This document shows positions 1 to 64,000 of a DNA stretch of 64,000 bases, one piece after another. Every line of letters starts with the position of its first letter. Within the stretch, counting starts at the first letter, position 1. The notes below the pieces were generated by a model. It was not told the origin of the DNA. It searched no databases and saw nothing but the letters and a program-made list of their open reading frames with translations. Origin of the DNA: Halobaculum halobium (GTDB lineage Archaea; Halobacteriota; Halobacteria; Halobacteriales; Haloferacaceae); assembly GCF_030127145.1 (NCBI RefSeq), contig NZ_CP126158.1, positions 1,860,001 to 1,924,000 on the forward strand, in the 5' to 3' direction. A program made the position numbers and the translations under genes.

Positions 1-54
1 ACGCCCGACGGCGAGGTGTTCGAGCGGTTCTCGGTACCCGTTCGCGGCCCGTGA
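1..54 (+). CDS. C-terminal end of an unidentified protein (partial)
   Basis: Frame 1 is open from the first base and stops at TGA 52-54, giving the last 17 residues of a protein that ends SVPVRGP. The codon choice (Glu, Phe, Val, Arg in GC-rich codons) fits a real haloarchaeal gene entering from the left. Seventeen residues are too few to name a family. No start codon lies inside the window. Confidence 0.5.
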   Translation, partial: TPDGEVFERFSVPVRGP

Positions 55-360
55 GCTCGCTCGACGGATGTGACTGCCGAGCCATGGAGTCGAAATCGGG
101 TCTGAGACGCGCGCGGCTGCCGCCGCGAGGTGGTCTCGGTCGCGTCAACGGGGACCGGGTTCCCGGGTCGCTCGACCCCCTCGCGCCCGGTCGGGGGATG
201 TCAGGGGGGAAGGGGGAGGGTGACTGGCGGGTGGCTCGGGCGCGGTGGGTGGAGGGCCGGTGCGGGAACCGCGAACGGAGGGTCGGCGCGTCACCGGGAA
301 CCGGTACCAACTCGTAGCGGCGCTCGTGTCAAGTACCTTCTCTATGGTCAAACGCCGTTT
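55..360. other. Intergenic stretch, no gene seen
   Basis: Roughly 300 bases lie between the end of the partial gene and the downstream end of the regulator on the other strand, so the two genes converge here. The open frames on both strands are rich in Arg, Gly and Pro and look like antisense or random translation of GC-rich DNA. A T-richer patch near 330-362 could serve as a termination region for the partial gene. No tRNA, repeat or clear promoter was found. Confidence 0.5.
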
Positions 361-1311
361 TTAGTCACCGCGTCCGCGGCGACCGCGACCCCCGGCTGTC
401 GGTGATAGCGACCGCGACGACGGCTCACGCCCCGCCGCGGCGGCGGGCGACCAGCGCGACGACGGCGAGCGCGAGCAGCCCCCGCACAGGAACAGGAAGC
501 CGGGTGACGCGGCGAGCTGGTCGACCAGCGTCGGCCCCGCGTCGCCGGAAACGGCGTACGTCGTCTCTCGCGCCAACTCCGTCGCGGTCGACGCGGGCGT
601 CGGTGTCGCTGCGGGCGTCGAAGTGGGCGCGGACGTGGCCGTCTCCGCGGCCGTCTCGGTCGCCTCCTGGATCCCGATGCCGCCGTCGGTGGCGGTTTCA
701 GTCGACGCCTCCGTCGCCGTCGGTGTCGCGGCGTCGTCGGCTGCCGCCTCCGTGGCCGTCGCGTTCGTCGACTCGACGCTCACGTCGCCGTCCGCACCGC
801 TGGCGCCGTCTGCGCCCCCGGCCGCCCCGAACCCGAACGTGGGCGCGAACGGGCCGTCGAGTGCGGTCTCGACGACGACGGCGCCGAGGCCGACCGCGCC
901 GATCCCGCCGAGCAGGCGGCTGAGCGTCGCGCGGATGCCCGAGGCTTCGGACTCGGGGCCGGCGACGAGCACGAGCGGCCCGTCGGCCGGGGCGTACACG
1001 TCCATCTCGCGGCCCTTCTGGGAGTAGGAGGTGTCGACGACCTCGACGACGCCCGCCTCGCGCAGGCGCTTCAGGTGGTACTGGGTGTTCTGCAGCGACG
1101 TGTCGACGCGATCGGCGACGTCGCTGGCGGGCCCAGGGCTGTCGTGGAGCGCAGAGAGGATCGCGCGGGCGGTGTCCGAGGACAACGCGGCGAGCACGTC
1201 GTCGGCGTCGTCGCCGTCGACGCCGATGACCCGCGGGTCGCGGTCGCCGTCGTCGTCGCCGCGGGACCACGGCCCGCCGATCCCGGGGATGGAGGAGGGC
1301 ATGTCGGCCAT
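361..1311 (-). CDS. ArsR-like winged-helix regulator with membrane segments, C-terminus frameshifted
   Basis: Residues about 30-110 form a winged helix-turn-helix of the ArsR/DUF7344-like type: the DVLAALSSDTARAILSAL and QYHLKRLREAGVVEVV stretches are the recognition region. A hydrophobic segment (LLGGIGAVGLGAVVVETAL) follows near residue 140, then a long Thr/Ala/Ser-rich linker, as in membrane-tethered haloarchaeal regulators. The frame as read ends in an Arg/Ser-rich tail that does not resemble the rest. Adding one base in the C5 run at 479-483 gives instead a second hydrophobic helix (GLLALAVVALVARRR) and a stop at 425-427, giving 295 residues. The reading frame is therefore probably broken artificially. 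Target and signal are unknown. Confidence 0.75.
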   Translation of the reverse strand: MADMPSSIPGIGGPWSRGDDDGDRDPRVIGVDGDDADDVLAALSSDTARAILSALHDSPGPASDVADRVDTSLQNTQYHLKRLREAGVVEVVDTSYSQKGREMDVYAPADGPLVLVAGPESEASGIRATLSRLLGGIGAVGLGAVVVETALDGPFAPTFGFGAAGGADGASGADGDVSVESTNATATEAAADDAATPTATEASTETATDGGIGIQEATETAAETATSAPTSTPAATPTPASTATELARETTYAVSGDAGPTLVDQLAASPGFLFLCGGCSRSPSSRWSPAAAAGREPSSRSLSPTAGGRGRRGRGD

Positions 1312-1419
1312 TCGTCGTTCCTCTTTCGCGGTGGAGTTGGTAAGCCTTCCGTGCGCTCACGCCCGGCGACGGACAGCCGGGTCCGCGGCGCTCGTCGTCC
1401 CGTCCCCCCTCGCGTTCCG

Positions 1420-2481
1420 TCACCCCAACCGGCTATGGCCGAACACGACGGCGGCCGCCGCGATCGTCGCCGCTCCGGCGATCGCTGTCGCGATCCCGAA
1501 GCCGTCGCCGGTCGCGCTCGTCCCGCCGGGGTCGGTTGTCTCGGACAGCGCGGCTGTCGCGGTCGTCCCCGTCGGCGACTCGTCCCCGCCCGCGGTCGTC
1601 GCGGCTGCGTCCCCGTTCGTCGCCGGCGGCGCGGTCGTCGGTCCCGGCGTCTCCGCCGGACGCACCTCGACGGTCTCGTTCTCGACGGCGACCGCGTGGG
1701 TCGCGCTGGCGACCCGCAGCCCCACCGAGTACTCGCCGGGCGTGGCGGTCTGCGGAACCGCGACGACGACCGTCGTGTCGATCTCCTCGCCGGGCGCCAC
1801 TGACGGCCACTCGACCGTCCGGTTCGCTGACCGGTACCGGCCGTCGCCCCGCACGCCCGCTATCGACCAGCCCTCGGGCAACGACGCGACGGACACGGAG
1901 AGGGATTCGATCGGGGTCTCGCCGTTGTTGACGAGACTGAGGAGCAGTTCCCCCTGTCGTTCGTCGTGCCCGACCGAACCGAGGTGCGCGAAGACGGTCT
2001 GTGGCCGCCGCTCGTGCAGACGAAGCGCGAGCGTCGCGTTCTCGTGGTCGAGTACCCGTAGTTCGCTGATCCCGCGGTCGCTCACCGCGACGGCGGCGTC
2101 GGCACGCCTCCAGTCGACGGCCGTCGCGAACGCGCCGTCGTCAGCGACCCGGACTACGGTCACGTTCGGCGGATCGGCCGCCGCGAGCGACCGCAGTTCG
2201 CCCGCCGACCGCTCGCGTAGGGCCCCGGACTCTCCGATGAGTACGACTGCATCGGCGGCCGGCTCTCCGACGGGGTCGGTCACCGTTCCCTCGATCCGAA
2301 TCTCGTCCCCAGGACCGTGATTCTGCCCCGCGGCTGCGGGTGGCGTCGTCGCTGTTGTCGCTGTCATCGTCGCTGTTGTCGCTGTCGCCGTCGCTGTCAC
2401 TGCCGCTCCCCCAACCGCCAACACCGCGCACAGCAGACACGCCGCGCAGGCGACCGCGGCGCGATCTTCGCTCCGTCGCAT
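1420..2481 (-). CDS. Secreted or membrane-anchored surface protein with Thr-rich linkers
   Basis: The start is placed at the ATG at 2481 because it is followed at once by a signal-peptide-like run (basic MRRSEDR, then ACAACLLCAVLAVGGAA). The longer open frame upstream lacks such a signal. The mature protein begins with a low-complexity Thr/Ala stretch. It continues with a carboxypeptidase-regulatory-like region near VTDPVGEPAADAVVLIGE and a beta-sandwich region of NEW3/CARDB type around LVNNGETPIESLSV and WPSVAPGEEIDTTVVV. A Thr/Pro-rich stalk and a C-terminal hydrophobic helix (IATAIAGAATIAAAAVVFG) follow. The architecture suggests a cell-surface protein anchored at its C-terminus. Function unknown. 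It lies 108 bp upstream of the regulator on the same strand and might be co-transcribed with it. Confidence 0.7.
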   Translation of the reverse strand: MRRSEDRAAVACAACLLCAVLAVGGAAVTATATATTATMTATTATTPPAAAGQNHGPGDEIRIEGTVTDPVGEPAADAVVLIGESGALRERSAGELRSLAAADPPNVTVVRVADDGAFATAVDWRRADAAVAVSDRGISELRVLDHENATLALRLHERRPQTVFAHLGSVGHDERQGELLLSLVNNGETPIESLSVSVASLPEGWSIAGVRGDGRYRSANRTVEWPSVAPGEEIDTTVVVAVPQTATPGEYSVGLRVASATHAVAVENETVEVRPAETPGPTTAPPATNGDAAATTAGGDESPTGTTATAALSETTDPGGTSATGDGFGIATAIAGAATIAAAAVVFGHSRLG

Positions 2482-2675
2482 GGCTTTCGATACGGATTCG
2501 ACCGCCAAGTGCCTCGTGGAGAGACAAACCGCTATCGTAGCTACGGCCGGCGTTCGGAACCGATCGACCGTGATCCGGTTCGATTCCTCCGTGCTTGCCC
2601 CGACTCGACCGCGTTTTTCACGAAGGATCCGGCAGATCCCGACACCCCTTTGTCGACGTGTCACCGAGTCCTCGT

Positions 2676-3839
2676 ATGCTCGATTACGTCGGTCTGGAGG
2701 CGGACCTCTCGGCCGAGGAGAAGTTGATCCGGGACACGGCCCGGGAGTTCGTCGCCGAGGAGGTCGCCCCCGACATCGCCGACCACTACGAGGCCGGGAC
2801 GTTCCCCACCGAGTTGATCCCGGAGATGGGCGAGATCGGGTTTTACGCCCCGAACTTGGAGGGATACGGTTCGCCGAACGTCTCCGAGCGCGCGTACGGC
2901 CTGCTGATGCAGGAACTGGAGGCGTGCGACTCCGGCCTGCGCTCGATGGCCAGCGTCCAGGGCGCGCTCGTGATGTACCCGATCCACGCGTTCGGCAGCG
3001 AGGCCCAGAAGGAGGAGTGGCTCCCCGCGCTCGGGCAAGGGGAGGCCGTCGGCTGTTTCGGCCTGACGGAACCGGAGCACGGCTCGAACCCCTCGGGGAT
3101 GGAGACGCGCGCCGAGCGCGACGCCGACGGCTTCGTCCTCAACGGCGAGAAGACGTGGATCACCAACGCCCCCATCGCCGACGTGGCGGTCGTGTGGGCG
3201 CGGCTCGCCTCCGAGGAGGAGTCGCCGGTGCGGGGGTTCCTCGTCGAGACCGACCGCGACGGGGTGGAAACGCCGAAGATTGACGAGAAGCTCTCGATGC
3301 GCGCGTCGGTCACCGGCGGCATCGTCCTCGACGACGTGCGCGTTCCCGAGGAGAACGTTCTGCCCGAGGTGACGGGGATGAAGGGGCCGCTGTCGTGTCT
3401 CACGCAGGCCCGATACGGCATCGCGTGGGGCGCCGTCGGCGCCGCCCGCGACTGCTTCGAGACCGCCCGCGAGTACCAGACCGACCGCGACCAGTTCGGC
3501 GGCCCCATCGCGCGCTTCCAGATCCAACAGGAGAAGCTCGCGGAGATGGCGACGCAGATCACCCTCGCGCAGTTGCTCGCGTACCGGCTTGCGGACCTGA
3601 AGGAGCGCGGCGATCTGCGCCCGCAGCAGGTGTCGATGGCCAAGCGAAACAACGTCCGGATGGCTCGGAATCAAGCGCGCGTCGCCCGAGAGATGCTCGG
3701 CGGCAACGGCATCACGACCGACTACTCGCCGATGCGCCACATGAGCAATCTGGAGACGGTGTACACCTACGAGGGGACCCACGACATCCACTCGCTCATC
3801 ATCGGAGAGGACCTCACGGGTCTCGCCGCCTATCAGTGA
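2676..3839 (+). CDS. Acyl-CoA dehydrogenase, glutaryl-CoA dehydrogenase-like
   Basis: A 387-residue flavoprotein that should oxidise an acyl-CoA to its enoyl-CoA, passing electrons to ETF. It shows the whole family pattern: N-terminal helical domain, the FAD/substrate loop GCFGLTEPEHGSNPSGME near residue 130, NGEKTWITN, and the C-terminal EMLGGNGI. The catalytic-base region TYEGTHDIHSLIIGEDLTG closely matches glutaryl-CoA dehydrogenases, with Glu in the YEGTHDI position. The SVQGALVMYPI segment is also typical of that subgroup. The start MLDYVGLEADL was chosen because a CCTTTGT box sits 27 nt upstream. The substrate is inferred; a short-chain acyl-CoA is also possible. The Fe-S oxidoreductase at 5776-7902 is a plausible downstream electron acceptor system. 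Confidence 0.88.
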   Translation: MLDYVGLEADLSAEEKLIRDTAREFVAEEVAPDIADHYEAGTFPTELIPEMGEIGFYAPNLEGYGSPNVSERAYGLLMQELEACDSGLRSMASVQGALVMYPIHAFGSEAQKEEWLPALGQGEAVGCFGLTEPEHGSNPSGMETRAERDADGFVLNGEKTWITNAPIADVAVVWARLASEEESPVRGFLVETDRDGVETPKIDEKLSMRASVTGGIVLDDVRVPEENVLPEVTGMKGPLSCLTQARYGIAWGAVGAARDCFETAREYQTDRDQFGGPIARFQIQQEKLAEMATQITLAQLLAYRLADLKERGDLRPQQVSMAKRNNVRMARNQARVAREMLGGNGITTDYSPMRHMSNLETVYTYEGTHDIHSLIIGEDLTGLAAYQ

Positions 3840-4016
3840 ACCGCACGGGTTTCGCTCGTCGGTAGTCACCGACGCGCTACTCACGTCGTCCGGTTGCATC
3901 GAAGCCTCGGGCGACGACACGAGCGCGCCGTCGGGTCTCGCCCCCGTACTCGCCGCTGTGACGGCGTGCGAACCATGAACATAGCTAAGTAGGTGGACTT
4001 TGAGGCGCCAACCAAG

Positions 4017-4322
4017 ATGGCCAACCCAGTCGAGGGCGAACGCCGGACGCTCGCGTTCTCACGCGAGGAGGCGTGGGTGGTCCACGCCGCGCTTCTCGAC
4101 GGGGTCCGGACGGCGGTCGAAGACGGGAATTCCGCGGAGGGGTATCCGGAGCTCGACGCCTTGAGGGCGATAGAGGGCGGGCGAGAGCGCTTCGACCGCG
4201 AGGAGGCGGGCGTCATTCACGGGGCGCTGAAGACGTACCTCGGGGGCGCGCCCAAACGCGACAGAGCGCCGGGGCAGGCGGCGCTGCGCCGGACTGCTGG
4301 CGCCGACGCTCCCGACGCTTGA
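4017..4322 (+). CDS. Conserved small haloarchaeal protein
   Basis: A 101-residue acidic protein with no recognised catalytic motif. Two similar helical segments repeat: EEAWVVHAALLDGVRTAV near residue 20 and EEAGVIHGALKTYLGGA near residue 65. This suggests an internal duplication or a helical hairpin. The start at the ATG at 4017 is preferred over a GTG at 3993 because a CTAAGT promoter-like box lies about 31 nt upstream. It converges with the DCC-family gene, the two stop codons being only three bases apart. I recall a domain of unknown function of this size in haloarchaea but cannot name it securely. Confidence 0.65.
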   Translation: MANPVEGERRTLAFSREEAWVVHAALLDGVRTAVEDGNSAEGYPELDALRAIEGGRERFDREEAGVIHGALKTYLGGAPKRDRAPGQAALRRTAGADAPDA

Positions 4323-4325
4323 GCG

Positions 4326-4709
4326 CTACGTCGAGACGTCTCCGTTCGACAGCGAGTCGTGCCGCGCGAGCTTCCCCCACAGCGCCCGGCGGTCCGCAGC
4401 CCACCGATAGATCTGCTCGCGCGCCTCAGGATACCGTGGTAGCCCCCTCGCAGCCGCGGTGAGCCACCATCCGGCGGCGCCGGTGCGCTTCGCGACCTGT
4501 TCGAGCGCCTCGCCGCAGGAGTACACCGCGGTGTCGGTGGCGAGGTGCATGCACTCCTCGTAGTCGTCGGGCAGACGCGCGCGCAGCCCGTCGTCCTCGT
4601 CGAGGTCGGAGAAGCCGACGGCCTCGAACTCGCCCAGCTCCAGCGCGTGCGAGACGACGAACGTGCAAAACCCGCAGTCGTCGTCGTACACGAGGCGTGG
4701 TACGGACAT
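4326..4709 (-). CDS. DCC family thiol-disulfide oxidoreductase (DUF393)
   Basis: A 127-residue protein whose N-terminus VYDDDCGFCTFVVSHALEL carries the defining DxxCxxC motif of the DCC family (DUF393). These are thioredoxin-related proteins thought to have thiol-disulfide activity. The middle has the usual acidic loop and a Cys (VYSCGEAL) followed by WWLTAAARGLPRYPEAREQIYRWAADRR, matching the end of the family. Length is normal for DUF393. The protein is predicted to be cytoplasmic. Its physiological partner is unknown. It is tail to tail with the small gene at 4017-4322 and lies downstream of the cupin gene on the same strand, 63 bp away. Confidence 0.85.
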   Translation of the reverse strand: MSVPRLVYDDDCGFCTFVVSHALELGEFEAVGFSDLDEDDGLRARLPDDYEECMHLATDTAVYSCGEALEQVAKRTGAAGWWLTAAARGLPRYPEAREQIYRWAADRRALWGKLARHDSLSNGDVST

Positions 4710-4772
4710 ACTCCAGTGTACGGGCCCGTCGAATATGTGGTTTCGGGCGGACCGTGTCGACCGCGCCGATTC

Positions 4773-5724
<952 letters not shown>

Positions 5725-5775
5725 GCCGTCGAACACTCGGGGATCGGCTCGCCCCCACCCCGCCGAATCGGTCGG

Positions 5776-7902
5776 TCAGTCCGCCGCCGCGGGCGTCGTA
5801 TCGTCGCCGTCGGCGTCGGCGGGTGCCTCGACCGCGACGCCGTCCTTCGCCGCCAGCGCTTCACACAGCAACTCGGCGATGTCGACGATCTCGATATCGT
5901 CCTCGAAGTTCCCCGTCTTGCGACCGTCCTCGTACATCGTCCCGCACATCGGGCAGGCGACGACGAACTTCTCGACCGCGCCGCCGGCGTCGGTGTCCTC
6001 CAGCGCCTCGCGGAGGCGTTCCTCGCTGGGCTTCGTGTGCTCGTCTTGATCCATCCAGAGGCCGCCGCCGCCGCCGCCACAGCAGAACGAGTCCGAGCGG
6101 TTGCGCGGCATCTCGTACAGGTCGACGCCGCTGGCGCGGACGAGGTCGCGGGGCGCCTCGTACACGTCGTTCATCCGGCCGAGGTGACACGGGTCGTGGT
6201 ACGTCGCGGTGTAGTCGAGTTCGGTGCCGTCCAGCCCGAGGCGACCCTGCTCGACGAGGTTCTCGACGACCTCGGTGTAGTGGAAGACGGGGTCGTCGAA
6301 CTCCGAGACCTCGGGGTACTCGTTGCGGAAGGTGTTCATCGAGTGCGGGTCGGTCGTGACCACCTTCTCGAAGGTCGCCGACGCGAACGCCTCGGTGTTG
6401 TCCTCGACGAGCATCTCGAAGAGGCCCTCCTCGCCGACGCGTCGCACGTCGTTGCCGTCGTGCTGCTCGTCCTCGTAGAGGATCCCGTAGGAGACGTTCG
6501 CGCGCTCGAACAGCGTCGCGAGCGAGCGCGCGACGCGCTGGTTGCGCTCGTCGTAGCTTGGGTACTCGCCGACGTACCAGAGGAACTCCACGTCCTCCTC
6601 GCGGGCGTCGGGGACCTCGAAGTCGAGGTCCTCGGTCCAGTCGGGGCGCTTGCGCGCGGGGTCGCCGAACGTGTTGCCGTTCTGGAACACATTCATCATG
6701 GCGTCTTGCACCATCTCGTCCATCTGGCCCGTCTCGGTGAGCCGGCGGTTCATCTGGGTGAACTCCGAGACGTGCTCGATGTCGACGGGGCAGGCGTCCA
6801 TGCAGGCCATGCAGGACATGCACGACTCCATGGACTCGGCGGCGATGACGGAGTCGCCGCCGTCGGCGACGATCTCGACCTCCTCCGTACGGCCGGCGTC
6901 GAGGTCTTGCCGATACTGTTTCAGGTCGAGGATCACGTCGCGCGGGTCGAGATTCCGACCGGAGGCGTTCGCCGGGCACACCGACGAACAGCGGCCGCAC
7001 TTCGTGCAGGCGTCCTGATCGAGAATGTGGCGCCACGAGAAGTCCTCGATGGAACCGTAGCCGATCTCGTCGGGGCCGGCGTCCTCGGGGACGCCGGGGA
7101 GCCGGACGCCCGCCTTCTCGTCGCGGGTCACGACGTTCGCGAACGAGGAGATCATGTGGAACGGCTTCGCGTACGGGATCAGGGCGATGAACGCGAACGC
7201 CAGCAGCGCGTGGCTCCACCAGGTCGCGGCGTACAGCGACTCAGCCATCCCGGCGGTCAGGCCGGCCTCGGCGAAGATGCCGGCGAGAAAGTAGCCAACG
7301 AACGACACGCGCTCGAAGTCGGCGAACTGCGCGGAGCCGACGATCCGGAGCGCCTCGACCACGTAGCCGCCGACGCCGAGCGCGAACAGGGTCCACACGA
7401 ACGCGTCGTCCTCTAGCGAGGTGTGTTTGCCCCACAAGCGTCCCTCGCGCTCGGTGTACCGGCGGTAGATGGCCATGCCCACGCCGACGACGAACAGCAG
7501 ACCCATCGCGTCCATGACGAACGAGTACGAGAGGTAGAAGTCCCCGACGAAGAACGACTCGCCCGTCACGGGTCGCCAGAAGTCGAGATCGATCCCGAGG
7601 ATCGTCGTCCCGATAAGCAGCGTCAGAAAGCCCCAGAGGATGAACGCGTGCATCACGCCCGCGTACAGGTCGCGATCGAACTGGTTGCGGTTCGAGGCGA
7701 CGATGCCGGCGGCCCGTAGCACCCGGCGCGGCAGGTCGTCGAGGCGGTCGAACCAGTCGTCCTCGCCGGCGGCGTAGCGCGCGAACCGCGCGTACGTTCC
7801 GTAGAGGAACACCGCGATCGCGACCGCCGCGAGGTAGTAGAAGGCGGCCTTCCCGACGGGACCGATCGTCCAGAAGGTCTCGCGCGTCACGTCGGCTTGC
7901 AT
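5776..7902 (-). CDS. Membrane-bound HdrD-like Fe-S oxidoreductase (possible ETF:quinone oxidoreductase)
   Basis: A 708-residue protein. Residues 1-260 hold five or so membrane helices resembling the NarI-type cytochrome subunit, with His residues in helices (VMHAFILWG, WWSHALL). Two 4Fe-4S motifs follow, CTKCGRCSSVCP near 299-309 and CMSCMACMDACP near 361-371. The C-terminal half is HdrD-like with CHLGR, CCGGGGGG and CPMCGTMY; the first CCG repeat has lost its cysteines. This layout matches the membrane Fe-S proteins proposed as ETF:menaquinone oxidoreductases in other prokaryotes, and the acyl-CoA dehydrogenase nearby fits that role. The start MQADVTRETFW is chosen over an upstream Met because the preceding residues are only basic. 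Assignment as ETF-quinone oxidoreductase is inference; annotation as a heterodisulfide-reductase-related protein is the safe call. Confidence 0.82.
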   Translation of the reverse strand: MQADVTRETFWTIGPVGKAAFYYLAAVAIAVFLYGTYARFARYAAGEDDWFDRLDDLPRRVLRAAGIVASNRNQFDRDLYAGVMHAFILWGFLTLLIGTTILGIDLDFWRPVTGESFFVGDFYLSYSFVMDAMGLLFVVGVGMAIYRRYTEREGRLWGKHTSLEDDAFVWTLFALGVGGYVVEALRIVGSAQFADFERVSFVGYFLAGIFAEAGLTAGMAESLYAATWWSHALLAFAFIALIPYAKPFHMISSFANVVTRDEKAGVRLPGVPEDAGPDEIGYGSIEDFSWRHILDQDACTKCGRCSSVCPANASGRNLDPRDVILDLKQYRQDLDAGRTEEVEIVADGGDSVIAAESMESCMSCMACMDACPVDIEHVSEFTQMNRRLTETGQMDEMVQDAMMNVFQNGNTFGDPARKRPDWTEDLDFEVPDAREEDVEFLWYVGEYPSYDERNQRVARSLATLFERANVSYGILYEDEQHDGNDVRRVGEEGLFEMLVEDNTEAFASATFEKVVTTDPHSMNTFRNEYPEVSEFDDPVFHYTEVVENLVEQGRLGLDGTELDYTATYHDPCHLGRMNDVYEAPRDLVRASGVDLYEMPRNRSDSFCCGGGGGGLWMDQDEHTKPSEERLREALEDTDAGGAVEKFVVACPMCGTMYEDGRKTGNFEDDIEIVDIAELLCEALAAKDGVAVEAPADADGDDTTPAAAD

Positions 7903-8102
7903 GTCGATACCGCGTCTCCGTTTCTGGTTAAATCTTCTCACACGATCGTGCGTGACGGTCTCCGACGACTGTCAGAACTGCTCCCGATGTCGGCCAGCAG
8001 CTGTATTCTGGTGATCTGGCGTCCGTCAGTTCTCGTCGGCGCGGTCGCGCGGGTCGTCGCCGGCAACACCCTTTTGTTCGACGACGGTCATCAATTCAGT
8101 CT

Positions 8103-8699
8103 ATGGACGAGAAGACGGAGGAACTCCGCGACATCTTCCTCGACGCGACGGGCGACGACACCGTCACCGAGCGTCAGGAGGAGGGGCACGGCTCGCTCGC
8201 TCGCGAGACCGACGCCACCGAGCAGGTCGCCGACCTCGTCGCGCGGATGTCCGAGCGCTACGAGTTCGACTCCGGGCGCTCCGACGACGATCTCGTTCGG
8301 GTCGTCACCCTGTACTTCGAGGGCGCTGACGACGCCGCCATCGCCGACGATCTCGGAACCGATGAGGGGGCGGTCTTCGACGCGCGGATGGACCTCCACC
8401 TCGTCCGCGACGGCGACCGGGAGGCGCCGTTCGACCTCTCGCAGCTCCGATCGATGCACGTCGACGGCGTGGCGACCGACGAGCGCGCCGCCCGACTCGA
8501 CGCCGACGAGGCGACCGTCGAGCACTACTCGAGGGTCGTCGCCGCCGACCTGGAGTCGACGCGGGCGAACGACCGCTTCCGCGACGAGTTCGCCGACCTG
8601 CTCGCCGAGCAGGACCTCAAGGGGGGTCACACCGAGGACGCCCGCGAGGACGGGCTTCGAGAGGCCGCCGAGGACATCGAGACGAACGTTTCATTCTAA
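8103..8699 (+). CDS. Conserved haloarchaeal protein (conditioned-medium-induced protein 4 type)
   Basis: A 198-residue very acidic, probably helical and cytoplasmic protein. The N-terminus MDEKTEELRDIFLDATGDD and the block RYEFDSGRSDDDLVRVVTLYFEGADDAAIADDLG suggest a degenerate helix-turn-helix near residues 55-95. From memory, this matches the family named conditioned medium-induced protein 4 in haloarchaea, a name based on expression and not on a known reaction. A TTTTGTT box lies 31 nt upstream, consistent with leaderless transcription. It is followed by the 23-bp repeat array. DNA binding is a guess. Confidence 0.65.
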   Translation: MDEKTEELRDIFLDATGDDTVTERQEEGHGSLARETDATEQVADLVARMSERYEFDSGRSDDDLVRVVTLYFEGADDAAIADDLGTDEGAVFDARMDLHLVRDGDREAPFDLSQLRSMHVDGVATDERAARLDADEATVEHYSRVVAADLESTRANDRFRDEFADLLAEQDLKGGHTEDAREDGLREAAEDIETNVSF

Positions 8700-8824
8700 C
8701 CGACCTCTTTCCGCCTCGGGTTTCTTCGCTGCGCTGCGGGAACCGCTCGGCGAAACCCCGTCGATGCCAAAAGGCCGCTCGCTCGGCCTCCGGCCTCGCT
8801 CGGGGTACTCACGCTGGTGACTCC
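8700..8824. other. Spacer before the repeat array
   Basis: This 125-bp stretch holds a short inverted repeat, GGGTTTC at about 8718 and GAAACCC at about 8751, that might form a terminator hairpin for the gene ending at 8699. A C/T-skewed segment of CGGCCTC-type copies follows at about 8774-8808. No gene was seen. Confidence 0.3.
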
Positions 8825-9061
8825 GCGACCGAAACTGCGACTGCGACGCGACCGAAACTGCGACTGCGACGCGACCGAAACTGCGACTGCGACGCGACCG
8901 AAACTGCGACTGCGACGCGACCGAAACTGCGACTGCGACGCGACCGAAACTGCGACTGCGACGCGACCGAAACTGCGACTGCGACGCGACCGAAACTGCG
9001 ACTGCGACGCGACCGAAACTGCGACTGCGACGCGACCGAAACTGCGACTGCGACGCGACCG
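8825..9061. repeat. Tandem array of ten 23-bp units (minisatellite)
   Basis: Ten head-to-tail copies of a 23-bp unit containing CGACCGAAACTGCGACTGCG run from 8825 to 9054 without a visible mismatch. A partial eleventh copy (GCGACC) ends the array. Each unit itself contains the smaller repeat CTGCGA. Because 23 is not a multiple of three, translation would cycle through all frames with a 23-residue period. The open frames crossing it on both strands are therefore by-products and not proteins. There are no spacers, so it is not a CRISPR array. It lies about 70 bp upstream of a Cas4-like gene. Perfect identity suggests recent expansion or active homogenisation. Confidence 0.95.
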
Positions 9062-9133
9062 CACCACTTCCGCGACCGCGACGCCCACCGCTCGCCGCGA
9101 ACGTTCAAATACGAACCCGGAACCACCACCCAC

Positions 9134-9847
9134 GTGTCCCGGGACAAGGTGACGTTCACGGACCTCGCGACGGCGACGTACTGCCCGCGGCAACTGTACT
9201 ACGACCGCCGCGAGGATGACCGCGAGCCGCCGCCGGAGGCGACCGTCCGGATCGAGCTCGCCTTCCGGTATCCCGAGCTGCGAGATCTGGACGACGCGGC
9301 CCTGGCGGCGGAATCGATCGATCGCCCGCCGGATAAGTACCGTGCGGCGCTCGCTCGGCTGACTGACCGAGCGGACTGGGAGTCGCTGTCGAGTCCGACG
9401 AACACGCGCGTCCTGCTCGACGGGAAGGACGCACGCGGCGTCGCGCACAAGATCCTCGGGCCGATCGGGGCGGCGGCGCCGCGAGACGACGAGGGGAACC
9501 CGACCGGGGACCCGCCGGTTCCGGTTGTCGTCTCGCCCGGCGAGCCGCCCGATCAGGGCGTGTGGGAGCCGCAGTCGGTGAAAGCCGTCGCGGCGATGCA
9601 CGCCCTCTCGTGGCAGGAAGGGAGGCGGATCAGGCGCGCGCTCGTGGAGTACCCCGCCCACGGCGTCGTTCGCGAGGTCTCCCTGTCGGTCCGGCGCTCC
9701 GGAACGTACCGCCGGGTACTCCGTTCGGTTCGAGACATGGACGGCCCGCCGGCGCGGCTGTCGGGCGACACGAAGTGTCGAGAGTGCCGTCACCGAGCGA
9801 ACTGCGGGGTGAAAACGCGGAGCCTGCGGAGCCTGATCGGACTGTGA
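9134..9847 (+). CDS. Cas4/Dna2-like iron-sulfur protein with degenerate nuclease site
   Basis: A 237-residue protein beginning at GTG 9134. The N-terminal YCPRQLYYDRR and the C-terminal CRECRHRANCG supply four cysteines in the Cas4/AddB arrangement for a 4Fe-4S cluster. The fold region between them lacks the RecB-type nuclease residues. Where Cas4 has GxxD, E-x-K and QxxxY, this protein has GVAHKILG, VVVSPGEPPDQGVW and SVKAVAAMHAL, with no matching Asp, Glu-x-Lys or Gln. It should therefore bind DNA or a partner and not cut. No other cas gene and no CRISPR array is in the window. An AT-rich TTCAAATACG box 20-30 nt upstream is the likely promoter, just after the tandem repeats. Confidence 0.75.
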   Translation: MSRDKVTFTDLATATYCPRQLYYDRREDDREPPPEATVRIELAFRYPELRDLDDAALAAESIDRPPDKYRAALARLTDRADWESLSSPTNTRVLLDGKDARGVAHKILGPIGAAAPRDDEGNPTGDPPVPVVVSPGEPPDQGVWEPQSVKAVAAMHALSWQEGRRIRRALVEYPAHGVVREVSLSVRRSGTYRRVLRSVRDMDGPPARLSGDTKCRECRHRANCGVKTRSLRSLIGL

Positions 9848-9865
9848 GTCGCCTCCGCTCCGTGC

Positions 9866-10483
9866 TCAGGGTTCGCTCGCCAGCCACTCGCGGATCTCGT
9901 CGGCCAGTGGGCCGGCGCGGTGGATGACGCCGCGATCCGGATCGACGACGGTGCTCTCGCCGCCGGGCGTCTCGCCGCCGTCGAGCACGACCGCACAGCC
10001 GTCGCGGATCCGCGGGTCGAGATCGGCGACCCGGCGGACGCTCCCGGCGCCCGAGCGGTTCGCACTCGTCGCGGTGATCGGGCCCGCGGCGCCCGCAAGC
10101 GTCCGCGCAGTTCGGTGATCCGGGACGCGGATCCCGACCCGCGGCCCGCCGTCGGTGAGCTCGGGCGCCAGCGCGTCGCCGCGGTCGACGACGACGGTCA
10201 CTGGCCCCGGGAGGAACGCCCGCGCGAACCGTTCGGCGCGGTCGCTCGCGGGCACGAGCGACAGCGCCGCCTCGACGCCCCCGAACGCGACCGACAGCGG
10301 CTTGTCGCGCGAGCGGTCCTTCAGCTCGTACACGCGCTCGACCGCGGTGGGGTCGGTGGCGTCGGCGCCGAGCCCGTACACCGTCTCGGTCGGATAGACA
10401 ACGGGGTCGCCGGCGCGCACCGCCTCCGCGGCGCGCTCGATATCAGCGTCCGTCAGTCCGCGGTCCGATCCGTCGGCGTTCAT
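9866..10483 (-). CDS. sua5: L-threonylcarbamoyladenylate synthase (Sua5/YrdC family)
   Basis: A 205-residue cytoplasmic enzyme that forms threonylcarbamoyl-AMP from threonine, bicarbonate and ATP, the first step of the t6A37 tRNA modification. Family markers are present in order: YPTETVYGLGADA near residue 32, ELKDRSRDKPLSV (the Lys/Arg substrate-binding motif), FLPGPVTVVV, GIRVPDH and TSANRSG. The length matches the short YrdC-type proteins that lack the C-terminal Sua5 domain. It is the last gene of a three-gene operon with glutaredoxin and redoxin, separated from the redoxin by nine bases. The link of tRNA modification with thiol proteins in one operon is unexplained. Confidence 0.92.
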   Translation of the reverse strand: MNADGSDRGLTDADIERAAEAVRAGDPVVYPTETVYGLGADATDPTAVERVYELKDRSRDKPLSVAFGGVEAALSLVPASDRAERFARAFLPGPVTVVVDRGDALAPELTDGGPRVGIRVPDHRTARTLAGAAGPITATSANRSGAGSVRRVADLDPRIRDGCAVVLDGGETPGGESTVVDPDRGVIHRAGPLADEIREWLASEP

Positions 10484-10492
10484 GGTGGCTTC

Positions 10493-11005
10493 TTACAGGC
10501 GGTGGATCTGCTCTTCGATCTCGTCGTAGTCCGGGAAGTCCGGCCACTCGGCGGCGACCCACGCGTACTCGACGACGTGGTCCGCATCCAGTAGGAACAC
10601 CGCCGGGCGGTGCTCGCGAATCCCCATCATTCCGTCGAGGTCCTGGACGGCGCCGTACAGGTCGCCGACCTCGGCCGAGGGGTCCGAGAACAGTTCGTAC
10701 TCCATCCCGCGCTCCTCCACGAACGTCTTGTGTTCGTACGGGCTCGAAATCGAGACGCCGACGACGGTCACGTCCTCGGTGTCGCCGCGGCCCCACCCGC
10801 GGTCGCGGATCTCGTTCCAGACGTACGTCGCGGGGAACGCGCCGTCCATCGGGAAGAACACGAGCGCGACCGGACCGTCGAGGTCCGACAGAGAGGTGTC
10901 AGTCCAGTACTCGTCCCCGACGAGCGGCCGGGTGAACTCGGGCGCCGCATCGCCGACGGCGACGTGGTCCGCCTCCGGAAGTTCGACGACGTCGAAGTCG
11001 ACCAT
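10493..11005 (-). CDS. Redoxin-fold protein lacking all cysteines
   Basis: A 170-residue AhpC/TSA-like thioredoxin-fold protein. It shows the family start (VGDAAPEFTRPLV), the strand ALVFFPMDGAFPATYVWNEI, then VTVVGVSISSPYEHKTFVEE, YELFSDPSAEVGDLYGAV and RPAVFLLDADHVVEY. In peroxiredoxins a peroxidatic Cys follows the Pro/Thr segment, but here the position reads FPATYVW and there is no cysteine anywhere. It cannot be a thiol peroxidase by the usual chemistry. The ATG follows directly after the stop codon of the glutaredoxin gene, so the two are translationally coupled. The function is open; a chaperone or regulatory redoxin is possible. Confidence 0.85.
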   Translation of the reverse strand: MVDFDVVELPEADHVAVGDAAPEFTRPLVGDEYWTDTSLSDLDGPVALVFFPMDGAFPATYVWNEIRDRGWGRGDTEDVTVVGVSISSPYEHKTFVEERGMEYELFSDPSAEVGDLYGAVQDLDGMMGIREHRPAVFLLDADHVVEYAWVAAEWPDFPDYDEIEEQIHRL

Positions 11006-11275
11006 TCAGGCACCCCCCGCCGCGCCGTCGCCGTAGGTGTTGTCGAGGTACTCGACGATGTTCCCCGACTCGGACATCGTTACGCCGGTGTGTTCGTCGC
11101 GGATCGCGGGCACCGAGCGCTTGCCGGTGAGCCGCGCGACCGCGTTCCGATCGGCGTGCATCGGCTCCACGAACCGCGACTCGTAATCCAGGTCGTACTG
11201 CTTCAGCTTCCGGACGACGCGCTCGCAGTACGGACACGCCTGCAGTCGGTACAACGTGATCTGCGGTTCGGGCAT
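11006..11275 (-). CDS. Glutaredoxin-like protein (CPYC)
   Basis: An 89-residue glutaredoxin or GST N-terminal domain. The active site is CPYC (LYRLQACPYCERVVRKL), followed by the cis-Pro loop RSVPAI and the glutathione-type SESGNIVEYLDNTYG. Haloarchaea use gamma-glutamylcysteine instead of glutathione, so the co-substrate is probably that thiol; this is inferred. The start MPEPQITLY at 11275 is chosen because a GTTA box lies 30 nt upstream and the longer frame is not protein-like. Its stop codon touches the start of the redoxin gene. It heads the operon Grx-redoxin-sua5. Confidence 0.88.
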   Translation of the reverse strand: MPEPQITLYRLQACPYCERVVRKLKQYDLDYESRFVEPMHADRNAVARLTGKRSVPAIRDEHTGVTMSESGNIVEYLDNTYGDGAAGGA

Positions 11276-11406
11276 ACGCGGCCGTACGACGGCATCCCGG
11301 GTAACGCCTTCGCCCGCGGAATCGGTCGATTGAGTCCTCGTACTCGGGCGGGTCCGAGATTCGAGGACAACGCTTAATTCGGGGGCCGGGTTAGCTTCCG
11401 TATCAC

Positions 11407-12789
11407 ATGGGTTTGTCGCCGGTACACGCACTCAGAGGGGCGCCCGCGCAACTCGGCGGACTCACGAACGCCGTGCCAATCACTGACACGACGATCACCG
11501 TCGGCGGCGTCGTCGCGATCGTCGTGCTCATTGGCCTCTCCGCGTTCTTCTCCTCCTCGGAGATCGCGATGTTCTCGTTGGCCAGCCACCGGGTCGAACA
11601 GCTCGTCGAAGACGGTCGCCTCGGCGCCGAGGCGGTCAAGGAGCTGAAGAACGACCCGCACCGACTGCTCGTGACGATCCTCGTCGGGAACAACATCGTC
11701 AACATCGCGATGTCCTCCATCGCGACCGGGCTGTTCGCCATCTACATGAGCCAGGGGCAAGCCGTCGTCGCGGCGACGTTCGGGATCACCGCGCTCGTGC
11801 TCCTGTTCGGCGAGTCCGCGCCCAAGAGCTACGCCGTCGAGAACACCGAGTCGTGGGCGCTGCGGATCGCCCGCCCGCTACAGCTGTCCGAGATCGTTCT
11901 GTTCCCGCTGATCGTCGTCTTCGACTACCTCACCCGCGTCATCAACAAGGTCACCGGCGGACGGTCGGCTATCGAGACCTCCTACGTCACTCGCGACGAG
12001 ATCCAGAACATGATCCAGACCGGGGAGCGCGAGGGCGTCATCGAGGAGGAGGAGCGGGAGATGCTCGACCGCATCTTCCGGTTCAACCAGACCATCGCCA
12101 AGGAGGTGATGACGCCGCGTCTCGACGTGACCGCGGTGCCGAAGGACGCCTCTATCGACGAGGCGATCGAGACGTGCGTGCAGGCCGACCACGAGCGCGT
12201 CCCCGTCTACGAGGGGAACCTCGACAACATCACCGGGGTCGTGAACATCCGCGATCTGGTCCGCGCGCGCTACTACGGCGAAGGCGAGAACGACCTCGCC
12301 AGCGTCGTCCAGCCGACGCTGCACGTCCCCGAGTCGAAGAACGCCGACGAGCTGCTCGAGGAGATGCAGGAGACGCGGATGCAGATGGTCGTCGTCATCG
12401 ACGAGTTCGGCACCACCGAGGGGATCCTCACCCTGGAGGACATGGTCGAGGAGATCGTCGGCGAGATCCTCGAGGGCGACGAGGAGGAGCCGTTCGAGTT
12501 CGTCGAAGACAACACCGTCCTCGTGCGCGGCGAGGTCAACATCGACGAGGTGAACGAGGTGCTCGATATCGAACTCCCGGAGGGTCAGGAGTTCGAGACG
12601 CTTGCGGGATTCGTGTTCAACCGCGCCGGCCGGCTCGTCGAGGAGGGCGAAGAGATCGACTACGAGGGCGTGAAGATCCGCATCGAGGAGGTCGACAACA
12701 CGCGGATCATGCGCGCCCGCGTCACCGTCACCGAGGAGTACTTCCAAAACGACGAGGAGGCGGAGGCGGGCGCGGAAGCAGAGAGCTGA
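11407..12789 (+). CDS. CNNM/CorC family membrane protein with CBS domains
   Basis: A 460-residue protein with the DUF21 (CNNM) membrane domain in residues about 25-200: LSAFFSSSEIAMFSL, the LLVTILVGNNIVNI helix and LLFGESAPKSYAVEN are signature segments. A CBS pair follows (VMTPRLDVTAV through DEFGTTEGILTLEDMVEEIVGEI). The end is the CorC_HlyC transporter-associated domain (VRGEVNIDEVNEVL, ETLAGFVFNRAGRL). Relatives export or regulate Mg2+ or Co2+, with the CBS pair sensing adenine nucleotides and Mg2+. A TTAATT box about 33 nt before the ATG suggests a short or absent leader. It diverges from the glutaredoxin operon. The acidic tail is usual for haloarchaea. Confidence 0.9.
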   Translation: MGLSPVHALRGAPAQLGGLTNAVPITDTTITVGGVVAIVVLIGLSAFFSSSEIAMFSLASHRVEQLVEDGRLGAEAVKELKNDPHRLLVTILVGNNIVNIAMSSIATGLFAIYMSQGQAVVAATFGITALVLLFGESAPKSYAVENTESWALRIARPLQLSEIVLFPLIVVFDYLTRVINKVTGGRSAIETSYVTRDEIQNMIQTGEREGVIEEEEREMLDRIFRFNQTIAKEVMTPRLDVTAVPKDASIDEAIETCVQADHERVPVYEGNLDNITGVVNIRDLVRARYYGEGENDLASVVQPTLHVPESKNADELLEEMQETRMQMVVVIDEFGTTEGILTLEDMVEEIVGEILEGDEEEPFEFVEDNTVLVRGEVNIDEVNEVLDIELPEGQEFETLAGFVFNRAGRLVEEGEEIDYEGVKIRIEEVDNTRIMRARVTVTEEYFQNDEEAEAGAEAES

Positions 12790-12899
12790 CCGGACGACGA
12801 CGCACCGGTCGACGACCCCGCCGTGCGGCCTCGTTCCCGATGCGATGTGCGCGAACGGTCGCGCTCGCTTGCGTGGCTGACTTCTCACGAGGGCAAGAC

Positions 12900-12906
12900 T
12901 TTATCT
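12900..12906 (+). promoter_or_regulatory. TTTATC promoter box before the PAS kinase
   Basis: The TTTATC box starts 30 nt upstream of the ATG at 12930, the distance seen for leaderless haloarchaeal genes in this window. Confidence 0.55.
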
Positions 12907-12929
12907 CCCGACCGTGAACCTGTCACACG

Positions 12930-13943
12930 ATGGACTCCGAGCCTGTTGGGGATCTCTCCCCGCTGTTCTTCACCGAGCTCGTCGAGACGGTCGGCGTTGG
13001 CGTCGCCGTCTACGGCGACGACGGCTCGTACGTCTACGTCAACGAGGCGTATGCCGACTTCTTCGGCGTCGATTCGACGGAGCTGGTGGGCACGCCACTC
13101 TGGGATATCGTCCCGCGGATCGACGCGGACCAGTTCGACCGCTACTGGGCGTCGTTCGAGGTTGGCGAAACCCGGAGCACCGAGACGGTGCACGAGTACA
13201 ACGGGACGACCGTGCCGGTCGACACGATCACCACGCGGCGGATATTCGACGGGACGGCGTACCACTTCGGAACGATCAAAGACATCTCCGAGCGGAAGGA
13301 GCGGGAGCGGGAGATCTCCCGTCAAAACGAGCGACTCGACGACTTCGCCAGGGTGGTCTCACACGACCTCCGCAATCCGCTCAACATCGCGCAGGGCTAT
13401 CTCGACATTCTCACCGAGGACGTCGACCGAGACGAGCTCGCACTCGCGATCAATTCGCTGGACCGGATGGACACGCTGATAACGGAACTGCTCACGCTCG
13501 CCAAGAGCGGCGACGGTATCGGCGACACCGAGCAGGTCTCCGTCTCCGAGGTGGCGGAGGCAGCGTGGAACACCGTTTCGACGGGGGCGGCGGACATCGT
13601 CTATCCCGACCGGAGCGTCGCCGTCATCGCCGACCGGTCGCGTCTCCAGCAGCTCTTCGAGAACCTCTTTCGGAACGCGATCGAACACGGCGGCGAGCGC
13701 ACCACCGTCACCGTCGAAACGCGATCCGACGGCTTCTCGGTCGCTGACGACGGGGTCGGCATCCCAGTTGAAGAACGCGAGACGGTCTTCGACACCGGCT
13801 ACACGACCGTCGAAGACGGGACCGGCTTCGGCCTCAACATCGTTGAGGAGGTCGCGACCGCACACGGGTGGTCGGTGGAGATAACCGAAAGCGCCGGCGG
13901 CGGCGCACGGTTCGACATCTCCGGCGTCGAGTTCGCCGACTGA
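12930..13943 (+). CDS. PAS-domain sensor histidine kinase
   Basis: A 337-residue soluble kinase without membrane helices. A single PAS domain covers residues about 12-125 (VGVAVYGDDGSYVYVNEAY to YHFGTIKDISER). The HisKA phosphoacceptor is VSHDLRNPL near residue 148. The HATPase domain follows with the N-box LFENLFRNAIEHGG, G1 DDGVGIP and G2 GTGFGLNIV. The dimerisation helix and catalytic domain strongly resemble those of the larger kinase at 19162-21930, so the two are paralogues. No response regulator gene adjoins it, so the partner is unknown. The signal is intracellular (redox, light or ligand) and not predictable from the sequence. Confidence 0.93.
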   Translation: MDSEPVGDLSPLFFTELVETVGVGVAVYGDDGSYVYVNEAYADFFGVDSTELVGTPLWDIVPRIDADQFDRYWASFEVGETRSTETVHEYNGTTVPVDTITTRRIFDGTAYHFGTIKDISERKEREREISRQNERLDDFARVVSHDLRNPLNIAQGYLDILTEDVDRDELALAINSLDRMDTLITELLTLAKSGDGIGDTEQVSVSEVAEAAWNTVSTGAADIVYPDRSVAVIADRSRLQQLFENLFRNAIEHGGERTTVTVETRSDGFSVADDGVGIPVEERETVFDTGYTTVEDGTGFGLNIVEEVATAHGWSVEITESAGGGARFDISGVEFAD

Positions 13944-14039
13944 GCAGTCGCCGATCTCTCGACGGGCCGTTCGTCGCTCGCGACGACTGCACGGCCGCGT
14001 CGAATCGCATCGACACGGGACTCCGGAACCGCCTCGCCC

Positions 14040-15245
14040 TCACGCCACCGCGTCGACCGCGGTGAATGCTCCGTACCCGAGCGCCAGCGCCAGCGCCAGC
14101 GAGCCGACCCACGCGAGCACGGTGTAGGCCATCTTCCGCGTGCTCACGCCCGCACCGCCGGCTGCGTACCCCGATCCGATGATCGCCGAGACGATGATCT
14201 CGTTGAACGAGACGGGAATGCCGAACGCGACGGCGGTTTGGGCGATTGCGAAACTCGGGATGAGCGCGGCGATGGAGCGACGGGGACCCAGCGACGAGTA
14301 GTCCTGTGCGAGCGCTTTGATCATCCGCGGGGCGCCCGTCCACGAGCCAGCAAGCAGCCCGAGGCCGCCGCCGACGAGCACGGCGAGCAGTGGGATCTGG
14401 ACGTCGGCGCCCTCGCCGCCGATGAGCGGGACGAGCGGGCCGATCGCGAGCCCGACCTGCGAGCCGCCCGCGGAGAAGGCGACGAGCCCGCCCAACACGA
14501 GGAGGAAGCGCCGCTGCCCGCGCGCCTCGTTGAGTGACATGTCGCGAAACAGCGCGAGCGCCACGATAACCGAGAACGCGGCGGTGACCACGATCCAGCC
14601 GCTCTCGACTCCGGCGACCTCGATCGCGGGGAGGGCGACAGCAGCGGCTTCGGCCAGTGACCGCTGGACGCCCGGCGGCCCGAGCACGGTGAAGCCGATG
14701 TTGGCGACGAGGGCGGCGACGAGACCGGCGAGGGTCGGCACGGCGACGCGCTCGGGGACTCGCTCGGCCCGGAGGAGCCGCGCGGTGCCGTAGGCGATGG
14801 CGCCGCCGACGAACGGGGTTGCGACCCACAGCGCGACGATCTCGCGGTACTTCTCCCACGCGGGATCGCCGCCGAGCGCGAGGCCGACGCCGACGACCGC
14901 GCCGGTGACGGTGAACGCGGTGGCGATCGGGTAGCCCGCGAACACGCCGATCGCGACGAGCACGGCCGCGGTGATCAGCCCGACGATGGCGGCGGACGCG
15001 GTGATCGAGACGCCGACGATGAGGTCGTTTCCGACGGCCTCCGTGACGTTAGCGCCCTGTAACACCGCGCCGAGGAACCCGAGCACCCCGACGACGAGGC
15101 CAGCGCGCATCACGGAGATTGCGTTGGCGCCGACGGCGGGGGCGAACGGCGTCGACCCGGACGAGCCGGCGCCGATCGCCCACGCCATGAACAGCGATGC
15201 GAGGGCGGCAACGAGGAGCGTGGCGAGGGTACCGGCTGCGACCAT
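14040..15245 (-). CDS. Inorganic phosphate transporter, Pit family
   Basis: A 401-residue integral membrane protein with about ten to twelve helices and the inverted repeat of the Pit/PHO-4 family. Signature segments are IGAGSSGSTPFAPAVGANAISVMRA at the N-terminus and QTAVAFGIPVSFNEIIVSAIIGSGYAAG in the second half, both at the substrate site. It should move phosphate (often as a metal-phosphate complex) with H+ or Na+. One central loop carries basic residues (RDMSLNEARGQRR). A CTTAG box about 29 nt upstream supports the ATG at 15245. The small single-helix gene at 15371-15526 lies immediately upstream on the same strand and could belong with it. Confidence 0.9.
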   Translation of the reverse strand: MVAAGTLATLLVAALASLFMAWAIGAGSSGSTPFAPAVGANAISVMRAGLVVGVLGFLGAVLQGANVTEAVGNDLIVGVSITASAAIVGLITAAVLVAIGVFAGYPIATAFTVTGAVVGVGLALGGDPAWEKYREIVALWVATPFVGGAIAYGTARLLRAERVPERVAVPTLAGLVAALVANIGFTVLGPPGVQRSLAEAAAVALPAIEVAGVESGWIVVTAAFSVIVALALFRDMSLNEARGQRRFLLVLGGLVAFSAGGSQVGLAIGPLVPLIGGEGADVQIPLLAVLVGGGLGLLAGSWTGAPRMIKALAQDYSSLGPRRSIAALIPSFAIAQTAVAFGIPVSFNEIIVSAIIGSGYAAGGAGVSTRKMAYTVLAWVGSLALALALGYGAFTAVDAVA

Positions 15246-15370
15246 ACCCTGGCGTCAGGCCCCGCGGCTAAGTCCTTGTTGGGTCGGTCCTCGGAGCGCG
15301 GGTGGCCGACGGCGGGCGTACTGCCTCCCGTGGGCGCGCCGAGGGTCGCGACCGCAGATGACGCCAGCGG

Positions 15371-15526
15371 TCACTGGCGACCCTGATCGTAGCCCTCGGC
15401 GACGTTGACGACGATTCGACGGACGAACAGGTACGCGCCGAACACCAGCGCGAGCAGCACCACGAGGATGATCGTCAGCCCGGGGTTCGCCGCGACGGCG
15501 TCGATCAGCGTGTCCACAACGGCCAT
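15371..15526 (-). CDS. Single-span membrane microprotein (51 aa)
   Basis: Start ATG at 15526, stop TGA at 15371-15373, 51 residues. The sequence MAVVDTLIDAVAANPGL precedes one hydrophobic helix (TIILVVLLALVFGAYLFV), then a basic RR and a polar tail ending YDQGRQ. A CATATCC box lies 30 nt upstream of the start, which supports a real leaderless gene. It is 125 bp upstream of the Pit transporter on the same strand, so it might be a small accessory subunit or a general membrane microprotein. No family is recognised. Confidence 0.7.
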   Translation of the reverse strand: MAVVDTLIDAVAANPGLTIILVVLLALVFGAYLFVRRIVVNVAEGYDQGRQ

Positions 15527-15653
15527 GCCCGCCGATGCGGCGGTGCAGGGGATATGGGTTTCGACAGGGGTGGCGCGGCGAGGACCGGTCGGGCCCGTTC
15601 TCGCGCATCGACCGGGCCGATATCACACCCAGACCGGCCCGTCGCAACCGCCC

Positions 15654-16367
15654 TCAGGCCTCGACTTCGGTGTTCGACTCCGCATCGCGGACGCGGCTGC
15701 AGTGGACGGTGAAGTTGTCGAACAGCGCCTTCGCCTCGCAGGCGGCGTCGTAGCGCTCGGGCGTGATCGCCGCGAGCACCTCGTCGACGCGCTCGTCGCC
15801 GATGCGGTCGCGTTTCCCGTCGGTGACGCTCTCGGCGGTCTCGATGTCGTATTCCGGATGGAACTGGACGCCCCAGCAGTCCCCCTTGCGGAACGCGTGG
15901 ACGCCGAACTCGTTTTCGGCGAGCAGCTCTGCGCCCGGAGGGAGCTCGACCACCGCGTCGCCGTGGGTGGTGAAGACAGTGAACTCCTCGTCGATGCCCG
16001 CGAACAGCTCGTCGTCGCCGCGGTGGGTGACCTCGTTGTACCCGATCTCGAAGTCGTCCATGCCGCCGACGCGGCCCCCTAAGGCCTCCGCGAGCACCTG
16101 GTGGCCGTAGCAGACGCCGAGGATCGGCAGGCCGCGCTCGGCGGCCTCGGCGGTCCACTCGACCAGCGGCGGGATCCACTCCTCGTCCCAGTAGACGGAG
16201 GATCGCGAGCCGGTGATCACCACTCCATCGAAGTCGAACTGCTCGGGCAGCTCCCGTGCGTTCGCGTCGAACTCCGCGAGGTCGGCGTCGAGCTCCCGCC
16301 GGAAGTTCCGGGCGGTGTTCGCACCGTCGTGGGCCGCGTTGAGCAGCGCGAGCCGGAGGCGTGTCAT
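15654..16367 (-). CDS. Class I glutamine amidotransferase-like protein
   Basis: A 237-residue stand-alone GATase1. The catalytic triad is visible: Cys in LGVCYGHQVLAEALGG near residue 85 and His/Glu in WGVQFHPEYD near residue 170. The oxyanion segment ITGSRSSVYWDEEW sits before it. The family (GMP-synthase-like, COG0518) transfers ammonia from glutamine or acts on gamma-glutamyl compounds. The real substrate is not evident because no synthetase domain or gene adjoins. The start MTRLRLALLNAAHDG at 16367 is chosen over an upstream Met because it carries the family N-terminal strand, and a CCCTTT box lies 30 nt upstream. Confidence 0.87.
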   Translation of the reverse strand: MTRLRLALLNAAHDGANTARNFRRELDADLAEFDANARELPEQFDFDGVVITGSRSSVYWDEEWIPPLVEWTAEAAERGLPILGVCYGHQVLAEALGGRVGGMDDFEIGYNEVTHRGDDELFAGIDEEFTVFTTHGDAVVELPPGAELLAENEFGVHAFRKGDCWGVQFHPEYDIETAESVTDGKRDRIGDERVDEVLAAITPERYDAACEAKALFDNFTVHCSRVRDAESNTEVEA

Positions 16368-16458
16368 TACGCGTGCTGGGTCGCTCGCGGGCAAAGGGTT
16401 TGCGCCACCGCCGAGTTCCGCCGGCGTCGCCGACGGCGACGCTGACGGCTCCAGTCGG

Positions 16459-17247
16459 CTACTCCTCGTCGAAGAACGCCACGATCCGGTCGTTCACCTC
16501 GCGGCTCGCCTCCACGTTCGCGAGGTGGCCGGCGCCGCCGATCTCGACGAACTCCCCGCGCGGCAGCCCCTCGGCGAGCTCCTCGCCCTTGGTCGACGGA
16601 CACACCGCGTCCTCGCTCCCGTGGAGCACGAGCGCCTCGTTCGACACCTCGTACAGCCGGTCCGCGACGTCGAATTCGGCGACAGCTTCGCGGGCGGCGG
16701 TCCACGCCGTGCGGTCGGCGTCCTCGACGGCGCGCCACTCGACGATCTGCGAGACGACGTCCGGCTGGTACTCGAGGAACTCGTCGGTCACGGCCGCTCG
16801 CAGCGACGACTCGAGCGCGTCCGGATCGGCGGGGTCTGCCCACAGGGGATCCGGGTTCAGCCCGCTGCCATACGCCGGCGTGCCGACGAGCGCGAGCTTC
16901 CGGACGCGCTCGGAGCGCAGCGCCGCGTGTAGGGCGACCATTCCGCCGAGGCCGACGCCGACGACGTGGGTCGCGCGGACTCCCGCGTCGGCGAGCACGG
17001 CGTCCAGATCCGCGGCGAGTTGCCCGACCGTATACGGCCCCTGTGGCGCGTCGGAGTCGCCGGTGCCGCGCGTCGCGGGGACGATCGCCCGGTACGGCCC
17101 GGCGACGGCGGCGTGCTGCCAGCCCCACTGCCACGGCCCGTAGCCGATCTCTCCGCAGAACGCGACGGCGTCAACGTCGCGGTCGTCGCCGCCCTCGCCG
17201 TCTCTCTCGTAGTACAGATCCACATCCCCGTTCGATGCGTAGGGCAC
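16459..17247 (-). CDS. Alpha/beta hydrolase with nucleophile replaced by glycine
   Basis: A 262-residue alpha/beta-hydrolase fold. The HG-like oxyanion region is GEIGYGPWQWGWQ, and the acid and His are in HGSEDAVCP and GGAGHLANVE. The nucleophile elbow, normally GxSxG, reads VVGVGLGGMVAL, with Gly in place of Ser. The rest of the fold, including the cap, is complete, so this looks like natural loss of activity or a change in chemistry and not a broken gene. The GTG start at 17247 gives VPYASNGDVDLYYERDGEG, which matches the family N-terminus (MPYxxxxGVxLYYE). A TTG start 30 bases upstream is less likely. The gene diverges from threonine aldolase. Confidence 0.85.
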   Translation of the reverse strand: MPYASNGDVDLYYERDGEGGDDRDVDAVAFCGEIGYGPWQWGWQHAAVAGPYRAIVPATRGTGDSDAPQGPYTVGQLAADLDAVLADAGVRATHVVGVGLGGMVALHAALRSERVRKLALVGTPAYGSGLNPDPLWADPADPDALESSLRAAVTDEFLEYQPDVVSQIVEWRAVEDADRTAWTAAREAVAEFDVADRLYEVSNEALVLHGSEDAVCPSTKGEELAEGLPRGEFVEIGGAGHLANVEASREVNDRIVAFFDEE

Positions 17248-17368
17248 GACCGGGAGTTCGGCGCGGCAGGGCCTCAATCCCGGGGGTCTGCCGACGCGGG
17301 CAGTCAGTCACGGGCGCCGCCGCGCCGTGACCGGTCCGTATTTCTACGGCGAGAGCGACCCGACGAAC

Positions 17369-18394
17369 ATGATCGATTTCCGGTCGGACACGGTGACACG
17401 GCCCAGTGACGAGATGCGCGATGCCGCTCGCGACGCTGACGTCGGCGACGACGTGTACGCGGACGACCCCACGGTGAACGAGTTGGAGGCGCGCGCGGCC
17501 GATCTCGCCGGCATGGCGGCAGCGCTGTACGTCCCGTCGGGGACCATGGGCAACCAGATCGCGATCCGGACGCACACCGACCGTGGCCAAGAGCTGCTGT
17601 GCGACGAGCAGGCGCACGTGTACAAATGGGAGCTGGGCGGCATCCCGCAGCTCTCGCAGGTGCAGCCGCGCATCCTCGACTGCGGCGACCGCTGCGTCCC
17701 GACGCCCGCGCAGGTGCGCGAAGGGTACGTCGAGGAGGACCTCCACCGTCCCGGCACGGGGTTGCTGTGTCTGGAGAACACGCACAACTCCCGCGGTGGC
17801 GTCGCGGTCCCGAAGGCCGACATCGACGCCGCGGCCGACGCCGCACACGACCTCGGCGTCCCGGTTCACCTCGACGGCGCGCGGTTTCTCAACGCCTGTG
17901 TCGCGCTCGACGTCGACCCGGCTGAGCTGACCGAGCACGTGGACAGCGTCATGTTCTGTCTCTCGAAGGGGCTGGGCGCGCCGGTCGGGTCGGTGCTCGC
18001 GGGCTCCGCGGACTTCATCCAGCGCGCCCGCCGCATCCGGAAGTTGTTCGGCGGCGCGATGCGACAGGCGGGGATGATCGCGGCGCCCGGCCTGCTCGCG
18101 CTGGAGAACGTCGACCGACTGGCCGACGACCATGCCAACGCGGCCCGCCTCGCAGAGGGGCTGAATCGGATCGAAGGGCTGTCTGCGCCCGAACCGGACA
18201 CCAACATCGTGATGGTCGACAGCGAGGCGGCCGGGCTGACGGGCGAAGAGCTCTCGGCGGCCTGCAAAGACGCCGACGTGAAATTCCACGCCTTCGGCGA
18301 CCACACCTGCCGGCTGTGTACCCACCTCGACGTCGACGCCGACGACGTGGACGAGGCCCTCGACCGCATCGAATCGGCCGTCGAAGCGTCGTGA
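17369..18394 (+). CDS. ltaE: Low-specificity L-threonine aldolase
   Basis: A 341-residue PLP enzyme that cleaves threonine or allo-threonine to glycine and acetaldehyde. The N-terminus MIDFRSDTVTRPSDEMRDAA is the family signature. Further markers are YVPSGTMGNQIA, HVYKWELGG, NTHNSRGGVAVP, HLDGARFLNACVA and the PLP lysine in VMFCLSKGLGAPVGSVLAG. The tail SAACKDADVKFHAFGDHTCRL and the length fit the family. The start at 17369 is preferred over an upstream ATG because MIDFRSDTVT is the conserved beginning. It is a cytosolic enzyme and nothing in the neighbourhood suggests a dedicated pathway. Confidence 0.94.
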   Translation: MIDFRSDTVTRPSDEMRDAARDADVGDDVYADDPTVNELEARAADLAGMAAALYVPSGTMGNQIAIRTHTDRGQELLCDEQAHVYKWELGGIPQLSQVQPRILDCGDRCVPTPAQVREGYVEEDLHRPGTGLLCLENTHNSRGGVAVPKADIDAAADAAHDLGVPVHLDGARFLNACVALDVDPAELTEHVDSVMFCLSKGLGAPVGSVLAGSADFIQRARRIRKLFGGAMRQAGMIAAPGLLALENVDRLADDHANAARLAEGLNRIEGLSAPEPDTNIVMVDSEAAGLTGEELSAACKDADVKFHAFGDHTCRLCTHLDVDADDVDEALDRIESAVEAS

Positions 18395-18456
18395 ACTGGC
18401 CGGTTGACGACGCCTGAGCGGACGCTCGCCGGGAAACGCGGTCCCGCCCACGTTGC

Positions 18457-18463
18457 TTTATCA
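18457..18463 (+). promoter_or_regulatory. TTTATCA promoter box before tspO
   Basis: The TTTATCA box starts 30 nt upstream of the ATG at 18487 and matches the haloarchaeal TATA position for leaderless genes. Confidence 0.55.
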
Positions 18464-18486
18464 CACCTGAGCGCGTCCACTCGGAT

Positions 18487-19011
18487 ATGACCGACTCGCC
18501 CTCCACCGTCGACCGCGCGGGCCCGCTCTCCGCGCTCGACGACCGCCTCGACGGTCTCGTCGGCCTCGCCGCGCTCGTCGTTCTCGTCAACGTCGCCGGC
18601 GCGGTCCCCGCCCTCCTCGGCGGGCCGAGTTCCGCGTGGTTCGAGGCGTTGACCAAGCCCGCACTCTACCCGCCGCCGTGGCTGTTCGGCGTCGTCTGGA
18701 CGGCGCTGTTCACGCTCTCTGGCGCGGCGGTGTGGCTGGTGGTCCGAGCGGAGCCGTCGGGCGCGCGCCGTCTCGCGTTCGCCGCGTTCGTCGTGCAGTT
18801 CGTGTTCAACGTCGCGTGGACTCCGACGTTTTTCGCGTTCCAAGAGATCGCCGCGGCGCTGGGGGTCATCGTGGCCCTCGCCGTCCTGCTGGCGGGCACC
18901 GTCGGCGCGTTCGCCCGCGTCGACCGGCGGGCCGCGGCGCTGCTCGTCCCGTACCTCGCGTGGGTCTGCTTCGCGGCGGTGTTGAACTACCGCTTCCTCG
19001 TTCTGAACTGA
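18487..19011 (+). CDS. TspO/MBR family membrane protein
   Basis: A 174-residue protein with five predicted helices. After a 25-residue acidic extension come the family segments WFEALTKPALYPPPWLFGVVWTALF (tryptophan-rich first loop and Pro motif), FVVQFVFNVAWTPTFF and AWVCFAAVLNYRFLVLN. TspO proteins bind porphyrins and affect tetrapyrrole traffic and stress responses. The haloarchaeal role is not established here. The N-terminal 20-25 residues are longer than in bacterial TspO and may be a cytosolic tail. A TTTATCA box 30 nt upstream supports the start. Confidence 0.93.
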   Translation: MTDSPSTVDRAGPLSALDDRLDGLVGLAALVVLVNVAGAVPALLGGPSSAWFEALTKPALYPPPWLFGVVWTALFTLSGAAVWLVVRAEPSGARRLAFAAFVVQFVFNVAWTPTFFAFQEIAAALGVIVALAVLLAGTVGAFARVDRRAAALLVPYLAWVCFAAVLNYRFLVLN

Positions 19012-19161
19012 GTCGGCGACACGACGCTCCATCGGCCGTCGGTTGTCGGGCCTCACCACGTCACTGCGCGGGTCGGTTGAGGGTCGCTCACGCTGTTGGT
19101 GCGCGGGTCGACCGAGGCGGTCGCTCACTCGCGTGGCTCGTTCGCTCGCGCCTCCGAGTAG

Positions 19162-21930
19162 TCACACCCCGCTGAACTCGAAGCGGGCACCGCCGTCCTC
19201 GCTGGCGGTCACGGTCACAGACCAGCCGTGCGCCTCGGCGATGCGCCGGACGATGGCGAGTCCGAAGCCGGTGCCGTCCTCCCCCGTGGAGATCCCGACT
19301 TCGAACACTTCCTCGCGACGGTCCGCCGGGACCCCCGGTCCGTCGTCGGCGACCGCGAACCCCGTGGAAGTCGCCTCCACGCGGACCGCCGGGGCGTCTC
19401 CGCCGTGCTCGATGCTGTTGCGAAACAGGTTCTCGAACAGTTCACGCAGGCGGTCCTCGTCCGCATCCACGTCGAGGCCGTCCTCGACCGAGAGCGTCGC
19501 GTCGCCGGTGTCGACGTTCCCCCACGCCGCACGGGCGGCGACCGCGACGTCCACCGGCTCCGTTTCGCCGACGACGCGCCCCTCGCGGGCGAGTCGGAGC
19601 AGGTCGTCGACGAGGGTACGCATCCGCTCGACGGCACCGCTGACGGTGGCGAGGTGTTCGACGTCGCCCGTCTCCTGGGCGAGTTCGAGATACCCCTCGG
19701 CGACGGACAGGGGATTGCGGAGGTCGTGTGAGACGACGCTCGCGAACTCGTCGAGCCGTTCGTTCTGTCGGCGCAGCGCCCGCTCGCGTTCGCGACGCTC
19801 GGTGATGTCGGAGTAGATGGCGTAGCCGCCGACGTTCTCGGCGCCCAACTCCAGCGGGACGACGTACATCAGGAAGTCGCGGAGACCGCGCGCCGTCTTG
19901 CGGCGACACTCCCGCCGCAGACTCTCGCCGCTGCGGAGCCGCTCGTTGAATTCGGTCGCCTCCGATGCGGCTTCGGCGTCGTCGGGGACGATGTACTCGT
20001 CGATGGACTCGCCGACCACCTCCTCGTCGTAGCCGAACGTGTCGGTGAACGCGGAGTTGACGTTCTGAACGACCGGCTCGCCGTCGACCAACTCGAACGA
20101 GAAGGCGGCGTCGGGGATGTTCTCGAACAGCGCCGACAGTCGGTCGCGCTCGGCGCGGAGGTCCCGTTCCGTGCGCACCCGCTCCAGCGAGACGGCGACG
20201 TGGGACATCAGCAACTCCGCGTGGTTGAGGTCGTCGCGCGTGAACGCGCCGGGGACGGTGGAGACTGCCTGGAACACCCCGACGTCGCCTACCGGGACCG
20301 ACAGCCCGGATCGGTACTCCGGTCGCGCGGGCGCCGCGGCGTCGGTCTCGTCGACGTCCTCGATGAGCACCGACTCCCCGGACTGGAACGTCTGCCCGGC
20401 GATCCCTTCGTCGAGGTCCATCGGTCGGGAGCCGTCGACCGGGCTGCCGGTGGAGTCGGCCGCGGGGACGAGCTTGTCGCCTCGCTTGAGCGTGAGCGTC
20501 GACTTGTCGAACGAGAGGATCTCTTCGGACGCGCGGATCGCCCGGGCGATCAGCGCCTCCTCGTCGTCGGCGGCCGCGAGGTCGGTCGCCGCCTCGTGGA
20601 GCTGTTCGGTCACCCGGCGGGCCTCCCGGAGCGCCCGTTCCGACCGGATCCGCTCGCGCGTCGCCGTCGCGTACGACGTGAGCAGCTCCGCGAACTCCAG
20701 GTCGCCGTCGTCGAACGCGCCCACGGGCTCGGTGACGGCCTGAAAGACGGCGTCGCCGGCGAACGGCACCGAGATGAGCGAACGCGGTGTTCCGTCGTGC
20801 GACTCCGCGAACTCGCTGTCGGTGACGTCGTCGATGACGAACGAGCGGCTCTCGACGTGGCTCACCTCCATTGCGCCGAACCCGCGCGGGAACTCCCCCG
20901 GAAAGTCGGTGTCGGTCGTCGCCCGCATCGTAAACCGCTCGGCGTCGGCCGTGTACACACACGAGCGATCGAACGCGAGCACCCGCTGGGCGATCTCGAC
21001 GACCAGCTTGTACAGTGCGTCCACACTGTCGGCGTCGACGAGTCGCGGAGCCGCCTCGTGGAGCTCGGTCATCACCCGTTCGCGTCGCGTCAGGCCGGCT
21101 TGGGCACGCAGGCGCTCGTACGCCTGTCCGACGTGCGTCGCCAACAGCTCCGCCAGCTCGCGGTCGGTCTCGTCGAACGCGTACGGCGTCGTCGAGATCG
21201 TCTGAAAGACGGCGTCGCTGCCGAGCGGGACCGAGATCCCCGACCCGGTTGCGTCGGAGTCGGAGATGTCTCGCGTCGAGATGTCGTCGACATGCAGCGT
21301 CTCGCCGCGCTGGAACGCCTGCCCGCTGACCGAGTCCTCGACGGGGACCCGTGGCCGGAGCCAGTCCACGTCCTGTGAGCGAGCGCGGACCACCATCTCG
21401 CCGTTCTCGTGGACGGCGATCGCGCAGTGGTCGAAATCGAGCACGCGCCGCGCCACCGCGATCGTCCGCTCGAACAGACTCTGGACGTCGTCAGCGGCCG
21501 CGATGTCGGCGGTCCCGGCGTGCAGTTCGGTCATTCGTCGCCGCGCCGCTCGCAGCTGTCGGCGCGTCTCGCCGTCGCACGCGCGGTCGATCTCCTCGAC
21601 GACCCGGTCGGCGTCGGCCGTCCGCGAGACGTAGCCGTCGACGTACGACGCATCCGGGTCCGGCTCGCGCTCGGCGTACGCGACGAGCGACGCGGCTGTC
21701 GTCGACAGCGCCTCCCGGGCGTCCTCCGACAGCGACGCGTCACCGACTACCAGCACCGACTCCGGGCAGTGGGACCCGTCGAGTCGGTTATCGAGCGCAC
21801 TCGGGGCGACGGTGTCGACCTCGCCGTCGGTGGCGTCCGCGAGCGCGTCGACCAATCCGTCGGGAACCGTCGCGCCGGCTGCCGCCACGACGAGGACGGC
21901 GGTCGACGGCTCCGCGACAGGATCCGCCAT
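19162..21930 (-). CDS. Multi-GAF, PAS sensor histidine kinase with receiver-like N-terminus
   Basis: A 922-residue soluble kinase. Residues 1-125 form a receiver-like fold (TAVLVVAAAGATV, VLVVGDASLSEDARE) without an evident phospho-acceptor Asp. Three GAF domains follow at about 140-275, 290-425 and 440-590, each with the repeated pattern VFQ.(I/V)(S/T).(T/P/V)...AF...D....ELL. A PAS domain spans about 600-715 (NIPDAAFSFELVDGEP), then HisKA with VVSHDLRNPL and HATPase with LFENLFRNSIEHGG and GTGFGLAIV. The catalytic part is paralogous to the kinase at 12930-13943. There are no membrane helices and no adjacent response regulator. GAF ligands cannot be read from the sequence. Confidence 0.92.
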   Translation of the reverse strand: MADPVAEPSTAVLVVAAAGATVPDGLVDALADATDGEVDTVAPSALDNRLDGSHCPESVLVVGDASLSEDAREALSTTAASLVAYAEREPDPDASYVDGYVSRTADADRVVEEIDRACDGETRRQLRAARRRMTELHAGTADIAAADDVQSLFERTIAVARRVLDFDHCAIAVHENGEMVVRARSQDVDWLRPRVPVEDSVSGQAFQRGETLHVDDISTRDISDSDATGSGISVPLGSDAVFQTISTTPYAFDETDRELAELLATHVGQAYERLRAQAGLTRRERVMTELHEAAPRLVDADSVDALYKLVVEIAQRVLAFDRSCVYTADAERFTMRATTDTDFPGEFPRGFGAMEVSHVESRSFVIDDVTDSEFAESHDGTPRSLISVPFAGDAVFQAVTEPVGAFDDGDLEFAELLTSYATATRERIRSERALREARRVTEQLHEAATDLAAADDEEALIARAIRASEEILSFDKSTLTLKRGDKLVPAADSTGSPVDGSRPMDLDEGIAGQTFQSGESVLIEDVDETDAAAPARPEYRSGLSVPVGDVGVFQAVSTVPGAFTRDDLNHAELLMSHVAVSLERVRTERDLRAERDRLSALFENIPDAAFSFELVDGEPVVQNVNSAFTDTFGYDEEVVGESIDEYIVPDDAEAASEATEFNERLRSGESLRRECRRKTARGLRDFLMYVVPLELGAENVGGYAIYSDITERRERERALRRQNERLDEFASVVSHDLRNPLSVAEGYLELAQETGDVEHLATVSGAVERMRTLVDDLLRLAREGRVVGETEPVDVAVAARAAWGNVDTGDATLSVEDGLDVDADEDRLRELFENLFRNSIEHGGDAPAVRVEATSTGFAVADDGPGVPADRREEVFEVGISTGEDGTGFGLAIVRRIAEAHGWSVTVTASEDGGARFEFSGV

Positions 21931-22003
21931 AGTTACCCAATGTTGTCGGTTCCCGATTTAAGAGTAACGGGCGTCGTTGCGCGTCGAACGCGGCCCGGAA
22001 CCC

Positions 22004-22010
22004 TTTTGCG
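22004..22010 (+). promoter_or_regulatory. TTTTGCG promoter box before alaS
   Basis: CCCTTTTGCG, with the T run 30 nt upstream of the ATG at 22034, is at the leaderless promoter distance seen at several other genes here. Confidence 0.5.
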
Positions 22011-22033
22011 CGACGACGGGGCACAACGTGATA

Positions 22034-24801
22034 ATGAGCGATCTTACCGCGGAGTACCGCCTCGATTACTTCGAGGAGGAGGGGTTCTCCCGCCGGGAGT
22101 GTACCTCCTGCGGGGACCACTTCTGGACCCGCGACGACGAGCGGGAGCTGTGCGGCGAGCCGCCCTGCGAGGACTACTCGTTCATCGGCGAGCCCGGATT
22201 CGACGAGGAGTACTCGCTGGAGGAGATGCGCGAGGCGTTCCTTTCGTACTTCGAGGACCACAACCACGAGCGCATCGAGCCGTACCCGGTCGCGGCGAAC
22301 CGCTGGCGAGACGACGTGCTGCTCACGCAGGCGTCCATCTACGATTTCCAGCCGCTGGTCACCTCCGGGCAGACGCCGCCGCCGGCGAATCCCCTCACGG
22401 TCAGCCAGCCGTGCATTCGGATGCAGGACATCGACAACGTGGGAAAGACCGGCCGTCACACGATGGCGTTCGAGATGATGGCCCACCACGCGTTCAACGC
22501 CAAGGAGGAGGTCGGCGACAAATACGCCTACTCCGGCGAGGTGTACTGGAAGGACGAGACCGTCCGCCTGTGTGACGGCCTGTTCGAGGAGATGGGCGCG
22601 GACCTGTCGGAGATCACCTACATCGAGGACCCGTGGGTCGGCGGCGGCAACGCCGGTCCCGCCATCGAGGTCATCTACAAGGGCGCCGAGCTGGCGACGC
22701 TCGTCTTCATGTCGCTGGAGCAGGACCCGGAGGGCGACTACGAACTGAAGGACGGCAACACGTACTCCGAGATGGACACGTACATCGTGGACACGGGGTA
22801 CGGACTGGAGCGGTGGACTTGGATGAGCCAAGGCACCCCGACCGTCTACGAGGCCATCTACCCCGACGCGATCGAGTTCCTGAAGAACAACGCCGGGATC
22901 GACCTGAGCGACGAGGAGGAGGAACTGGTCCGTCGCGCCTCCACGCTGGCGGGCCACCTCGACATCGACGAGGCCGAGGACATCGAGGCCGCCCGCGACA
23001 ACATCGCCGACAAGCTCGACGTCGACACCGAGGAACTGACGGCCCTCCTCGAACCGCTGGAGAATATCTACGCCATCGCGGACCACTGCCGGACGCTCGC
23101 GTACATGTTCGGCGACGAGATCGTCCCCTCGAACGTCGGGACGGGCTACCTCGCACGGATGGTGCTGCGCCGCACGAAGCGCCTCGTCGACGAGGTCGGC
23201 GTCGACGCCCCGCTGGACGAACTCGTGGACATGCAGGCGGAGCGCCTCGGTTACGAGAACCGCGACACGATCCGCGACATGGTCCGGACCGAGGTCGAAA
23301 AGTACCGCGAGACGCTCGAACGCGGCGGCCGAAAGGTCGAAGCGCTGGCCGACGAGTACGCCGGCACCGGCGATCCCATCCCGGTCGAGGAACTGATCGA
23401 ACTCTACGACTCCCACGGTATCCAACCCGACATGGTCGAGGAGATCGCCGCCGAACGCGGCGCGACCGTCGAGGTCCCCGACGACTTCTACGGGCTCGTC
23501 GCCTCCCGCCACGACTCCGCGCAGGCGTTCGACCGCGAGGACTCGGCCGACGAGCGGCTCGACGACCTCCCGGAGACCGAGCGGCTCTACTACGACGACC
23601 AGGACCGCACCGAGTTCGAGGCCGTCGTCCTCGACGTGTTCGAACGCGAGGGCGGCTACGACGTGGTGCTCGACCAGACGATGTTCTACCCCGAGGGCGG
23701 CGGCCAGCCCGCCGACCGCGGGACCCTCTCCAGCGAGGACACGACCGTCGAGGTCGAGGACGTGCAGATCCGCGGCGACGTGGTGCTTCACCGGACCGAC
23801 GCGGACCCCGGGAAAGGCGAGTTCGTCACCGGCCAGGTCGACGGCGAGCGCCGCCGCCGGCTGATGCGCCACCACACGGCGACCCACATCGTCGGCTATG
23901 CGGCCCGACAGGTGCTCGGCGAGCACCTCCGGCAGGCGGGGGCTCAGAAGGGACTCACCTCCTCCCGGCTCGACGTGACCCATTACGACCGGGTGAGGCG
24001 CGAGGAGGTGAAGGCGATCGAGCAGGTCGCCAACGACCTCGTCCGCCGCAACCTCCCCGTGAAACAGGAGTGGCCCGACCGCCACGAGGCGGAGTCCGAG
24101 CACGGCTTCGACCTCTACCAGGGGGGCATTCCGCCGGGAGAGCAGATCCGGCTGATCCGCGTCGGCGAGGACGTGCAGGCGTGCGGCGGCACCCACGTCG
24201 CCCGCACGGGCGACATCGGCGCGATCAAGCTGCTAAAGACCGAACCCGTGCAAGACGGCGTCGAGCGACTCGTGTTCGCCGCGGGCGAGGCCGCCCTCGA
24301 CGCGACCCACCGCACCGAGGACGCGCTGTACGACGCCGCCGAGGTGCTCTCGATCGATCCGCAGGAGGTCCCCGAGACGGCCGAGCGCTTCTTCACCGAG
24401 TGGAAACAGCGCGGCAAGACGATCGACCGCCTGAAAGAAGAGCTGGCGGAGCTCCGGGCCGCGGCGGGCGGCGAGGAGGTCGCCGTGGGCGACGCCGTCG
24501 CGGTCGTCCAGCGGATGGACGCCGACACCGACGAGCTTCGCGCCACCGCCAACGCCCACGTCGAGGACGGTCGCATCGCCGTGCTCGGGTCCGGCGACGG
24601 CGGCGCGGCGACGTTCGTCGTCGGCGTCCCCGACGGCGTCGCGGTCAACGCCGGCGAGGTCGTCGGCGAACTCGCCGGACGCGTCGGCGGCGGCGGCGGC
24701 GGCCCCCGGACTTCGCCCAGGGCGGCGGCCCCGACGTCGGCGCGCTCGACGACGCGCTCGACTCAGCCGCGGAGATACTCCGGCAGAAACTGGAGGTCTG
24801 A
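22034..24801 (+). CDS. alaS: Alanyl-tRNA synthetase, archaeal type, frame broken near the C-terminus
   Basis: Charges tRNA-Ala with alanine and edits mischarged Ser/Gly. The archaeal N-terminal zinc segment is [19 protein letters not shown]. The class II core includes [14 protein letters not shown]. The editing site carries HHTATHI and CGGTHVA, and the DHHA1 domain follows. The continuous frame runs on past the gene into the next one and becomes Arg/Ser-rich after the Gly stretch RVGGGGGGP. Restoring one C in the C5 run at 24703-24707 gives [17 protein letters not shown]...ILRQKLEV and a stop at 24799-24801, 922 residues, as expected. The gene is essential, so an assembly error is the likely explanation. 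Do not read it as a fusion with the downstream gene. Confidence 0.9.
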
Positions 24802-24811
24802 TCCGCTTCCG

Positions 24812-25099
24812 ATGTCGCTGATCGACGCGCTTCCGTACCCGATGAGCGCGGCGGCGGTTCGTGGTCTCACCGACTCCGAGCGGATCGTCGAAGCTCACCA
24901 CGAGGTGATCGCCCAGCGATCGGGTACCGAGGTCGTGCCGGCAATGCTGATCACGACCGAGGCGACGTCGTTCGCCGTCGTCGAGGACCGCGCGACCGAG
25001 CGGTACCGCGTGTTGGCCTCGGGCGACCGCGACGACCGCGAGGACGTGTACGCCGAGCTTCGGGAGTGGGCGACCGAGCAGGGGTACGGGGGACCGTGA
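24812..25099 (+). CDS. Conserved small haloarchaeal protein of unknown function
   Basis: A 95-residue protein starting [19 protein letters not shown] ten bases after alaS. An alternative Met lies at MSAAAVRG. No catalytic motif is visible; strand-rich segments ([30 protein letters not shown]) suggest a small alpha/beta fold. Its stop overlaps the GTG start of the next gene (GTGA), so the pair is translationally coupled and probably follows alaS in one operon. As the sequence stands, the frameshifted alaS frame runs into this gene, which is an artefact. The family is not recognised. Confidence 0.72.
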
Positions 25100-25257
25100 G
25101 CGACGACGGCGACGACGCGGCGGACCTGTCGGCGGCCCTGGACACGCTCGTCGAGCGACGCGGGCGCGACCGGATCGAGCGGCGGTGCCACGAGAAGGCC
25201 ACCGAACGCGGCGGGTTCGACGGCGGTGTCGCGTTGCAGCGCGTCGAGGAACCCTGA
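25096..25257 (+). CDS. Small acidic protein (53 aa)
   Basis: The GTG start overlaps the upstream stop by four bases (GTGA). The product has 53 residues, [25 protein letters not shown]..., with acidic and basic patches and a helix-forming middle. It ends [10 protein letters not shown]. The coupling and composition suggest a real haloarchaeal microprotein, but there is no recognised domain. It could be an adaptor of the preceding 95-residue protein. It lies 52 bases before the M29 peptidase. Confidence 0.55.
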
Positions 25258-25309
25258 ACCGGCGGGCGGCGACCGAAACCCCTACTCCGCCGGACAGCAA
25301 GCGCGTGAC

Positions 25310-26398
25310 ATGGACCCGCGTATCCGCGAACACGCAGAGACCATCGTCGACCACTCCATCGAACTGGAGGCGGGCGACGATCTCGTCATCCAGCTTCCGG
25401 CCGAGGCCGAGGATCTGGCAGTCGCCCTCCACGAGTACGCCGGTGACATCGGCGCTAATCCGGTCTACCTGAACAACTCCCAGCGCGCCACTCGCGCGTA
25501 CCTGCGCGCACGAGCGGACGACTTCGAGCTCCCCGACCACGAGTTGGCACTCTACGAGGCGGCCGACGCGTTCGTCATCGCCCGCAGCGGCGGCAACGTC
25601 TCCGAGAAGGTCGACGTGGACCCGGAGACGACCGCCGACTACAACCGCGCACGCCGGCCCGTCCAGAAGGAACGACTCTCCAAGACGTGGTGTCTCACGC
25701 AGTTCCCGACGCAGGGACACGCCCAACTTGCGGGCATGAGCACCGAGGAGTACGAGAACTTCGTGTACGACGCCGTGAGCCTCGACTGGGAGGCACAGGC
25801 GGAGTTCCAACAGCAGATGGTCGAGTTGATCGACGAGGCGGAGGAGGTCCGAATCCGGTCGGGCGAGGAAACGGACATCACGATGTCGGTCGCGGGCAAC
25901 ACCGCGCTCAACGACGACGGGAAGGCGAACCTCCCGGGCGGCGAGGTGTTCACCGCGCCGGTCAAAGACAGCGTGAACGGCGAGGCGTACTTCGACCTGC
26001 CGCTGTATCGGCAGGGACGGGAGATCGAAGGCGTCCGGCTCACGTTCGAGGACGGCCGCGTCGAGGCGTTCTCCGCCGAGCGCAACGAGGAGGTGCTGGA
26101 GGGCGTGTTCAACACCGACGAGAACGCGCGCTACCTCGGCGAACTCGGGATCGGGATGAACCGCGCCATCGACCGGTTCACGTACAACATGCTGTTCGAC
26201 GAGAAGATGGGCGACACCGTCCACATGGCCGTCGGGTCGGCGTACCCCGAGACGGTCGGCGAGGGCAACGAAGTCAACGAGTCCGCCGAGCACGTCGACA
26301 TGATCGTCGACATGAGCGAGGACTCCGTGATCGAACTGGACGGCGAGGTCGTTCAGCGGAACGGGACGTTCGTCTTTGAGGACCGAGAGGACGAGTGA
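25310..26398 (+). CDS. Aminopeptidase, M29 (thermophilic aminopeptidase) family
   Basis: A 362-residue metallopeptidase of the AmpS/PepS (M29) type. The start MDPRIREHAETIVDHSIELEAGDD is characteristic. Further family segments are LPGGEVFTAPVKDSVNGEAYFDLP (metal-binding Glu) and LGELGIGMNRAIDRFTYNMLFDEKMGDTVHMAVGSAYPET (His and Glu ligands). These cytoplasmic enzymes use two divalent metal ions to remove N-terminal residues. The closing VDMIVDMSEDSVIELDGEVVQRNG matches the end of the family. The acidic surface is the usual haloarchaeal adaptation. It is a downstream neighbour of the alaS operon but may have its own promoter at CCTACT, about 27 nt upstream. Confidence 0.9.
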   Translation: MDPRIREHAETIVDHSIELEAGDDLVIQLPAEAEDLAVALHEYAGDIGANPVYLNNSQRATRAYLRARADDFELPDHELALYEAADAFVIARSGGNVSEKVDVDPETTADYNRARRPVQKERLSKTWCLTQFPTQGHAQLAGMSTEEYENFVYDAVSLDWEAQAEFQQQMVELIDEAEEVRIRSGEETDITMSVAGNTALNDDGKANLPGGEVFTAPVKDSVNGEAYFDLPLYRQGREIEGVRLTFEDGRVEAFSAERNEEVLEGVFNTDENARYLGELGIGMNRAIDRFTYNMLFDEKMGDTVHMAVGSAYPETVGEGNEVNESAEHVDMIVDMSEDSVIELDGEVVQRNGTFVFEDREDE

Positions 26399-26731
26399 GC
26401 GGCGGAGCGTACGCGATCGAACTGCGCGGGACCGCGACGACAAACGGAGCGGGCTGTGAGCGTGAACGAGTCCCCGGACGACCGACGTTCGAACGGTTCG
26501 TCGCGATTTTCGACCAGACCGACGACCGGATCGATCCACTTGAACTCACGGAGCAGGGCAGCGGTCGTTCTGTGCCCCCGTGTGCGACCAGCTCTCACCC
26601 GGTCGGTATTTTGACGCCGTTGCTAGTACAAGACGTCGAGTCTCCAACGTTCACGGAAGTGCGTGTACTAATAGGTTTCTCTCTGCGGTACGGTATCGGG
26701 ATTTATGCGTGTGTGACCGTGTCACTCGAAT
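26399..26731. other. Intergenic region, AT-richer, no gene supported
   Basis: About 330 bases between the aminopeptidase and the zinc microprotein. A longer plus-strand open frame crosses it and continues past the small gene. Its composition (Arg, Pro, Ser, Cys) and the different frame argue against it. The last 110 bases (26620-26730) are clearly AT-richer and hold the promoter of the microprotein. Confidence 0.5.
26702..26708 (+). promoter_or_regulatory. TTTATGC promoter box for the zinc microprotein
   Basis: TTTATGC starts 30 nt upstream of the GTG at 26732, at the usual leaderless distance. It helps decide that the small gene, and not the long overlapping frame, is real. Confidence 0.6.
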
Positions 26732-26884
26732 GTGCCCAAGGTGAACTGTCCCGACTGCGGCCGTCAAATCGGGATGCACGAACTCGAGGCGAAGACGACG
26801 GCGCAGTCCGGTGGCTTCTCGACCCGGTACCGCTGTCCGTTCTGCCGGACGGACATGGAAAACGTGACCGAGTTCATCGTCTGA
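26732..26884 (+). CDS. Two-knuckle zinc-finger microprotein (50 aa)
   Basis: A 50-residue protein starting at GTG 26732, VPKVNCPDCGRQIGMHEL..., and ending at TGA 26882-26884. Two cysteine knuckles, CPDC near residue 6 and CPFC near residue 35, form a classic zinc ribbon of the CPxC type common among haloarchaeal small proteins. The hydrophobic tail MENVTEFIV closes the fold. It has its own TTTATGC box 30 nt upstream. Such microproteins are often regulatory, but the partner is unknown. It ends 69 bases before the 3' end of lrp on the opposite strand. Confidence 0.82.
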   Translation: MPKVNCPDCGRQIGMHELEAKTTAQSGGFSTRYRCPFCRTDMENVTEFIV

Positions 26885-26953
26885 ACTCGGCGGTCGGTCG
26901 ACTCGGTTACTGATCCGGCGTGTTTTCGAACGTACGCGCCCGCGAGCGACTGT

Positions 26954-27412
26954 TCACTCCTCGACGTCGAGGTCGAACTGCGCGTGCTCTACGACGGTGT
27001 TGAGCACGACCGAGGTGTTCGTCTCGCGGATGTCTTGGTCGGCGAGCAGCCCCTTGATCCCCTCGTTCATCTCGTCGGTGTCGCGGAACTTCCCGATCGC
27101 GATGACGTCGTAGTCGCCGGTCACCTCGTAGACGGACACCATCTGCTTTTGCTCGCGCAGGCGCTCGACGATGTCCGGCAGCGAACTCCCCTCGACTTTC
27201 AGTTGGACGATCGCCGTCACGTCGTAGCCGAGTCGGTCGTAGTTTACCCGCGGCGTGTACCCGTCGATCACGCCCTCGTCTTCGAGGTCGCGGAGGTGAT
27301 TCGAGACGGTGGTCACCGATACGTCGAGGTCCTCGCCCAGCGATCGGAGGCTGGCGCGACCGTTTCCTAAGAGCGCGTTGACGAGCTTGGCGTCGAGATT
27401 TTCGTACGTCAT
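26954..27412 (-). CDS. lrp: Lrp/AsnC family transcriptional regulator
   Basis: A 152-residue regulator. The N-terminal 60 residues form the AsnC-type helix-turn-helix ([44 protein letters not shown]). The rest is the RAM ligand-binding and dimerisation domain ([37 protein letters not shown]). It is divergent from glnA with a 126-bp shared promoter region, an arrangement known for haloarchaeal lrp next to glutamine synthetase. It therefore probably controls glnA and itself in response to nitrogen or amino acids, but this is inferred. A TTCTAAA box about 29 nt before the ATG supports the start at 27412. The C-terminal acidic stretch LDVEE is normal. Confidence 0.93.
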
Positions 27413-27538
27413 TACACTCGACCACGGGTGCCTCCCTTTAGAATTTGACGGATGTCCACTGCAGACGAGCGGAAGGGCGGAATTGCGCCGACCGTCAACT
27501 CCTATATACCGGGAGTGTATGGAGTCAAACGTCACAAC
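27413..27538. promoter_or_regulatory. Divergent lrp/glnA promoter region
   Basis: This 126-bp region serves both genes. Toward glnA a TATATA box lies at about 27503-27508, about 35 nt before the ATG at 27539. Toward lrp the minus-strand TTCTAAA lies near 27441. An Lrp operator is expected between them, but no clean inverted repeat could be picked out by eye. Confidence 0.55.
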
Positions 27539-28918
27539 ATGACGGACGGTAACACCAAACCGGACGGCGGGCTCAGCGCCGCCGAGCAGGACGTCATCGA
27601 CGAGATCGACGAGAAAGGTATCGACTTCCTCCGCCTCCAGTTCACGGACATCTTGGGGACGGTAAAGAACGTCTCCGTCCCGGCGACGCAAGCGGAGAAG
27701 GCGTTCAGCGAGGGCATCTACTTCGACGGCTCCTCGATCGACGGCTTCGTACGGATCCAGGAGTCGGACATGCGTCTCAAGCCCGACCCCGAGACGTTCG
27801 CGGTCCTCCCGTGGCGGACCCGCGACGGCGAGGAGGGCGGCGCGGCCCGACTCATCTGTGACGTGATCGACACGTCGACGGGCGAGCCGTTCGAGGGCGA
27901 CCCTCGCCGCGTCCTGAAGGACGCGCTCGACCGCGCCGCGGACATGGGCTACGAAGTCAACGCCGCGCCCGAACCGGAGTTCTTCCTGTTCGAGGAGGAC
28001 GAGGACGGCCGCGCGACGACGAAGACCAACGACGCGGGCGGCTACTTCGACCTCGCGCCGAAGGACCTCGCCAGCGACGTGCGCCGCGACATCATCTACG
28101 GCCTGGAGGACATGGGCTTCGAGATCGAGGCCTCCCACCACGAGGTCGCCGAGGGCCAACACGAGATCAACTTCGAGTACGACGACGCCCTCACCACCGC
28201 CGACAACGTCGGCACCTTCCGCACCGTCGTGCGCGCCATCGCGGCCCAGCACGACCTCCACGCGACGTTCATGCCCAAGCCGATCCCGAAGATCAACGGC
28301 TCGGGGATGCACACCCACATCTCGCTGTTCACCGAGGACGGCGAGAACGCCTTCCACGACGGCGACGACGAGTTCGACCTCTCGGAGACGGCCAAGCAGT
28401 TCACCGCCGGCATCCTCGATCACGCCGAGGCGCTCGCGGCGGTGACGAACCCGACGGTGAACTCCTACAAGCGGCTCGTCCCAGGCTACGAAGCGCCCGT
28501 GTACGTCGCGTGGTCCGACCGGAACCGCTCGGCGCTCATCCGCAAGCCGGCCGCGCGCGTGCCGGCCGCCTCCCGCATCGAGGCGCGCTTCCCCGACCCC
28601 TCGTGTAACCCATACCTCGCGTTCGCGGCGCTCATCCACGCCGGCCTCGACGGCATCGAGCGCGAACTCGAGTGCGACGACCCGGTCCGCGAGAACATCT
28701 ACGAGTTCGACGAGCAGAAGCGTGAGGAGTACGGCATCACCACGCTCCCGTCGAACCTCGGCGAAGCGCTCGACGCACTCGAAGCGGACGAGGTCGTCCA
28801 GGACGCGCTCGGCGAGCACGTCGCCGAGAAGTTCGTGGAGGCCAAGTCCGCCGAGTACGACGAGTTCCGCGTCGACGTCTCCGACTGGGAGCTGGACCGC
28901 TACCTCGAGACGTTCTGA
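27539..28918 (+). CDS. glnA: Glutamine synthetase type I
   Basis: Makes glutamine from glutamate, ammonia and ATP, the main ammonium assimilation step. The 459-residue length and order of motifs are those of [22 protein letters not shown] (start of the catalytic barrel), [12 protein letters not shown] (metal-binding Glu), [33 protein letters not shown], and the ATP/glutamate loop [30 protein letters not shown]. The Tyr of the adenylylation region ([10 protein letters not shown]) is present, but archaeal GSI is generally not adenylylated. It has the TATATA promoter in the shared region with lrp. A T-rich stretch follows at 28960-28973. Confidence 0.97.
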
Positions 28919-29136
28919 ACGGCGACTGCCTCCCGATCGCTCGGGCTCCGGCAGCACTTCATATTCTTTTCCGGCGACTCGATCGACACCTCGCGCCGAT
29001 TTGGGTTGTCCTTCACGCGAGTTTGACCGTACCGGACGCCGGTGTGAACGGTCCCCCCGCCGTTGAGTCGCTCCACCGGTGCTGGTGTGTCGCCGACGCG
29101 GCTCGCTGCCGCGGTCTCACGCGGTTCTCACTGTCG

Positions 29137-30225
29137 TCAGTCTGACCGGTCCGGACCGTCCGCGTCGGCGTCGACGCCCTCGGGGACGGCTGCCTCGGCC
29201 TCGGAGATGAGGTCGGCGACAGCGTCGCCGTCCGCGTCAGCTTCGGCCTCCCGCCTCGATCCGTCGTCCGGCGCGTCCGCGTCCGGTCCACGCAGCCGGC
29301 CCACGACCGTCGGCCACGCGACGACGAGCGCAACGCCGGCAAACGACAGGGGGACGACCGCGAGCAGGCGGAACGGGGTCGTGTCGGGGACGACGCCGAA
29401 GACGTACGGGAGCCCGGCCGAGGCGACGGCGTAGGCGCCCCCGAACACCACGCCGATGACGGCCAGCCCGGCGGCGGCGCCGGGGAGTCCGACCGGCGCG
29501 TCGTCGGTGCCGCGCACCCGCCAGACGGCGTACCCACCGAGCCCGCCGCCCACGACGGTCCCCGCCTCCAACACCTCGCCGCCGTGGCCGCCGGCAGCCG
29601 CGACGAGCAGCGCTACCGCGCCGAGCGTGGCCGCGAGGAAAAATGCCCGGTCGGGGTTCGGACGGAACCCAGATCGGGCGACTCGGTGGAACAGCCACAG
29701 GCCGGCGAGTCCCACTCCGACGCCGACGACGACGTCCGCGAGGTAGTGGACGCCGAGCGCGACTCGCGTGAGCGCGACGACGCCGATCACGAGGGCGGCG
29801 ACCCCGCGACGCGTCCGCCGGTCGCCCACGTCCAAGAACGTCGCGAGTGCGCCGTACGCCATCGTCGCGCCGATCGCGTGGCCCGACGGGAAGCCGAAGC
29901 CGTCGCCCGTGGCGGCGTTGACGTAGGCGCCGGCGAGGAGTTCGGGGAGCCACAGCGGCGCGGTCGCGTCGCCGGCGCCGGGCGGCCGCGGCAACGCAAA
30001 CAGGCTCTTGAAGCCGACAGTCACCGCCAGCGCGCCGAGTCCGACGGCGACGACCGTCGCGCCGACGCGACGGGGATTGGCGGCTATCCGACGGTCAGCG
30101 AGCCAGTACAGCAGCGCGAGCCCGAGGTAGAGGAACCACGCGTCGCCCAGTTGAGTGAGCGCCGCCGCGATCGGAACGATCCACTCTGGGAGCCCGAGTA
30201 CCTCGCCCGTGACACTTCGACCCAT
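29137..30225 (-). CDS. PAP2 superfamily phosphatase, membrane bound
   Basis: A 362-residue multi-span protein with all three acid-phosphatase motifs: KSLFALPRPP near residue 72, PSGHAIGA near residue 118 and RVALGVHYLADVVVG near residue 155. These phosphatases act on lipid phosphates or diphosphates such as phosphatidate or polyprenyl diphosphates, with the catalytic His in the third motif. After the catalytic part come four or five more helices, and the C-terminus is a long acidic cytosolic tail (EAEADADGDAV). It is the last gene of a minus-strand operon with a two-helix protein and a BrkB-family protein, nine bases apart. The substrate is unknown. Confidence 0.9.
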   Translation of the reverse strand: MGRSVTGEVLGLPEWIVPIAAALTQLGDAWFLYLGLALLYWLADRRIAANPRRVGATVVAVGLGALAVTVGFKSLFALPRPPGAGDATAPLWLPELLAGAYVNAATGDGFGFPSGHAIGATMAYGALATFLDVGDRRTRRGVAALVIGVVALTRVALGVHYLADVVVGVGVGLAGLWLFHRVARSGFRPNPDRAFFLAATLGAVALLVAAAGGHGGEVLEAGTVVGGGLGGYAVWRVRGTDDAPVGLPGAAAGLAVIGVVFGGAYAVASAGLPYVFGVVPDTTPFRLLAVVPLSFAGVALVVAWPTVVGRLRGPDADAPDDGSRREAEADADGDAVADLISEAEAAVPEGVDADADGPDRSD

Positions 30226-30234
30226 CCGCTCACC

Positions 30235-30654
30235 TCACCGCCGCTCCCGGAGAGCGTCTACCGCCCGCCCGGGAACGGACACGAGGTTCAGCCCGACGCC
30301 GACGAGGACGAACAGCGTGTACAACCCGAGCGTCGAGAGGAACAACACGAGCATCGCGGCGATCGCAACCCATCCCTGGAGGAAGTAGAACGCGCCGAGC
30401 GTCATGACGGTGCCGTACAGAAGCACCAGATACGGTCCCCATCCGCTGGCGTGGCCGCGGCGCACCCGTCGCCGGACGTATCGCTTCAACTCGGCTTCCA
30501 GCGCCGGCTTCTCCACGGTCCTCTCGTCGATCGCGTCGAGGTCCGCGCGGATCTCGGCGACGCGGTCGTCCAACTCCCCGATGTCGGGCGCCGGGCGGCC
30601 GTCGTCTTCCTCGCCGTCGGCCGTCGTCTCGGCGCTCGCGGTCTCGCCGCTCAT
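30235..30654 (-). CDS. Conserved two-helix membrane protein
   Basis: A 139-residue protein. The first 50 residues are soluble, acidic and probably coiled coil (IGELDDRVAEIRADLDAIDERTVEKPALEAELKRYVRRRVRRG). Two helices follow (GPYLVLLYGTVMTLGAFYFL and WVAIAAMLVLFLSTLGLYTLFVLVGVG). Three bases separate its ATG from the stop of the BrkB gene. It is translationally coupled or tightly linked to the BrkB and PAP2 neighbours, which suggests a shared envelope function. No catalytic residues are apparent and no family is named. Confidence 0.7.
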   Translation of the reverse strand: MSGETASAETTADGEEDDGRPAPDIGELDDRVAEIRADLDAIDERTVEKPALEAELKRYVRRRVRRGHASGWGPYLVLLYGTVMTLGAFYFLQGWVAIAAMLVLFLSTLGLYTLFVLVGVGLNLVSVPGRAVDALRERR

Positions 30655-30657
30655 TCG

Positions 30658-31557
30658 TCACTTCGCACGCGTGTCCGTCCCTTTATCCTGCCGGTCTCTC
30701 CCGTCGGCGTCGCCGGACCCCTCCGCCGTCTTCTCCGGATCCCCCGCGAGCACGACGTTGACCACGGCGCCGACGAGCACCAGGGTCGCACCGAAGTAGA
30801 GGAACGTCACGAACAGCAGCACGGCGCCGAGCACGCCGTACACCGCGCCCTCGCCGTCGCCACCGGCGGTGAGATCGACGTACGCCTGAAACGCGATCCG
30901 AAGCGCGGTCCAGCCGACGCCGGCGAAGACGGCGCCGGGAACGACCTCCCGGAGGGTCACGTCCGTGTCGGGGAACACGTAGTACATCGGGAGGAACGCG
31001 GCGGTGAGCAGCGCCGGGAGCGCGAGGTAGCTCGCGGCGACCGCGACGACGCCGACGTCGACGACGGCGACGAGCGTCCCCAGTACGACCATCGCGCCGA
31101 GGCTCCCGCCGACGCTGACGGTGACGACGAGCGAGTCGCGGAGCTGGTTGACGAGCCCGACGGCGCCGTCGGTGCCGTACACCTGCGAGAAGGCGATGTC
31201 GAGGCCGCGAAGCACCTTCAGCGCGCCCCACAGCGTCAGCGGGAGGCTGATGAGCGTCACCGACCCCTGTCCGGGGCCGTCGACGAGCGCGGTGACGAGC
31301 AGCTCCTGACCGCTGTCGGTGAGCACGTCTGCGCTCGCGACGACGACCGCGCTCGCGAGCTGCTGTCCGCCCACGGTCACCGCGACGACAAGCGCCAGGA
31401 CCGCCGCCGGCAACAGCGAGACGAACGCGTAGTACGCCACGCTCGCCGCCAGGAACGTGACGTTCTCCTCGCTCGCCCGCGCGGCGACGCCGCGGGCGAG
31501 CAACGCGATCCGCTTGAGCGACTCCGTCGCCCCCGCCGGATCGGGTTCCGTTTGCAC
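30658..31557 (-). CDS. YihY/BrkB family inner membrane protein
   Basis: A 299-residue integral membrane protein with six predicted helices. Family markers are VTFLAASVAYYAFVSLLPAAVLALVV in the first helix, LPLTLWGALKVLRGLDIAFSQVYG, and the C-terminal GGDGEGAVYGVLGAVLLFVTFLYFGATLVLVGAVVNVVLAGDP. The family (UPF0761/BrkB) is thought to have a transport or envelope function, but no substrate is established. The GTG start at 31557 is supported by a CTTTTCT box about 29 nt upstream on the minus strand. It heads the operon BrkB, two-helix protein, PAP2. A paralogue lies directly upstream. Confidence 0.87.
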   Translation of the reverse strand: MQTEPDPAGATESLKRIALLARGVAARASEENVTFLAASVAYYAFVSLLPAAVLALVVAVTVGGQQLASAVVVASADVLTDSGQELLVTALVDGPGQGSVTLISLPLTLWGALKVLRGLDIAFSQVYGTDGAVGLVNQLRDSLVVTVSVGGSLGAMVVLGTLVAVVDVGVVAVAASYLALPALLTAAFLPMYYVFPDTDVTLREVVPGAVFAGVGWTALRIAFQAYVDLTAGGDGEGAVYGVLGAVLLFVTFLYFGATLVLVGAVVNVVLAGDPEKTAEGSGDADGRDRQDKGTDTRAK

Positions 31558-31706
31558 GTCGGGCTGTACTCGCGACCGCGAGAAAAGCGCACGGTTCGTG
31601 TCGGGAGCGCGAGAACTGCGGTGCGATCTGCTCGACGACGCGTCGGTCGGTGTTCGACGGATCGAGCTGTGACCGATCGGTTCTCCCGCGTTCGCTCGCC
31701 CGTTCC

Positions 31707-32561
31707 TCAGGCGTGCCCGGCGAGCACCGCGTTCGTCGCCGCCCCCACCAGCACGAGCAGGTTCGCGGCGTAGAACCACGCGACGAGTACGAGGAGGCCG
31801 CCGAGGACGCCGTAGATCCCGACACCGGCACCGGCGGCGGCGGCGTACGACCCGAGCCCGGCCCCGGTGACCGTCCACCCGACTGCGGCGACGAGCGTCC
31901 CCGGGAGTACCTCTCTGCCCGACACCGGCGTCGCCGGGAGCGCGTAAAACAGCGGGAACAGCGCCACGGTCGACAGCAGGAACACCGCGACCGGGACGGC
32001 CGCGCGCACGAGCGATTCGTTGGTGTACAGCGACAGCGTCCCCGCCGCGAGCACCACCGCGAGGACGCCGAGCCCGCCGACGCCGAGCGCGAACAGCGTG
32101 TCGCGGACGCGAGAGAGCACGCCTCGCTTCTCGACGCCGTAGACGGCGGCGAAGGCGCGATCGTACCCGCGAAACAACTGCACGATCGAGAAGCACACGA
32201 GCGCTCCCGAGACGATGACGATCCCGCGCCGTCGCGACACGTCGACGATCGACGCCCGGAGGAACGTCCGCCCCCGCGGCGTTAAGAGTTCGCCCCCCGC
32301 GGTGACGGCTCCCGCGGCGACGACGCCGTCGCCGGTCTGCGTGACGAGCGCCGCCGCCAACACGGCGACCGGTAGGGTGGCGACGCCGCTGTAGTAGGCG
32401 AGACTCCCGGCGACGAAGGTGGCGTCGGCGGCGCGGACGGCCCGGACGACGGCCAAGGCGGCCGTCACCGGTCCGTCGATGTCGGACCCTCCGCCGTCGT
32501 CACCGCCCGCAGGGCCGCGAGCGTCGTTCGACACACCGGCCGGGTTGTCAGCCGAGGTCAA
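31707..32561 (-). CDS. YihY/BrkB family membrane protein, second copy
   Basis: A 284-residue paralogue of the protein at 30658-31557, with the same helix layout: DATFVAGSLAYYSGVATLPVAVLAAAL, the VDVSRRRGIVIVSGALVCFSIVQLFRGYDRAFAAVYG block and the end VGIYGVLGGLLVLVAWFYAANLLVLVGAATNAVLAGHA. The N-terminal 30 residues are Gly/Asp-rich and soluble. The tandem position and diverged sequence point to an old duplication and possibly a heteromeric membrane complex. The 150-bp gap to the next copy contains that gene's promoter. Function unknown. Confidence 0.85.
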   Translation of the reverse strand: MTSADNPAGVSNDARGPAGGDDGGGSDIDGPVTAALAVVRAVRAADATFVAGSLAYYSGVATLPVAVLAAALVTQTGDGVVAAGAVTAGGELLTPRGRTFLRASIVDVSRRRGIVIVSGALVCFSIVQLFRGYDRAFAAVYGVEKRGVLSRVRDTLFALGVGGLGVLAVVLAAGTLSLYTNESLVRAAVPVAVFLLSTVALFPLFYALPATPVSGREVLPGTLVAAVGWTVTGAGLGSYAAAAGAGVGIYGVLGGLLVLVAWFYAANLLVLVGAATNAVLAGHA

Positions 32562-32641
32562 AGAGGGCGGCGGCCGAGGGCTCGGCGGCTGTCGTCGGCC
32601 CCCGTCTTCCGGGGCGTCTCACGCGGCGCCGTCGCGGACCC

Positions 32642-33757
32642 TCATCCGAGGTCCGCGGTCGCTTCGCGCATCTGCGCCACGGTCGCGTCGGTCTTGAACG
32701 CGGTCCCCGAGTAATGGGCGTGCGACGCCGCGAAGCCGGCCTCGCGCAGGGCGTCGACGAACTCGTCCATGCCGACGGCCGGCCGGCTCCACTGCTTGCA
32801 CAGCCGGTGTTGGTCGTAGTGCGTCGGCGTGTCCAGCTCCGCGGCGACCGTGTCGAGCAGCTTGCGGGCGCGCTTCGCCTCGCCCATGTCGTCGGTCACC
32901 GCCGACTCGACGCGCGCGGTGAACTCGGGGTCGGCGACGCGGCCCAGCCAGATCGGGCCGGCCGTGACGACCCTGCTCGACCCGCAGCGGGGACACGACT
33001 CCGGCACGTCCGGCAGCCGGCCGAACTCGTGATCGCGTTCGAGACAGTCTTGGCAGTGGTGGACGAAGCCCAGCGAGTCCAGCGTCGCCGTCGCCTCGGT
33101 GGCGTTGGCCTCCAGTTCGAGGTAGGTTCGCGCGTAGTGACGCGAGCTGTGCGAACAGATCGGAACGGCCGCCTTGTCCCGGCTGGCCGCCCGGCGAACG
33201 AGCGCTCCGATCAGCACGCGCAGCCCCATCTCGGGGTGGTACTCGGTGTTCCGGGGGACGGTGTCGTACCGGCGGACGCCTGACTCGAAGTGGGCGCCAC
33301 AAAGCGGCGCGGTGTCGGTCGCGGTGACACACAGGAGGTTCCGCGTGCCGGCGACGGCGGCGTCGACGAACGGCATCGGCGAGCCGTACGGGTCGACGTC
33401 GACCACGTCGTAGAAGCCCTCGTGCAGGAGCGCGTTCGCGTCGCGCTGGAGCGCCTCCCCGCCGTGGGACGCGAGGTTCCGACCCGCGAGCGAGACGGCG
33501 TCCTCGTCCACGTCGGCGGCCGTCACGTCCCATCCCTCGGCGGCAGCGCGGGTGGCGCGGACGCCCGAGGCGGCCATCGCGTCGAGGTACGTCTCCGCGC
33601 GCGGCTCGCGGTCGGCGTACGCCCGCAGCGTCGCGACCGTGATGTCGCGGTTCAGTTCCATCTCCGGGTTGTAGAACACCTCGTCGGCGCGGCCCTCGCT
33701 GGCGCCGTCGCGCGCGCCCTCGATCTCGACGGTGACGCCGCCCTCCGTGACCTCCAT
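32642..33757 (-). CDS. trm1: tRNA (guanine-26-N2)-dimethyltransferase Trm1
   Basis: A 371-residue SAM-dependent enzyme that makes N2,N2-dimethylguanosine at tRNA position 26. The start [33 protein letters not shown] is the family N-terminus. The catalytic domain shows [18 protein letters not shown] (SAM loop) and DVDPYGSP (the D-P-Y-G-S active site). A C4 zinc site follows at [14 protein letters not shown]...ESCPRCGSS. The C-terminal domain ends with [17 protein letters not shown]. The length fits archaeal Trm1. A GTTAAC box about 31 nt upstream suggests leaderless transcription. It is divergent from the SWIM gene. Confidence 0.95.
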
Positions 33758-33881
33758 CGTTGCCGGACGTGCGCCGCCCGCGGGGTTAACTGGCGCGGAA
33801 TCCGCGCGGTCGGGTCAACCGAGGCCACTGCGGTCTCGCGGGACCGAAGCGTTTTGCCGCGGCCACGCGAACCGGCGCGAC

Positions 33882-34371
33882 GTGACTCGAGGCGACGGCG
33901 GCGCCGACCCGGACGCGACACCCGAAGCCGCGGCCGACGCCGACGCCACCGACACTGACCCCAATACAGCGGACGCCGACTCCGTCGCGGCGGACCCGGA
34001 CGATCTGCGCCGGGCGCGCTCGCCGACCTCGCGGCGGACGACTGGCGCGCGGCGCTCGCGGCCGTCGGCGAGCTTCGGCCCCCGTCGTCGCCGAGATCAT
34101 CACGCTTCACGGCGACCGCGGTCGCCGGGCGATCGAGGCGGTCGCCGAGGGCAGGGTGAAGCGGTACCGCGATTTCACCGTCGTCGTCGGCTATCGCGAC
34201 GAGCACATCGTCGAGGACGGCGGCTGCGACTGCCGGGACGCCACCTACAACCTCGATACGTCCGACCCGAGCGAGCGCTGCTGGCACGCGCTCGCCGTCG
34301 ACGTCGCCGAGCGCGTCGGCCGCGTCGACGACCACGACATGTGGTACTCCGAGGTCGTCGAGTTCCTCTGA
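33882..34371 (+). CDS. SWIM zinc-finger protein, reading frame broken twice
   Basis: No single frame covers this gene. From the GTG at 33882 (VTRGDGGADPDATPEAAAD...) the first frame ends near DDLRR. The next good stretch is in another frame, ALADLAADDWRAALAAVGELRPP, and the last in a third, VVAEIITLHGDRGRRAIEAVAEGRVKRYRDFTVVVG to the stop at 34371. The joined product shows the SWIM motif CDCRDATYNLD...ERCWHALA (CxC...CxH), a DNA- or protein-binding zinc finger. The breaks are at about 34008-34020 (one base missing or an extra CG) and at the C5 run 34079-34083 (one C missing). An intact-looking short frame begins at 34156. Sequencing error is more likely than decay. A TTTTGCC box is 30 nt upstream. 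Confidence 0.7.
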
Positions 34372-34408
34372 CCGACCCGCGGCGCGGCGGCTCCCGCCGG
34401 ACCGTCGG

Positions 34409-35089
34409 TCACTCGAAGGACGCCGTTCGGACCGTGAGCCCGTAGTACACAGCGGGGGCGAGCGCCAGCGCCACCGCCGAGAGGACCGCCGCGGGCGACA
34501 CCGACCCGGCGAACAGCGCGGCGAACAGGACGGTGACACCGAGGACGACGCCGCCGGCGACGGCGCCGAGCCGGGCGGTCGGCGTCGCGGCGAACCCGGC
34601 GGTTCGGGCGGCGATCGCGCCCGTGATCCACAGCACCAGCGCCGCCGCCGCGCCGAACGGCGTTTCGAGGGAGAGCCCGACAAGCAGCAGCGCTCCGCCG
34701 CCGACGGCGCCGGCAAGCAGGAGGACCCGGCCGTCGGGAAGCGCGCGGGCCGGCGCGTACATGACGGCGTATGTCCATGCGGGCGCAGCGACCAACAGTC
34801 CGAGGAAGGTGCCGCGAAGCGTCGCGTCGGCGGCGCCGCCGGTCGTTACCGCGTCGGCGACGAGCGCGGCACCCGCCACCGTGCCGGCGACCGCGACGGC
34901 TCGCGGCGGGAGCACGGTCGTCGGATCGTCGTCGTGATAGACCGCGTACACCGCGAACGGGTAGAGGAGCGCCGCACCGGTGAGCACAGACCGGGACACA
35001 TCGCCCGTCGCCCACAGCGCGAACGCGCCGATGGGCGCGGCGAGGAGAACCCCGGTCAACAGCGCGAGTTCGGGAGCGCGGCGATTCAC
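34409..35089 (-). CDS. Multi-span membrane protein, unknown
   Basis: A 226-residue protein with about seven predicted hydrophobic helices, beginning LALLTGVLLAAPIGAFALWATGD. One loop contains VYHDDDPTTVLPPRAVAVAG. The end is SAVALALAPAVYYGLTVRTASFE. There is no charged residue pattern or motif that suggests a transporter family. It is tail to tail with the SWIM gene. From its composition it is a real haloarchaeal membrane protein, probably of a small lineage-specific family. Function cannot be stated. Confidence 0.65.
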   Translation of the reverse strand: MNRRAPELALLTGVLLAAPIGAFALWATGDVSRSVLTGAALLYPFAVYAVYHDDDPTTVLPPRAVAVAGTVAGAALVADAVTTGGAADATLRGTFLGLLVAAPAWTYAVMYAPARALPDGRVLLLAGAVGGGALLLVGLSLETPFGAAAALVLWITGAIAARTAGFAATPTARLGAVAGGVVLGVTVLFAALFAGSVSPAAVLSAVALALAPAVYYGLTVRTASFE

Positions 35090-35225
35090 GGCCGCGGTAC
35101 GGGCGCGCCGAGCAAAAGCCCCTCGTCGCGTTCGCTCGATGGACCCGCGTCCTCGCTCCCGTCGCTCCGTACGGCCGACATAGACAGACGGAAGCGTTTA
35201 GACCGTGCCCGAGGTAGGACTCCGC

Positions 35226-35681
35226 ATGGCGGACTGTCCACTTGCAGATGACTGCCCCCGGTTCTCCGAACGGATCCAGGGCATGGGCTGTCAGCACTAC
35301 GGCGACCGCGGCGGCGCCGAGTGGTGCAGCGATTACAATATGCCCATCTCGGACCTGAAACAACAGCCTGTCAAACCCGGCGAAGAGGTCATCGTCGAGG
35401 TCGACGATATCCACGAGAGCGGCGCGGGCGTCGGCCGCACCGAAGACGGCTTCATCGTCATGGTCGACGGGTTGCTCCCGCCCGCGCGGGCGGTCGTCCG
35501 CATCGACCGGGTGAAGCAGAACCACGCCAAGGCGAAGCGGGTCATCGAGCGGCTTCCCGACGAGCCGGAGAGCGCCGAAGGCGACTCGGAGGTCGAGGGC
35601 GAGGAGCGGGAGATCGACGAGGAGACCGAAGCGAAGCGAGGCGAGCGACTCGGATCGCGCGACAACTTCTGGGGCTCGTAG
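35226..35681 (+). CDS. TRAM-domain protein with N-terminal cysteine cluster
   Basis: A 151-residue protein. The N-terminus has four cysteines, CPLADDCPRFSERIQGMGC...WCSDY, arranged like a zinc or Fe-S site. Residues about 48-105 are a TRAM beta-barrel (VKPGEEVIVEVDDIHESGAGVGRTEDGFIVMVDGLLPPARAVVRIDRVKQNHAKAKRVIE), an RNA-binding fold also seen in tRNA-modifying enzymes. The acidic C-terminal tail (ESAEGDSEVEGEEREIDEETE) is low complexity, ending in FWGS. The family is common in archaea, where TRAM proteins act as RNA chaperones; that role is inferred. A short upstream frame was not used because MADCPLADDC is the natural start. Confidence 0.87.
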   Translation: MADCPLADDCPRFSERIQGMGCQHYGDRGGAEWCSDYNMPISDLKQQPVKPGEEVIVEVDDIHESGAGVGRTEDGFIVMVDGLLPPARAVVRIDRVKQNHAKAKRVIERLPDEPESAEGDSEVEGEEREIDEETEAKRGERLGSRDNFWGS

Positions 35682-35726
35682 CGCCGACCCGCCCCGGAGG
35701 TCGCGCCTGGACAGTCCGTACTATCC

Positions 35727-35733
35727 TTTTTGT
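35727..35733 (+). promoter_or_regulatory. TTTTTGT promoter box before the Tfx-like regulator
   Basis: The heptamer starts exactly 30 nt upstream of the ATG at 35757. It is identical in sequence and distance to those before the ferredoxin (5404) and SDR (36364) genes. Confidence 0.6.
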
Positions 35734-35756
35734 GTGCCGGGGTCCGACTTCTCAGC

Positions 35757-36251
35757 ATGACTACCGAGGGACCCCTCGACGCGGTCGACGTCGATGAACT
35801 GCTCGACCGCGCCGGCTTCGACGCCGATCGAAGCGTCCTCACCCGCCGGCAGGCGGAGGTGCTCGCGCTGCGCGAGCGGAACGTCAGGCAGGCCGACATC
35901 GCCGACTTGCTGGGCACCTCACGCGCGAACGTCTCCAGCGTCGAGTCGTCCGCCCGCGACAACGTCGAGAAGGCGCGCGAGACAGTCGCGTTCGCGGAGG
36001 CGTTGTCGGCGCCCGTCCGGATCGAGATCGCCGCCGGGACCGACCTCTACGACGTCCCCGATCGCGTGTACGACGCTTGCGACGAGGCCGACGTGAAAGT
36101 GAACCACACCGCGCCGGATCTGATGAAGCTCGTGAGCGACAACGCCGGCGACGCGGTCCAGGGCCGGGAGGTCGTCGCCCCGATCCTGGTCGGCATCACC
36201 GGCGCCGGCTCCGTTCGGGTCCGCCGATCGGAGCAGGCGAACGCCACGTGA
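35757..36251 (+). CDS. Tfx family DNA-binding protein
   Basis: A 164-residue regulator. The N-terminal half is a LuxR/sigma-70-region-4-like helix-turn-helix (SVLTRRQAEVLALRERNVRQADIADLLGTSRANVSSVESSARDNVEKARET). The C-terminal half is an alpha/beta domain (VRIEIAAGTDLYDVPDRVYDACDEADVKVNHTAPDLMKLV). Tfx was first described as a methanogen activator of a formylmethanofuran dehydrogenase operon. Haloarchaeal members control other, unknown genes. The start MTTEGPLDAVDVD is supported by the TTTTTGT box exactly 30 nt upstream. No neighbour suggests the target. Confidence 0.9.
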   Translation: MTTEGPLDAVDVDELLDRAGFDADRSVLTRRQAEVLALRERNVRQADIADLLGTSRANVSSVESSARDNVEKARETVAFAEALSAPVRIEIAAGTDLYDVPDRVYDACDEADVKVNHTAPDLMKLVSDNAGDAVQGREVVAPILVGITGAGSVRVRRSEQANAT

Positions 36252-36333
36252 CTGCGCGCCCGCCCGGGGATCGTCCGTCGGACGAGCACCCCGCGATCAC
36301 CGGACGACCGCACGTCCTGCCGGCTCTGGCGGC

Positions 36334-36340
36334 TTTTTGT
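36334..36340 (+). promoter_or_regulatory. TTTTTGT promoter box before the SDR gene
   Basis: The heptamer starts exactly 30 nt upstream of the ATG at 36364, the third copy of this box at this distance in the window. Confidence 0.6.
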
Positions 36341-36363
36341 ACGCGTCGGACGGAGCCGCCGGT

Positions 36364-37146
36364 ATGGATCTGCGACTCGACGGCGACACGGCGGTAGTGA
36401 CAGCCAGTTCGAGCGGCCTCGGCTTCGCGTCGGCCGCGTCGCTGGCGGCCGACGGCGCGAACGTGGTGATCTGCGGCCGAACCCCGGAGCGCCTCGACGA
36501 GGCCGAGGCGGCGCTGGCGGACGAACCGGGCGAGGTGCTCGCGATCGAGGCCGACGTAACCGACCGCGGCGACGTGGCGGCGCTCGTGGAGGCGACCGTC
36601 GACGAGTTCGGCGGACTCGATCACGTCGTCACGAGCGCCGGCGGCGTGCCGCCGGGCACGTTCGACGACGCCACCGACGAGCAGTGGCGCGGCGCGTTCG
36701 ACACCCTCGTGATGAGCGCGGTCTGGACGCTCCGGGAGGCGCGCCCACACCTGACCGACAGCGACGCCGGGACGGTCACGTGTATCACCTCGACCTCCGT
36801 CCGGGAGGCAATCGACGGGCTGGTGCTGTCGAACGCCGTTCGGCGGGCCGTCATCGGGCTCGTGAAGACCGTCTCCCGCGAGTGGGCGCCCGACGTGCGC
36901 GCGAACGCCGTCCTTCCCGGCGCCCACGAGACCGCCCGCATCGAGGAGTTGGTGGAGGACGCCATGGACCGCGGCGAGTACGACAGCTACGAGGAGGGGC
37001 TCGCAGACTGGGCCAGCGACATCCCGCTGGCCCGCATCGGCGACCCCAGCGAACTGGGCGACGCGGTCGCGTTCCTCGCGTCCGAACGCGCGTCCTTCGT
37101 CAACGGCGCCGCCCTCCCCGTCGACGGCGGCCGCCTGCGCTCGTAG
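36364..37146 (+). CDS. SDR-family oxidoreductase with SxxxR in place of YxxxK
   Basis: A 260-residue Rossmann protein of the classical short-chain dehydrogenase type. The cofactor site is TASSSGLGFASAASLAADG (TGxxxGxG variant), and CGRTPERLDEAEAAL suggests NADP preference. The NNAG-type segment is VTSAGGVPPGTF, and the active-site Ser is in CITSTSVREAI. Where the family has YxxxK the sequence is LSNAVRRAVIGLVKTVS, giving Ser and Arg at those positions. A subgroup of FabG-like proteins with an LSN...R motif exists, so this may be functional with altered chemistry. The C-terminus VNGAALPVDGGRLRS is typical. The substrate is unknown. Confidence 0.87.
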   Translation: MDLRLDGDTAVVTASSSGLGFASAASLAADGANVVICGRTPERLDEAEAALADEPGEVLAIEADVTDRGDVAALVEATVDEFGGLDHVVTSAGGVPPGTFDDATDEQWRGAFDTLVMSAVWTLREARPHLTDSDAGTVTCITSTSVREAIDGLVLSNAVRRAVIGLVKTVSREWAPDVRANAVLPGAHETARIEELVEDAMDRGEYDSYEEGLADWASDIPLARIGDPSELGDAVAFLASERASFVNGAALPVDGGRLRS

Positions 37147-37214
37147 ACGCTCGCGAGCACGCGAGCGACCTCCTATCGCGTGACCCGCCCGCAGTCGGCG
37201 CGTCCGTCACCGCC

Positions 37215-38303
37215 TCAGAACCGTCCGGAATCCTTCAGCCGGTCGACCGCGTCGCGAACGCGTTGGGCGTCGTCTTTCGGAACGACGAGCACGCGGTCGT
37301 CGTACGCGACGACGCACAGTCCGTCGACGCCCACGAGCGAGACGTGCGTGTCGTCGCCGGCGACGACGTTCCCCGCGGCGTCGACGGCGAGCGCCTCCGC
37401 GCCGGCGTCGACGACGTTCCCGTCGCCGTCCGCGTCGAGGACGCGTTCCAGCGCGTCCCACGCGCCGAGGTCGTCCCACGCGAACGCGGCGGGCACCACC
37501 GCCGCGCGGTCGGCGCGCTCCATCACCGCGTAGTCGATGCTGACGGCGTCGACGGCGTCGAAGCCCGCCTCCGGGTCCGGATCGGGACCGTCGAGCGCGT
37601 CGACGAGCGGGCCGAGGGGAGTGTCGCGCGCCTGCTCGAACAGCGCTTCCGGAGTCCACGCGAAGATCCCCGCGTTCCAGTAGTAGCCGGCGGCGACGTA
37701 CTCGCCGGCGGTGTCGGCCCCGGGCTTTTCGTGGAACGCGGCGAGATCGCGATAGCCGTCGGCGCCGTCCGCGCCGTCGCCGGCTGCATCGCCGCTATCA
37801 CGCGCAGTCTCCCGCCGCTCGCCGGGCTCGATGTAGCCGTAGCCCGTCGCGGACCGGGTCGGCTCGACGCCGAAGGCGACCAGCCGATCGGTGCCGGCGG
37901 CGACGCGGGCACCGCGTTCCATCGTCGCCTCGAAGGCGTCGGCGTCCGGCACGTGGTGATCGGCGGGGAGGACAACGACGACCGGTTCCTCGTCGCCGCC
38001 GACGGCGTCGCAGGCGCGGTGGGTCGCGTACACGATTGCGGGGCCGGTGTCCTTGCCGGCCGGCTCGACGACGATCTCCGCGTCGGGGGCGTGCTCCGGT
38101 ACCTCGTCGGCGAACTCGGGACGAGTGGCGACGAGCGTCGCGTCCGCGAAGCCCGCTCTGTCGGTCGTTCTGGCGAGTAGGCTCCGGTCGTCGTCGGGGT
38201 CGCCGAGCGCGAGGAACTGCTTCGGGCGGTCGCTGCGGGAGGCGGGATACAGACGTGAGCCGGTGCCGCCAGCGAGTATCACGGCGACGACGGGTCGATC
38301 CAT
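37215..38303 (-). CDS. Mannose-1-phosphate guanylyltransferase-like nucleotidyltransferase
   Basis: A 362-residue sugar-1-phosphate nucleotidyltransferase. The pyrophosphorylase signature VILAGGTGSRLYPASRSDRPKQFLAL is at the start. PADHHVPD (metal-binding Asp), EPAGKDTGPAIVYA, GYGYIEPGERR, AFHEKPG and YYWNAGIFAW follow. These match the GDP-mannose pyrophosphorylase family (ManC/type II), without the isomerase domain. GDP-mannose would serve glycosylation of surface proteins or exopolysaccharide. The middle has a low-complexity Asp/Gly/Ala insert (DGADGADGY). No other glycan gene is nearby, so the exact sugar is inferred from the family. A CTTAT box about 30 nt upstream supports the start. Confidence 0.88.
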   Translation of the reverse strand: MDRPVVAVILAGGTGSRLYPASRSDRPKQFLALGDPDDDRSLLARTTDRAGFADATLVATRPEFADEVPEHAPDAEIVVEPAGKDTGPAIVYATHRACDAVGGDEEPVVVVLPADHHVPDADAFEATMERGARVAAGTDRLVAFGVEPTRSATGYGYIEPGERRETARDSGDAAGDGADGADGYRDLAAFHEKPGADTAGEYVAAGYYWNAGIFAWTPEALFEQARDTPLGPLVDALDGPDPDPEAGFDAVDAVSIDYAVMERADRAAVVPAAFAWDDLGAWDALERVLDADGDGNVVDAGAEALAVDAAGNVVAGDDTHVSLVGVDGLCVVAYDDRVLVVPKDDAQRVRDAVDRLKDSGRF

Positions 38304-38399
38304 ACGCTCGCGTGGTCGTTGCCGGTGATAAGCGCGGTGGGGAAGCGCTGCCGACGGTCGGTCCTTCGATGTCCGTTCGTTTCGCTCGCGCGACCGCGC

Positions 38400-38699
38400 T
38401 CACCACGTCTGCACGCGCCCTTCCCGCACGTCCTCGGCACACCCCTCACAGTCCGGATGCCCGTCCTCGAAACACGCGGGCTGGCCGTCGCCGTTCACGG
38501 CGACGCGACGCTTCTCGGCGTGGCGGCGACAGACGATCCGGGCGCGGTCCTCCTCGTCGACCGGGAGGTCGAACTCACCGGCGTGGTTCTCCCCCCACTC
38601 GCGCCCCTCGTGGTAGGCGCGCTTGCTCCGCGCGTACTCGCGACCGGCCTTGCGCGCCTGCTGTTGGAGCACCCGTCGGAGCCTGTCGCCCAGTCCCAT
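38400..38699 (-). CDS. Small basic/Cys-containing haloarchaeal protein
   Basis: A 99-residue protein starting MGLGDRLRRVLQQQARKAGREYARSK, with an amphipathic basic N-terminal half. Four cysteines follow (IVCRRHAEKRRV, PACFEDGHPDCEGCAED) that could bind zinc. It fits a haloarchaeal domain of unknown function (DUF7091-like, from memory). The longer open frame upstream is rejected because the 38700-38903 region is the promoter region of rpa3. It is divergent from rpa3. The basic character suggests nucleic-acid binding, which is only a guess. Confidence 0.72.
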   Translation of the reverse strand: MGLGDRLRRVLQQQARKAGREYARSKRAYHEGREWGENHAGEFDLPVDEEDRARIVCRRHAEKRRVAVNGDGQPACFEDGHPDCEGCAEDVREGRVQTW

Positions 38700-38834
38700 G
38701 ACGGTACCTCCGGCCGCCCCGACTATCAGTCCGTTGCCGCTGCCGTCGCGGTGCACCCGGAAGTCCGCCGCGTCAGCCGCTCGTCCGACGGTCTCGTGCC
38801 GTCGAACGGTTTCACTTCCGCCGCGGTCACGGAA

Positions 38835-38843
38835 TACTAAATA
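38835..38843 (+). promoter_or_regulatory. TATA box for the rpa3 operon
   Basis: TACTAAATA lies about 70 nt before the ATG at 38904, so this transcript should have a leader of roughly 40 nt, unlike most genes here. Confidence 0.55.
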
Positions 38844-38888
38844 GGATCGCGAACCAACTGTCGTACGCCTCCCACCGAACACATACCC

Positions 38889-38893
38889 GGAGG
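38889..38893 (+). promoter_or_regulatory. Shine-Dalgarno GGAGG before rpa3
   Basis: GGAGG stands ten bases before the ATG at 38904. Few genes here show such a site, and it agrees with the leader predicted from the TATA position. Confidence 0.6.
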
Positions 38894-38903
38894 CAGGAAA
38901 ACC

Positions 38904-39842
38904 ATGGCAGACTTGCAAACCCACGCGGAAGAGATACACGAGCAGTTTTCAGACCACTTGGACCTCACCGTCGAGGAGATCGAGGAGCGCCTCGCCTCGC
39001 TGGTGAACGAGTACAGCGTCCCCGTCGACGAGGCGCGCCGCAGCGTCGTCAACTCCTACCTCGACGAGGCGGGGATCGAGCGCGACGAGATCGGCTCCGG
39101 CGGCGCCGAGCAGGCGCTCGTCGGCGACATCGACGAGGACGAGCAGTGGGTCGACCTCCGCGTGACGGTGGCCGACCTGTGGGACCCCAACCACGACTCC
39201 ATCGCACAGGTGGGCCTGCTCGGCGACGAGTCGGGTACGATCAAGTTCGTCTCCTTCTCCACGAGCGAGTTGGAGGAGCTCGAGGAGGGGCAGAGCTACG
39301 CCCTCTCGAACGTCGTCACCGACGAGTACCAGGGCAACTACTCGGTGAAGCTCAACCGGACGACGACGATCACCGAACTCGACGAGGAGATCGAAGTCGG
39401 CGACGACAGCGACGAGGTCGAGGGCGCGCTGGTGGACATCCAGTCCGGGTCGGGCCTCATCAAGCGCTGTCCAGCGGACGACTGCACGCGCGTGCTCCAG
39501 AACGGCCGCTGCAGCGAGCACGGCCAGGTCGACGGCGAGTTCGACCTCCGCATCAAGGCGGTGCTGGACGACGGTGACGCCGTCCAGGAGGTCATCTTCA
39601 ACGAGGAGGCGACCGCAGAGCTCACCGGCATCGGCCTCGACGAGGCCAAGGAGATGGCCCAGGACGCCCTCGACACGACCGTCGTGGGCGAGGAGATGGC
39701 CGACCGCATCGTCGGTCGCTACTACCGCGTACGCGGTCCCACGTTGGGCCGGTACGTGCTCGCCGACGACTTCGAGGAACTGTCCGGCACTGACGACACC
39801 GTCGATGCCGAGTCGCTGCTGATCCGCGCGAGGTCCCTGTAA
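38904..39842 (+). CDS. rpa3: Replication protein A, Rpa3-type single-stranded DNA-binding protein
   Basis: A 312-residue ssDNA-binding protein. Two OB folds are evident (EDEQWVDLRVTVADLWDPNHDSIAQVGLLGDESGTIKFVSF and SDEVEGALVDIQSGSGLIKRCPADDCTRVL). The second includes the zinc site CPADDC...GRCSEHG. The N-terminal helices precede them. Length and the following gene (COG3390) match the Rpa3 operon of haloarchaea, not Rpa1 (longer) or Rpa2. RPA protects ssDNA in replication and repair. Its stop codon overlaps the ATG of the next gene by one base (TAATG), so the two proteins are made together. A TATA box and Shine-Dalgarno are visible upstream. Confidence 0.9.
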   Translation: MADLQTHAEEIHEQFSDHLDLTVEEIEERLASLVNEYSVPVDEARRSVVNSYLDEAGIERDEIGSGGAEQALVGDIDEDEQWVDLRVTVADLWDPNHDSIAQVGLLGDESGTIKFVSFSTSELEELEEGQSYALSNVVTDEYQGNYSVKLNRTTTITELDEEIEVGDDSDEVEGALVDIQSGSGLIKRCPADDCTRVLQNGRCSEHGQVDGEFDLRIKAVLDDGDAVQEVIFNEEATAELTGIGLDEAKEMAQDALDTTVVGEEMADRIVGRYYRVRGPTLGRYVLADDFEELSGTDDTVDAESLLIRARSL

Positions 39843-40441
39843 TGAGCCAGTCTGTTCCCACCCGAGAGGTCGCACGCCGCGTGTTCGCGAGCGAGTACAA
39901 CGACGCCAGCTACACGTTCAAGGAGTCCGACGACGAGCGGGCGCCGCTGTACCTGCTGCTCCCGACGGGCGAGCGCGCCAACCGCGTGTTCATCGTCGGC
40001 ACCCTCACCGAGAAGGAGGACGTCGGCGAGGACAGCGAGTACTGGCGCGGCCGCATCGTCGACCCGACGGGCACGTTCTTCACGTACGCCGGGCAGTACC
40101 AGCCGGAGGCCGCCAGCGCCCTGCGCGAACTGGAACCGCCCGCGTACGTCGCGGTCGTCGGCAAACCGCGCACCTACGAGACGGACGACGGCAGCGTGAA
40201 CGTCTCGGTCCGACCGGAGTCGATCACGACCGTCGACGCCGCGACTCGCGATCGCTGGGTCGCCGAGACCGCCGCACGCACGCTCGACCGCATCGAGGCG
40301 TTCGACGACGAGGGCAACGAATACGCGCGGATGGCACGCGAGCAGTACGACCTGCCCGTCGAGGAGTACCGCGACGCCGCCGTCGCGGCGCTGCAGTCGC
40401 TCGACGACGCCGACGAACTCGAAAGCGAGCCCCCGGCGTAA
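39842..40441 (+). CDS. rpap3: RPA-associated protein, Rpap3-type (COG3390)
   Basis: A 199-residue partner of Rpa3, translated from the overlapping TAATG. The N-terminus SQSVPTREVARRVFASEYNDASYTFKESDDERAPLYLLLPTG is the COG3390 signature. An OB-fold continues with NRVFIVGTLTEKEDVGEDSEYWRGRIVDPTGTFFTYAGQYQPEA, and PPAYVAVVGKPRTYE follows. The tail is helical and acidic. In haloarchaea each RPA works with its own associated protein, and loss of either RPA3-type member is known to affect DNA repair more than growth. It probably forms a complex with Rpa3. Confidence 0.9.
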   Translation: MSQSVPTREVARRVFASEYNDASYTFKESDDERAPLYLLLPTGERANRVFIVGTLTEKEDVGEDSEYWRGRIVDPTGTFFTYAGQYQPEAASALRELEPPAYVAVVGKPRTYETDDGSVNVSVRPESITTVDAATRDRWVAETAARTLDRIEAFDDEGNEYARMAREQYDLPVEEYRDAAVAALQSLDDADELESEPPA

Positions 40442-40536
40442 GCAGGGCCTTCATTTCCGATTTTCGCTCGGTCGCGAGCGATCCGTGGCACCGTCTGACG
40501 AACGATTAAGTAGCGTCACGAGCGAGTAGCCGGCAA

Positions 40537-40956
40537 ATGGGGAGCAAGAACAAGACGGTCTCGTTCCGCGTCAACGAAGACGCGTTCGAGGCCCTGCGCG
40601 AGATCGCTGACGAGCGCGACCTGTCGCTGTCGGCGGTGTTTCGCGACTACGTGGACACGCTCGTCGCCCACGACGGGCAGGTCGAGGTCGTCCCGGAGCA
40701 CCGCGTCGAGGAGACCGACACCGACGGGGAGTCGTTCCCCCCGACCGTCGAGGTGCCGAAGAGCTTCGTGCGAGAGCACGAGCGCCTGGAGCTGGAAGCG
40801 GAACACCTCCGCGAGCAGCTCGACGAGTACAAGGCGTTCGTCACCTACCTGCAGGACAGGCTGGAGGAGGCCGACGACGGCGAGGAGGTCGTGTTCCTGG
40901 AGGAACTAGACGGCGACCGCGAGCGCGACGAGGACGAGCCGTACCAGCTCGGCTAG
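40537..40956 (+). CDS. Ribbon-helix-helix (CopG-like) protein with coiled coil
   Basis: A 139-residue protein. The N-terminal 45 residues (KNKTVSFRVNEDAFEALREIADERDLSLSAVFRDYVDTLVAHDG) form a ribbon-helix-helix DNA-binding domain. The C-terminal half is a coiled coil (REHERLELEAEHLREQLDEYKAFVTYLQDRLEEADDG). It may be an autoregulated regulator or structural DNA-binding protein. The GATTAAG box about 31 nt upstream supports the start. It is downstream of the rpa3 operon and converges with the HalOD1 gene, sharing the palindromic CTAG that holds both stop codons. Confidence 0.82.
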   Translation: MGSKNKTVSFRVNEDAFEALREIADERDLSLSAVFRDYVDTLVAHDGQVEVVPEHRVEETDTDGESFPPTVEVPKSFVREHERLELEAEHLREQLDEYKAFVTYLQDRLEEADDGEEVVFLEELDGDRERDEDEPYQLG

Positions 40957-41261
40957 TCGCGGCCGGCCGACGCTCGCTCCGCCACCTCGACGACTGCGGG
41001 TCCCGCCCCCGTGTCGGCGACCGTGACGACGTAGTCGCAGAACGTGAACTCGACAGCCAGCTCGGAGGACCCGTGCGCGAGCAGCGCGTGGAGCGCGTCG
41101 GCGTCGACCGAGTCGTACAGTCGCTCTTCGAGGTCGGCGGGCTCTGTTCCCTCGGCGGCGGCGACGCAGTCGAGAATCCGTTCGCTCGCGGGACTGTCGG
41201 CGTCCGGTCGGGAGGGATTCATCGGTTCGAGCACGGATAGCCGGTCGTGCGGGACCGACAT
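40953..41261 (-). CDS. HalOD1 output domain protein
   Basis: A 102-residue protein with the HalOD1 domain of haloarchaeal signalling proteins: SPASERILDCVAAAEGTEPADLEERLYDSVDADALHALLAHG, then ELAVEFTFCDYVVTVADTGAGPAVVEV. HalOD1 usually occurs as a stand-alone domain or as the output of response regulators. An alternative start MNPSRPDADS at 41222 would remove the first 13 residues and is plausible. Its stop overlaps that of the RHH gene in the palindrome CTAG. The partner is unknown. Confidence 0.8.
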   Translation of the reverse strand: MSVPHDRLSVLEPMNPSRPDADSPASERILDCVAAAEGTEPADLEERLYDSVDADALHALLAHGSSELAVEFTFCDYVVTVADTGAGPAVVEVAERASAGRD

Positions 41262-41335
41262 GAAGACCGCGCGTCGCGAATCGCGATCAATTCCGAGTAA
41301 CGCGGAGTCGCTCTGCTCGGGCCGGTAGACGGCGG

Positions 41336-41791
41336 CTATCGGGCCAGCGAGTCGTGCGCCTCTCGGGCGCGTTTTCTGGCTCCTTCAGCTCCCTCGACGG
41401 CCGCGAGCGACTCGGTCGCCTCCAGCGTGCGCACCGCGGAGTCGAGGAACGACAGCACGTCGCCCGGGTACGCGTACAGCATGTACTCGTCGCCCATCAC
41501 GTCGACGATCGCGTCGGGACCCAGTCCCTGCGCGCGCAGCTCAAGGAGATAACGGATGAACTTCCGCTCGGGATGACCGCAGTACGGCGCGTCCTCACAG
41601 CCGCAGTCGAGGAAGTCCTCGGCGAACTCCAGGAGCCGATCGCGGGTCGACTCGTCGAGGTCGGCGAGGCCGTCGCCGGAGAACACCAGATCCAGCGTCG
41701 CCCCGGCGAACGCGCTCTTCGGGATGTTGACGTCGAGTTGCGAGGCGATCTGCCGGTGGTTCTTCAGGTAGATCTTGTCCGTGATGGCCAC
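41336..41791 (-). CDS. DUF5814-like haloarchaeal protein
   Basis: A 151-residue protein. Start MAITDKIYLKNHRQIASQLDVNIPKSAFAGATLDLVFSGDGL; middle cysteine cluster DCGCEDAPYCGHPE; then a helical part RKFIRYLLELRAQGLGPDAIVDVMGDEYMLYAYPGDVLSFLDSAVRTLEA. From memory, this resembles the DUF5814 module that in other archaea is joined to a Ski2-like helicase. The haloarchaeal helicase at 44085-46127 may have the rest, so this could be a split-off C-terminal part. That link is an inference and needs a profile search. It could bind zinc through the Cys-rich loop. Confidence 0.7.
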   Translation of the reverse strand: MAITDKIYLKNHRQIASQLDVNIPKSAFAGATLDLVFSGDGLADLDESTRDRLLEFAEDFLDCGCEDAPYCGHPERKFIRYLLELRAQGLGPDAIVDVMGDEYMLYAYPGDVLSFLDSAVRTLEATESLAAVEGAEGARKRAREAHDSLAR

Positions 41792-41990
41792 TGCTACCCG
41801 ATCGTAGCCAAGCCGACGAGAAAAGCGCGACGGTCGCCCGGGGACCCCGGACGACGGTCTGCCGGTGGGCGCGGGCGACGACCCCGTCCGGTTGCTGGGC
41901 GCCCCTTTCGGCCGTGCGTGTCTCTCGCACGCAGGCGGACCCGCGGAGTCGTAACGTATTTGAATCGCACCGGGCTACCTACGGGTGCGT

Positions 41991-42064
41991 GTCCGGGTTG
42001 GGGTAGTGGACTATCCTTCAGCCTTGTGGAGGCTGAGACGCGGGTTCAATTCTCGCACCTGGAC
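41991..42064 (+). tRNA. tRNA-His (GTG)
   Basis: Acceptor strand TCCGGGT pairs with ACCTGGA (one G-T pair), preceded by the encoded extra G at position -1 (41991) that pairs with C73, the hallmark of tRNA-His. D-arm GGGGTAGTGGACTATCC; anticodon stem CAGCC/GGCTG with loop TTGTGGA, anticodon GTG at 42026-42028; T-arm GCGGG/CTCGC with loop TTCAATT. No intron and no encoded CCA; 74 nt. Confidence 0.95.
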
Positions 42065-42207
42065 CTTCTGGCTGCGACCGAATGTGGGCAGCCGAACGTC
42101 TATGCAGAAGGGCACTGCAGAAGCGAGCGGAGCGAGCGAACCGACCGCGATCCGATTCTCACGCCCGGACTGTCTCAGGGTTTCGCGACGCGATACCCCC
42201 GAGCCCG

Positions 42208-43395
42208 TTAGACGCTCCGTCCGCCGATGTCCGGGAGCACACCGGTGTCGGAGCCCACACCGAGCGACTCCCGGCCGCCGCGTTGAATAATGTTGAGGGC
42301 GGTCATCAGGTCGGTTCGAGAGATGAGTCCGACTAACTCCCCGTCGGCGTCGAGGACCGGGAGCCTGCCGACCCCGCTCTGTTGCATGGTCTCCAGCGCG
42401 GTCAGGGCATCCGCTCCGGGAGTGACGCTGGCGATGTCCCGCTCCATCACGTCCTCGACGGTGTAGGCGTCGCGCTCCACCTCTCGGACGCCCTGTGCGT
42501 CCTCGAGCGTGACCATTCCGACGAGCCGTCCGTTCTTCAACACGGGATAGCCAGTGTGACGCTCCTGGAACATCCGCTCTATCAGTCGAGCGACGCTCGT
42601 GCGCGGTTCGACCGTCTGCAGGCTGTCGCGTGGCGTCATGATATCGCTGACTGACACGCCTTCGAAGGCGGCGCGCATCGTCGTCTGCTGCGCCTCGCTG
42701 GAGGCGGCGATGTAGATGAAAAAGGCGAGCCCGACGGTGAGCCAGTTACCGCCGAGCAGCCCGAACAGCCCGAGCAGGAAGGCGAACACCTTCCCGACCT
42801 CGGCGGCGATTTGCGTGGCCCGAGCGTGCGGCCGATTGCGCGCCAGGAGGGCTCGGAGGACGCGCCCGCCGTCCATGGGAAAGCCGGGGAGCATGTTGAA
42901 CACCGCGAGTACGAGGTTCATCAGCGCGAGGTAGCCGACGACGAACGCGACCGTCGCTGGCAGGCTGACGCCGATGAGGACGGCGTACGCGACGACGCCG
43001 AGCGCGACCGACACCGCGGGACCCATGATCGCGACGGTGAACTCCTGTTTCCAGTCTTCGGGCATCTCCTCGAAGGAGGCGACGCCGCCGAACAGCCAGA
43101 GCGTGATCGCCTCGATCCGGTAGCCGTAGTGCATCGCGGTCAGCGAGTGGCCGAACTCGTGCAGCAGGACGGAGACGAACAACCCGACGGCCGCGACGGT
43201 ACCGAGCACCCACGGGACGACTCCGCCGGTGAGTGCCTCGGCGGCGATCGGCACCCCGAACGTGTCGGAGACGATCCCGGAGAACTCCCCGACTTGACTC
43301 CCGATGAGATACGCGAACAGCGGAAGGATCAAGAGAAACGTCCAGTTCAATTGGATCGGGATACCGGCGACCCGCCCGATACGGATTCCTCGCAT
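42208..43395 (-). CDS. Site-2-type (M50) membrane metalloprotease with CBS pair
   Basis: A 395-residue intramembrane protease. The zinc site is HEFGH in VSVLLHEFGHSLTAMHYG near residue 80. The third ligand is in NMLPGFPMDGGRVLRALLA near residue 170. Six helices surround them, and the start MRGIRIGRVAGIPIQLNWTFLL is typical of the SpoIVFB/Rv-like group. The C-terminal half is two CBS domains (VSVSDIMTPRDSLQTVEP and YTVEDVMERDIASVTPG...VGRLPVLDADGELVGLISRTDLM), so activity may be regulated by adenine nucleotides. A TTTATACG box about 31 nt upstream on the minus strand supports the start. Its substrate is not known. It is downstream of tRNA-His, on the other strand. Confidence 0.92.
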   Translation of the reverse strand: MRGIRIGRVAGIPIQLNWTFLLILPLFAYLIGSQVGEFSGIVSDTFGVPIAAEALTGGVVPWVLGTVAAVGLFVSVLLHEFGHSLTAMHYGYRIEAITLWLFGGVASFEEMPEDWKQEFTVAIMGPAVSVALGVVAYAVLIGVSLPATVAFVVGYLALMNLVLAVFNMLPGFPMDGGRVLRALLARNRPHARATQIAAEVGKVFAFLLGLFGLLGGNWLTVGLAFFIYIAASSEAQQTTMRAAFEGVSVSDIMTPRDSLQTVEPRTSVARLIERMFQERHTGYPVLKNGRLVGMVTLEDAQGVREVERDAYTVEDVMERDIASVTPGADALTALETMQQSGVGRLPVLDADGELVGLISRTDLMTALNIIQRGGRESLGVGSDTGVLPDIGGRSV

Positions 43396-43440
43396 GCCTC
43401 GGGGTTGTCCCTCATTACGTATAAACCCGGCCGCCGGGAC

Positions 43441-43446
43441 TTATGC
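43441..43446 (+). promoter_or_regulatory. TTATGC box before the cupin gene
   Basis: TTATGC starts 30 nt upstream of the ATG at 43471. A second AT-rich box (ATTACGTATAAAC, near 43414-43426) serves the divergent protease gene. Confidence 0.5.
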
Positions 43447-43470
43447 CCTCCACGTCCGAACCACTCCGGC

Positions 43471-43914
43471 ATGAGCGAGACTGATGCGACGACGGCGACC
43501 GGACCGGACCCCGCGGTGAAGCGCGGTGGCGACCTCGAGATGGCGGCGGTCGACGCGGGCGAAGGCATGTCGAAGGGCGTGCTCATCGACGACTCCGACG
43601 GCGCGCCCCACTTCGCGATGCGCCGGTTCGAACTCGCGCCGGGCGCGCGCGTTCCGAACCACACGAACGAGGTCGAACACGAGCAGTACGTGCTCGCCGG
43701 CGAGTACACGGTGGGGTTCGGGGCGGCGTCGGAGGCGCCTACCGAAGACGGCGAAGCCGTCGCACGCGAGGAACACAGCGTGAGCGCGGGCGACGCGCTG
43801 TTCATTCCTGCGGGCGTCCCGCACTGGTACCGCAACGACGGCGACGAGGAGGCCGCGTTCATCTGCGTCGTGCCGAACGGCGACGACACGATCCACGTGC
43901 TGGACGAGGAGTAG
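43471..43914 (+). CDS. Cupin domain protein (second)
   Basis: A 147-residue cupin. Motif 1 reads PNHTNEVEHEQYVLAGEYTVGF (His, His and Glu ligands), and motif 2 is GDALFIPAGVPHWYRN with the last His. The beta strand SKGVLIDDSDGAPHFAMRRFELAPGA comes first. The protein resembles cupins of sugar or quercetinase-like type, but the reaction is unknown. The N-terminal 15 residues are Thr/Asp-rich and probably disordered. It is divergent from the M50 protease. It is not closely similar to the cupin at 4773-5261. Confidence 0.82.
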   Translation: MSETDATTATGPDPAVKRGGDLEMAAVDAGEGMSKGVLIDDSDGAPHFAMRRFELAPGARVPNHTNEVEHEQYVLAGEYTVGFGAASEAPTEDGEAVAREEHSVSAGDALFIPAGVPHWYRNDGDEEAAFICVVPNGDDTIHVLDEE

Positions 43915-44084
43915 CCCGGTTCTGCGGTGTCGAGGGGTGCGGTGGGCGGGACTGAACGGGGCTCTCGGGGCGTTCGAGGGCGACGCGATCGGTACGCACG
44001 CCCGCGACGGCCGATCCCGACAGTACGCGGACGAGCCGAATCCCTGAAATACCGCATCCGCCTACCCTGTGCCAACTGAAGACC

Positions 44085-46127
44085 GTGTCCGAGCAACTCC
44101 CGCAGGTCGAGACCCTGTTCCTCCACGAACGCGACGGCGACGACGAGTTCACCGTCGTCGTCGAGCGCGACGGCTCGCGCGTTCTCCACGGCGTCCTCGA
44201 GCTGAAGGAAGCCAGTGCCGGCCCGCGCCCGCGTCGCTTTCGCGTCACGCAGAAGGGCGGCGAGGAACCCCGCCAGCCCGACCAGTTCGTCGAACTCGCG
44301 CGCAACGCGCGCCGCATCCGTATCTCCGAGCAGACGACCGCGCGGGCTCGCGACCGACTCACGGCGATGCTCGACGCCTATCAGATCGACGCCAAGCAGG
44401 TGCGTACCTGTCGCTACTGCGCGAACGCCGGGCGCTACTCCCCGGTCACGAGCGACACCGCGGTGAAGGCCGACCGAGACTGGATCTGCCCCGACTGCGC
44501 GAAACGGGAACTCGAACGCGAACTCTCCTACAAGGGGCAGTTCACCGGCAACGCCCAGGAGCGGCTGGAGGACCTCCTCTTCGAGGTACAGGACCTGGAG
44601 CGCATCACGAACCTCCTCCAGGGGAACCTCGACCCCGACCTCACGAAGTTCGACACCATCTCGGCGACGACCGACGAGATCGACCCGGTTCCGACCGACT
44701 CGCTGAACCTCCACCCCGCGCTGCAAGAGCGCGTCGAGGGGCGGTTCGACGAACTGCTGCCGGTGCAGAGCCTCTCGGTCGAGAACGGTCTGTTCGACGG
44801 CGACGACCAGCTCGTGGTGAGCGCGACGGCGACCGGGAAGACGCTCGTGGGCGAACTCGCCGGCGTCGACAACGCGCTCAACGGGAAGGGGAAGCTGCTG
44901 TTTCTCGTCCCGCTGGTCGCGCTCGCGAATCAGAAACACGAGGACTTCGAGGAGCGCTACGGCGACGTGCTCGACGTGACGATCCGCGTCGGCGCCTCCC
45001 GGATCAACGACGACGGCAACCGCTTCGACCCGAACGCCGACGTCATCGTCGGCACCTACGAGGGCATCGACCACGCGCTACGCACCGGCAAGGACATGGG
45101 TGATATCGGCACGGTCGTCATCGACGAGGTCCACACCCTGAAAGAGGAGAGGCGGGGCCACCGCCTCGACGGGATGATCTCCCGGCTGAAGCACTACTCC
45201 GAAAACCGGGGGTCGTCCGCGCAGTGGGTGTACCTCTCGGCGACCGTCGGTAACCCGGAGTTCCTCGCCGAGCGCCTCCGTGCGACGCTCATCGAGTTCG
45301 AGGAACGACCCGTTCCCATCGAACGCCACGTCACATTCGCCGACCAGCGCGAGAAGGTCGACATCGAACAGAAGCTCGTCAAACGCGAGTTCGATACGAA
45401 GTCTTCGAAGGGGTACCGCGGGCAGACGATCATCTTCACTAACTCCCGCAGACGCTGCCACGAGATCTCTCGGAAGCTGGAGTACGACTCCGCGCCGTAT
45501 CACGCCGGGCTCGATTACAAGCGCCGCAAGACCGTCGAGCGCAAGTTCGGCAACCAGGACCTGGCGGCCGTCGTCACGACCGCCGCGCTCGCCGCCGGCG
45601 TCGACTTCCCCGCCTCACAGGTGATCTTCGACACGCTCGCGATGGGCATCGAGTGGCTCTCGGTACAGGAATTCGAGCAGATGCTCGGCCGGGCGGGGCG
45701 CCCCGACTACCACGACGAGGGGACGGTGTACGTGCTCGTCGAACCGGACGCGAGCTACCACTCCTCGATGGAAGGGACCGAAGACGAGACGGCGTTCAAG
45801 CTCCTGAAAGGGGAGATGGAAGACGTGACGACGGTGTACGACACCGCCTCCGCCGCCGAGGAGACGCTCGCGAACGTCGTCGTCGCCGGCACGGGCGCCA
45901 AGAAGCTCAACGACCGAATGATCGGCGAGGTCCCAACCACGCACGCGGTCGGGAAGCTGCTGGAGTGGGAGTTCATCGACGGGCTGGCCCCGACACCGTT
46001 GGGTCGCGCTGTCGCCGAGCACTTCCTCGCGCCCGACGACGCGTTCCGTATCCTCGACGGGATCCGGAAGGACCACCACCCATACGAGATCATCGGGGAC
46101 ATGGAGTTGGCAGACGAGGAACTGTAG
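44085..46127 (+). CDS. Ski2-like DEAD/DEAH helicase with N-terminal zinc-binding domain
   Basis: A 680-residue SF2 helicase starting at GTG 44085. N-terminal 110 residues form an extra domain; a cysteine site follows (CRYCANAGRYSPV...WICPDCAKREL). The helicase core begins with the Q-motif-like LLPVQSLSVENGLF. Then come Walker A SATATGKT near residue 248, DEVH at motif II, SATVGNP (motif III) and the C-terminal motifs IIFTNSRRRCHEIS, HAGLDYKRRKTVERKF and QMLGRAGRPDYHD. It is close to the archaeal Hel308/Ski2-like group with a DUF5814-type N-terminus. It probably unwinds RNA or DNA at stalled structures; this is inferred. The related small protein at 41336-41791 is on the opposite strand 2 kb away. 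Confidence 0.88.
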   Translation: MSEQLPQVETLFLHERDGDDEFTVVVERDGSRVLHGVLELKEASAGPRPRRFRVTQKGGEEPRQPDQFVELARNARRIRISEQTTARARDRLTAMLDAYQIDAKQVRTCRYCANAGRYSPVTSDTAVKADRDWICPDCAKRELERELSYKGQFTGNAQERLEDLLFEVQDLERITNLLQGNLDPDLTKFDTISATTDEIDPVPTDSLNLHPALQERVEGRFDELLPVQSLSVENGLFDGDDQLVVSATATGKTLVGELAGVDNALNGKGKLLFLVPLVALANQKHEDFEERYGDVLDVTIRVGASRINDDGNRFDPNADVIVGTYEGIDHALRTGKDMGDIGTVVIDEVHTLKEERRGHRLDGMISRLKHYSENRGSSAQWVYLSATVGNPEFLAERLRATLIEFEERPVPIERHVTFADQREKVDIEQKLVKREFDTKSSKGYRGQTIIFTNSRRRCHEISRKLEYDSAPYHAGLDYKRRKTVERKFGNQDLAAVVTTAALAAGVDFPASQVIFDTLAMGIEWLSVQEFEQMLGRAGRPDYHDEGTVYVLVEPDASYHSSMEGTEDETAFKLLKGEMEDVTTVYDTASAAEETLANVVVAGTGAKKLNDRMIGEVPTTHAVGKLLEWEFIDGLAPTPLGRAVAEHFLAPDDAFRILDGIRKDHHPYEIIGDMELADEEL

Positions 46128-46250
46128 CCGGGCGCGAGCCGCGCAGCGACCCGGTCGTTCGATCGTCGGATCGGATGCTGACTCCCGTCACGTTCTGGAC
46201 GAGTGGGAGATTGTGCGCATCTTAATTGCGGTCGCTGCCGTCGTATGGCT

Positions 46251-46673
46251 ATGGCCGACGCTCCCGACCGCCGACAGCTCGTTCTCGAGGTTCGATCCCA
46301 GCTCGACGAATGGACGGCCCGCGCCCGCAGCGAGGCGTACGCCGAACTATTCGAGGGCGACGATCCGGTTCTCTCCGCGGAGGAACTCCGATTGCTCGAT
46401 GCGATCGACTCGCGCCTTGAGCGTCACGGCGGCGACGGGGTCTGGGGAACCGACCAGTATGGAATCCATTCGGCCGACGACGGGCAGTCGACCGACGCGC
46501 TCGGGGTCGTCTGCGTGTACCATCCGCAGGTGACGAGCGACTCGGTTCTCCGCGGTCTCGACGACCTCGACGACGAGACCGAAGAGCGGATCAACGCGGC
46601 GCTGTGGACGTACGCCGAGCGCGTCACGGAACGGATCGACGAACGGCTCGATGAGTATCTCGACCGCGGTTGA
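46251..46673 (+). CDS. Conserved haloarchaeal protein, acidic helical
   Basis: A 140-residue protein, MADAPDRRQLVLEVRSQLDEWTARARSEAYAELFEGDDPVLSAEELRLLDAIDSRLE..., that looks all-helical apart from a strand near GVVCVYHPQVTSDS. The start at 46251 is preferred over an ATG six bases upstream because the TTAATTG box lies 29 nt upstream of it; with the other start the distance would be 23. No enzyme motif is present. It could be a DUF7539-like protein, from memory. Its neighbours are a helicase upstream and a DUF5789-like gene converging with it. Confidence 0.7.
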   Translation: MADAPDRRQLVLEVRSQLDEWTARARSEAYAELFEGDDPVLSAEELRLLDAIDSRLERHGGDGVWGTDQYGIHSADDGQSTDALGVVCVYHPQVTSDSVLRGLDDLDDETEERINAALWTYAERVTERIDERLDEYLDRG

Positions 46674-46737
46674 TCGCGGCCGCGGATACGGAACCGGGCG
46701 CGGCTTCGGTTCGGTTACACGGGGCGTGCTGCTCTCG

Positions 46738-47337
46738 TTAGATGCCGAGCCACTCGTCGTTCCGGACCTCGTAGCCGTTCGCCCGACAGTACTCGGCGGC
46801 CCTTCGCCGGACCGACCGAGACCCGGGAAGGTCGCGGTCGGTGCGGATCTGCTCGACGATCCAGTCGGCGACGACCGGAATCCCCTCGTTTTCGTCGATC
46901 GGGTCGATATCCATGAGCTCCTGCAGCGTTCGCTCGTAGGCGTCTCGCTGGGACCCGGTGAGTTTCACTTCTCGAAGCGCCCCAACGGCCTCAACGATCC
47001 GCTTCATCGCCGCGGCGACCGTCGGCCGCTGTACCCGGACTCGGACAGCTGCGGGGGAGTCGAACACCTCCTCGTCGGTGTCGGGGAGCAGCGCCTCGAC
47101 GGTGTATGTGTCGGCGCCCGCCGAGATCTCGCGTTCGCCGATCGCGTCGACGACCTCGGCTCCGGTTGCGGGGAACTCCAACGACTCGACGTCCCGTTCG
47201 ATATCCGCGAGCACATCCTCGTCGACCGGCGGTTCCTCCTCGTCGTACCGCTCCAGATCCGTGGCGATGGCTCGCTCCCGCCGGCGCTTCTCGGCGTCGT
47301 GCGCCTGCTTGTCACGTCCGCGTTTGTCGTCTGCCAT
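46738..47337 (-). CDS. DUF5789-like haloarchaeal protein
   Basis: A 199-residue protein with a basic coiled N-terminus (DDKRGRDKQAHDAEKRRRERAIATDLERYDEE). A conserved block LEFPATGAEVVDAIGEREISAGADTYTVEALLPDTDEEVFDSPAAVRVRVQRPTVAAAMKRIVEAV follows. The pattern resembles the domain called DUF5789 in haloarchaea; its role is unknown. The C-terminus SVRRRAAEYCRANGYEVRNDEWLGI is also conserved. It converges with the gene at 46251 and is divergent from the SLC13 carrier. No partner can be assigned. Confidence 0.75.
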   Translation of the reverse strand: MADDKRGRDKQAHDAEKRRRERAIATDLERYDEEEPPVDEDVLADIERDVESLEFPATGAEVVDAIGEREISAGADTYTVEALLPDTDEEVFDSPAAVRVRVQRPTVAAAMKRIVEAVGALREVKLTGSQRDAYERTLQELMDIDPIDENEGIPVVADWIVEQIRTDRDLPGSRSVRRRAAEYCRANGYEVRNDEWLGI

Positions 47338-47451
47338 TCGTCTATCGTTGGCGTCCGGTCCGGATAACTCCGCGTCCGATTGTCGGACCGTACGAACGCC
47401 GGCCGCTCACACAGACGGACCCGAGTGCCGTGTCGCTCCGTTCCCGTGCCA

Positions 47452-47458
47452 TTTTTCT
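47452..47458 (+). promoter_or_regulatory. TTTTTCT box before the SLC13 gene
   Basis: TTTTTCT starts 30 nt upstream of the GTG at 47482 and is the main reason to choose that start over earlier Met or Val codons. Confidence 0.5.
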
Positions 47459-47481
47459 TGTCCCCCGGTGTCGCATTTGGC

Positions 47482-49338
47482 GTGCTCGCGCCCGAGATCC
47501 TGTTCGTCTTCGCGGTGATCTTCGCGGCGCTCGTGCTGTTCGTTACTGAACCCGTCCCGGTGGACATCACCGCCATCGGGATCCTCGTCGCGCTGCTGCT
47601 CGCCGGACCGGTCACGGCCGCCCTCGCGGGCGCCGGCCTGCTCGCGGAGCCGTTCGAACTCGTCACCGTCGAGGAGGGGCTGTCGGGGTTCGCGAACCCT
47701 GCGACGCTGACGGTACTCGCGATGTTCGTCCTCTCTGAGGGCGTCCGGATGACCGGGATCGTCCAGCGCCTCGGCGGGTTCATCTCGCGGCTCACTGAGG
47801 ATGACGAGTCCAAGCAGTTGGGCGCCACCATCGGCGTCGTCGGGCCGATCTCCGGGCTGATCAACAACACCGCGGCCGTCGCGATCCTCCTCCCGATGGT
47901 AATCGACATCGCCGAGCGGGGCCGCACGTCGCCGTCGAAGCTGCTGCTCCCGCTGAGCTACGCCTCGATGTTCGGCGGCACGCTCACGCTCATCGGCACC
48001 TCCACCAACATCCTCGCGTCAGACCTGTACGCGACGCTGGCGCCGGCGGACGTGGCCCGCCAGTTCGGGATGTTCGAATTCCTCCCGCTCGGGCTCGTCC
48101 TGCTGGTCGTCGGATCGGCGTACCTCCTCACCGTCGGGCGGTGGCTTACCCCGGCCCGGATCAAGCCGCGCGCAGACCTCACCGAGGAGTTCCAGATGGC
48201 CGATTATCTGACCGAGGTCGTCGTCCGCGAGGACTCCCCGCTCGTGGGACAGCGCGTCGAGACGGCGCTCTCAGAGACGGCGTTCGACATCGACCTCGTC
48301 CAACTCGTCCGCAACAACCGGACGTTCCTCGAACCGTTCGGACAAAAGGAGATCCGCGCTGGCGACGTGTTCGCCGTGCGAACCGACCGGGGGACGCTGG
48401 TCGAGTTGCTCGACGTAGAGGGGCTCGACCTCATCCCCGAGGTCGTCGACGAGGCCGAATTGGAGACCGCAGAGGAGGCGCAAAACCTCGTGGAGGTCGT
48501 CGTCGCCCCCGGATCGTCGCTGATCGGCGAGTCGCTCGCCTCCGCCAGCTTCCGCCAGCGCTACGACGCGACCGTGCTCGCCTTCCGCCGTGGCGGTGAA
48601 CTGGTCCGCCAGCGGATGGACCGAATCCCGCTCCGCGTCGGCGACACCCTGCTCGTGCAGGCGAGTGAGGCGTCCGTCGAACGCCTCGACACCAACCGGA
48701 ACTTCATCCTCGCACGCGAGATCGAGACGCACGACTACCGGCGCTCGAAGACGGTCGTCGCCGCGGGCATCGTCGGACTCGTCGTCGGCCTCGCCGCCGC
48801 GAACGTGCTGCCGATCGTCGTCTCGGCGCTCGCGGGCGCGCTCGCGATGGTCGTCACCGGCTGTCTGAAGCCCAGCGAAGTGTATGATGCCGTCGAGTGG
48901 GATGTGATCTTCCTGCTCGCGGGCGTCATCCCGCTCGGCATCGCGATGCAGACGTCCGGCACCGCGGGTCTGTTGGCGGACGCGATCGTCGCGAGCGCGG
49001 ACGTCCTCTCTCCGGTGATCCTCTTGGGCGCATTCTACGTCGTGACGGCCCTGCTGACGAACGTCATCTCGAACAACGCCAGCGTCGTGCTCATGATCCC
49101 GGTGGCCCTTCAGGTGGCCGCGGCGCTCGGCGCCAACCCCCTCGCGTTCGCGATGGCGGTGACGTTCGCGGCCTCGACGGCGTTCATGACGCCCGTTGGG
49201 TACCAGACGAACCTGTTCGTGTACGGCCCCGGCGGCTACCGCTTCACCGACTACGTGCGCGTGGGAGCGCCGCTGCAGGCGCTGTTCGCGGTCGTGACGA
49301 CGCTCGGGATCCCGGTCGTGTTCGGGTTGGGGCTGTGA
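47482..49338 (+). CDS. SLC13-family permease with two TrkA-C domains
   Basis: A 618-residue membrane carrier. The N-terminal segment VLAPEILFVFAVIFAALVLFVTEPVPVDITAIGI and LINNTAAVAILLPMVIDIA belong to the first half of the DASS/SLC13 fold. Two RCK-C (TrkA-C) domains sit in the middle (VVVREDSPLVGQRV and VVVAPGSSLIGESLASA). The second half repeats the carrier motif in VIPLGIAMQTSGTAGLL, NVISNNASVVLMIPVAL and MTPVGYQTNLFVYGPGGY. Such proteins move sulfate, dicarboxylates or similar anions with Na+; the substrate is not decidable. The GTG start at 47482 (VLAPEIL) is chosen because the T-run box is 30 nt upstream. Longer starts at 47380 or 47446 remain possible. tRNA-Pro follows 61 bases after the stop. 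Confidence 0.88.
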   Translation: MLAPEILFVFAVIFAALVLFVTEPVPVDITAIGILVALLLAGPVTAALAGAGLLAEPFELVTVEEGLSGFANPATLTVLAMFVLSEGVRMTGIVQRLGGFISRLTEDDESKQLGATIGVVGPISGLINNTAAVAILLPMVIDIAERGRTSPSKLLLPLSYASMFGGTLTLIGTSTNILASDLYATLAPADVARQFGMFEFLPLGLVLLVVGSAYLLTVGRWLTPARIKPRADLTEEFQMADYLTEVVVREDSPLVGQRVETALSETAFDIDLVQLVRNNRTFLEPFGQKEIRAGDVFAVRTDRGTLVELLDVEGLDLIPEVVDEAELETAEEAQNLVEVVVAPGSSLIGESLASASFRQRYDATVLAFRRGGELVRQRMDRIPLRVGDTLLVQASEASVERLDTNRNFILAREIETHDYRRSKTVVAAGIVGLVVGLAAANVLPIVVSALAGALAMVVTGCLKPSEVYDAVEWDVIFLLAGVIPLGIAMQTSGTAGLLADAIVASADVLSPVILLGAFYVVTALLTNVISNNASVVLMIPVALQVAAALGANPLAFAMAVTFAASTAFMTPVGYQTNLFVYGPGGYRFTDYVRVGAPLQALFAVVTTLGIPVVFGLGL

Positions 49339-49399
49339 GGCGGCCCCGGGTCGGAGCGAACGGAACCGTTTAGTTCGGGCGGCAGGGACATACCGGTGA

Positions 49400-49472
49400 G
49401 GGACCGTGGGTTAGCCTGGTATACTTCGGGCCTTGGGTGCCCGTGACCCCGGTTCAAATCCGGGCGGTCCCA
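49400..49472 (+). tRNA. tRNA-Pro (TGG)
   Basis: Acceptor GGGACCG/CGGTCCC with discriminator A at 49472; D-arm GGGTTAGCCTGGTATACTT region; anticodon stem CGGGC/GCCCG with loop CTTGGGT, anticodon TGG at 49434-49436; T-arm CCCGG/CCGGG with loop TTCAAAT. No intron and no encoded CCA; 73 nt. A T-run (GTTTTCG) follows within ten bases. Confidence 0.96.
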
Positions 49473-49726
49473 TCCGTTTTCGCGCCTTTAGTATCCCGAG
49501 CCACCGGTGTGTGTCGTACACCTGCCCGTGCGGTCGGATATCACTGGCGGCGGGAAGCGCACGTCAAGCAACGAAACTCGGCCGATCCGACGGTGGTTGA
49601 TAGCGCGTGATCTCGACACGCTACCGATCGACGCCGGTGAACGCGACGGAACCCTACCGCGGAGTGGGTTGGCCCCAATCATCCTACACTATTATTCATG
49701 ATTGCCTCGAACCTGTCAGTACAGCC

Positions 49727-51130
49727 ATGAGTACTGACGACCCCGATCACTCCGCCGACGCACACGGTCACGAGCACCGCGAAGTAGCGGGGCCGGGGTA
49801 TCCGACCCCGGCGGCGATGCGTACCGAATCGGACCGCGAGAAGACCGCCTTCGTCATGTCGCTTCGAGTCGGGATGGACGTTGACGGCCCCGACTTCGTC
49901 GGTGTCGTGGACGTCGACCCCGACTCCGACACCTACGCGGAACTGATCGACACCGTCGAGATGCCGAACAAGGGCGACGAACTCCACCACTTCGGCTGGA
50001 ACACCTGTTCGTCCTCGTGTCACGCCGAGGGGCTCACCCGGGACCACCTGATCGTCCCGGGGCAACGCTCCTCTCGGATCCACATCATCGACGCTGCCGA
50101 CCCCCGGACCCCGGAGATCGAGCGGGTGATCGAACCCGAGGAGGTGTTCGAGCACGACCTCTCGGCGCCGCACACGGTCCACTGCGTCCCCGAGGGAAAG
50201 ATCGTCATCAGCATGCTCGGCAACGCCGACGGCGAACTCCCCGGCGGCTTCCTCCAACTCGACCAAGACGACTTCTCCATCGACGGCCACTGGGAGGTCG
50301 ACAGCGGTCCGATGGAGATGAACTACGACTACTGGTATCAGCCCCGCCACGGGGTGATGATCTCCAGCGAGTGGGCCGCCCCGGAGACGTACTACCCGGG
50401 CTTCGACCTGGAGGACGTGGAGGCTGGCAAGTACGGTGACAGCATCCACATCTGGGACTGGGAGACGAGGGAACACCGACAGACCCTCTCGTTCGACGAG
50501 GAGGGGCTGATCCCGCTGGAGGTGCGGATGCCCCACAACCCCGAGGAGACGGAGGGGTACGTCGGCGCCGCGCTCTCCTCGAACATCCTCCGTTTCTGGG
50601 AGGCAGACGATGGGACCTGGGACTGGGAGAAAGTCATCGACATCGAGGACCGCGAACATCCCGACTGGGACATGCCGGTCCCGGGCCTCGTGACGGACCT
50701 GCTCGTCTCGCTGGACGACCAGTATCTGTTCTTCTCGAACTGGCTCCACGGCGACGTGCGGATGTACGACGTCAGCGACACGGGGAGCCCCCGGCTGGTG
50801 GACCAGGTGTGGGCCGGCGGCAACTTCGGCGACCGACAGACGGTCGGCGACTACGACATCCGTGGCGCCCCGCAGATGCTCCAGCTCTCCCGCGACGGGC
50901 GCCGTCTCTACTGGACCACGTCGCTGTTCTCCACCTGGGACAACCAGTTCTACCCCGAGATGGGCGAGGAGGGGTCGCTGATGCTGAAGGCGGACGTGCA
51001 TCCCGAGGAGGGACGCATGGAACTCGACGAGGAGTTCGTCGTCGACTTCGGCGACGCGCCCGGCGGCCCGGCCCGCGCCCACGAGATCCGCTGGCCCGGC
51101 GGCGACTGTACCAGCGACGTCTGGCAGTAG
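49727..51130 (+). CDS. Selenium-binding protein 56 family (methanethiol oxidase-like)
   Basis: A 467-residue beta-propeller of the SBP56 family. Visible family segments are PGYPTPAAMRTESDREKTAFVMSL, then the metal/selenium site region KGDELHHFGWNTCSSSCHAEG with its cysteines, HDLSAPHTVHCVPEGKIVISMLG, YWYQPRHGVMISSEWAAPETYYPGFD, PHNPEETEGYVG and RAHEIRWPGGDCTSDVWQ at the very end. In bacteria and humans members are methanethiol oxidases making H2O2, sulfide and formaldehyde, which may or may not hold here. The gene is followed after six bases by a 2Fe-2S ferredoxin, which suggests an electron partner. The start MSTDDPDHS is the natural acidic N-terminus; AT-rich bases lie about 32-35 nt upstream. 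Confidence 0.9.
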   Translation: MSTDDPDHSADAHGHEHREVAGPGYPTPAAMRTESDREKTAFVMSLRVGMDVDGPDFVGVVDVDPDSDTYAELIDTVEMPNKGDELHHFGWNTCSSSCHAEGLTRDHLIVPGQRSSRIHIIDAADPRTPEIERVIEPEEVFEHDLSAPHTVHCVPEGKIVISMLGNADGELPGGFLQLDQDDFSIDGHWEVDSGPMEMNYDYWYQPRHGVMISSEWAAPETYYPGFDLEDVEAGKYGDSIHIWDWETREHRQTLSFDEEGLIPLEVRMPHNPEETEGYVGAALSSNILRFWEADDGTWDWEKVIDIEDREHPDWDMPVPGLVTDLLVSLDDQYLFFSNWLHGDVRMYDVSDTGSPRLVDQVWAGGNFGDRQTVGDYDIRGAPQMLQLSRDGRRLYWTTSLFSTWDNQFYPEMGEEGSLMLKADVHPEEGRMELDEEFVVDFGDAPGGPARAHEIRWPGGDCTSDVWQ

Positions 51131-51136
51131 CCGCCG

Positions 51137-51454
51137 ATGCCGCATGCGGTCTCTCTGGAGTGGCGAGACGGCCGAGAGGCGACCGTCGAGGTTGAGGAGG
51201 CCGAGACGGTCATCGACGCGACCGAGCGTGCGGGGCTCGGCGTCCCCTACGGCTGCCTGTACGGCGCCTGCGCGACCTGCACCGGGCGCCTGCTCGAGGG
51301 TGACCTCGTCCACGTCAAACGCCCACGGGGGTTGAAGCCCCGCCATCGACAGGACGGCTACGTCCTGCTGTGTGTGGCCGAACCGCGCTCCGACTGCCGG
51401 ATCGAGGTGGGTGCGGAGATACAGGCCGACCTCGTGGCGAACCCGTGGAAGTGA
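51137..51454 (+). CDS. 2Fe-2S plant-type ferredoxin
   Basis: A 105-residue ferredoxin of the beta-grasp type. The cluster ligands are PYGCLYGACATCTGRLLEG (CxxxxCxxC) and the distant Cys in GYVLLCVAEP. The sequence starts PHAVSLEWRDGREATVEVEEAETVIDATERAG. It is shorter than the abundant halophilic ferredoxin because it lacks the large acidic insertion, and it may have a dedicated role. It begins six bases after the SBP56 gene and is almost certainly co-transcribed. The likely job is to take electrons from or give them to the SBP56 enzyme; this is inferred from position. Confidence 0.9.
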   Translation: MPHAVSLEWRDGREATVEVEEAETVIDATERAGLGVPYGCLYGACATCTGRLLEGDLVHVKRPRGLKPRHRQDGYVLLCVAEPRSDCRIEVGAEIQADLVANPWK

Positions 51455-51940
51455 GACCGATCCCCCGACGCGCGGCCGCCGCCGCAACGGATCCCCCTCG
51501 TACTCGTCGGGGACGTCCTCCTCGTAGTCGACACCCCGAAGGCACGGCGTCGGTAGGTTGCGGGCGCCGTGCCGGCGGAGGCCATCTCGCCTCGAAACGA
51601 GACCGGATACGGACCACAGTCGAACACGGCATGGCGCGCGAGAGACGAATCCGACCAGATCCCGCTGTTCACTCGCAGGAGCGGATCCGATCGGCCTCGT
51701 ACTCGTCGCGTTCGCCGGGACTCGATACACGCTTCAACTCGTCCGCCGAGTGGGTCAGACACGGGGATCTCACTCCGGAGTGTGGCTCCTGACCGGTGGA
51801 ACCGAGACGGCAACCGGGCTGAACACTCCGAGTTCGACGAGCGCTGGCCCGACGGCAACTTCACCAGCCCTCGGGCCAGGGGCGATCACTTCCACCGAGA
51901 GGCGACAGTTCTTACCCGATGAGGGAGCTACCTCTGTGCA
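51455..51940. other. Intergenic region with possible gene remnants before mcm
   Basis: A 486-bp stretch without a convincing gene. Two short minus-strand segments have haloarchaeal-like composition: one including DYEEDVPDEYEGDPL near 51480-51540, and one ending ERDEYEADRIRSCE with a stop at 51669-51671. They are not in one frame and could be relics of a lost gene; this is weak. Near 51540-51580 a GC-rich inverted element (CACGGCG ... CGCCGTG) could form a hairpin. The last 30 bases before the ATG at 51941 contain TTCTTACCC, a possible promoter element. Confidence 0.4.
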
Positions 51941-54055
51941 ATGAGTCAGGTCTCCGAGGGGCAGGACGTCGACGCGTTCCTCAGTTTCTACCGGACATAC
52001 TACGCCGACGAGATCGCGCGCCTCGCCCAGAACTACCCGAAGGAGAAGCGGTCGCTGTACGTCGAGTACGACGACCTGTACACGTACGACGCCGACCTCG
52101 CCGAGCGGTACCTCAACCGCCCCGGCGAGATGCAGGAGGTCGCCGAGGAGGCGCTGCGCACGTACGACCTCCCCGTCGACATCTCGCTGGGACAGGCGCA
52201 CGTCCGTCTGCGAAATCTCCCGCGCGAGAACACCATCGACATCCGCGGCGTCCGCGTCAGCGACGACCACATCGGCTCGATGGTCGCGGTGATGGGGATC
52301 GTCCGGAAGGCGACGGACGTGCGCCCGAAGATCGTCGAGGCGGCCTTCGAGTGCCAGCGCTGCGGGACGATGACGTACATCCCGCAGAACGACTCCGGCT
52401 TCCAGGAGCCTCACGAGTGCCAGGGCTGCGAGCGACAGGGCCCCTTCCGCGTCAACAACAACGAGTCGAAGTTCATCGACTCCCAGCAGCTCCGGGTGCA
52501 GGAATCGCCCGAGGGACTGCGCGGCGGAGAGACGCCCCAGAGCATCGACGTGAACCTCGAGGACGACGTCTGCGGGCAGGTGACGCCGGGCGACCACGTC
52601 ACCGTCGTCGGCCGTCTGGAGATGGAGCAGGTGACGAGCGGACAAGAGAAGACGACCGTGTTCGACCCCTACATGGAGGGGGTCTCCGTCGTCATCGAGG
52701 ACGAGGAGTTCGAGGACATGGACATCACCGACGCGGACAAACAGGAGATCATCAAACTCTCCGAGGAGCCGGACCTCTACGAGCAGATGATCGCCTCGGT
52801 CGCGCCCGCCATCTACGGCTACGACCAAGAGAAGCTCTCGATGATCCTCCAACTGTTCTCCGGCGTCACCAAGCACCTCCCCGATGGATCGCGTATCCGC
52901 GGCGACCTCCACATGCTGCTGATAGGGGACCCCGGAACCGGGAAATCGCAGCTGCTGTCGTACATCCAACAAATCGCGCCGCGCTCGGTCTACACGTCGG
53001 GGAAAGGCAGTTCGGCGGCGGGGTTGACCGCAGCGGCGGTACGCGACGACTTCGGCGACGGCCAGCAGTGGACGCTGGAGGCGGGCGCACTGGTGTTGGC
53101 AGACAAGGGGATCGCGGCCGTCGACGAGCTGGATAAAATGGACAGCTCCGACCGCTCGGCGATGCACGAGGGGCTCGAACAGCAGAAGATCAGCGTCTCG
53201 AAGGCCGGCATCAACGCGACGCTGAAGGCGCGCTGTTCGCTACTGGGCGCGGCGAACCCGAAGTACGGGCGCTTCGACCAGTACGAGCCGATCGGCGAGC
53301 AGATCGACCTCGAACCCGCGCTCATCTCGCGGTTCGACCTCATCTTCACCGTCACCGACAGCCCCGACCCGGAGCACGACTCCCGGCTGGCGGACCACAT
53401 CCTGACGACGAACTACGCGGGCGAATTGAACACCCAGCGCACCGAGGTCGCCAGCTCGGAGTTCACGCAGGCGGAGATCGACGACGCGACCGAGGACGTC
53501 GCACCCGCGATCGAGGCCGACCTCCTGCGCAAGTACATCGCCTACGCCAAGCGCAACTGCTACCCGACGATGACCGACGAGGCCAAAGGGCAAATCCGTG
53601 AGTTCTACGTCGACCTCCGATCGAAGGGCGCCGACGAGGACGCGCCCGTGCCCGTGACCGCGCGGAAGCTGGAGGCGCTCGTGCGCCTGTCGGAGGCGAG
53701 CGCGCGCGTTCGCCTCTCGGACACCGTCGAGGAGTCCGACGCCGAGCGCGCGATCGAGATCGTGCGCTCGTGCCTGCAGGACATCGGCGTCGACCCCGAG
53801 ACCGGGCAGTTCGACGCCGACGTGGTCGAAACCGGGACCTCGAAGAGCCAGCGCGACCGGATCAAGAACATCAAAGAGCTGATCGGCACCCTCGCCGAGG
53901 AGTACGAGGACGAACCGGGCGCGCCCGTCGACACGATCCTCGAGCGGGCCGACGAGGTCGGGATGGACGCGGGCAAGGCCGAACAGGAACTGGAGAAGCT
54001 CAGAACCAGAGGAGAGATCTACGAACCCCAGCAGGGGTACGTGCGGACCACGTGA
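51941..54055 (+). CDS. mcm: Minichromosome maintenance (MCM) replicative helicase
   Basis: A 704-residue replicative DNA helicase, forming a hexamer that unwinds the origin and moves at the fork. The N-terminal domain has a zinc site (FECQRCGTMTY...HECQGCERQG). The AAA+ core shows Walker A GDPGTGKSQLL near residue 330, the beta-hairpin GKGSSAAGLTAA, Walker B VDELDKMD and the arginine finger in ISRFDLIF. A winged-helix domain (DTILERADEVGMDAGKAEQELEKLRTRGEIY) closes the protein. No intein interrupts it, although many haloarchaeal mcm genes have them. It heads a tightly packed gene row that reaches the MinD/ParA gene at 56585-57247, six bases to the next start. Confidence 0.98.
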   Translation: MSQVSEGQDVDAFLSFYRTYYADEIARLAQNYPKEKRSLYVEYDDLYTYDADLAERYLNRPGEMQEVAEEALRTYDLPVDISLGQAHVRLRNLPRENTIDIRGVRVSDDHIGSMVAVMGIVRKATDVRPKIVEAAFECQRCGTMTYIPQNDSGFQEPHECQGCERQGPFRVNNNESKFIDSQQLRVQESPEGLRGGETPQSIDVNLEDDVCGQVTPGDHVTVVGRLEMEQVTSGQEKTTVFDPYMEGVSVVIEDEEFEDMDITDADKQEIIKLSEEPDLYEQMIASVAPAIYGYDQEKLSMILQLFSGVTKHLPDGSRIRGDLHMLLIGDPGTGKSQLLSYIQQIAPRSVYTSGKGSSAAGLTAAAVRDDFGDGQQWTLEAGALVLADKGIAAVDELDKMDSSDRSAMHEGLEQQKISVSKAGINATLKARCSLLGAANPKYGRFDQYEPIGEQIDLEPALISRFDLIFTVTDSPDPEHDSRLADHILTTNYAGELNTQRTEVASSEFTQAEIDDATEDVAPAIEADLLRKYIAYAKRNCYPTMTDEAKGQIREFYVDLRSKGADEDAPVPVTARKLEALVRLSEASARVRLSDTVEESDAERAIEIVRSCLQDIGVDPETGQFDADVVETGTSKSQRDRIKNIKELIGTLAEEYEDEPGAPVDTILERADEVGMDAGKAEQELEKLRTRGEIYEPQQGYVRTT

Positions 54056-54061
54056 CCGCCG

Positions 54062-54346
54062 ATGGACCGCATCTCCGCCCTCCGGAACGTCGAGGACGCC
54101 ATCCGCGCGTTCGAGGACGGCGAGGCCGACCTCGCCGACACCGAACAGCGCGTCGCCACGGTGCTGCGCACCTACGCGACGGAGTTCGAACGCGACGACC
54201 GCCGCGCGTACCGCGTCGTCGCCGGCCCCGGTGAGGGGCGCGTCGTCGTCGCCGACGCGCCCACTGAGGCCCGCGAACAGGTCGCCGCGCTCGCGGCCGT
54301 CGACGACGAGGTCGCTCCCGACGACGTGACCGTCGAACCACTGTAA
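54062..54346 (+). CDS. mcm-linked small protein 1, unknown
   Basis: A 94-residue protein starting six bases after mcm: MDRISALRNVEDAIRAFEDGEADLADTEQRVATVLRTYATEF, then a strand-rich part (YRVVAGPGEGRVVVADAPTEAREQVAALAAV) and an acidic tail ending TVEPL. The helical N-terminus and short alpha/beta tail suggest a small adaptor. It is conserved in haloarchaea next to mcm, as I recall it (a DUF7854-like family). The short spacing shows co-transcription with mcm. No molecular role is known. Confidence 0.75.
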   Translation: MDRISALRNVEDAIRAFEDGEADLADTEQRVATVLRTYATEFERDDRRAYRVVAGPGEGRVVVADAPTEAREQVAALAAVDDEVAPDDVTVEPL

Positions 54347-54413
54347 GCCGCGGCGGTCTCGACTTCGATACGCGGCTCCGTAGGTTTATATTGCATTTCG
54401 AACCTGTGAGCGT

Positions 54414-54752
54414 ATGCTACTTGTCGTGACGTACTCTCGCGGGGCGCGGACGACGCTCCGAAACGTCTGTCGCAGCCACGGCGACACCGTCGTCCGGCGC
54501 TTCGGCCGGGCGGCGCTGTTCGCGGAGACGGAGCTGGGTGCGTTCCTCGCGTGTCGGCTCCGAGCGAAACACGGCACGGACGTCCAGGTCGAGCGCACGG
54601 AGCCGTTCAACGAGTTCGCCGCCGTGCGGCCGGCGGTCCGCGAGGCCGCCGTCGCCTACGAGGGCCGCGACGCGCCGAGCACGCCGTACGCCAAGTTCGC
54701 CGTCGGCGCCGACCATCCCGACCCGGCGACGATGCGCGACGCCGAACTGTGA
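54414..54752 (+). CDS. mcm-linked small protein 2, unknown
   Basis: A 112-residue protein, MLLVVTYSRGARTTLRNVCRSHGDTVVRRFGRAALFAETELGAFLACRLRAKHGTDVQVERTEPFN..., with an alternating strand/helix pattern. A 67-bp gap with an AT-rich stretch (GGTTTATATTGC near 54384-54395) precedes it. TTTATA lies about 27 nt upstream of the ATG, so the gene has its own leaderless promoter as well. Its stop overlaps the GTG of the next gene by four bases. Conserved family, probably DUF7855-like, no known role. Confidence 0.75.
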   Translation: MLLVVTYSRGARTTLRNVCRSHGDTVVRRFGRAALFAETELGAFLACRLRAKHGTDVQVERTEPFNEFAAVRPAVREAAVAYEGRDAPSTPYAKFAVGADHPDPATMRDAEL

Positions 54753-55669
54753 CGCGGGAGCTCGTCGACCGTCTTGACCCGCCGACGTCGGAGGTCATCC
54801 GACGCGCCGCCGCCGAGGGCGACGTAGCGCGGGTCTGTGCCGCGCTCGGACTCGACCCGGAGGACCCGCTGGCGACGCTGACGAACCGGCCCCCGTCATT
54901 GTGGCACGCGCTCGCAGCCGCGGCTCGCGGACGCGGTCGCGATCACCGCGCGGACGACGACCGCGAGCGCCTCCGGTCCGAACTCGACGCCGTCTCTGCG
55001 ACCCTCGACGCCGCAGGGGACGCGAGCGAGGCACTGGCGTCCGCGCGGCGTCGTGCGGCGGCGGCCGACAGCGACGTGGAGCGCCTGCGCGAACGGGCGG
55101 CGACGCTCCGCGGGCGGCTCACGCAGGCGCGGGAGGGAACCGGACCCACCTCTGCCGATCTCGGTCGATCCGGCGACCCCGCGGATTCCGCCGATCCCGA
55201 TGGGGACGCAGCGACCGTCGAATCGCTGCGGGACGACTTCGCGGCGGCGACGCGGGCGCTGACCGAGGCGGAGACCGAGCGCGTCGCGGCCGAACAGGCG
55301 CTCGCCCGCGCCACGGAGCGCTCGCGATCGGTCCGCGACGCTCGCGAGCGCCGCCTGCGTCTGCGTGACGCGCTCGCCAACCGCCGTCGAGAGGCGCGCC
55401 GCGACCTCGCTCGGGCGGTGTATCCGGCGTTCTCGGACGCTATCTCGGCGTTCCGATCGGACGTTGCCGGCCATGCTGGCGACCCCGTCTCCGGTGGGAT
55501 CGGCGACGGTCCGGGCGAGTTCGAGGGCGATGCGGTCGTCGCGCACGCGGCCGCGGTTCGCATCGCCCGACGGAGTGACCCGGTGGTCGTCGCCGCTGAC
55601 TGTTTCCCCGGTCGCGAGGTGGCGCGCGAGTGGCTCGGTTCGCCGGTCGTATTCGTCGGGTCCGACTGA
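54749..55669 (+). CDS. mcm-linked coiled-coil protein, unknown
   Basis: A 306-residue protein from the overlapping GTGA start. The N-terminal part (VTRELVDRLDPPTSEVIRRAAAEGDVARVCAALGLDPEDPLATLTNRPPSLWHAL) is globular. The middle (LRSELDAVSATLDAAGDASEALASARRRAAAADSDVERLRERAATLRGRL and ESLRDDFAAATRALTEAETERVAAEQALARATER) is a long coiled coil with a low-complexity break. The C-terminal part (AAVRIARRSDPVVVAADCFPGREVAREWLGSPVVFV) is compact. Size and layout resemble an SMC-like accessory or scaffold, but no ATPase motif is present. Four-base overlaps with its neighbour show translational coupling. Confidence 0.75.
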   Translation: MTRELVDRLDPPTSEVIRRAAAEGDVARVCAALGLDPEDPLATLTNRPPSLWHALAAAARGRGRDHRADDDRERLRSELDAVSATLDAAGDASEALASARRRAAAADSDVERLRERAATLRGRLTQAREGTGPTSADLGRSGDPADSADPDGDAATVESLRDDFAAATRALTEAETERVAAEQALARATERSRSVRDARERRLRLRDALANRRREARRDLARAVYPAFSDAISAFRSDVAGHAGDPVSGGIGDGPGEFEGDAVVAHAAAVRIARRSDPVVVAADCFPGREVAREWLGSPVVFVGSD

Positions 55670-55742
55670 CCGCCGCCGGCAGAGGGAAACGGCGACAGGG
55701 GACAGGCGGACGTTTATCGCCGATGACGGGACCACCGACCGT

Positions 55743-56588
55743 ATGCCGGTCTCGCTCGACTCCACGGTCACGACCGCCGACGGCGTCGCGCTCGTCGCCG
55801 TCCGCGTGCGGAACTCGGAGCCTGTCGCCCGCCGCGTCACCGTCGCGAATCTCCTCTCTGGGCCGGTGCTCCCGCCGAGACGGCACGGCACGCCCGAACC
55901 CGGGTGGTCCGTCGACGGCTACGCAGGCGTCGTCGACGCGCACGGTGAACTCGCGCTCGGATACGCGTGCCGAGTGGACGGCGGGGCTGAAAACGACTCG
56001 GACGAAGCCGACGACGAGACAGACGGAGCCGCCCACCGCGACGCGCACACCCTTGACACTGAAGCCCCGGTCGAACTCGCCGACGTGTCGGACCCGTCGT
56101 CGGCCCAGACGGACTCGCTGGCGGACGCGCTCGCCGATTTGGCGGACCACAGGCCGCCGCCGGACGCGGTCACCCCGGTGACTGATCTGCCGGCTCCGCC
56201 AGCTCCGCCGGATCGGAACGGAGAGGCTCCCCCGAATCCGACGCCGGACGCGGCCGCCTCCACCGGCGGAGCCGCGGCCACCTCGAGGGAGGAGGTCGGC
56301 GAGTCGACGGTCGCCGGGCCACCTCCCGCCTCGGCTGCGCTTCCGCCCGCGGTGACACGCGTTCTCGACGAGGCCGACGCGCGGGTCTCACGGGCGGAAA
56401 CGCTCGCGACCGGACCGGTGGCGGATGCGACGGCGGTGCTCGAGGCCGGTGTCGGTCCCGCTGGATTGGCGGGGCTCGTCGCAGACGACGCTCGATCGCT
56501 GGCCCGGATCGCGGAGCGAGCCGAGTCGCTGGCCGAGCGGGCGGACGCCGTCGACGTGCCGACGGACACGCTGGAGCGACTCGCGTGA
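55743..56588 (+). CDS. mcm-linked protein with acidic/Pro linker, unknown
   Basis: A 281-residue protein. A strand-rich N-terminal domain (VSLDSTVTTADGVALVAVRVRNSEPVARRVTVANLLSGPVLPP) is followed by a long Asp/Ala/Pro-rich linker. The C-terminus is helical (VTRVLDEADARVSRAETLATGPVADATAVLEAGVGPAGLAGLVADDARSLARIAERAESLAERADAVDV). A plausible leaderless start ATG at 55743 follows GTTTATCG (TTTA about 30 nt upstream). Its stop overlaps the MinD GTG (GTGA). The family is unnamed here (DUF7857-like). Confidence 0.72.
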   Translation: MPVSLDSTVTTADGVALVAVRVRNSEPVARRVTVANLLSGPVLPPRRHGTPEPGWSVDGYAGVVDAHGELALGYACRVDGGAENDSDEADDETDGAAHRDAHTLDTEAPVELADVSDPSSAQTDSLADALADLADHRPPPDAVTPVTDLPAPPAPPDRNGEAPPNPTPDAAASTGGAAATSREEVGESTVAGPPPASAALPPAVTRVLDEADARVSRAETLATGPVADATAVLEAGVGPAGLAGLVADDARSLARIAERAESLAERADAVDVPTDTLERLA

Positions 56589-57247
56589 TCGTCGCCGTCG
56601 CCGGCGGGAAGGGCGGCGTCGGGAAGTCGACGCTGGCGTACAACGTCGCGGGCGCGCTGGACGCGCTCGTCGTCGACGCAGACCTGGCGATGGCCGACCT
56701 GCCGGGGGGTTGTGAACGTGGTCCCGATCTCCACGACGTCCTCGCCGACCGGGCGACGCCCGCGGAAGCCGTCCGGCCAGGACCGGTGGACGTGCTTCCG
56801 TGCGGTCGAACGCTCGCGGGCGCGCGGCTGGCGGACGTCCGTCAGCTCCGCGAGGCGGTGACCGTCAAGGCGTACGAACACGTCGTCGTCGATTCGCCCG
56901 CCGGGCTTCGCGTCGACGCGGGCGCGCCTCTGGCCGTCGCCGACGGCTGTCTCCTCGTCGCGTCGCCGACGCGGTGGGCGCTGGCGGACGCGATGGCCGC
57001 CCGGGAGTTGGCCCGCGAACTCGATTGCGGGCTCGCGGCCGTCGCGCTCAACCGAGCCGTCGAGGAGCCACCGACGCGGGCCGTCGGACGCGAACTCGGC
57101 GCCCCGGCGACGGCGGTGCCGGCCGACCCGCGGCTGGAACGATCGATCGCGGTCGAGACACCGGTGGGGGCGACGGCCCCTGATTCCGCCGCGGCGCGGG
57201 CGGTCGACGAACTCGCCGAGGCCGTCCGGCGCTGTGGGGTCGCGTAG
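56585..57247 (+). CDS. MinD/ParA-type ATPase
   Basis: A 220-residue deviant-Walker ATPase. The start IVAVAGGKGGVGKSTLAYNVAGAL is the KGGxGK[S/T] signature with both lysines. Switch regions VDADLAMADLP and VDSPAGLRVDAGAPLAVADG follow, and LVASPTRWALADAMAA is typical. The gene is short, without a long C-terminal amphipathic helix, so membrane binding by the MinD mechanism is uncertain. GTG start overlaps the upstream stop (GTGA). Presence at the end of an mcm row suggests positioning of replication or partition complexes; this is an inference. A second, non-canonical relative is at 58977-59780. Confidence 0.92.
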   Translation: MIVAVAGGKGGVGKSTLAYNVAGALDALVVDADLAMADLPGGCERGPDLHDVLADRATPAEAVRPGPVDVLPCGRTLAGARLADVRQLREAVTVKAYEHVVVDSPAGLRVDAGAPLAVADGCLLVASPTRWALADAMAARELARELDCGLAAVALNRAVEEPPTRAVGRELGAPATAVPADPRLERSIAVETPVGATAPDSAAARAVDELAEAVRRCGVA

Positions 57248-57338
57248 GAGGAACCCGCTGCTCCCGGTCGATCCTGAGTGAGGGCGTCGGTGGTCCGACT
57301 ACGGACCCCGCGACGAGCCAGACCGCGATGCCGTTGAT

Positions 57339-58199
57339 CTACTCCTCCCGAAGCTCGACGTACGACGAGCGGAGCGTGACGGGTGTGACGTCGGCGACCT
57401 CGGCCGCAGCCGCCTGCGTGCAGTCGGCGCCGGCGTCGCGCGCGGCGGCGTACAGACACGCCGCGGCGACGCCGCAGGGGTTACGGCCGTTCGTGAGCCC
57501 GTCCGCGCGGGCGGCGCTCAGGTACTCGCGGGCGGCGCGTTCGACTGCGGCACCGAGCCCGAGCTCCGTGGCGAATCGCGGGAGGTACTCGATCGGGTCG
57601 ATCGGCCCGACAGGGAGTCCGAGCTCGCGGTTCATCGCATCGAAGGCCGCACGGAGTTCGTCGGCGTCGGCCTTCGCGTCGGCGACGAGTTCTCCACGGC
57701 TCCGAGAGACGCCGGCGACGCGACAGGCGACGTACACCGCCGCCGCGGCGAATCCCTCCAGCGAACGCCCGCGGAGCAGGTCGGCGTCCTGCGCTGACTC
57801 GAACAGCGAACACGCCTGGTCGCGCAGTGAGTCGGGCAGCCCGGCCGACGAGACGATCCGACGGATCTCCGTGAAGCCGTACACCTTGTTGCGGTCCCGC
57901 TTCGAGGCGATTCGCGCTCGGGTGTGCTGTCTGCGCATCCGCGCCCACTGCCGACGCTTGCGACCCTTCACGCGGGTGTGTCCGATCTCGGTGGAGAGCC
58001 CGCGGTCGTGACGCGACCGCGTCAGCGGCGCCCCCGTTCGTCTGGGGTCGTGGTCGTCGTCGGCGAAGCTTCGCCACTCGGGTCCGCGGTCGATGCGGTC
58101 CTCCGAGACGACGAGTCCGCACTCGCGGCAGACTGCCTCGTCGCCGTCCGCACGCACTCGACCGTCGCATTCCGGACACGCCGTCGTACTCGTTGCCAT
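57339..58199 (-). CDS. tfb: Transcription initiation factor TFB
   Basis: A 286-residue TFIIB homologue. The N-terminal zinc ribbon reads CPECDGRVRADGDEAVCRECGLVVSEDRIDRGPEWRSF. The B-finger region GLSTEIGHTRVKGRKRRQWARMRRQHTRARIASKRDRN follows. Two cyclin repeats (GLPDSLRDQACSLFESAQDADLLRGRSLEGFAAAAVYVACRVAG and ...LTNGRNPCGVAAACLYAAARDAGADCTQ) close it. It recruits RNA polymerase to TATA-bound TBP. Haloarchaea carry several TFBs with different regulons, and this one is at a conserved place near mcm. It diverges from the gene at 58367 and shares its promoter region. Confidence 0.97.
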   Translation of the reverse strand: MATSTTACPECDGRVRADGDEAVCRECGLVVSEDRIDRGPEWRSFADDDHDPRRTGAPLTRSRHDRGLSTEIGHTRVKGRKRRQWARMRRQHTRARIASKRDRNKVYGFTEIRRIVSSAGLPDSLRDQACSLFESAQDADLLRGRSLEGFAAAAVYVACRVAGVSRSRGELVADAKADADELRAAFDAMNRELGLPVGPIDPIEYLPRFATELGLGAAVERAAREYLSAARADGLTNGRNPCGVAAACLYAAARDAGADCTQAAAAEVADVTPVTLRSSYVELREE

Positions 58200-58337
58200 A
58201 CTCGAACGTCGGTCCCGAACCCATACTTAGGTGTGGGGGGATCCGCCGTGTTCGGCCTGCTCGACCGCGCTCGAACGTACCGATAACCGGTACGTTACAG
58301 GCTGAACCTCGTTGTCGTAGCGATTCGAACGCACGAA

Positions 58338-58345
58338 TTTATATC
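58338..58345 (+). promoter_or_regulatory. TTTATATC box before the gene at 58367
   Basis: The AATTTATATC stretch lies 29 nt upstream of the ATG at 58367 and is the best TATA box in the window. Confidence 0.65.
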
Positions 58346-58366
58346 GAATGCCGGCCGAGGGGCGGT

Positions 58367-58881
58367 ATGGCGCTCTCCGACATCGCGGCCGGCATCGAAG
58401 TGACCGCTCGCCAGGAGGCGCGCGGCGTCGCCTCGGTGGACGACACCGGGGGCGATCTCGCGGCTCGGCTCGCTCCGCACGCCGACGCGCTGGCGTGTAC
58501 GCCGGAGGCGGCCGCGGTCGTTCTCACCGAACACGCTCGCGGCCGCAGCGTGGGTTCGAGCGCGCGAGCGGCCGGCGTCGCCGCGATGACGGCCGCGAAG
58601 GTGCTCCACCGCTGCGGCGTACAGGGGTCTCTCCGCTCGCGCCGACCGCGCGCCGCGTAGTCCGCGACTGGCTGTCGGGCGACGTTTCGCGCGCGGACGC
58701 GCTCCAGTTGACCGGCGGCGACGAGGCGGCGTTCGCACTCGCGAGCTACGTCGAGTCACACGAGTCGATCCCGGAACTGGCCGACGTCGCGCGCGGCGCG
58801 TTGGCCGACGGCGGCAACGCAAGCGTGGAGAAACGGGACGCGCTCGGCGAGACGATGAGCTCGGTTTCGGACCTGCGCTGA
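58367..58881 (+). CDS. Conserved haloarchaeal protein with HTH-like core, frame broken
   Basis: From ATG 58367 the frame reads MALSDIAAGIEVTARQEARGVASVDDTG... and then ARGRSVGSSARAAGVAAMTAAKVLHRCGVQG, which looks like a helix-turn-helix. After that it falls into an Arg/Ser-rich tail that stops at 58660. The continuation in the next frame, VSPLAPTARRVVRDWLSGDVSRADALQLTGGDEAAFALASYVESHESIPELADV, is the expected second half. Adding one G to the G4 run at 58624-58627 joins them into 171 residues. So a deletion in a homopolymer probably broke an intact gene. It is divergent from TFB, which suggests a transcription or regulatory role; this is a guess. Confidence 0.75.
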
Positions 58882-58976
58882 CTCCCGCGGCGAGGGGTCG
58901 GTTGTCAGCGCTGCGCGCGCGTTCTCGACGGACGGTAGTTCCTCGGCGATCAGCGCCCCCGTTCGCTGGCCCCCGG

Positions 58977-59780
58977 TCACTCCCTACGGCGGACGCGGTC
59001 GACACCGGCGTTGATGCGACCGACCACGCCGCGGTCCGCGAACTCGATTCCGAGATCCGTTCCGAACAGGCGCTCGGTCGCGGCGACGACGCCGGCGGCG
59101 ACCGCGCCCGACCCGAGACACGCCGGTGCGGCAGTGAACTCCTCCGGTCCCCGAGGGATCATCGCGTCAGCGCCGTCAGCGCTGTCTGCATCACTCCCGT
59201 CCTTCCCGCTCCGTTCGTCAGATCCGGGGACGGCGACCGCAACGCTCGCGGGATCGCTGTCGGGCGCGTCGATGTCCCGGAGCACGTCCCGCTGTCGCCG
59301 CCGACCGTCGGCGCCGTGTTCGGTGTCGGGCGCGACGATGGCGACGCGGTCGACGGCGTGGATCGCGGCGATCGCCGGGTTCGCGGCGACCGGCGGAACG
59401 TCCACGACGACGTGGTCGAACCGGCTGACTGCCTCCGCAACGCGGTCTGCGAGCACCTGTGCCGCCCGCTCGTCGGTCGCGCGGGCGAGGCGTTCGAACG
59501 GCGCGTGCGCCGGTGCGAGCGCGACTCGCCCGTCGACGGCCACGTCGAGGTCGTACAGCCCGTCGGCGAGGGCGCGCTCGGGATCGAGACACATCGATGT
59601 CAGGTCTGGATCGACGCGGCCCGAAACGAACTCGCTGAGCCCCTGCGTGGCGTAGGCGGCGTCGAGGACGGCGACGTCGCGGCCGCCGCGGGCGAGCGCG
59701 GCGGCACACTCCACGGTCGTTCGGGTCGTGCCGGCGCCGCCGACGGCACCGACGAACGAGAGCGATCGGATGCTGGCCAT
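58977..59780 (-). CDS. MinD/ParA-like protein with degenerate Walker A
   Basis: A 267-residue relative of MinD: MASIRSLSFVGAVGGAGTTRTTVECAAALARGGRDVAVLDAAYATQGLSEFVSGRVD. The P-loop position, GKGGxGKT in true members, is GAVGGAGTTRTT. Both lysines are absent and no Lys stands near it, so ATP binding is doubtful. The following strand (VAVLDAAYATQ) and the VVVDVPPVAANPAIAAIH motif keep the fold. The middle has an Asp/Ser/Gly-rich insert (GSDERSGKDGSDADSADGADAM). It may dimerise with or regulate the canonical MinD at 56585-57247. It is also in the neighbourhood of TFB and the gene at 58367. Confidence 0.8.
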   Translation of the reverse strand: MASIRSLSFVGAVGGAGTTRTTVECAAALARGGRDVAVLDAAYATQGLSEFVSGRVDPDLTSMCLDPERALADGLYDLDVAVDGRVALAPAHAPFERLARATDERAAQVLADRVAEAVSRFDHVVVDVPPVAANPAIAAIHAVDRVAIVAPDTEHGADGRRRQRDVLRDIDAPDSDPASVAVAVPGSDERSGKDGSDADSADGADAMIPRGPEEFTAAPACLGSGAVAAGVVAATERLFGTDLGIEFADRGVVGRINAGVDRVRRRE

Positions 59781-59866
59781 ACGGCGCCTGTGCCCGCATC
59801 CGATAAATAGTTGCGTAAAAAGTGAGCTCGGAACAAGCGTGACGGCCCGGTCGCCGCGGGCCCCGT

Positions 59867-60286
59867 TTACTCCGCGATCGCGGCGGCGATCTCGTCCAAC
59901 TCGTCGTCGCCGAGGTCCGGGCGCTCGCCGGCTGCGACGTGGATCGGCCCGCCGCCGTCGCCCTCGAACCGCGGGATGACGTGGACGTGCGCGTGGGGGA
60001 CCTCCTGGCCGGCGTCCGGGCCGTCGTTGACGCCGATCGTGTGCGCGTCGGCGTCGACCGCGTCCTCGATCGCGGGAGCGAGGTCGTGCACGAGGTCGAA
60101 GACGGCGCGCGATTCCTCGGCGCTCAGGTCCGCGACGCGCTGATGGTGGGCCTTCGGGATGACGAGGGTGTGCCCACGGGCCAGCGGGTTCGCGTCGAGG
60201 AACGCGATCGCGCCGTCGGTCTCGGCGATCACGCGGGCCGGGATATCGCCCGCGACGATCGAACAGAAGATGCAGTCGTCGGTCAT
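59867..60286 (-). CDS. HIT-family protein
   Basis: A 139-residue histidine-triad protein, MTDDCIFCSIVAGDIPARVIAETDGAIAFLD, with the catalytic HAHVHVIPRF (HxHxHxx) near residue 93. HIT proteins hydrolyse nucleotide phosphoramidates or Ap4A-like molecules. The CxxC near the start is common in zinc-binding HINT members. A CTTGAAG box is 29 nt upstream. The tail FEGDGGGPIHVAAGERPDLGDDELDEIAAAIAE is family-typical. It is the next gene downstream of PRPP-type genes in the same chromosome region, without obvious coupling. Confidence 0.92.
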   Translation of the reverse strand: MTDDCIFCSIVAGDIPARVIAETDGAIAFLDANPLARGHTLVIPKAHHQRVADLSAEESRAVFDLVHDLAPAIEDAVDADAHTIGVNDGPDAGQEVPHAHVHVIPRFEGDGGGPIHVAAGERPDLGDDELDEIAAAIAE

Positions 60287-60419
60287 GTGCGATCGGTGTG
60301 TCGGCGTCACGCTTCAAGATAGGGGCTCCGTCGTCCCGACGGCCACCTCCACCGTTCAGGAGATCGCTCACCGCCTCCGGCGCCGACCGTGTTCGCGCGA
60401 CGGTCTCTCGGCGTGCCCG

Positions 60420-60929
60420 CTACGTCGAGATGAACGCGGTGATTGATCCGGCAACAGCCTCGATATCCGGCCTGTTCGGTTCCAACTCGTACTCGGTCGA
60501 GTTGATCTCGACCACCGTCCCACCGATGACGAGAGACAGGCTGTACCGGAACCGATCCTCGGTCTTCGTCCGAATGATCCCGTACGTCGTGGTGTTCCAG
60601 ACGCCGTTGTGGCCGACGGCGTCGATCGACTCGAACGGAACCGCCCACGAGTACCCCTCCTCGGAGACGACGTCGATGCGGGACTCGGTGATCACGCATA
60701 TCGCGTCTTCGGAGTATCGGTGCGTCACCACGTCCTTCTTGAACGACGTTCGCATCCCGTCGTGCGCCTCGTACGGGATCGCCGCGCCGGCGCCGCCGAC
60801 CACGAACTCGACCTCGGAGACGGCGAACAGTTCCTCGATCTCGTCGGGATCGTAGCGATCGGAGATATCGAAGAACTCCTCGGTGGTCCCGTTAATCCGG
60901 TTAGTGACGTACGGATCGCCAGCAGACAT
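60420..60929 (-). CDS. Hypothetical protein, PH-like fold suspected
   Basis: A 169-residue protein, MSAGDPYVTNRINGTTEEFFDISDRYDPDEIEELFAVSEVEFVVGGAGAAIPYEAHDGMRTSFKKDVVTHRYSEDAICVITESRIDVVSEEGYSWAVPFESIDAVGHNG. The repeated strand pattern with conserved Val/Ile and Ser/Ile-Asp-Ala-Val suggests a PH or bPH domain, similar to domains that bind lipids or membrane proteins. No membrane helix or catalytic motif is visible. It stands alone between the HIT gene and two zinc-ribbon membrane genes on the same strand. The fold assignment is weak. Confidence 0.65.
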   Translation of the reverse strand: MSAGDPYVTNRINGTTEEFFDISDRYDPDEIEELFAVSEVEFVVGGAGAAIPYEAHDGMRTSFKKDVVTHRYSEDAICVITESRIDVVSEEGYSWAVPFESIDAVGHNGVWNTTTYGIIRTKTEDRFRYSLSLVIGGTVVEINSTEYELEPNRPDIEAVAGSITAFIST

Positions 60930-61040
60930 GGGCGAACTCCGGTGACCGTGTAGATACCAGTTGCTATCTCGCTCGCTCGTGATAGCGAACGACTGCGTTC
61001 GAACGGAACAGCGGCGTTAGCGGGTTCGGTCCGGTCGCAG

Positions 61041-61508
61041 TCAGGGCTCGCCGAGCACCTGGTGGCGCCGATAGAGGTAGGCCGCGCCGGCGACGATGTT
61101 GACGAACCACAGCGCGGTCAGGATCACCCAGACGACGGTCTGGGGGTCCCACTCGGAGTTTGCACGGACGTACTTGCTGTCGAAGAACACCGACAGCGGG
61201 AGGCCCACCCAGCCGACCAGGACGAGCAGTCCGCCCGCGGCACCCAGGTCGCCGTTCAGCGCCGATGCGAGCACGAGCAGCACCCAGACGCCCGTTCCCG
61301 CGGCGACGCCGTACCACCACGTGTCGGCGACAGTGGTCTCGTACTGCGCGGGGTCGTGGGCGCCGGCCGAGGCACCGGAGCGTCGTCCGCCGGCGGAGCG
61401 GTAGTTGTCGTTTCGGACCCCGCAGTTGGGGCACAGTTCCGACGCCTCCTTGATCGCCTCGCCACAGGAGCGACAGAACACCTCGTCGGCTCCCTTCTGT
61501 TTGGTCAT
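61041..61508 (-). CDS. Zinc-ribbon multi-span membrane protein
   Basis: A 155-residue protein. The N-terminus has a zinc ribbon, FCRSCGEAIKEASELCPNCGV. After a short Ser/Gly linker come three or four helices (WWYGVAAGTGVWVLLVLASAL, GGLLVLVGWVGLPLSVFF and VVWVILTALWFVNIVAGAAYLYRR). The family is related to the TM2-type membrane protein next to it at 61584-61913, with a similar zinc ribbon at the start. It probably belongs to a small group of archaeal zinc-ribbon membrane proteins of unknown role. The end is cytoplasmic (HQVLGEP). Confidence 0.78.
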   Translation of the reverse strand: MTKQKGADEVFCRSCGEAIKEASELCPNCGVRNDNYRSAGGRRSGASAGAHDPAQYETTVADTWWYGVAAGTGVWVLLVLASALNGDLGAAGGLLVLVGWVGLPLSVFFDSKYVRANSEWDPQTVVWVILTALWFVNIVAGAAYLYRRHQVLGEP

Positions 61509-61583
61509 GGCTGTGCTGGGCGGTCGGCGGTCCCGGGGCTTGGTGGGTCAGCGTACATCGAAAACTGGCTACGAACGTCGTCT

Positions 61584-61913
61584 TCAGGCGTACTGGCGCT
61601 GGAACTCGTCCTCGGACTTCGTGAGGTAGATGATCCCCTCGATGAGGCCGACGAGGAGCGGGATGAACGTCCACGAGAAGACGAGGTAGATGATCCCCCG
61701 GCCGGTGTTGCCGAGGTAGAAGTGGTGTGCACCGAGCCCGCCGAGGAAGATGGCTAGCAGCGCTGCACTGGTTTTGTCCTTCGAGCCCGAGCCCGAGGCC
61801 CCCGCACTCGACTGGCGAACGCCGCACTCGGTGCAGATCTCCGCTTCCTTTTTGATCACTTCGCCGCAGCTGCTGCAGAACTGCTCGTCCGCGCCTGGAG
61901 TTGCATTACTCAT
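61584..61913 (-). CDS. Zinc-ribbon TM2-domain protein
   Basis: A 109-residue protein. The zinc ribbon is FCSSCGEVIKKEAEICTECGVRQ, followed by a Ser/Gly linker and the TM2 domain: KTSAALLAIFLGGLGAHHFYLGNTGRGIIYLVFSWTFIPLLVGLIEGIIYLTKSEDEFQRQY. The GGLGAHxFYLGNTGxGI pattern is the TM2 hallmark. TM2 proteins occur in all domains of life with unclear function. The start MSNATPGADEQ at 61913 is supported by an AGTATACTTAT box at about 61945 on the minus strand, about 30 nt upstream. It is 75 bp upstream of the related gene at 61041-61508, so the two may be one operon. Confidence 0.87.
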   Translation of the reverse strand: MSNATPGADEQFCSSCGEVIKKEAEICTECGVRQSSAGASGSGSKDKTSAALLAIFLGGLGAHHFYLGNTGRGIIYLVFSWTFIPLLVGLIEGIIYLTKSEDEFQRQYA

Positions 61914-62106
61914 CTTCGTGTCAAAGCTTTCACGAGGCAAGATAAGTATACTGGTTGGTTATCGGATACGATATATGAAATATACGGTACGCAACCGATC
62001 ACCGGATGGAGGCGGCTTCGGTTCCGGTCGGCGGGCGCTGTCGACCGGTGTGACGGACACAGTAAACAGGTTGTCGGGCTCGGTCTCTGTCGAGGAACGG
62101 GAGTCG
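61914..62106. other. AT-rich intergenic region
   Basis: The first 90 bases contain several TATA-like boxes (AGTATACTTAT on the minus strand near 61945; ATATATGAAATATACGG near 61970-61986). The one near 61945 is the TM2 promoter. The second half is GC-rich and non-coding. No small gene was seen. Confidence 0.5.
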
Positions 62107-62335
62107 CTACTCCGTCAGCGGGAGCGCGACGTCGAACACGAACACCGAGAGGAACGCGCCGACGACGGCGACAAGTTCGAGGTCGACCAGCAGCGCGTAC
62201 TCCATTCGGGAGCGTTGCCCCGGTGAACGCGGTGGCGATCTGGACGGCGACCGCGAGCAGGAACGCGGTGGCACAACCGAGCAGTGCGCGTTTGGTGAGC
62301 GTCGGGTAGTCGAGGGTCCCGTATCCGCCTGACAT
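62107..62335 (-). CDS. Small two-helix membrane protein, frame broken (DUF7860-like)
   Basis: The start MSGGYGTLDYPTLTKRALLGCATAFLLAVAVQIATAFTGATLP matches a small haloarchaeal membrane family, and the expected end LLVDLELVAVVGAFLSVFVFDVALPLTE is in the next frame. Between them the sequence CTCCCGAATGGAGTAC lacks two G bases at about 62200-62212 compared with CTC-CCG-GAA-TGG-GAG-TAC, which would give LPEWEY. This explains the shift as two deletions or an extra base. The rebuilt protein of about 76 residues has two hydrophobic helices. The role is unknown. As the sequence stands, neither half alone is a likely gene. Confidence 0.65.
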
Positions 62336-62416
62336 GCGAACGAGTTCCGGATTCGGTCGATTGGCTCCTTCGGTCCGACCGAAAGCGTTTCACTCGGTGA
62401 CGGCCGCCCTGGTGGT

Positions 62417-62659
62417 ATGCCGGGACTGTTCGACACCGCGTGGCTCGCCGCAGAGTACCTCTTCGTGACGCTCGCGTCGGTCGTCCTCACGGGAATCGGC
62501 GTTCATTTCGAGCGAGCGGCGGCGGCGACGATGACGACGGCGCCCGAAGTCGCAGCGGTCGACGCCGTGATCGGCGCGCTCGCGCTCTTCTGGGGCGTGT
62601 ACCTCGTCGGCTACAAGCAGGCGCTCCCGCGGATGCAGCGCGTCTTCGCGTCCCGCTGA
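62417..62659 (+). CDS. Small two-helix membrane protein, unknown
   Basis: An 80-residue protein, MPGLFDTAWLAAEYLFVTLASVVLTGIGVHFERAAAATMTTAPEVAAVDAVIGALALFWGVYLVGYKQALPRMQRVFASR. Two hydrophobic helices (about 10-30 and 50-68) are separated by a polar loop, with a basic C-terminus on the cytosolic side. A TTTCA box 29 nt upstream of the ATG supports the start. It diverges from the DUF7860-like gene and converges with prs. Family not recognised. Confidence 0.7.
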   Translation: MPGLFDTAWLAAEYLFVTLASVVLTGIGVHFERAAAATMTTAPEVAAVDAVIGALALFWGVYLVGYKQALPRMQRVFASR

Positions 62660-62682
62660 ACACGTCGGTGACCGCGCCGTCG

Positions 62683-63534
62683 CTACAGCGCGTCGGCAAC
62701 CAGCGGCGCGACGGATACGTCGCTCGCCTCGCGCTCGATTGTGTCGCTTGCGACGACGCGGGTCACGCCGGCGGCGGCGAGCTTCGTGCGGGCGTTGCCC
62801 GCGAGCATCCCGTGAACGCACGCCGTGTACACGTCGCCGCAGTCGCGCTCGCGGATGGCGGCGACCGCCTCGCTCATCGTCGACCCGGTGGCGATGATGT
62901 CGTCGACGACGACCACGTCGCGGGCTGTCACGTCGGCGTCGGTGGGCGTGACGGTCACCTCGCCGGTGTCGTAGTCGCGCACCTTCTCGAAGAAGTCGGT
63001 CTCGCCGCCACCGTAAGCGTCGCGCACGGCGACCGCGAGCCCCTCGGCGGACGCGTCGGGGGCGAGAAACAGCGGGTCGCGCAGACCCGCGGGCAGCGGG
63101 TCCGCGAGTAGCGGCGCGGCCTCGACCACGTCGACGGGCACGTCGAAGTAGTCCGCCACGTCGGGCTCGTGGGGGGTCACGAGGATCACGCGATCCGTGC
63201 CGGTCGAGACGGCGCGCGCGACTGCTCGCGCGGAGACGGGCTGCCCCTCCTCGAACGCCCGGTCCTGACGGGCGTACCCCATGTACGGCAAGACGGTTGT
63301 GACGGTCTCGGCGCCGGCCTCGCGGACGGCGTCTTGGAGCTGGAGCAGTTCGACGAACGCGTCGTTGGAGTCGGTTGCGGCGACGACGGTGGCCTCTTGA
63401 CCTTCGAAATCGGGCACCGAGGCGCACTCCTCGCCGTCCGGGAACCAGCGGAACTCCGGCGTGGCGAGCGGGCGACCGGCGTGGTCGGCGAGCGCGGCCG
63501 CGAGCGCCTGCGACGCGGACCCGGGTACGATCAT
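62683..63534 (-). CDS. prs: Ribose-phosphate pyrophosphokinase
   Basis: A 283-residue enzyme making PRPP from ribose 5-phosphate and ATP, the entry to nucleotide, histidine and tryptophan synthesis. Family markers are RWFPDGEECASVP, the flexible loop YMGYARQDRAFEEGQP, PHEPDVADYFDVP and the PRPP-binding VVVVDDIIATGSTMSEAV. The length is shorter than the bacterial 315 and fits the archaeal forms. The start MIVPGSASQAL is chosen over longer frames because a TTTGTA box lies about 30 nt upstream on the minus strand. It is upstream of a beta-propeller-like gene on the same strand in this order, in the chromosome region after mcm. Confidence 0.95.
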   Translation of the reverse strand: MIVPGSASQALAAALADHAGRPLATPEFRWFPDGEECASVPDFEGQEATVVAATDSNDAFVELLQLQDAVREAGAETVTTVLPYMGYARQDRAFEEGQPVSARAVARAVSTGTDRVILVTPHEPDVADYFDVPVDVVEAAPLLADPLPAGLRDPLFLAPDASAEGLAVAVRDAYGGGETDFFEKVRDYDTGEVTVTPTDADVTARDVVVVDDIIATGSTMSEAVAAIRERDCGDVYTACVHGMLAGNARTKLAAAGVTRVVASDTIEREASDVSVAPLVADAL

Positions 63535-63653
63535 ACACGTCGTTCCCGCGGCCGGATACAAACGCGTTCCTACTCGGGCGACGCGTGCGACGCCGGTACG
63601 ACTCTCGGAGTTACCGGGTCGGGGAGAGAACGGTGGCGTCGCTCTCCGATAAC

Positions 63654-64000
63654 TCAGTGCTCGCCGGGCACCGCGACCGCCCGCACGTCGGGCAGGCCGA
63701 GCGTCCGGCCGCGCCAGCCGCCGTCGGCGTACACCCGCGCCTCGCCGCCGTCGGTGACGCCGAGGAGGTGTCGGCCCGCGAACGCGGCGTCGACGACCCC
63801 CGACTCGTCGTGGCGGACCCACTCGGTCGCGGTCGCGTCCCCCGCTCGAACACCGCAGCGTCGGTGGCGGCGACCGCGCGCTCGCCCTCCGCGTCGGCGA
63901 CGACGCAGCGGAAGGCTCCGCTCTCCGCGTGCGACCCGGGGTCCCGGCCGCCGCCGTCGGCGTCGAGGTCACGCATCCAGCCGTTTCCGAGGGTGTACAG
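63654..64000 (-). CDS. C-terminal part of a beta-propeller-like protein (HVO_0234-like), frame broken
   Basis: The gene enters from the right. The frame from the edge reads LYTLGNGWMRDLDADGGGRDPGSHAESGAFRCVVADAEGERAVAATDAAVFERG and then becomes Arg/Pro/Ser-rich. One added C in the C5 run at 63839-63843 joins it to DATATEWVRHDESGVVDAAFAGRHLLGVTDGGEARVYADGGWRGRTLGLPDVRAVAVPGEH, stop at 63654-63656. The repeating strand pattern (VVAD.EGERAVAATDAAVFER, VYADGGWRG) is that of a beta-propeller. From memory, this fits the HVO_0234 family, which stands next to prs in haloarchaea. Start lies outside the window. The name is a recollection and should be checked. Confidence 0.65.

Follow-up and report, generated by a model that had tools for sequence, protein, structure and literature searches.

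How did a perfect tandem array of 23-bp units come to lie directly upstream of a Cas4-like gene in Halobaculum halobium, and does it do anything for that gene? The initial annotation of this locus had raised the possibility that the array acts in regulation or recombination, or is a target of the neighbouring protein. We analysed the window (64,000 nucleotides of contig NZ_CP126158.1, positions 1,860,001 to 1,924,000; coordinates below are those of the window) and compared the locus with its counterparts in related genomes. We consider it very probable that the array is a lineage-specific, non-coding minisatellite that was born by slippage or unequal recombination, was homogenised by gene conversion, and plays no role for the neighbouring gene.

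A perfect 23-bp array in the spacer of a Cas4-like gene

The features of the locus and the evidence for each are as follows.

8103-8699, + strand: upstream gene, conserved haloarchaeal protein of unknown function (open reading frame list)
8712-8752 and 8755-8806, + strand: two consecutive stem-loops (fold z -1.5, congener alignment, copies in the same genome)
8824-9061, no strand assigned: perfect 23-bp tandem array, 10.35 units of CGCGACCGAAACTGCGACTGCGA (TRF, exact scan, shuffles)
9054-9061, + strand: terminal partial unit CGCGACCG (exact scan)
9071-9078, + strand: further CGCGACCG in the residual degenerate spacer (exact scan)
9099-9115, + strand: putative core promoter of the Cas4-like gene, GAACGTTCAAATACGAA (conservation in the genus, position)
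9134-9847, + strand: gene for a Cas4-fold protein of 237 aa, GTG start (profile, structure model, homologue alignment)
9866-10483, - strand: convergent Sua5/YrdC gene, threonylcarbamoyl-AMP synthase (Pfam PF01300, E 2.7e-46)

TRF placed the array at 8824-9061, with a period of 23, 10.3 copies, 100% matches, no indels and a score of 476, and an exact scan returned identical ends over 238 bp, or 10.35 units. The ten perfect copies reported upstream of the Cas4-like gene were thereby confirmed, with a start 1 bp earlier than first given (8824, not 8825). The exact scan resolved the array into 11 copies of CGCGACCG alternating with 10 of AAACTGCGACTGCGA, the units abutting head to tail with nothing between them; the first copy (8824-8831) and the terminal partial unit (9054-9061) form an 8-bp direct repeat that bounds the whole. 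The array is far above chance expectation: when periods from 9 to 100 were scanned over the 2 kb around it, self-matches ran for up to 215 bp, whereas none of 500 dinucleotide shuffles gave a run longer than 16. Its end lies 72 bp before the GTG at 9134.

The spacer begins at the stop codon of the upstream gene, which ends at the same place in all 10 congeners and whose product contains a weak sigma-70 region 4-like stretch (a Pfam match below the cut-off). The stem-loop region that follows aligns in nearly all of the 10 congeners, the first stem being absent from one of them (L053). Beyond the array, a residual degenerate spacer (9062-9098) leads to GAACGTTCAAATACGAA, which is near-invariant in all 11 Halobaculum genomes and which we infer to be the promoter from its position and haloarchaeal convention. 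It contains a TATA-like TTCAAATA at 9104-9111, which is 40 bp past the end of the array; from this box to the GTG is about 26 bp, a spacing that is consistent with a leaderless transcript of the Cas4-like gene.

The stem-loop element occurs at six places in the genome, at gene ends: here at 8701-8808 and at G000:C1 1050892, 1180862, 1179751, 1313579 and 1673942 (L067-L071). Its layout is CTCTTTTCGCCTCGGGTTTCCTCG..CGGGAACC..GAAAACCCGTTCATG..CAAAA-GCCGCTCGCTCG..CGCTCGCGGTAC, and the copies differ in the interval between or inside the stems. The element sits in the same spot across the genus, and related copies are carried by plasmids of Natrinema and Haloterrigena; it is possibly a transcription terminator or a REP-like element.

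The unit CGCGACCGAAACTGCGACTGCGA was not found elsewhere in the 3.46 Mb genome at up to three mismatches, and near-matches to it, single and isolated, occurred in only 2 of 98 other genomes of the family. A mobile element was rejected, the unit having no match in phages or viral contigs and plasmids matching only the upstream hairpin element. Shuffled sequences fold less well as RNA than the array's + strand (z -3.6), a difference that we take as a by-product of perfect repetition, and the other strand folds worse than its shuffles; folding as single-stranded DNA was not better than that of shuffles. A search of RNA families gave no match near the gathering threshold, and a scan for bacterial-type promoters and terminators, whose model is bacterial and unsuited to archaea, returned nothing.

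The site is empty in congeners

Among named organisms, Halobaculum species carry the closest relatives of the neighbouring Cas4-like protein. We compared the locus with those of 10 further Halobaculum genomes, one per species. Both flanking genes and the promoter are kept in all 10, and none has the array. In one congener (G004, locus L050) the empty junction is exact: the sequence reads GGTGACTCCGCGACCG followed by CACCAC, with a single CGCGACCG before CACCAC, and the spacer GGTGACTCCGCGACCGCACCAC equals that of the window minus ten 23-bp units, an expansion of 230 bp relative to the empty junction. The distance from the stop codon to the TATA-like box is 134-253 bp in the congeners and 403 bp here, or 173 bp without the array. 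The congener spacers carry imperfect CCGCGACCGCACCG-like repeats. Because the congeners are empty, the junction in G004 is exact and the tract is repeat-like in the congeners, the array is best read as a derived, lineage-specific, species-level insertion in an already repeat-like, degenerate CCGCGACCGC-type tract. The earlier proposal of recent slippage or gene conversion is borne out by the perfection of the array, its absence from all 10 congeners and the exact empty junction in one of them.

We infer slippage or unequal recombination as the mechanism, conversion as the homogeniser, and neutrality. Slippage or unequal recombination fits because the array is perfect, ends in a partial unit, contains a nested GCGACTGCGAC and has 8-bp direct repeats on either side of a 15-bp interval. 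The starting state would have been an ancestral degenerate CCGCGACCGC-type spacer between the stem-loops and the promoter of the Cas4-fold gene. This spacer would have gained a 31-bp seed, CGCGACCG-AAACTGCGACTGCGA-CGCGACCG, the source of whose AAACTGCGACTGCGA part is not visible in any of the 10 congeners. Direct repeats of the 8-bp CGCGACCG, and the nested GCGACTGCGAC, may then have paired out of register during replication or recombination, and such mispairing would have raised the number of 23-bp units to ten. Recent age could account for the perfect identity, together with conversion among the numerous chromosomes that a polyploid haloarchaeon carries; such conversion could also propagate a new array length and fix it in a cell line. 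Intermolecular gene conversion is efficient in the polyploid Haloferax volcanii (PMC8223754).

An ordinary minisatellite with a readable empty site

The array was initially described as unusual for its perfection. This holds for its own genome, where it is the only perfect array of at least 4 copies in a sample of 464 kb, but not for related genomes, in which such arrays are not rare. Samples of those genomes held exact arrays of at least 4 copies and a period of at least 9 at the following frequencies: 1 in 0.80 Mb from Halobaculum, 6 in 1.19 Mb around the orthologue in other genera of the family, and 0 in 0.80 Mb from other families. The pooled rate, which rests on genome samples rather than whole genomes, is about 2.5 perfect arrays (at least 4 copies) per Mb of related DNA, so that several would be expected in a genome of this size and the array is ordinary in kind.

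With 10.35 head-to-tail copies of 23 bp, the array falls within the prokaryotic minisatellite (VNTR-type) class of at least 3 copies of a unit of about 10-100 bp; variation between close relatives, which also marks the class, was seen as presence only, in 1 of 11 Halobaculum species with one genome per species. It resembles the prokaryotic satellites and minisatellites surveyed previously, which included archaea (PMC6749651), in its short head-to-tail unit, its uniqueness in the genome and its lack of relationship to other satellites; 40% of the archaeal satellites in that survey were unique. The satellites of Halobacteria there are mostly short, with periods that are multiples of 3, and were read as coding, whereas the present array has a 23-bp unit and is intergenic. 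The repeats of archaeal Borg elements (PMC9879509) are similar in their perfect units, flanking partial repeat, recent independent births and absence from close relatives, and their intergenic units are often not multiples of 3. Borg arrays, however, are A-rich and many per element, and the array described here is chromosomal, solitary and G+C-rich. As an archaeal minisatellite whose empty site can still be read in a sister species, it is a clean example of how such an array is born, and it would serve as a ready strain-typing marker.

The array is most likely without effect on the Cas4-like gene

The proposal that the array regulates the gene is not supported: the array is absent from every other examined species that has the gene, and the conserved core promoter is intact beyond it. 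As that promoter lies 40 bp past the array, no role for the neighbouring gene is needed. Moreover, the gene is near-universal (97 of 99 genomes of the family and 115 of 116 of the order) and the unit is absent elsewhere, so the 23-bp unit is not part of what the gene requires; most likely, the array does nothing for it. An operator of ten sites, or a target for the Cas4-like protein or another DNA-binding protein, is in our judgement very improbable. The position of the array 40 bp upstream of the TATA-like box and the recurrence of arrays before orthologues in other families would agree with such a function, but the array is missing from the 10 congeners and from 98 genomes of the family, the gene being present in nearly all of these, and a period of 23 bp does not correspond to an integral number of turns of the helix. 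The units near orthologues are also unrelated in sequence and length, which argues against the suggested target site of the Cas4-like protein. To our knowledge, the Cas4 fold does not serve as a sequence-specific operator binder.

The frames noted on both strands are indeed open (8817-9152 on the + strand and 8809-9159 on the - strand), and a repetitive peptide could in principle be encoded there. Their openness means little, given that 23 is not a multiple of 3 and that 42% of random 23-bp units of the same composition are open in six frames when repeated. Family matches to the frames amounted to noise, the congeners have no counterpart, and the + frame runs across the core promoter; we regard coding as exceedingly improbable. 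Short direct repeats are likewise found in replication-origin iterons and CRISPR-like arrays. No Orc1/Cdc6 gene lies closer than 169 kb (the next is at 237 kb), the repeats have no spacers between them and no Cas1 was found in the genome, all of which makes either identity scarcely conceivable. The minisatellite is ordinary and well resolved, with one statistical lead and one interesting neighbour.

Tandem arrays are commoner beside the Cas4-like gene than beside matched genes

The statistical lead, a weak one, is a counterpoint to a purely random origin. We surveyed 100 stretches of 20 kb centred on the Cas4-like gene in other species, excluding the present window, and counted arrays with a TRF score of at least 80 within 500 bp of the gene; controls were matched for flanking intergenic length. 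Such arrays were present in 14 of 100 genomes, against 3.9 expected (SD 1.9). Among 15 gene families with at least 20 members, the Cas4-like gene ranked first (11 of 80 versus 22 of 572; Fisher p 0.001, and p = 0.008 after removing two related cases). In a replication set of 40 loci from other families, all six arrays were upstream of the gene; overall, arrays lay on both sides. The spacers upstream of the gene were C-rich on the coding strand in two sets (p 0.002 and 2e-5), with CACCGC and CCGCAACC enriched on that strand, and we count this composition, seen in other families, in favour of a degenerate-tract origin of the array.

A purely random origin does not predict the excess, and a repeat-prone spacer would. 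The excess suggests a spacer that occasionally gives birth to arrays, which favours slippage over a target site, the units near orthologues (17, 21, 23, 26 and 57 bp) being unrelated in sequence. A stronger version, in which the solo Cas4-like locus is a genuine hotspot of array birth, through hairpin and C-rich spacer or through the protein or transcription there causing local re-replication, strikes us as unlikely. The rate of 14 in 100, the top rank among 15 families and the enrichment of CACCGC and CCGCAACC speak for it, but once the threshold on array score is tightened and each of two homologous pairs is counted once, the P value becomes borderline (0.05-0.10), and other gene families with few members reach 10-12.5%. 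The occurrence of arrays on both sides of the gene, the non-independence of related genomes and a home-made gene finder also weigh against it. That the spacer is a recurrent birthplace of unrelated arrays, which would have arisen independently in several families with the present array as one case, local re-replication being provoked by a stem-loop and the C-rich degenerate tract after it or by the nuclease-dead Cas4-like protein, we hold to be quite unlikely. Should the excess hold, one could test why repeats arise again and again in certain prokaryotic spacers. Returning to the minisatellite reading, slippage or unequal recombination in a degenerate tract remains our preferred account.

An independent, C-rich array of 8.0 unrelated 23-bp units lies 101 bp upstream of an orthologue in another family (L205, 10391-10575, G172), and a nearly perfect array of 14.7 units of 70 bp starts 86 bp downstream of an orthologue in another genus (L132, 8596-9625, G024). 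A further array, with 6.8 copies of a 123-bp unit (L153, 4279-5113, G099), includes an apparent tRNA 3' end (GGTTCGAATCC) and may have grown from the end of a tRNA gene.

The neighbouring gene encodes a solo Cas4-fold protein

The initial assignment of the neighbour as Cas4-like was right as to fold. The AlphaFold model (pLDDT 87.7) found a Cas4 structure, 8d3l, as its best Foldseek match (E 8e-6); a PDB sequence search with the Cas4-like profile gave nothing convincing, and NCBIfam TIGR00372 scored 20.5 bits, below its cut-off of 65. The Fe-S cysteines C17, C215, C218 and C224 are present in 100% of 100 proteins, and G97, G102, K106, W144 and E172 are also invariant in the homologue alignment. 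No conserved D or ExK of the PD-(D/E)XK catalytic site was found on strands 100-108 and 129-133, mapped by strand order rather than superposition, among 100 homologues, unlike in the haloarchaeal CAS-Cas4 (CRISPR) proteins, where D..EVK is present. The nuclease site thus appears to have been lost in all 100 homologues. A search for Cas1 (PF01867) gave no match in the genome, which is 95% complete, with positive controls; the neighbour is a solo Cas4-fold protein and a CRISPR link is not supported. It resembles solo-Cas4 proteins described previously (PMC5704561) in standing alone outside CRISPR loci, in its Cas4 fold and in its four cysteines. A near-universal Cas4-fold protein with an apparently lost nuclease site may merit more attention than the array itself. 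In 84 of 100 genomes a Sua5/YrdC gene, which here converges on the Cas4-like gene, is found no more than 1 kb from it.
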